This document shows, piece by piece, positions 1-64,000 of a DNA stretch of 64,000 nt (its first letter is position 1; each line of letters begins with the position of its first letter). The translations under genes and the position numbers were made by a program. The notes beneath the pieces were generated by a model. The model was not told the DNA's origin. It did not search any database and saw nothing but the letters and a program-made list of their open reading frames with translations. This stretch comes from Epinephelus fuscoguttatus (taxonomy: Eukaryota; Chordata; Actinopteri; Perciformes; Serranidae): NCBI RefSeq assembly GCF_011397635.1, contig NC_064753.1, forward strand, positions 33,752,322-33,816,321, read 5' to 3'.

Positions 1-48
1 GAGGTGAGATCTACTTCAAGGCTGCTATGGTAAGCTTGGCGTTTATAC

Positions 49-38288
<38,240 letters not shown>

Positions 38289-38900
38289 AGCTGGGCTGTT
38301 GCTTCACTGTCTGCCGCCTGTGGAAGATTAAGCAAGATGTTAATTTGAATTAGGAGCACATTATTTCAGGCAACATTACCCCCACAGTTAGTTCTTAGTT
38401 CAACCGCAGAAGGAGAAAAAGAATTAATTGGTAGTTTTCGAGGCTATGAAAACTACTTAGTCTTTATCGATGAGTAATTTCTTTGCATTAATCACTGGTG
38501 CACATGAGGGTGGTCACACATAACAAATGATGTCATAAAAATCACGCCTTGAGTTACCTGCTTCTAAGTCTCCTTTGATGCCTGCATGTCTTCGCATAAA
38601 TCCACAGGAAGCCGATGGAAGAGCATTTAAACTGGCGGAGTCCAATTAAGAAGTGCAGCACCTCCTCAGTCAACTCACAGTGTGTTGGAGGGAGAGTCAG
38701 GGGCGCGCGCGTCGGGCACGTGCGTGTCTGCCTTATGCTCCACATTTGATGATGTGCCCTTAATGAGTCAAGTGAACACGTTTGTTCTTCTAACCTACAG
38801 GATGGGGTATGTTTCATTTTATCCTCATAATTTATATCACTCTGCTAACACCACAGATAACAATAATCACATAATAATAGTAACATATACTGACATAGTT

Positions 38901-39830
38901 TAATAATGATAAGACATAGCCTATAATAAAACGGCGACTCCTGTACTTCCCATAATACTGGTTGAAACTGATTGTGACATATTTAATAATACTGCTTTAA
39001 AATTACATTTACAAAAAGGGCTGTAACGTTAGATAGCCTATTATTTGGCTCTGTCTGTGCACATAAAGCTAGGCTACTAATGGATATTAATATTCCATCT
39101 CCAAAAGCCTTTTCCTTTAAAAGGCTGTTTGGTTGTCTTTTTTAACAAAAAAAACAAAAAAAAAACAGCATTGTTAGAATAAATAAACTACACACCATAT
39201 CGTAATTATTTACATTCTACAAATTAACATCGGTTTACTTTGGTAATGCGTTATGAGGAAACTTTTTTCCCCAGTAATTCTTTATTGGGCTTAGCAAATA
39301 CAAACAAACAAGGGGCATTTTCAAGTCCTGTAGTTCAAGCAACATCTGTTAGGTTGAGCCAGGAGAAAATAACTACACATTACAAATATATAAATATTAA
39401 AAAAAAATAGGGTATCCCAAATTAATTTAAACATGCCTGTGAGTGAAAACAGTTTAAGAGCGTTCATGTCTTTAACAAGTTTCAGTGACTTGGCCTACTA
39501 TAGAGTTTCAACTCATTCTTCCAATGGTTCAAATGGGTTTAGTCTTTAAGTATCTACATCAATGAATCAAGAACAATATTAAGTCCACATTCTTGTTTTC
39601 AACGCAAAAACCTGCAGTCAGGGGTGACGTAACAATCTCCCTGGACTGCAGCCACCATTGCATATCACTCCAGATGGACCGCAGTGAATCGCAATAAACT
39701 TTCAACTTCCATGTCATAAAATGTACATATATTTGCATCAAAATTAAATCTCAATCTTAAAAATTCGTTCGTTGTGAGGAAACTAATTGGAGTAAATTAC
39801 TGTAAAACCGATTCACTTCCTACTGTGAAC
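38901..39830. other. Spacer between tanc1 and the snoRNA host gene
   Basis: AT-rich, without an ORF, RNA or repeat that I can support. The two flanking genes point away from each other, so regulatory sequence for both may lie here. Confidence 0.5.
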
Positions 39831-39887
39831 AACAGGGGGCGACAATGTAAACTAAAGTTCCCTCCTTGTCCACAGGGGGCGACAATG
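39830..39887 (+). promoter_or_regulatory. Paired CTCF-like motifs upstream of the snoRNA host gene
   Basis: AACAGGGGGCGACAATG at 39831 and CACAGGGGGCGACAATG at 39871, a 40-base period in the same orientation. The second, read with its flank (CCACAGGGGGCGAC), is close to the CTCF core. They lie 25-80 bases upstream of the TATA-like box and between two divergent transcription units. Confidence 0.4.
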
Positions 39888-39912
39888 AGTCATAACCGGT
39901 AGACCGGTAACC

Positions 39913-39955
39913 TATTTAATCTGGAGACTCCTGAAAGATCGGTCCTTTCCTTTCA
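39913..39955 (+). promoter_or_regulatory. TATA-like box and TOP-like initiator of the snoRNA host gene
   Basis: TATTTAAT at 39913-39920 is followed about 25-30 bases later by GGTCCTTTCCTTTCACTT, a C-initiated pyrimidine run typical of 5' TOP transcripts. The spacing matches a TATA-initiator pair. The transcript start is inferred at about 39944. Confidence 0.5.
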
Positions 39956-41417
39956 CTTACTCGACTGCGCTCACTGAAGAAGTCAAGAGGAAGAAATGCC
40001 TCCTTCAGTAACATACAGAAGACGAAACAACCTCAACAGCTCGATCATCTGTAAGTATATTAGCTACTTCTCATGCTGTTTAGTGAAACCAAGGTAACGG
40101 CTAACGGAGCGTTAAGATATTCTAACGTTATAGTTTTATCAGTCTGTGCACACGTGTGAAGTAGCCGCTGCTCCATTTTGTTTTTCCGTCTGAATCCGTT
40201 TCGGAATAAACAGCATTGCGATGTTAGCCCACCAGATAGTTAGCGAAATATGTTATCTTACAGGACGCCAAGCTTGCTAGTGTCCCGTTATGTTAAACTT
40301 CAGGTTTGTGAGTGGTTTAAGGGTAATGGTGAAGACATACCAACAGGCCGAAGAACTTTAGCATAGCACCGGAAATGCCTTAACGTCTTCATTAATGCTA
40401 GCCTAACGGTAATGCTAACTTGACCTATGTAGCTAACAACGCGAACGTTAAATGTCTTAGTTACACGGTTTCGGTGGATCAGTTTAACAATTGATGTTTG
40501 GTAGTGTAACTCTATGATTTTAAGACGAACTTTAAACGATTTGGCTAATTTTAGTTGGGTCGACAACGTGCTATGTTGGCCTGCACAGTTGGTTACCATA
40601 AGCTAGCAACCTTTCCTTAGCCTGGTCATTGACCGTAAATAACGTTAACTCATTACGCATTAACGCATTAACAATAACATAAGGTAATGTAGAGGATAAA
40701 CAAACGTTGATTTTTTTTTTTTTTTACCGTCAATTACGGTAATCCGTTGAACACAAACTTAATCAAGATCTTCTTTGTCTCAAGTTTTCAAAAGCTTATT
40801 AATCAATCCAATACTGTTACAGCACATATACCGTTATTAATTTGAGGTATTGAGATTTAAAAGACACAGGAGGATCAATTTATTCATGAATTATATATAA
40901 TTTAGATTCGGGACAACCACATATTCCCCTGGATCTCTGGATTTTTGGGGGGGCAAATTTTCTATTAGCCTAATTAATGTGTAGGCTGTAAAAAAAAAAA
41001 AATCAAATATGGTTCTATAAACTTAATATTTAAAGTGCACAGTGTCGACAGATTGAATTTAATCAAAATAAGATGATTTATTCTGGCACTAATGACAAAT
41101 AACCCCCTTTCTGCACATTTTTTCCGAGCAGATCTTATGCCATTTGGTGGACACCTGTATGAGCCAGATGGAGGATGATGGCTGTGTTTGAGCTTCACCA
41201 GACTGTCCCAGTGATGACTGTGCTGTGGCAACACCACAACCTGCCATGGCAGTATAATTACTTGAGAAAATGGGTCTGAGAGAGGAGCTCCAACAAGAGG
41301 ACTGCGACCATCTGCAGCAAGTCATTTGTGAAAATGTATGTAAAGATGTGTTTACTTTGAGGAGACACATGCTTAAATCGGTCTTACTAATCAAGCCTTT
41401 AAGCTCCAGTCACAAGC

Positions 41418-41552
41418 TGCATCTTTGACAGCCTGGGCTCTCTGATGTGAGATATCCTGGGTTTTAATATTTCAGATGCAATATTAAATGTCCCTGCGCT
41501 TTCTGCTCGCCTCTTTCCCGTGGCGTCTCAGATTGAATTGGGGAGGATAAGT
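41418..41552 (+). ncRNA. H/ACA-snoRNA-like element, copy 1 (intron 1)
   Basis: The 5' hairpin is closed by a perfect 7-bp stem, TGCATCT (41418) with AGATGCA (41474). It is followed at once by ATATTA (41481-41486), an exact ANANNA H box. The 3' hairpin has CGCC (41508) with GGCG (41522) above an internal loop, and a lower stem of CCCT against the GGGGAGG run. The tail box is ATA at 41547, three bases before the predicted end; ATA is a tolerated ACA variant. Length about 135 nt, normal for the class. The 3' pocket sequences GCGCTTTCTG and CAGATTGAATTG are shared with copy 2. SNORA31 is suspected only from synteny; no target is assigned. Confidence 0.6.
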
Positions 41553-41809
41553 CAAAAACAATGTTTAATGTTGACTTGTAGCTGCCATTTATCATAACTA
41601 ACTGTACACATACTACAGACTATTTTATAGGGAGCCTAAATGTTATCCTTTTTCTCCATTTCCAGTCTCAAGGTCTCAGCTTCAGGGGGTGAAACCAGAG
41701 AGATGATGTTGCAGCAGCACCTGGAACGGATACTGTTTAACTGATCCAAGCTGATACATTTGCAGGTGAGCACTTTGTAATGTTGTCTTGTGTTGGGGTA
41801 GACTTCAAT

Positions 41810-41942
41810 TTGCATCCACTGATAGACCTGAAGCAGGTTTCATTGGCTTCTGGGTTTGCATAGAGATGCTAAATTGAGCCCTCCTCGCGCTTTCTGACTG
41901 CTACATTCAATAGCAGCACAGATTGAATTGAGGAATACATTT
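41810..41942 (+). ncRNA. H/ACA-snoRNA-like element, copy 2 (intron 2)
   Basis: The lower 5' stem is GCATC (41812) with GATGC (41865). The apical stem is AGACCTG-aag-CAGGTTT (41824-41840). The hinge contains AAATTG at 41871, one base off the H-box consensus. The 3' hairpin has a perfect CTGCTA (41898) / TAGCAG (41911) stem, a lower CCTC/GAGG stem and a canonical ACA at 41937-41939. The 3' pocket has GCGCTTTCTGA and CAGATTGAATTG, nearly the same as copy 1, while the apical stems differ. That pattern (conserved pockets, freely changing but still paired stems) is what a functional guide RNA pair should show. Confidence 0.62.
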
Positions 41943-43169
41943 GAGCTCGTTGGCCGTGGTCCAAGGACAGATTTACAACTGGATGCCTAGTGGCCCTGGA
42001 TATTTTTCATCATTTTGTCTCACCCACTAAATCTGTAAGTGGATTCTTGCACACTTCGGTTGTACTCACAACAGTGGGCATTTACAGAATCAGCATATCA
42101 AACTAAGGTTCTAGTCCCTGGAAATGTAAAATTTAAACTAATTGGATTAATATTTAGCAGGCAGCTTATAAAAGTAATTTGCCAGGCACTGCTACTTGTC
42201 ATGGGATGACTTTGTGACAAAATGTGTTGCATCTTTCTTAATGTTTTTAATTTTCTTGCAGGTAATAAGTGAGACACTGCAAACACCTGATGGGTACTGG
42301 ACAAGTGGAATTGTTTTTCCAAATCAGATATATATTTACATTGTCTGACCCAATATGAATCAGCCAAAAAGGAGTTGTGGAACCTTGCCTGGAAAGGGGA
42401 AACTGTTGGGCCCCCACCTGGGGACCTAGGCTTGCTGACCCCTGGCATCAGACAGCAGCATTTGTATTAATATAATAAATCAATGCAGTGTGAATTGGCA
42501 TGCTATGTGTGAAAATAACATTTGGTCTGTAAAGAAATAAAAAAACATTTGAACTCAACCTCTAAATCATTTGTTAATTTAAATTAAAACTTGTTGGATG
42601 ATGTTAAACCCCAGGATTTATGCAGGTGTGGAGGCAAACTATTTTTAGTTTACACTTAAAGCCATCATAATTTAGCCATAGGCTTAAATACTGTACAGAG
42701 GTACTAGTTACCAGTTAAAATTTGGATAAGCAATATGACTATTTTAATTACTCCATCAAATAATGTAGGTAATGTGGTCCTAAAGCGGTGGAATACTGAA
42801 ACTATTATCATGGGTAGATTTGAAGTGACATACTTGGGATTAGATGTAAAAATGTGTGGCAATTGGGCCAGATATTGGCTGGTACAAATATTTCTGTAGA
42901 CGGTAATTGGCTTAAAAAGTAAGCTATTTAGTGCCACAAGACAAAGTAACCAGTTGATAGGGCTATATTGGCTCAAACTGAGGATTAAGCCAAATGAAAA
43001 AAAAACAGATGAGCTGTAGGAGAAGCCTACAATAGATGTTGAATGGTTGTTACGATTGTTTTTACTGTGGTTCCAAATTTTAAACAGATGTATTGGTGTG
43101 TTTACTGCTGCCAAATGTTAAGCTTGATTGTGTTCTATTAAAAAGTCAGATTTTTTTTTTTTTTTAAGA

Positions 43170-43944
43170 GTTCTATTTAAACACATTTATTGCATAAATC
43201 AATGAAATGTAAAACAATTTAAAATTACAGTGAGGATGAGCGAATGTGAGGACACCTGAAGCACACAGAATTACAGCAATAGTGCCAGTCTAAAAATGTC
43301 ATCAATGCAAGTTCAGGTTGAATTTGTCTTCCCGAGTCATGGTGCAGAAACCTGTTAAGCTGCATTTTTTTTTTTTAAAAAAAAGAACATATCATTTTGA
43401 AAAAGTAAAATTAAAAAACGTCTAGAAAAACAAACCTCCTCAGCACATATCAGTCAAGTGGTGAGCGCCGTTACCGGTGTCACATCCTCTTAACATTATA
43501 CCTCTTACCTCCAGATATACTTATGTCTGAACATTAGAAAATAATGCTAAAACCAGAGTTTATAGATGCATCTTTTGCTTCATATAATATTACCTCCTGT
43601 GTGTGACGTATATAACAACTACTTCAATTATCTGTTACCTGTGCCGGAGCTGTGACAGAACCACATCAGTAACAGACCGTGCACACTTAAGCTTAAAAAC
43701 CTCTGTTAGTTTCCAAACGCCCCTTCTCTTCGTCTTCTACAAAATATCAAAAAGATAAAACATTTTCTCCACAAAAGCGTCTCCCTGTAAAACACAGCCT
43801 TTGCTTGACCTCATCATCCAGTGTGTTTTGAGACCTGATGTCAGGAAATCAGGAGACGACTCTGTGGTCCAACCAAGGCCCGGTCTGGGAAGGAGCCCTC
43901 CGTCAAATGAAAAGGTTGTTTGTCGGCCTTGGGGGGGTCAGGAA
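43170..43944 (-). other. gtf2f2: gtf2f2 3' UTR
   Basis: Sequence after the stop codon (TAG, 43947-43945) up to a reverse-strand AATAAA seen as tttatt near 43186, close to a poly-T run at 43150-43165. No further coding sequence was seen. The end is within about 600 bases of the convergent snoRNA host gene. Confidence 0.5.
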
Positions 43945-46900
43945 CTATTCGTCAGTGTTTTCCTCGCCTTGGTAATGTCGGTATTCTGGTTTGAGCTCCC
44001 AGGTGTTCTTGTGTGTTCCCTTCACGTTGTAGATGCCAATATCACGCAAGATTTCCTTCAAGTAAATCTGGGCAAAGAAAAAAAACATGAGAAAAGATGA
44101 CAAAATAATATCTTTACATTTCAGACACTGGAGCTGAAGTACCTTAGGCAATGTTTTTTAATTATTTTATTGTAATAATATGAAACTGTATGGTAGATTG
44201 TGGTACACAGCAAAATTGGCACATTCACTGCAGCTATACTCTTGCGATGGAGAAATATTTATCTGGACCAGGACTGACGAACAACTCAAATGACACCAGA
44301 TTAAATTGTTTTTTCATGAGTAAAAAGCACTGGTGGAGTCAGCCAGTATAAACAGTGTTATAACCAAAGCCCCCGTGTTGCCCTCCAGTCTTACCACAGG
44401 CTGTTTGGTGATGTCCACCAGGTCTTTGATGTTGTAGTACTGGTGCTTCTCAAAAGCAGAAAACAACATGTCCAACACCTGCTGTCTGTCTGCTCTCGCT
44501 CTCTTGCCCTCCTCCTTCTTTTTCCGCTCGTACTCAAGCTGCAGCAAAAAGTAAACAGACAGAGGTCAGGTAACTCATACAGGCTTACACCTTACTGAGA
44601 CACACCAGTGTCTTTGCATGTCATGACAACTCTTTCATTAAATGTTTTCCTCCTTTTAGTTTCCATTCATTTCCATATTTTACGAACATAAATGTGGAAA
44701 GACTAGAAATTTGCTTCACAAAGGCAGTCGATCAGCAGGGTCATCAACAAACAATATGCTTTGCAGTAACGTCAAATACATGATTTGTAATAATTAGTTA
44801 CAACAAGCAACAATATTCCTGTGTGTTTTAAAATGCATGGTGAATACACGTCAAAATGCATCAAGATTTTAAGACTGATGAAACGAGACAATCCCGTACA
44901 GGATGCATTTCTTACATTGTAAGTATGGTTGGCCACAGGTTTGTAGTTGCTGGTGACAGCTTTGTCCAGCTGCTGTGACAGCCTGACTGGCTTGGACAGC
45001 TCTTCAATTTGTAACCTGTTAAGATGATGAGAATTACTTCACTTGCACAAGTATAATAATTTACATACACTGTTTACACTGAGTTAGCTGGAAAAAACAA
45101 CAACTGTATGATTTAATGCAATGTAATACAATAGTTCTGCAAGTAAACATACAATATATATAATTCTCTGCCACTAGGGGTCTCTGTATCATAGCAATAA
45201 CAAAAGACGGAGTAACGCAGTCTTTGCAGTGACTCTCTTCCTGGCTAGGATTCCTGCATTGTCTTTATTGTTCAGGAGGTTTTTTAGCAGAAGCAGAAGC
45301 TAATTTATCTTAATTTTATTCTTCTCCAAAACAGACGGACCAGGCAATATAAACCAGTTAGTGGTTCTCCGATGATGCTCGGCCCATCTTGCGCCAATGT
45401 GTGCTGACCTTTTTCTCTGATAATATAACAGGTTTTTAAAGGGAGCCAAATTATCCGCAAAGGTCTCCTCCTCTCCAAAACAAACAGATCCAGTGATTTA
45501 AACCAGTAAAAACACTGAATAAAGCAGTTTCACATTTTAAATCAGTGTTTCTCCAGCACTGTTCAGCATGACAGGGGCTGGAGCTTAGCTGCAGCTAACG
45601 TTTGCTCAGCTGACAACTTAAGATTCAGACATCCGATGACTAAACTCCTTCATCCGGTTAAAATTTATAGTTAAAAACGACAAAGATGTAAAAAGTGCAT
45701 TGTAAAAATCTGGCTTAAACGTTTATTAAAAAGTCACTTTATGAGAGCTTTAGGGAACCACAACCCTGACACATGCGCAGAGGGGATGTGACGCATCAAG
45801 ACATCAAGATTAAAAATTGAATTTAAAAGAACAGAGCTTTGAATCCTGAACTATTAAAATTATAGATTGATAACAGTGTATATTTATGCAGGGGTTTCTA
45901 TTCCAAGTCACTCAATTTACCTATATGTAGATACATAATAAGATTTAACATGCACCACACATGTATCAATGACATTAAGCTGTTTAAGACATGCACATAC
46001 AATAATGTGGACGTAACATAACAATCTACATTCATGCATCTAACCTTGCAAGTGGAATGCAGGTTCTTGTCTCAACATACTACCTTGTGTGTGCACACCA
46101 TTTTGAAAATACTCACCTCTTCAGCCTCATGTAGTTTTCACTAACAGCAGGTCTGCACTCTGCTCTCTGCACCACCACTCCCTCCAATGCTATTTTATCT
46201 GAAGAAAGAGAAGAGTTAATTAAAACCCTGATAAAAACTTCCAAAAATCCCTGTGTCCCAAAGCATCTTAGTGCATGTTTTCTTCATACGTAAAGAAGGG
46301 TGAGCGGTTTCGTGTGTGAGAGAGAAGTGATGAAAGCAGACACTAAATGACTGGGTCATGTGTTCAGAAGAAAAATACACTCCAGAAGCAGAATTATTTA
46401 TACGAATCTAGTTCAGTCCAGGCTCTCTCCTAAAGCTGAAGGAAATATGTCAGAGCAATCAAGGGGTCAGTTTCTGAAACTCCACAACTTTTCATTTGCT
46501 TTCACTCAGATCACTCAAATAATGTAACTGCACTCATTATAATGTAATTACTACGAACCACCTTGGTCTGACACACACATCGAGCTCTCTCTGCTATTAC
46601 TGATTCATCCAAAAGTTAATTCGATTTCAGCATTTCTCTTAATTACACCAAAAACTTATTTAGTACAATTTTCATTTTCTCTATAAATACTTAAAAATCA
46701 TAAAACCACTTTGTTTCCTAAGTTCTCTCTAAACCAGTCACATTGGCTGGATACTGACTCAGAATAGAGGTCACACAGTCCCTTACTGAAAATAAAACGA
46801 TTGTTGAACAAAATACACAGTACGTGTATATGCTATTGCACATTTGCACACCTTATGAGTATGCAAGTAAAGTATTCAGGACTCAGTTATAGCTTTGACC

Positions 46901-49900
46901 TTCCAGATGTACAGTAAATCAGAGTCTGCTGGCCATGGTAGATGAGGACCAAGACAGTACTGAGTTTGTCTCATTAACAACAGCTTTATAAGTCTCACCA
47001 GTCAGAAAGAAAATGTTAATGAGTGAGTCTATATACACTAAGTTTAAATATAGAGTGCTCCAGGACAACAGGTTTTTCGAATGGGTTTTTGGTAAGATGC
47101 CTGAAATAAGGTCTGTGGTTAACAAAAGGCTAAGAGACTTTCATGTTTTGTTCTATGACATAAAATATGTCAGTAAATACCTCAGCCGTGATTTCTGAAG
47201 CTTTTATGCTTCTTAAAAAAGGCAATTGCTGACAAGTGGCTACAGAACGTCATCACGCTATTTTAATACCACTGTGTTGTTGACTGTTGATGAGGGGAAT
47301 TGTGGTTCTTGTTTTTTTGTCTTTTATGAGCTGCTGGGCAGTAAAATTTCCCTTCGGGGATGAATAAATTTCCTTCTGTTCTATTCAATTAGATTTTTAC
47401 TTCTGGCAACTGAAAAATCATAAAAGTGGTGTCTGTGAAGATTATCTTGCTGAACAAAATGTGTAAGTATCATTAATAAGTATTTGCAACAGAGCTTATT
47501 GTCTGCAATAATCCAAAAATCCAATGGAAAATTCTCATAGGCTTTTTGACAAGGCAACCAGGGCAATGCTAACTTCAACGTCAGCCCACAGAAAAATGTC
47601 ATCCCTGGAGCACTCTATTCTGAGCAGGTAAAGAAATAAAATAAAATAATCCCCAATTCATCAAGAAGACATCAGTGAAAGCACCACTTATTCGCATCAC
47701 AAAGTTACTTTTTGTCAACATGAAGTTTGAAAGGTCGCTTGCTATCAGAGTAGATCTAAACTAAAACAGTTAGAAACAGTCAGATATTTATTCACATCAC
47801 ACAATGTCACAACTGGACTGGCAATACAACCTCCACCATGAGCAGGTAGCACTCTGCTCAAGCACACTGTCGACCAGTCTGACCACAGACTCTCTTTTCC
47901 ATCCTCCAGTCAAGATGGTGCAAACTAGGTACAGAAGCTTCATATGAACTGTACAATTAGAAGAGAAGAGGCCCGTGTGATGCTTCAGGGCAAAACTGGG
48001 CGCTACATGAGTAGTGTAACTGCAGTTTTGGTACTGATACATGCATCTTCCAAAGCATGTATACAGGTTACTACTGTGATACTACAATCGCCATTTATTA
48101 ATAAAATAACAGCAGACACTCAGTGTGTCCGATTCCCAGTGGTGTAACGTTTGTCACTCGTTGGCAAAACAGAGGACTCACCTGGACCTGCCCCCGCCCC
48201 CGAACCTGAGCTGCTGCCATCAGATCTTTCTTCTGACTGGCCTACAGGAAGGGAGGGAGGGATGGTAAACATGAAAATACAGGGGATGGAAGACGGAGGA
48301 AGGAGGGAATCGAACAATAAGAACCACACCCAGGGTTTAGTCGCACACCAATGCGTTTAAAATCACACAGAGCTTTTCGGCGTAATCTCTGATGAGTACA
48401 CACCCGTGCGCCATGAGCAAAGCAAGCATGCCCTCACAAAAAGCGAGCACAGATACCCTGTCCCACCACAAATACACATCCAGAGGGCTGCACAAATATT
48501 TTCACATGAAACAACTGTACGCTACCAAAGCATTTCTCCACTTTAAGTTTAATAGTAAACACTTATCTGCACTTTAAAAAAAATATCGTAATTTACCTGT
48601 CTCTCATTTTGTCTTTTTTCTGTTCATGTATTGAATTTCACACTCTGTGACGCCTTATTATGTCCATGCAGCTGCCTTATTAGGCAGGTCTCTGCTTTAT
48701 ATAAAGTCATACTTAAAGAAAAAATCATACAATTCAACTGTGCAGCCCTACAACACACTCACACCCAGACATATACGTAAGACGGTGTCCCAAAGTAAGC
48801 ACAGTAGCACAAGCTCACCAGCATCTGTAGCAACAAAACACCTACATAAATTCAGAGGGCAGACACGGCTGGTGAAATTAAAACCAAACCAAAGAAACCC
48901 ATGCACAAATCAAATCAACTCCAAATTCAACAACAATTTGTGTTGATTGATCTACTCTATGTTAAATGAATTCCAAATGGGGCCATTGTGCCTGATCATA
49001 AACCCAATCTGCTGAGGTGATTGGTCAGGAAAGGTCAAACCACAAACAAATGACTGACAGAAGATCAAACACTGAAACTAAAATCCCCCTTATATAAAGA
49101 GACAGAAACACAGATCAGACTGGATGAAGACACACTTCCACCAACACACTAACTCTCTGTTTTCCACTGAGTGTTCACTTATCCACTATGAGCAATACAT
49201 TTCTTATATGTACTCTGTTAGGACTGTGGACAACCGCACACTCTAGGAAAAATCTGCCGAGAGTTCACAACACACAGAGACAAGCAGGGCAGGCAAGGGA
49301 AAGACTGTGCATGACAACAGCAAGCTGTACAAAGAGTAGGAGGTTTGGCGCCGCCACCACCTGATCACACAGAACTTACCTCTGGGATCTAGTGCAAACA
49401 GATATTTCACACCACAGACAACTATACGTGTAGATTCATCTCGCAGCAGATGCACTCAAAGCAAAGACTCGGCGTCCTCCAGCTGCGCTTGAAGATGACA
49501 ACAGAAACTCACCTGAGGAAGTCTCTGTGAAGACCGCCAACGTCTGACCTCCCACTGACTGCATGGCGAACGGGTGCTCGCGAGGTGCAGACACGGTCTT
49601 ATCTTCTATACCCTCAATCACAGTCAGTTCTTCATTCAAAGTGAAAGACACCTGTAAAGAGTAGTGACCACATTTAATCTTTTCAGATACTGATCTTATT
49701 GTCATAACCCTGTAACAGGACATGCACACATATAGTCACTTATTCTATTCCTGACAGTTCCAAACATATCTGCAAAGTATTTTAACCATCATTTATAAGT
49801 ATATTTACTGAGGACAATGTCAGAGAAGAATTTAGAAAATCTGACAGTGGATTACAGCAATCAATAAATTGTAGTATGATTAAACACACAGCCTGGCTTT

Positions 49901-51572
49901 GACTGACGACATAATAAAAATACATTTCTGTATCTGTAATCACTAATGCCACAAACACAAAAATGAGATACTCTCTAAATTAGGTTCTGCTATTGATTAT
50001 AAATGATTTCCTAAAAAAAAGATAACCTACAAAAAGCCATGAAAAAAGGTTTAGAATTAGCATAACTACATTTAAATAGATTAGATTAGTTATCCTTTTT
50101 TGTAAATCAAAAGGTATTTAGCCTTTATAAATTAACTAACTACTTCCCTAATACTGATTATGGTGGATGACTACACACGTATGACTCGTCTAAGACATCA
50201 TAAGGATGGCTGTCATAAATTATGTGAGCTTCTCTTAAACACAAGCAAAAGCAAACTCTAACCCCTATACCAAATTCAAAATAATCAGATGATATTTTGG
50301 CTACCATTAAAGCTGTCCATCCCTAAGCTTGACTGTAAAGAGAGAATAACGAGCAAAGGTAAAGTTATGGCATCCCAACAAAGTGTATATGTCTTCTACA
50401 CCATACATTGGTGTGTACATGGCACTGTATGTGGCAGATGCCCATCACCAGGATGCAGTGTACCTGTTTAAAACATCACTTACCTCTGGTCTTCCTTGGT
50501 TTCCTTTCCTTGGAGATAAAAAAATGAAAAGAATTAGAATTAATTGATTGGCAAAAATAACAGGATTTTTCATTTGAAATGCATTAGTAATAATATAACA
50601 AAAAACACTGCTTGTATAACAATGTCATTCCCCACAATAATTTTATCCTTCATGAGCACAGACACTGAATTTCCCTTTTGTCACATGTTGTGCACTTACA
50701 CATCTCATGATTGTAACTCAGAGACACATATAAATAACTCGTTTATGATGCTCAGTTGTTTCACATACTTGCAGATTCGGAGTTTCCCGACCTCGCCTCT
50801 GCCAGTCGCCTTTGCCCATTGCTGAGAGAGGTATTTGGGCACCTGCATGAAGAAACATGGGTATACTCTATGAGGGCTGCTGTCACCTTGGTGATGAGTC
50901 CTTTCGGCATAAACATGAAGCTGTCCCTCTGATATGCGGTCATTGAGATGAAGTTATACCAAACTAACCTGAGAGCTTACATGTATCTGGAGCCACACTT
51001 ACTATTCATATTGCTACAAATATTGGCACTACAAGATGAGGTTAACTTAGGAAGGATTTGACTATTCTTCTGTTACCATTAGTAAAAAGATGTTGATGTA
51101 ATTTGGCGGCTATAGTTGTACTTAAGGCTCCGCAAACCTTTATTAACTCTCTATAAAACAGCTCCCAAATATTTTCCTCAGCTGCTTAACGTTATAGCGT
51201 CCACTGTTATTACTCTGGCCATACTTGTTTACATTGGTTGTGTTGTCTAACGATGCTCACTAGTTAAATAAACAGCTTATGGCGTGTTGAGTATCAAAAA
51301 ATAATCTTACGATGAGTAGTTATGAGCAGTTTCACTTAGCTAGCTAACAATTTAAAATCTTAGCTAGCCTATAGCGGCAGCGCACGGTTTCATTCGATCG
51401 TAGCGGTAGATGCTAAGCTACATCACTGTTAGCTTTAGCTTCGTTTAAGTTAATATAACATCCTTTGCCCCATGAGCCAGTGTCATTAAAAAGGATATAC
51501 ACGCACCTTTACAAGCCATACACCCGTGTTCTGCTTGGCACCAGTTAAATCCACTTCTCCTTTCTCTGACAT
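43945..51572 (-). CDS. gtf2f2: General transcription factor IIF subunit 2 (TFIIF beta, RAP30)
   Basis: Small subunit of TFIIF, which binds RNA polymerase II and helps assemble the preinitiation complex. Nine coding exons: 51507-51572, 50769-50842, 50484-50508, 49513-49651, 48182-48241, 46117-46198, 44916-45015, 44395-44538 and 43945-44067. They give 270 codons plus stop with all phases compatible. Family marks: LTGAKQNTGVWLVKVPKYL at the N-terminus, SAPREHPF..QSVGGQTL in the dimerization domain, VVVQRAECRP, ENYMRLKRL, and the C-terminal winged helix VLDMLFSAFEKHQYY..LVDITKQPV followed by HKNTWELKPEYRHYQGEE. Without the 60-nt exon 48182-48241 the protein would be 250 residues, against my recollection of 249 for human. 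The 25-nt exon 50484-50508 adds one residue relative to human. Confidence 0.97.
45265..45650 (+). repeat. Dispersed repeat family D, copy 2 (gtf2f2 intron)
   Basis: Carries AAATTATCCGCAAAGGTC, CTCCTCTCCAAAACAAACAG, AATGTGTGCTGACCTTTTTC and AAATCAGTGTTTCTCC, matching copy 1. Located between gtf2f2 exons 44916-45015 and 46117-46198. Confidence 0.55.
46900..47400 (+). repeat. Possible non-LTR retrotransposon 3' end in gtf2f2 intron
   Basis: Ends in GCAGTAAAATTTCCCTTCGG, GGATGAATAAATTTCC, TTCTGTTCTATTCAATT, which resembles the short-repeat tails of fish non-LTR elements (AATTTCC..GGGAT.AATAAA). The upstream part has no intact reverse transcriptase frame. Tentative. Confidence 0.3.
48182..48241 (-). 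CDS. gtf2f2: gtf2f2 extra 60-nt in-frame exon (Ser/Gly/Ala-rich linker)
   Basis: This exon has a ctgtag acceptor and a gtgagt donor and begins and ends in phase 1. It can therefore be included or skipped without changing frame. It encodes about 20 residues reading GQSEERSDGSSSGSGAGAGP, inserted between FTETSS and DKIALEG. The flanking exons also join directly in phase to give SSDKIALEG, matching the human order SSSDKLSLEG. Inclusion is inferred from splice-site quality only. Confidence 0.6.
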
Positions 51573-51615
51573 GTTTAAAAATGATGCTTCTGGTAGCTTG
51601 CATGCAACCGCCTCA

Positions 51616-51625
51616 CGCATGCGCA
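51616..51625 (-). promoter_or_regulatory. NRF1-like site upstream of gtf2f2
   Basis: CGCATGCGCA is a palindromic NRF1-type core, about 45 bases upstream of the gtf2f2 start codon, typical of housekeeping promoters. Assigned by motif alone. Confidence 0.45.
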
Positions 51626-51839
51626 AAAGAAGTATTAAAGTATGGTGACTCTGAAGGTCCACATCAGTGGGTGTACATCCTTCGCTTTTGGCGAATATAG
51701 TTGTTCTCTCAAATGTTCATGAATAATACTGCATGGATAATGGTTAGAATGCGAATTGCCTTGTTCTCTAAGACGATGTCTCATTGGTAAGAAAAGTGTA
51801 GTGCGAAATTTAAATACGTTTGTATTTAGAATATTGAAA

Positions 51840-52240
51840 ACAGGCCTTATAACCTGTTCTTGGATGATTTTTGGTGTTGAAAAGAGCCTCCAACTACTAC
51901 CCTGAATATGTGGATAGTTAAAATGATGGAAACTACTGTGCGTGAGAAGATGCTGGGAATATTAAATTGGAAAAATGATATGGTTAATGAACAATGGGAC
52001 AGTTTCAGGGGATATATGTCAGGAAGGAACAATTTGATCATTTAAAGACGCTGATGATGTAGTATAGTACACTTCTGACACATTGCACTAATGACTGGCT
52101 CACCGCTGTGACTTTATAGCTGCCTTTCCTGTATTAATGTCTATCAATATTTGTTAGACTTCCTGCCGGTTTGTTTGTTTCTGTTTTTGATTGTTGTGTT
52201 ATTGATTTTCATGTTAAAATGCAATAAAAAAGTATGTACA
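51840..52240 (+). pseudogene. Possible LINE 3'-end relic between gtf2f2 and gpalpp1
   Basis: An open stretch reads METTVREKMLGILNWKND followed by QWDSFRGYM, then stops and an A-rich end with AATAAAAAAG near 52222. The W.SF..YM phrase recalls C-termini of fish L1-type ORF2, but the match is weak. Most of the 51650-52800 spacer is otherwise AT-rich with nothing recognised. Confidence 0.3.
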
Positions 52241-52799
52241 AAAAAATGTATATATCTGTATATATCCTCTCGAGACCTGAGTTTTTGTTCGGTATGCATT
52301 TTTAATTTGTCCTTGCTATTTGGGATCAGTTAGACCCAGTAAGTATAAATAAAAAAGTATTAATGAAAAACAAGTACTTCCTAATTAAAAGCGCCTCAGT
52401 TTGTTACTGTCGCTAAAATTGGTCAAATTTGTTGCCATACCAAACTATAAACATTATTAATCATAAATAAACAAGTTTCAAGCATAAAACGTGTTCAGGT
52501 TTTGGACCTTGTCGACTTTTGTGTCAGGATTGGCTGCAGGCTGACTTGGCAGAGATGGCTGCCATCTTGTTTTTAGATGGCTTGGTGCATTGTGCTCTTA
52601 CTACCACAAGATGGCACTAAAAATGTCCATGAATGAGGACAACAGGTCTGAGTTAAGTAGAATGAAGTATAAGGGGCAAGTAAACCCCAAATGTGATGTC
52701 CTCATATGAGGACACAGGGTCTCAGGAGGATATTGCATAGATAAGAATATTACAAATAACATTTTAAAAACAAAGTTAATGAATTGTAAAATTTTGGAA

Positions 52800-53230
52800 A
52801 AGCAGTTTATTGGACACATGAAAGATTGCAAAGCTACAGGAAGGGCATACGGCATTACAACAAATCTTACAACTATCTGTACAAAAGGTTTTTCACAAAA
52901 TCAATCAGTGTATGAAAAATAAGTCATTTATTTGAGCATGTCCACTCATGTCATCAACACAGTGTCTCCTGGAAAAATGCAAGCTCACTGGCTGCTGCTT
53001 TATAACAGCTTTAATCATTTGAAACATCTGCTGTAGCACTGAGCCCAGTCAGTGACATGAGCTCCCATAAATGGACACGCCTACCACGTCTTTAAAGTCT
53101 GTTTAATCCAGTTTAGTTAAATCCAATTCTCCATTTGTGTAACACGAATATCCGTACAAACATAGTCCATATTGTACAAAATCTCAGAGTCTCAAAATCT
53201 CAGACACTAACTGAACATTCTGACAGTGTG
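52800..53230 (-). other. gpalpp1: gpalpp1 3' UTR
   Basis: Follows the stop codon. A reverse-strand AATAAA appears as tttatt near 52804, and another tttatt occurs near 52930. No coding sequence was recognised. The exact cleavage site is not determinable here. Confidence 0.4.
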
Positions 53231-54973
53231 TTACAGGAACATTCGGTCTCTGCTGTGGGAGAATCGTGTGTTGAGTTCCTGAGATTTCTTCAGCAGCCGC
53301 TGCTTCTGCGCTTCATCAAAGCGATTCACCTGCAGATCTTCATCCCGATCAAATGGCCTCCTCTCTGCCGGTTTGTTGGCCTTCTCCTTTGCTTTCTCCT
53401 TCATCTTCTTCGTGTGCATACTCACCAGAGACTCAGCACGTTTAGACTCCTGATATTAGGGAGTAAGTAAAGAAATGTTAGTCCTGAGTTTAATGTGAAC
53501 AAAATCAACATTACATCTGGCGTTCATTTTATAAGGGGACACTTAGGATAAAATAACAATGACGTAGGACTATTTACATTATACTTAGACACTTTCTCTG
53601 CCATTTCCACGTCCTTCTGGGAGAGCTGTGGGACATCGTCTTTCTCCACCTCACCCTTCTGCTTTCTTTCAAGGCGTTCCTATTGGTCAAGAATAGGCCC
53701 ATGAAATATAAGGGTGTCATATATAAGCAACAAGATGTTAAATAGGAATTACCGATAATAATAAGTATATATATGTTTTTGATTGAATACCCTGGCCTTG
53801 CGCTCCCTGTCTGCTGGTGTATCTGTCCACATGGAGCGATCCTTGTTCTCTGGACCTGACTTCTTCTTGAAGGTTCGAGCCCCCAGGCCAATGTGCTGCA
53901 ATTCTGGTGGGAGCTCCGTCATCCACGTTTCTCTGGCCAGCACCTCAGGGGCGTCCTGTGAGATCAGAAATAAACACAGGAACAGCTCAGTCAGCAGAGG
54001 AGGAGACATTTAAAGGCATTAAAAGGGACAGGATACCCTTGAGACAGAAAGTTTGCTTAAATATTGTTACTGTGTTTGTATACTATTACATATACCATGA
54101 CATATAAGTGTCCAATGTGGACAGTGCAGATAAAACTGGAAGACTCACACTTCCTGTCAGCTTCTCTTTCATCCTCTGTGCTCTGCGCTCAAAGTCCAGA
54201 GCCACCGAGTCTTCAACGGGCCCTTTGGACGGCATGGGTCCAATCACATCCTCGTCCTCTCCCTCGCTGCTGGAGGACTCAGCCTGGTAGCCAGGCGGCA
54301 GGGCAGGCCCTTGGAAATTATCTTCATCTTCACCATCATCATTGTTTTCATATGCTGCTCTGCGAAACCCAGGAGGCAAAGCTGGTCCCAGCACAGGTCG
54401 CCTGAGGGAACACAGTCAAGTTACAGTCTCCAGAGTTTACAGTATATCCACAACAGATATAACTGATTTGCTCACCTGTCTGGTGAACTCTGCTGTTTCT
54501 TGAATCCTGGAGGAAGGGCTGGTCCAAAGAAACCATCATCATCATCTTCTTTTTCTTCCTCCTTTGTGTTCTCCTCCCTGTTTAAAAGACATGTTAGGGT
54601 TTTGCTTGTTGCAGTATATATTTCTCTAAGTCTAGTACAGTAATGAGCCTACTTCTCTGCAGCTGTGTGTCTTGTTTTTGCTCTTTTGACCGTCACCTCC
54701 TGCTCACTGTCATCAGAGGAGCTGGACGGTCCTCCCCGTTTGTACCCAGGAGGCAGCGCAGGGCCAGAGACTGACACAGACAGTGAGAAGAACAAACATG
54801 AACCACCATGTAACAAGCAAACTGATACAAATATAAGTGATTTAAACAAGATTAAATCAAAAGTAAAGATGGTATTTTGTCTTACACCCTCCATCATCAT
54901 CAGAGTCCTCATCGCTCTCCTCCCGTCTGAACATCGGAGGTAAAGCAGGTCCGATCGGTTTATCAGACGACAT
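53231..54973 (-). CDS. gpalpp1: GPALPP motifs-containing protein 1
   Basis: Nuclear protein of unclear function named for its repeated GPALPP motif. Seven coding exons: 54886-54973, 54653-54770, 54476-54577, 54149-54401, 53791-53955, 53578-53679 and 53231-53449. They total 348 codons plus stop with all phases compatible. GPALPP occurs five times (GPALPPMF, GPALPPGY, GPALPPGF twice, GPALPPGY), each followed by an acidic stretch, then IGPMPSKGP. The C-terminal domain shows WMTELPPELQ, WTDTPADRERKA, VNRFDEAQKQ and the conserved end SQELNTRFSHSRDRMFL. Human is about 340 residues by memory, so length is normal. The exon 1 donor was chosen as gtaaga at 54885 because only that keeps frame with exon 2. 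Confidence 0.96.
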
Positions 54974-55086
54974 ATTCAACACTGATTATTTATTTACTGA
55001 CGTAGTTTCAGCAATGTCTACTAAAGAAAGTAAAAGGCTTCTCCATAAACCAGAGGAACCTCGTAGGACGAATTTGACCTTTCACT

Positions 55087-55094
55087 CCGGAAGT
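55087..55094 (-). promoter_or_regulatory. ETS-family site upstream of gpalpp1
   Basis: CCGGAAGT about 115 bases upstream of the gpalpp1 ATG, in the expected core promoter of a housekeeping gene. Motif call only; the core is written on the plus strand. Confidence 0.4.
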
Positions 55095-55099
55095 AAACA

Positions 55100-55959
55100 G
55101 TGTGGCTTCAATATCTGGTGTCAAGTTAGCTAAAGATTGCTGCACGAAAACCAGAAGTGAGCTACTGACCTGCCAAAATAAAAGCACAAGAAATTTTATG
55201 TTTTTAATGTGAGTCATTATTACACCTCATCCTGGGGGTGTTACTTGTTAGGCATGCAGTTATATAGACTTCTGGTGTGCATTAAACATTACACTTTGAT
55301 GTAGTACACTTGCAAGTGCTTTCAATGAGGAAATTAAATATCAGTTAACATGATAGTATGTTTGTTAATGTGTCCAGGGCTTTAGTTTTTCAGATACTTC
55401 ATTACACACAACAAAGTTCCATGATTTTCCAAAACTTCCAGTAATTTTTACCAATGAGTTACTTTTCTGGGTTTTCAGTGGCTGTGGGAACCCTGTGCAA
55501 TGTTATCTTTATGCATTAAAATATTAGTTTATTTCTCTTTACCTTTTTAGTCACTTATGTTATGATGTATATAAATATAGATATAGTATACATATATTAT
55601 ATACTGATACTACCACTAAATATTAGTGGCAAAAAACAAGGTACAAAGCACTTCACATGTGATAACAAATACAACCAACAATACTAAAAAGCATACTGGT
55701 TTATAGGTGACTTAAAAATGAAAGGAATCAGCACAACTACTAAAAACCTCTATGGGGATGGTGGTTATACTTAATTTCATTTCATTTTTCACCTATTGCT
55801 TGAATTGAGTTCACTCATATCTGCCCTGATATCTGCGCTACACCTCAAAGCAATATGACTATCAAAATTATAAAACTGTAGCCTGGAGGCCGTTAATATA
55901 AAGTTATAATTTCACCTACACCTTTTTAACAGAAAGCTACTTTTACTTAAGCTAATATA

Positions 55960-56002
<43 letters not shown>

Positions 56003-56630
56003 TGTTGAAACAAGGTTTCAACATGCATTTCCTCTTATGTTGTATAAACTAGACACTCCAAACTCTGCTATGATAAATTCTGTTACTGCTTTTAAAAGTT
56101 TTAGATGGTTTTTGATCATTTTGTTTTAGTCTTTAAGTTGTTTTAATATTTATACTCTCCTTTCATTTTCTATGTAATTTCCTACAATCTATGACATACA
56201 AACACGTTTCCAACTTCCATACCTTTTAATTAGTGTAACACTAGTTTTCGGGTTGGAAAAAGTGGAGAGATCCAATACTGCCTTTTGAATAAGTGCAGGG
56301 AGAAGTCCCCCTGTGTAAATATGCTGCTGAATGTGTCTTTTCTAGTATGAGCTGTAGTCTGTAGCTATTGTTTTTAAGAATACATCTCTTTATTTGTCAT
56401 GCCTTCGCTCCTTCTGTTTGTACCACTGGCTGTTAATCAATTAAAACAGAAATGATACACAGTCTAGTTTATACCAAGGAAATCAATAAAATGAATAAAC
56501 TGTTTTAAATTTTGTCAACACAGGGATACAGTAAAAACTGAAGAAAATCCTAATTTAATTTGGCACACATCATCTTTGGTAGTGCTTCCTAAAATACGCC
56601 ACCTCTGGCAAGCTTTTATTTTGAAATTCG
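55100..56630. other. gpalpp1-ercc3 spacer
   Basis: About 1.5 kb of AT-rich sequence between the two divergent housekeeping promoters, holding an (AT)n run and no recognisable gene. Each flank has an ETS-type site. Confidence 0.5.
55958..55999. repeat. (AT)n microsatellite
   Basis: About 20 AT units in the gpalpp1-ercc3 spacer. Confidence 0.85.
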
Positions 56631-56633
56631 GAA

Positions 56634-56641
56634 CCGGAAGT
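56634..56641 (+). promoter_or_regulatory. ETS-family site upstream of ercc3
   Basis: ACCGGAAGT lies about 170 bases upstream of the ercc3 start codon, in the likely core promoter. A similar site precedes gpalpp1 on the opposite side of the 1.8-kb spacer. Motif call only. Confidence 0.4.
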
Positions 56642-56807
56642 TTATTTGCACGTTACTTTAGCTTACTTGGCACCGGTACTGTGTTGTAGCTACTTTTGCA
56701 TCACACTACGCAGTCCATCTTTGTGGACTTCCAGTAGGACATTGGACAGATTATGAAGATATGACTGCCATGTTTTGAAAGAAATCGCCATTTTAAGAGT
56801 TTGAAAA

Positions 56808-64000
<7,193 letters not shown>

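Follow-up and report, generated by a model that had tools for sequence, protein, structure and literature searches.

A locus on the plus strand of the window, the 64-kb stretch of Epinephelus fuscoguttatus DNA analysed here, is very probably a non-coding, TOP-type snoRNA host gene descended from a duplicate of tpt1. The initial annotation had left two options: a TPT1-derived locus that lost its protein and kept the snoRNA role, or a separate host gene that took over the snoRNA. The first option is now the better supported one, because the intronic elements are confirmed as SNORA31, the locus occupies the tpt1 slot as judged by synteny with chromosome C13 of the same genome, SNORA31 and tpt1 are reciprocally present at the two loci, and two exon junctions coincide exactly.

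Predicted gene structure

At positions 39945-42556 (+) the sequence looks like a four-exon gene. A TATA-like box, TATTTAA (39913-39919, +), lies 32 nt upstream of the predicted start at 39945, where CTTTCCTTTC, a C followed by a pyrimidine tract, gives exon 1 (39945-40050) a TOP-like 5' end; this exon encodes no TCTP N-terminus. Exon 2 (41132-41335) is followed by intron 2 (41336-41665), which holds the first SNORA31, by exon 3 (41666-41765), by intron 3 (41766-42261), which holds the second, and by the last exon, exon 4 (42262 to about 42556), with AATAAA at 42474 and 42536; all are modelled on the + strand. The splice donors are GTAAGT, GTATGT and GTGAGC, and the acceptors are CAG. The TATA-like box, pyrimidine start, consensus splice sites and AATAAA signals reported by the initial annotation are all present at these coordinates. 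A genome search found no further copy of the host exons, and the possibility that the locus is a dispersed repeat was rejected on this ground.

SNORA31 copies in the introns

Two H/ACA-like elements had been noticed in the introns, and a covariance search with the SNORA31 model of Rfam (RF00322, gathering score 40 bits) identifies both as SNORA31. Copy i2 (41417-41552, +) scores 50.9 bits (E 2.8e-6) and copy i3 (41810-41942, +) 83.6 bits (E 7.2e-14). Both are full-length, intronic matches on the + strand and exceed the gathering score. They are the sole Rfam matches at gathering in the 64-kb window and the only ones at E up to 1 within 39500-43200, and therefore are not due to chance. Genome-wide, SNORA31 matches were found only at the host locus (n=2; 42 of 75089 first-look candidates scored).

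Position of the locus and tpt1 on C13

In human, TPT1 has a TOP start and is convergent with GTF2F2, which lies in tandem with GPALPP1. The neighbours expected from this gene order were both recovered on the - strand of the window: GTF2F2 (TFIIF beta), with exons from 51572 down to 43951, was found by tblastn with a human query and by PF02270, and the DUF3752 domain of GPALPP1 at 53258-53458 by PF12572, its only match found in the genome. Pfam searches with single exon ORFs of the two genes gave no match. GTF2F2 is convergent with the host locus and is present twice in the genome, on C2 (the window) and on C13 (15477672-15480563, +).

The TCTP family was found by genome search only at C13:15483760-15496100 (-), as two tandem copies, A and B; the reading frame of copy A is open for 170 codons across exons 1-5. 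On C13 tpt1 is convergent with the GTF2F2 paralogue, mirroring the arrangement of the host locus and GTF2F2 on C2. The host locus therefore occupies the tpt1 slot, in position and in orientation, and the placement made by the initial annotation, convergent with GTF2F2 in the position of tpt1, is borne out by comparison within one genome. A pyrimidine tract stands at the assumed start in both the host and the C13 tpt1 loci. The two loci are probably duplicates that arose in the teleost genome duplication.

Presence of the two products is reciprocal: SNORA31 was found at the host locus only, and tpt1 at C13 only. Around the C13 tpt1 genes, 40 kb searched with the Rfam model at E up to 10 contained no SNORA31, and an unfiltered search of 20 kb of C13 with a model built from both host copies gave only noise (best 9.8 bits, E 1). 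The same two-copy model, run with default filters over 164 kb, matched one sequence besides the two copies themselves, at noise level (E 8.3). A search for another snoRNA in intron 3 of C13 tpt1 gave a fold no better than those of shuffled sequences (z -0.32). Conversely, the window yielded no TCTP-like sequence (best tblastn E 0.95), and the idea that tpt1 lies elsewhere inside it was rejected. Neither this mirror-image loss, with tpt1 copies devoid of the snoRNA, nor the survival of intron positions had been foreseen in the initial annotation.

Comparison of host exons with tpt1 exons

We propose that host exons 1, 2, 3 and 4 may correspond to tpt1 exons 1, 3, 4 and 5. The sizes of the first three are similar: 106, 204 and 100 nt, compared with 103, 185 and 106 nt in tpt1, the 103 nt of tpt1 exon 1 being counted from an assumed start. 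The initial annotation had suggested a search of the exons against TPT1 at nucleotide level, and this support did not materialize: in global, sliding local and splice-anchored DNA alignments, overall similarity was at or near noise, with no significant match and a marginal one for exon 1. Globally, host exon 1 aligns to exon 1 of copy A with z = 2.35 (p about 0.014); anchored at the donor, it ranks 34 of 2972 for copy A and 562 of 2972 for copy B. In the sliding local search with host exon 1, the 25 best matches listed do not include exon 1 of copy A. For host exons 2-4 aligned globally to tpt1 exons 3-5, z was 1.11, 1.09 and 0.35 with copy A and 1.47, 0.53 and -0.03 with copy B.

In a grid of 20 pairings the expected partner ranks best only for host exon 1, and host exon 2 scores highest with tpt1 exon 5 (z 2.09), not with the expected exon 3. 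Acceptor-anchored ranks also disfavour the expected partners: host exon 2 with tpt1 exon 3 ranks 1470 of 2279, and host exon 4 with tpt1 exon 5 ranks 833 and 1326 of 2280. For this last pair no nucleotide similarity was found by either global or acceptor-anchored alignment, and host exon 4 carries no sign of the last intron of tpt1. A relic of tpt1 exon 2 was sought in host intron 1 and not found, 226 of 300 shuffles being equally good.

The translated alignment gives another kind of evidence. In the best alignment of the spliced host with copy A, host junctions 2 and 3 fall exactly on tpt1 junctions 3 and 4, in position and in phase (tpt1 junction 3 is of phase 2). The test of this coincidence was designed after the alignment had been seen; two exact junctions were reached by none of 3000 dinucleotide shuffles and none of 2070 mock genes taken from real sequence, and one or more by 8 and 12 of them, respectively. 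The alignment score itself is not significant, as 437 of the 3000 shuffles and 469 of the 2070 mock genes score as high (141 of 500 in a separate shuffle run). Across 84 scoring settings the two-junction match appears in 41, and for any of 400 shuffles in none. It appears in 25 of 28 settings with copy A, where it is lost with BLOSUM62 at gap opening -11 or -12, in 14 of 28 with copy B, where it is lost with BLOSUM80, and in 2 of 28 with human TPT1, whose junctions were inferred from lengths and for which the match mostly fails.

These comparisons bear on the other option, namely that the slot of a deleted tpt1 was filled by a separate non-coding host gene, to which duplication or transposition brought SNORA31. 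Transfer of snoRNAs from one host to another is known, and the near-noise similarity of the exon DNA to tpt1 also speaks for such an origin. Nevertheless, we regard it as unlikely: two SNORA31 copies would have had to arrive in the tpt1 slot and in the tpt1 orientation, the junctions flanking them match those of tpt1 to a degree not reached in any shuffle or mock gene, and no other SNORA31 locus that could have served as a source was found in the genome.

Sequence features of the SNORA31 copies

Copy i2 carries ATATTA at 41481-41486, which fits the H box consensus ANANNA, and its 5' hairpin is diverged relative to that of copy i3. The hinge of copy i3, TAAATTGA, lacks a strict ANANNA box. Copy i3 has ACA at 41937-41939, three nt from its 3' end; at the aligned place in copy i2 (41547-41549) ATA replaces it. 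In the copy-to-copy alignment the letters of the 3' guide pocket, GCGCTTTCTG and CAGATTGAATTG, are identical. The pocket is complementary to what we take to be its target segment of 28S rRNA; two patterns for that segment found no match in the assembly. A pattern of the SNORA31 3' hairpin had 0 matches in viral contigs.

The irregular boxes and the diverged hairpin would suit a decayed, untranscribed tpt1 pseudogene in which both SNORA31 copies are dead relics. This is very improbable. The exons have decayed to noise, yet the promoter elements, six splice sites and polyadenylation signals persist, both SNORA31 matches are still full-length, their 3' guide pockets have stayed letter-identical, and the genome search found no other SNORA31.

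Coding potential

ATG-initiated ORFs of the spliced host model reach at most 34 codons, followed by 33 and 30; the absence of a long ORF reported earlier thus holds, with a small error in its maximum, given as 31 codons. Because the ORFs are this short and the window shows no match to TCTP, the reading that the host encodes TCTP was rejected. The 33-codon ORF begins at the first ATG, in exon 1, and its stop codon lies in exon 2, some 157 nt before the following junction, so that the spliced RNA is a predicted target of nonsense-mediated decay. That one of these ORFs of 30-34 codons is the actual product and the snoRNAs are passengers is hardly credible: a start at the first ATG speaks for the 33-codon frame, but the ORFs are short and do not resemble TCTP.

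Discussion

Descent from a tpt1 duplicate could have proceeded as follows. The ancestral gene would have encoded TCTP/TPT1 in its exons and SNORA31 in its introns, and a block with gtf2f2 and tpt1 would have been duplicated, most likely in the teleost whole-genome duplication. On C13 the protein would then have been retained without the snoRNA. The C2 copy, the host locus, would have lost the TCTP frame and, seemingly, exon 2, while promoter type, splicing and snoRNAs were kept. Pol II is expected to start at the pyrimidine tract; splicing of the precursor would release introns 2 and 3, and their debranching and trimming would yield SNORA31. In complex with the dyskerin-NHP2-NOP10-GAR1 core, the snoRNA may direct pseudouridylation of rRNA, the sites assigned in human being 28S U3713 and 18S U218. 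The spliced exons are probably left over as a by-product.

More broadly, we lean towards the view that the tpt1 ohnologues split a bifunctional gene: the protein alone would have stayed with one of them and the nested SNORA31 genes alone with the other, which would survive across teleosts as a lncRNA host. Subfunctionalisation would here be between nested genes, not enhancers or domains. To our knowledge, the origin of non-coding snoRNA host genes is mostly open; a named parent gene and the opposite loss in its duplicate support the notion that a non-coding host can be what remains of a coding gene reduced to the snoRNAs in its introns. TCTP and SNORA31 are separated here; in human, their common host gene confounds expression studies, and PMC3766210, in the part that treats this point, could not say whether loss of SNORA31 merely marks loss of TPT1. 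If the proposed split is true, deletion of one gene or the other could remove the protein role of TPT1 or its snoRNA role independently in a fish.

The closest known system is vertebrate TPT1 itself. The host locus resembles it in hosting SNORA31, for which TPT1 is named as the human host gene in the relevant part of PMC3766210, and in being convergent with GTF2F2, as is tpt1 on C13. A second human gene, SNORA31B, maps to 13q14.13 in the orientation of TPT1, the entry in PMC6028756 not stating location in a TPT1 intron; the human pair thus fits the two copies at the host locus. Unlike TPT1, the host locus has no TCTP frame, tpt1 exon 2 and the last intron are not seen in it, and its exons are at noise.

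Non-coding host genes of snoRNAs with a TOP start include UHG. GAS5 and the U17 host gene are described as such in titles cited by PMC6954239. With these three the host locus shares a putative pyrimidine start, no long ORF and intronic snoRNAs (with predicted splicing); it differs in that a coding parent can be identified through a duplicate in the same genome with complementary loss. lncRNA fossils of protein-coding genes form another group, in which, according to the section of PMC5577775 on such cases, XIST derives from LNX3 and JPX and FTX are further examples. Like them, the host locus would have turned from coding to non-coding in place, a change known mainly by synteny, with limited similarity (PMC5577775). 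In contrast to them, it would retain an ancestral job, snoRNA production, with no new lncRNA function, and the parent is still present as its duplicate; that section describes such a route as "much more difficult" to quantify (PMC5577775).

Host gene and its neighbours

The genome searched comprises 1.047 Gb in 26 contigs, the window being part of contig C2. The predicted host gene occupies window positions 39945-42556 on the plus strand, convergent with GTF2F2, and consists of four exons (39945-40050, 41132-41335, 41666-41765 and 42262-42556) with consensus splice sites throughout. A TATA-like TATTTAA is followed 32 nt downstream by the start CTTTCCTTTC, and polyadenylation-type AATAAA signals are present on the same strand at 42474 and 42536. 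The initial annotation had described the gene as devoid of long ORFs, which holds true except for the limit: the longest ATG-initiated ORF has 34 codons, not 31. No second copy of the host exons was found in a genome-wide search.

Besides GTF2F2 and the GPALPP1 domain, the window codes for ankyrin repeats and a helicase according to Pfam searches (the helicase being ERCC3-like by eye). This gene set, together with a second GTF2F2 in the genome, fits a teleost. Four of the seven exon ORFs tested, including single ORFs of GTF2F2 and GPALPP1, gave no Pfam match. A similar peptide, PGTQF.FCTTDLI, is common to two minus-strand ORFs (5222-5515 and 33989-34372), pointing to a dispersed repeat.

Two SNORA31 copies in host introns

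Two H/ACA-like elements had been noticed in the introns, and both are now identified as SNORA31 on the plus strand: copy i2 in intron 2 (41417-41552, 50.9 bits) and copy i3 in intron 3 (41810-41942, 83.6 bits), scored with the Rfam model whose gathering score is 40 bits. Nothing else in the region 39500-43200 matched Rfam at E up to 1. In pairwise alignment, GCGCTTTCTG and CAGATTGAATTG in the 3' pocket are identical between the copies, and it is the 5' hairpin where they diverge. Their fold energies are moderately lower than those of shuffled sequences (z -1.85 and -2.06).

The imperfections of the two copies (about 41417-41555 and 41810-41945) are complementary. In copy i2 the H box (ATATTA) is good, but ATA stands in place of ACA and the 5' hairpin has diverged; in copy i3 the ACA is sound and it is a strict ANANNA H box that is missing.

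The 3' pocket is presumably complementary to a stretch of 28S rRNA. This segment had no match in the assembly, so rDNA may be missing from it or the letters used for the stretch may be off. Human SNORA31 is hosted by TPT1 and has 18S U218 and 28S U3713 as assigned targets (PMC3766210). Human SNORA31B is placed at 13q14.13 in TPT1 orientation, a TPT1 intron not being stated as its place in the relevant part of the source (PMC6028756).

Twin locus with tpt1 on C13

A genome-wide search for the TCTP family, encoded by tpt1, detected six exon matches, all on contig C13, belonging to two tandem minus-strand genes, tpt1 A and tpt1 B. In both, the reading frame is open over exons 1-5 (170 codons in tpt1 A); the last exon with its stop codon was seen, by eye, in copy B only. 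TFIIF beta searches found GTF2F2 in the window and again on the plus strand of C13, directly before the tpt1 copies. GTF2F2 is thus convergent with tpt1 on C13, the same order as that of GTF2F2 and the host on C2. Coding-strand pieces of the two GTF2F2 genes, 28-40 residues each, are 64-97% identical. The C13 flanks carry a KCTD4-like ORF before the GTF2F2 part and a RANBP2-like gene beyond tpt1 (names by eye). The GPALPP1 domain was found only on C2, and a search of the window at E 1e-3 showed nothing related to the KCTD4-like ORF; such mutual losses would be expected of duplicates that are old.

Genome-wide, SNORA31 was found at the host locus only (42 of 75089 first-look candidates were scored). 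No SNORA31 was detected at E up to 10 in 40 kb around C13 tpt1, where the 11 weak matches belonged to other families. With a model built from copies i2 and i3, searching 20 kb of the tpt1 region without filters gave 21 matches up to E 10, the best of 9.8 bits (E 1); with filters on, 164 kb yielded one match (E 8.3) besides these two copies.

The tandem pair lies within C13:15483000-15500000, and its introns 3 and 4 now measure only 143 and 186-189 nt. These introns are near-identical between tpt1 A and B (two substitutions each, plus small gaps in intron 4), whereas the exons differ far more (26/185 in exon 3, 10/106 in exon 4). Amino-acid changes occur in 25 of the 33 differing codons (dN 0.084, dS 0.111). 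Such a pattern points to partial gene conversion, or else to a protein under relaxed or positive selection.

Probable descent of the host from tpt1

As judged from nucleotide comparison, plain similarity does not show the host to be a former tpt1. The exon search against TPT1 that had been called for left host exon 1 marginal and the others near noise. In global alignments to the expected tpt1 A partners, exon 1 reached z 2.35 (p about 0.014), and exons 2, 3 and 4 reached 1.11, 1.09 and 0.35. Within a grid of 20 exon pairings, exon 1 alone scored best with its expected partner; exon 2 preferred tpt1 exon 5 (z 2.09) to exon 3 (z 1.01). In a sliding local search with host exon 1, tpt1 exon 1 was not among the 25 best matches listed. 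Donor-anchored ranks with copies A and B were 34 and 562 of 2972 (host exon 1, tpt1 exon 1), 239 and 25 of 2974 (exon 2, tpt1 exon 3) and 222 and 975 of 2975 (exon 3, tpt1 exon 4). Acceptor-anchored ranks were unremarkable: 1470/2279 with either copy for exon 2, 888/2279 and 758/2279 for exon 3, 833/2280 and 1326/2280 for exon 4.

Splice junctions were compared in the top-scoring translated local alignment between the spliced host and tpt1 A, splice sites not being supplied to the aligner; this test was conceived once the alignment had already been looked at. The host exon 2/3 and exon 3/4 junctions fall on tpt1 junctions 3 and 4, respectively, each with nucleotide precision and matching phase. 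By itself the alignment score is ordinary, being reached by 437/3000 shuffles and 469/2070 mock genes. Both junctions were exact in none of these controls, and at least one in 8/3000 shuffles and 12/2070 mock genes. Since the lengths of host exon 3 and tpt1 exon 4 almost agree (100 and 106 nt), the second match is not independent of the first, and chance is more cautiously put at about 3 to 6 in 1000. When matrix, gap penalty and query were varied over 84 settings, 41 recovered both junctions (25/28 with copy A, 14/28 with copy B, 2/28 with the human query); none of 400 shuffles did so in any setting.

Junctions, syntenic slot and orientation, along with the similar sizes of the exons and the reciprocal loss, make it quite likely that the host descended from tpt1. 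Of the two options first proposed, that of a TPT1-derived locus that kept the snoRNA is favoured by slot, junctions and reciprocal loss, but not by plain exon similarity.

Proposed function and known host genes

From its anatomy and by analogy with known host genes, the host would be transcribed by Pol II from a TOP-type start and spliced, and the debranched introns would release SNORA31 in the form of H/ACA particles. After its export the exonic RNA would be cleared by nonsense-mediated decay, because the first ORF stops about 157 nt short of the next junction.

In zebrafish, snoRNA host genes combine pyrimidine and canonical initiation, the former being the better tracker of snoRNA expression (PMC6954239); SNORA31 and tpt1 are absent from the main text of that study. 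SNORA31 is likewise absent from the main texts of a 2023 vertebrate snoRNA survey (PMC10234308) and a Tetraodon transcriptome paper (PMC5024134). Among the papers listed from a library with few subscription journals, no title or abstract beginning describes the host/tpt1 split. Long non-coding RNAs derived from former coding genes, such as XIST, JPX and FTX, are already known (PMC5577775). The present locus is probably a non-coding snoRNA host gene whose coding parent can be named and which has a mirror-image twin on C13, the protein having been kept there and the snoRNAs at the host.
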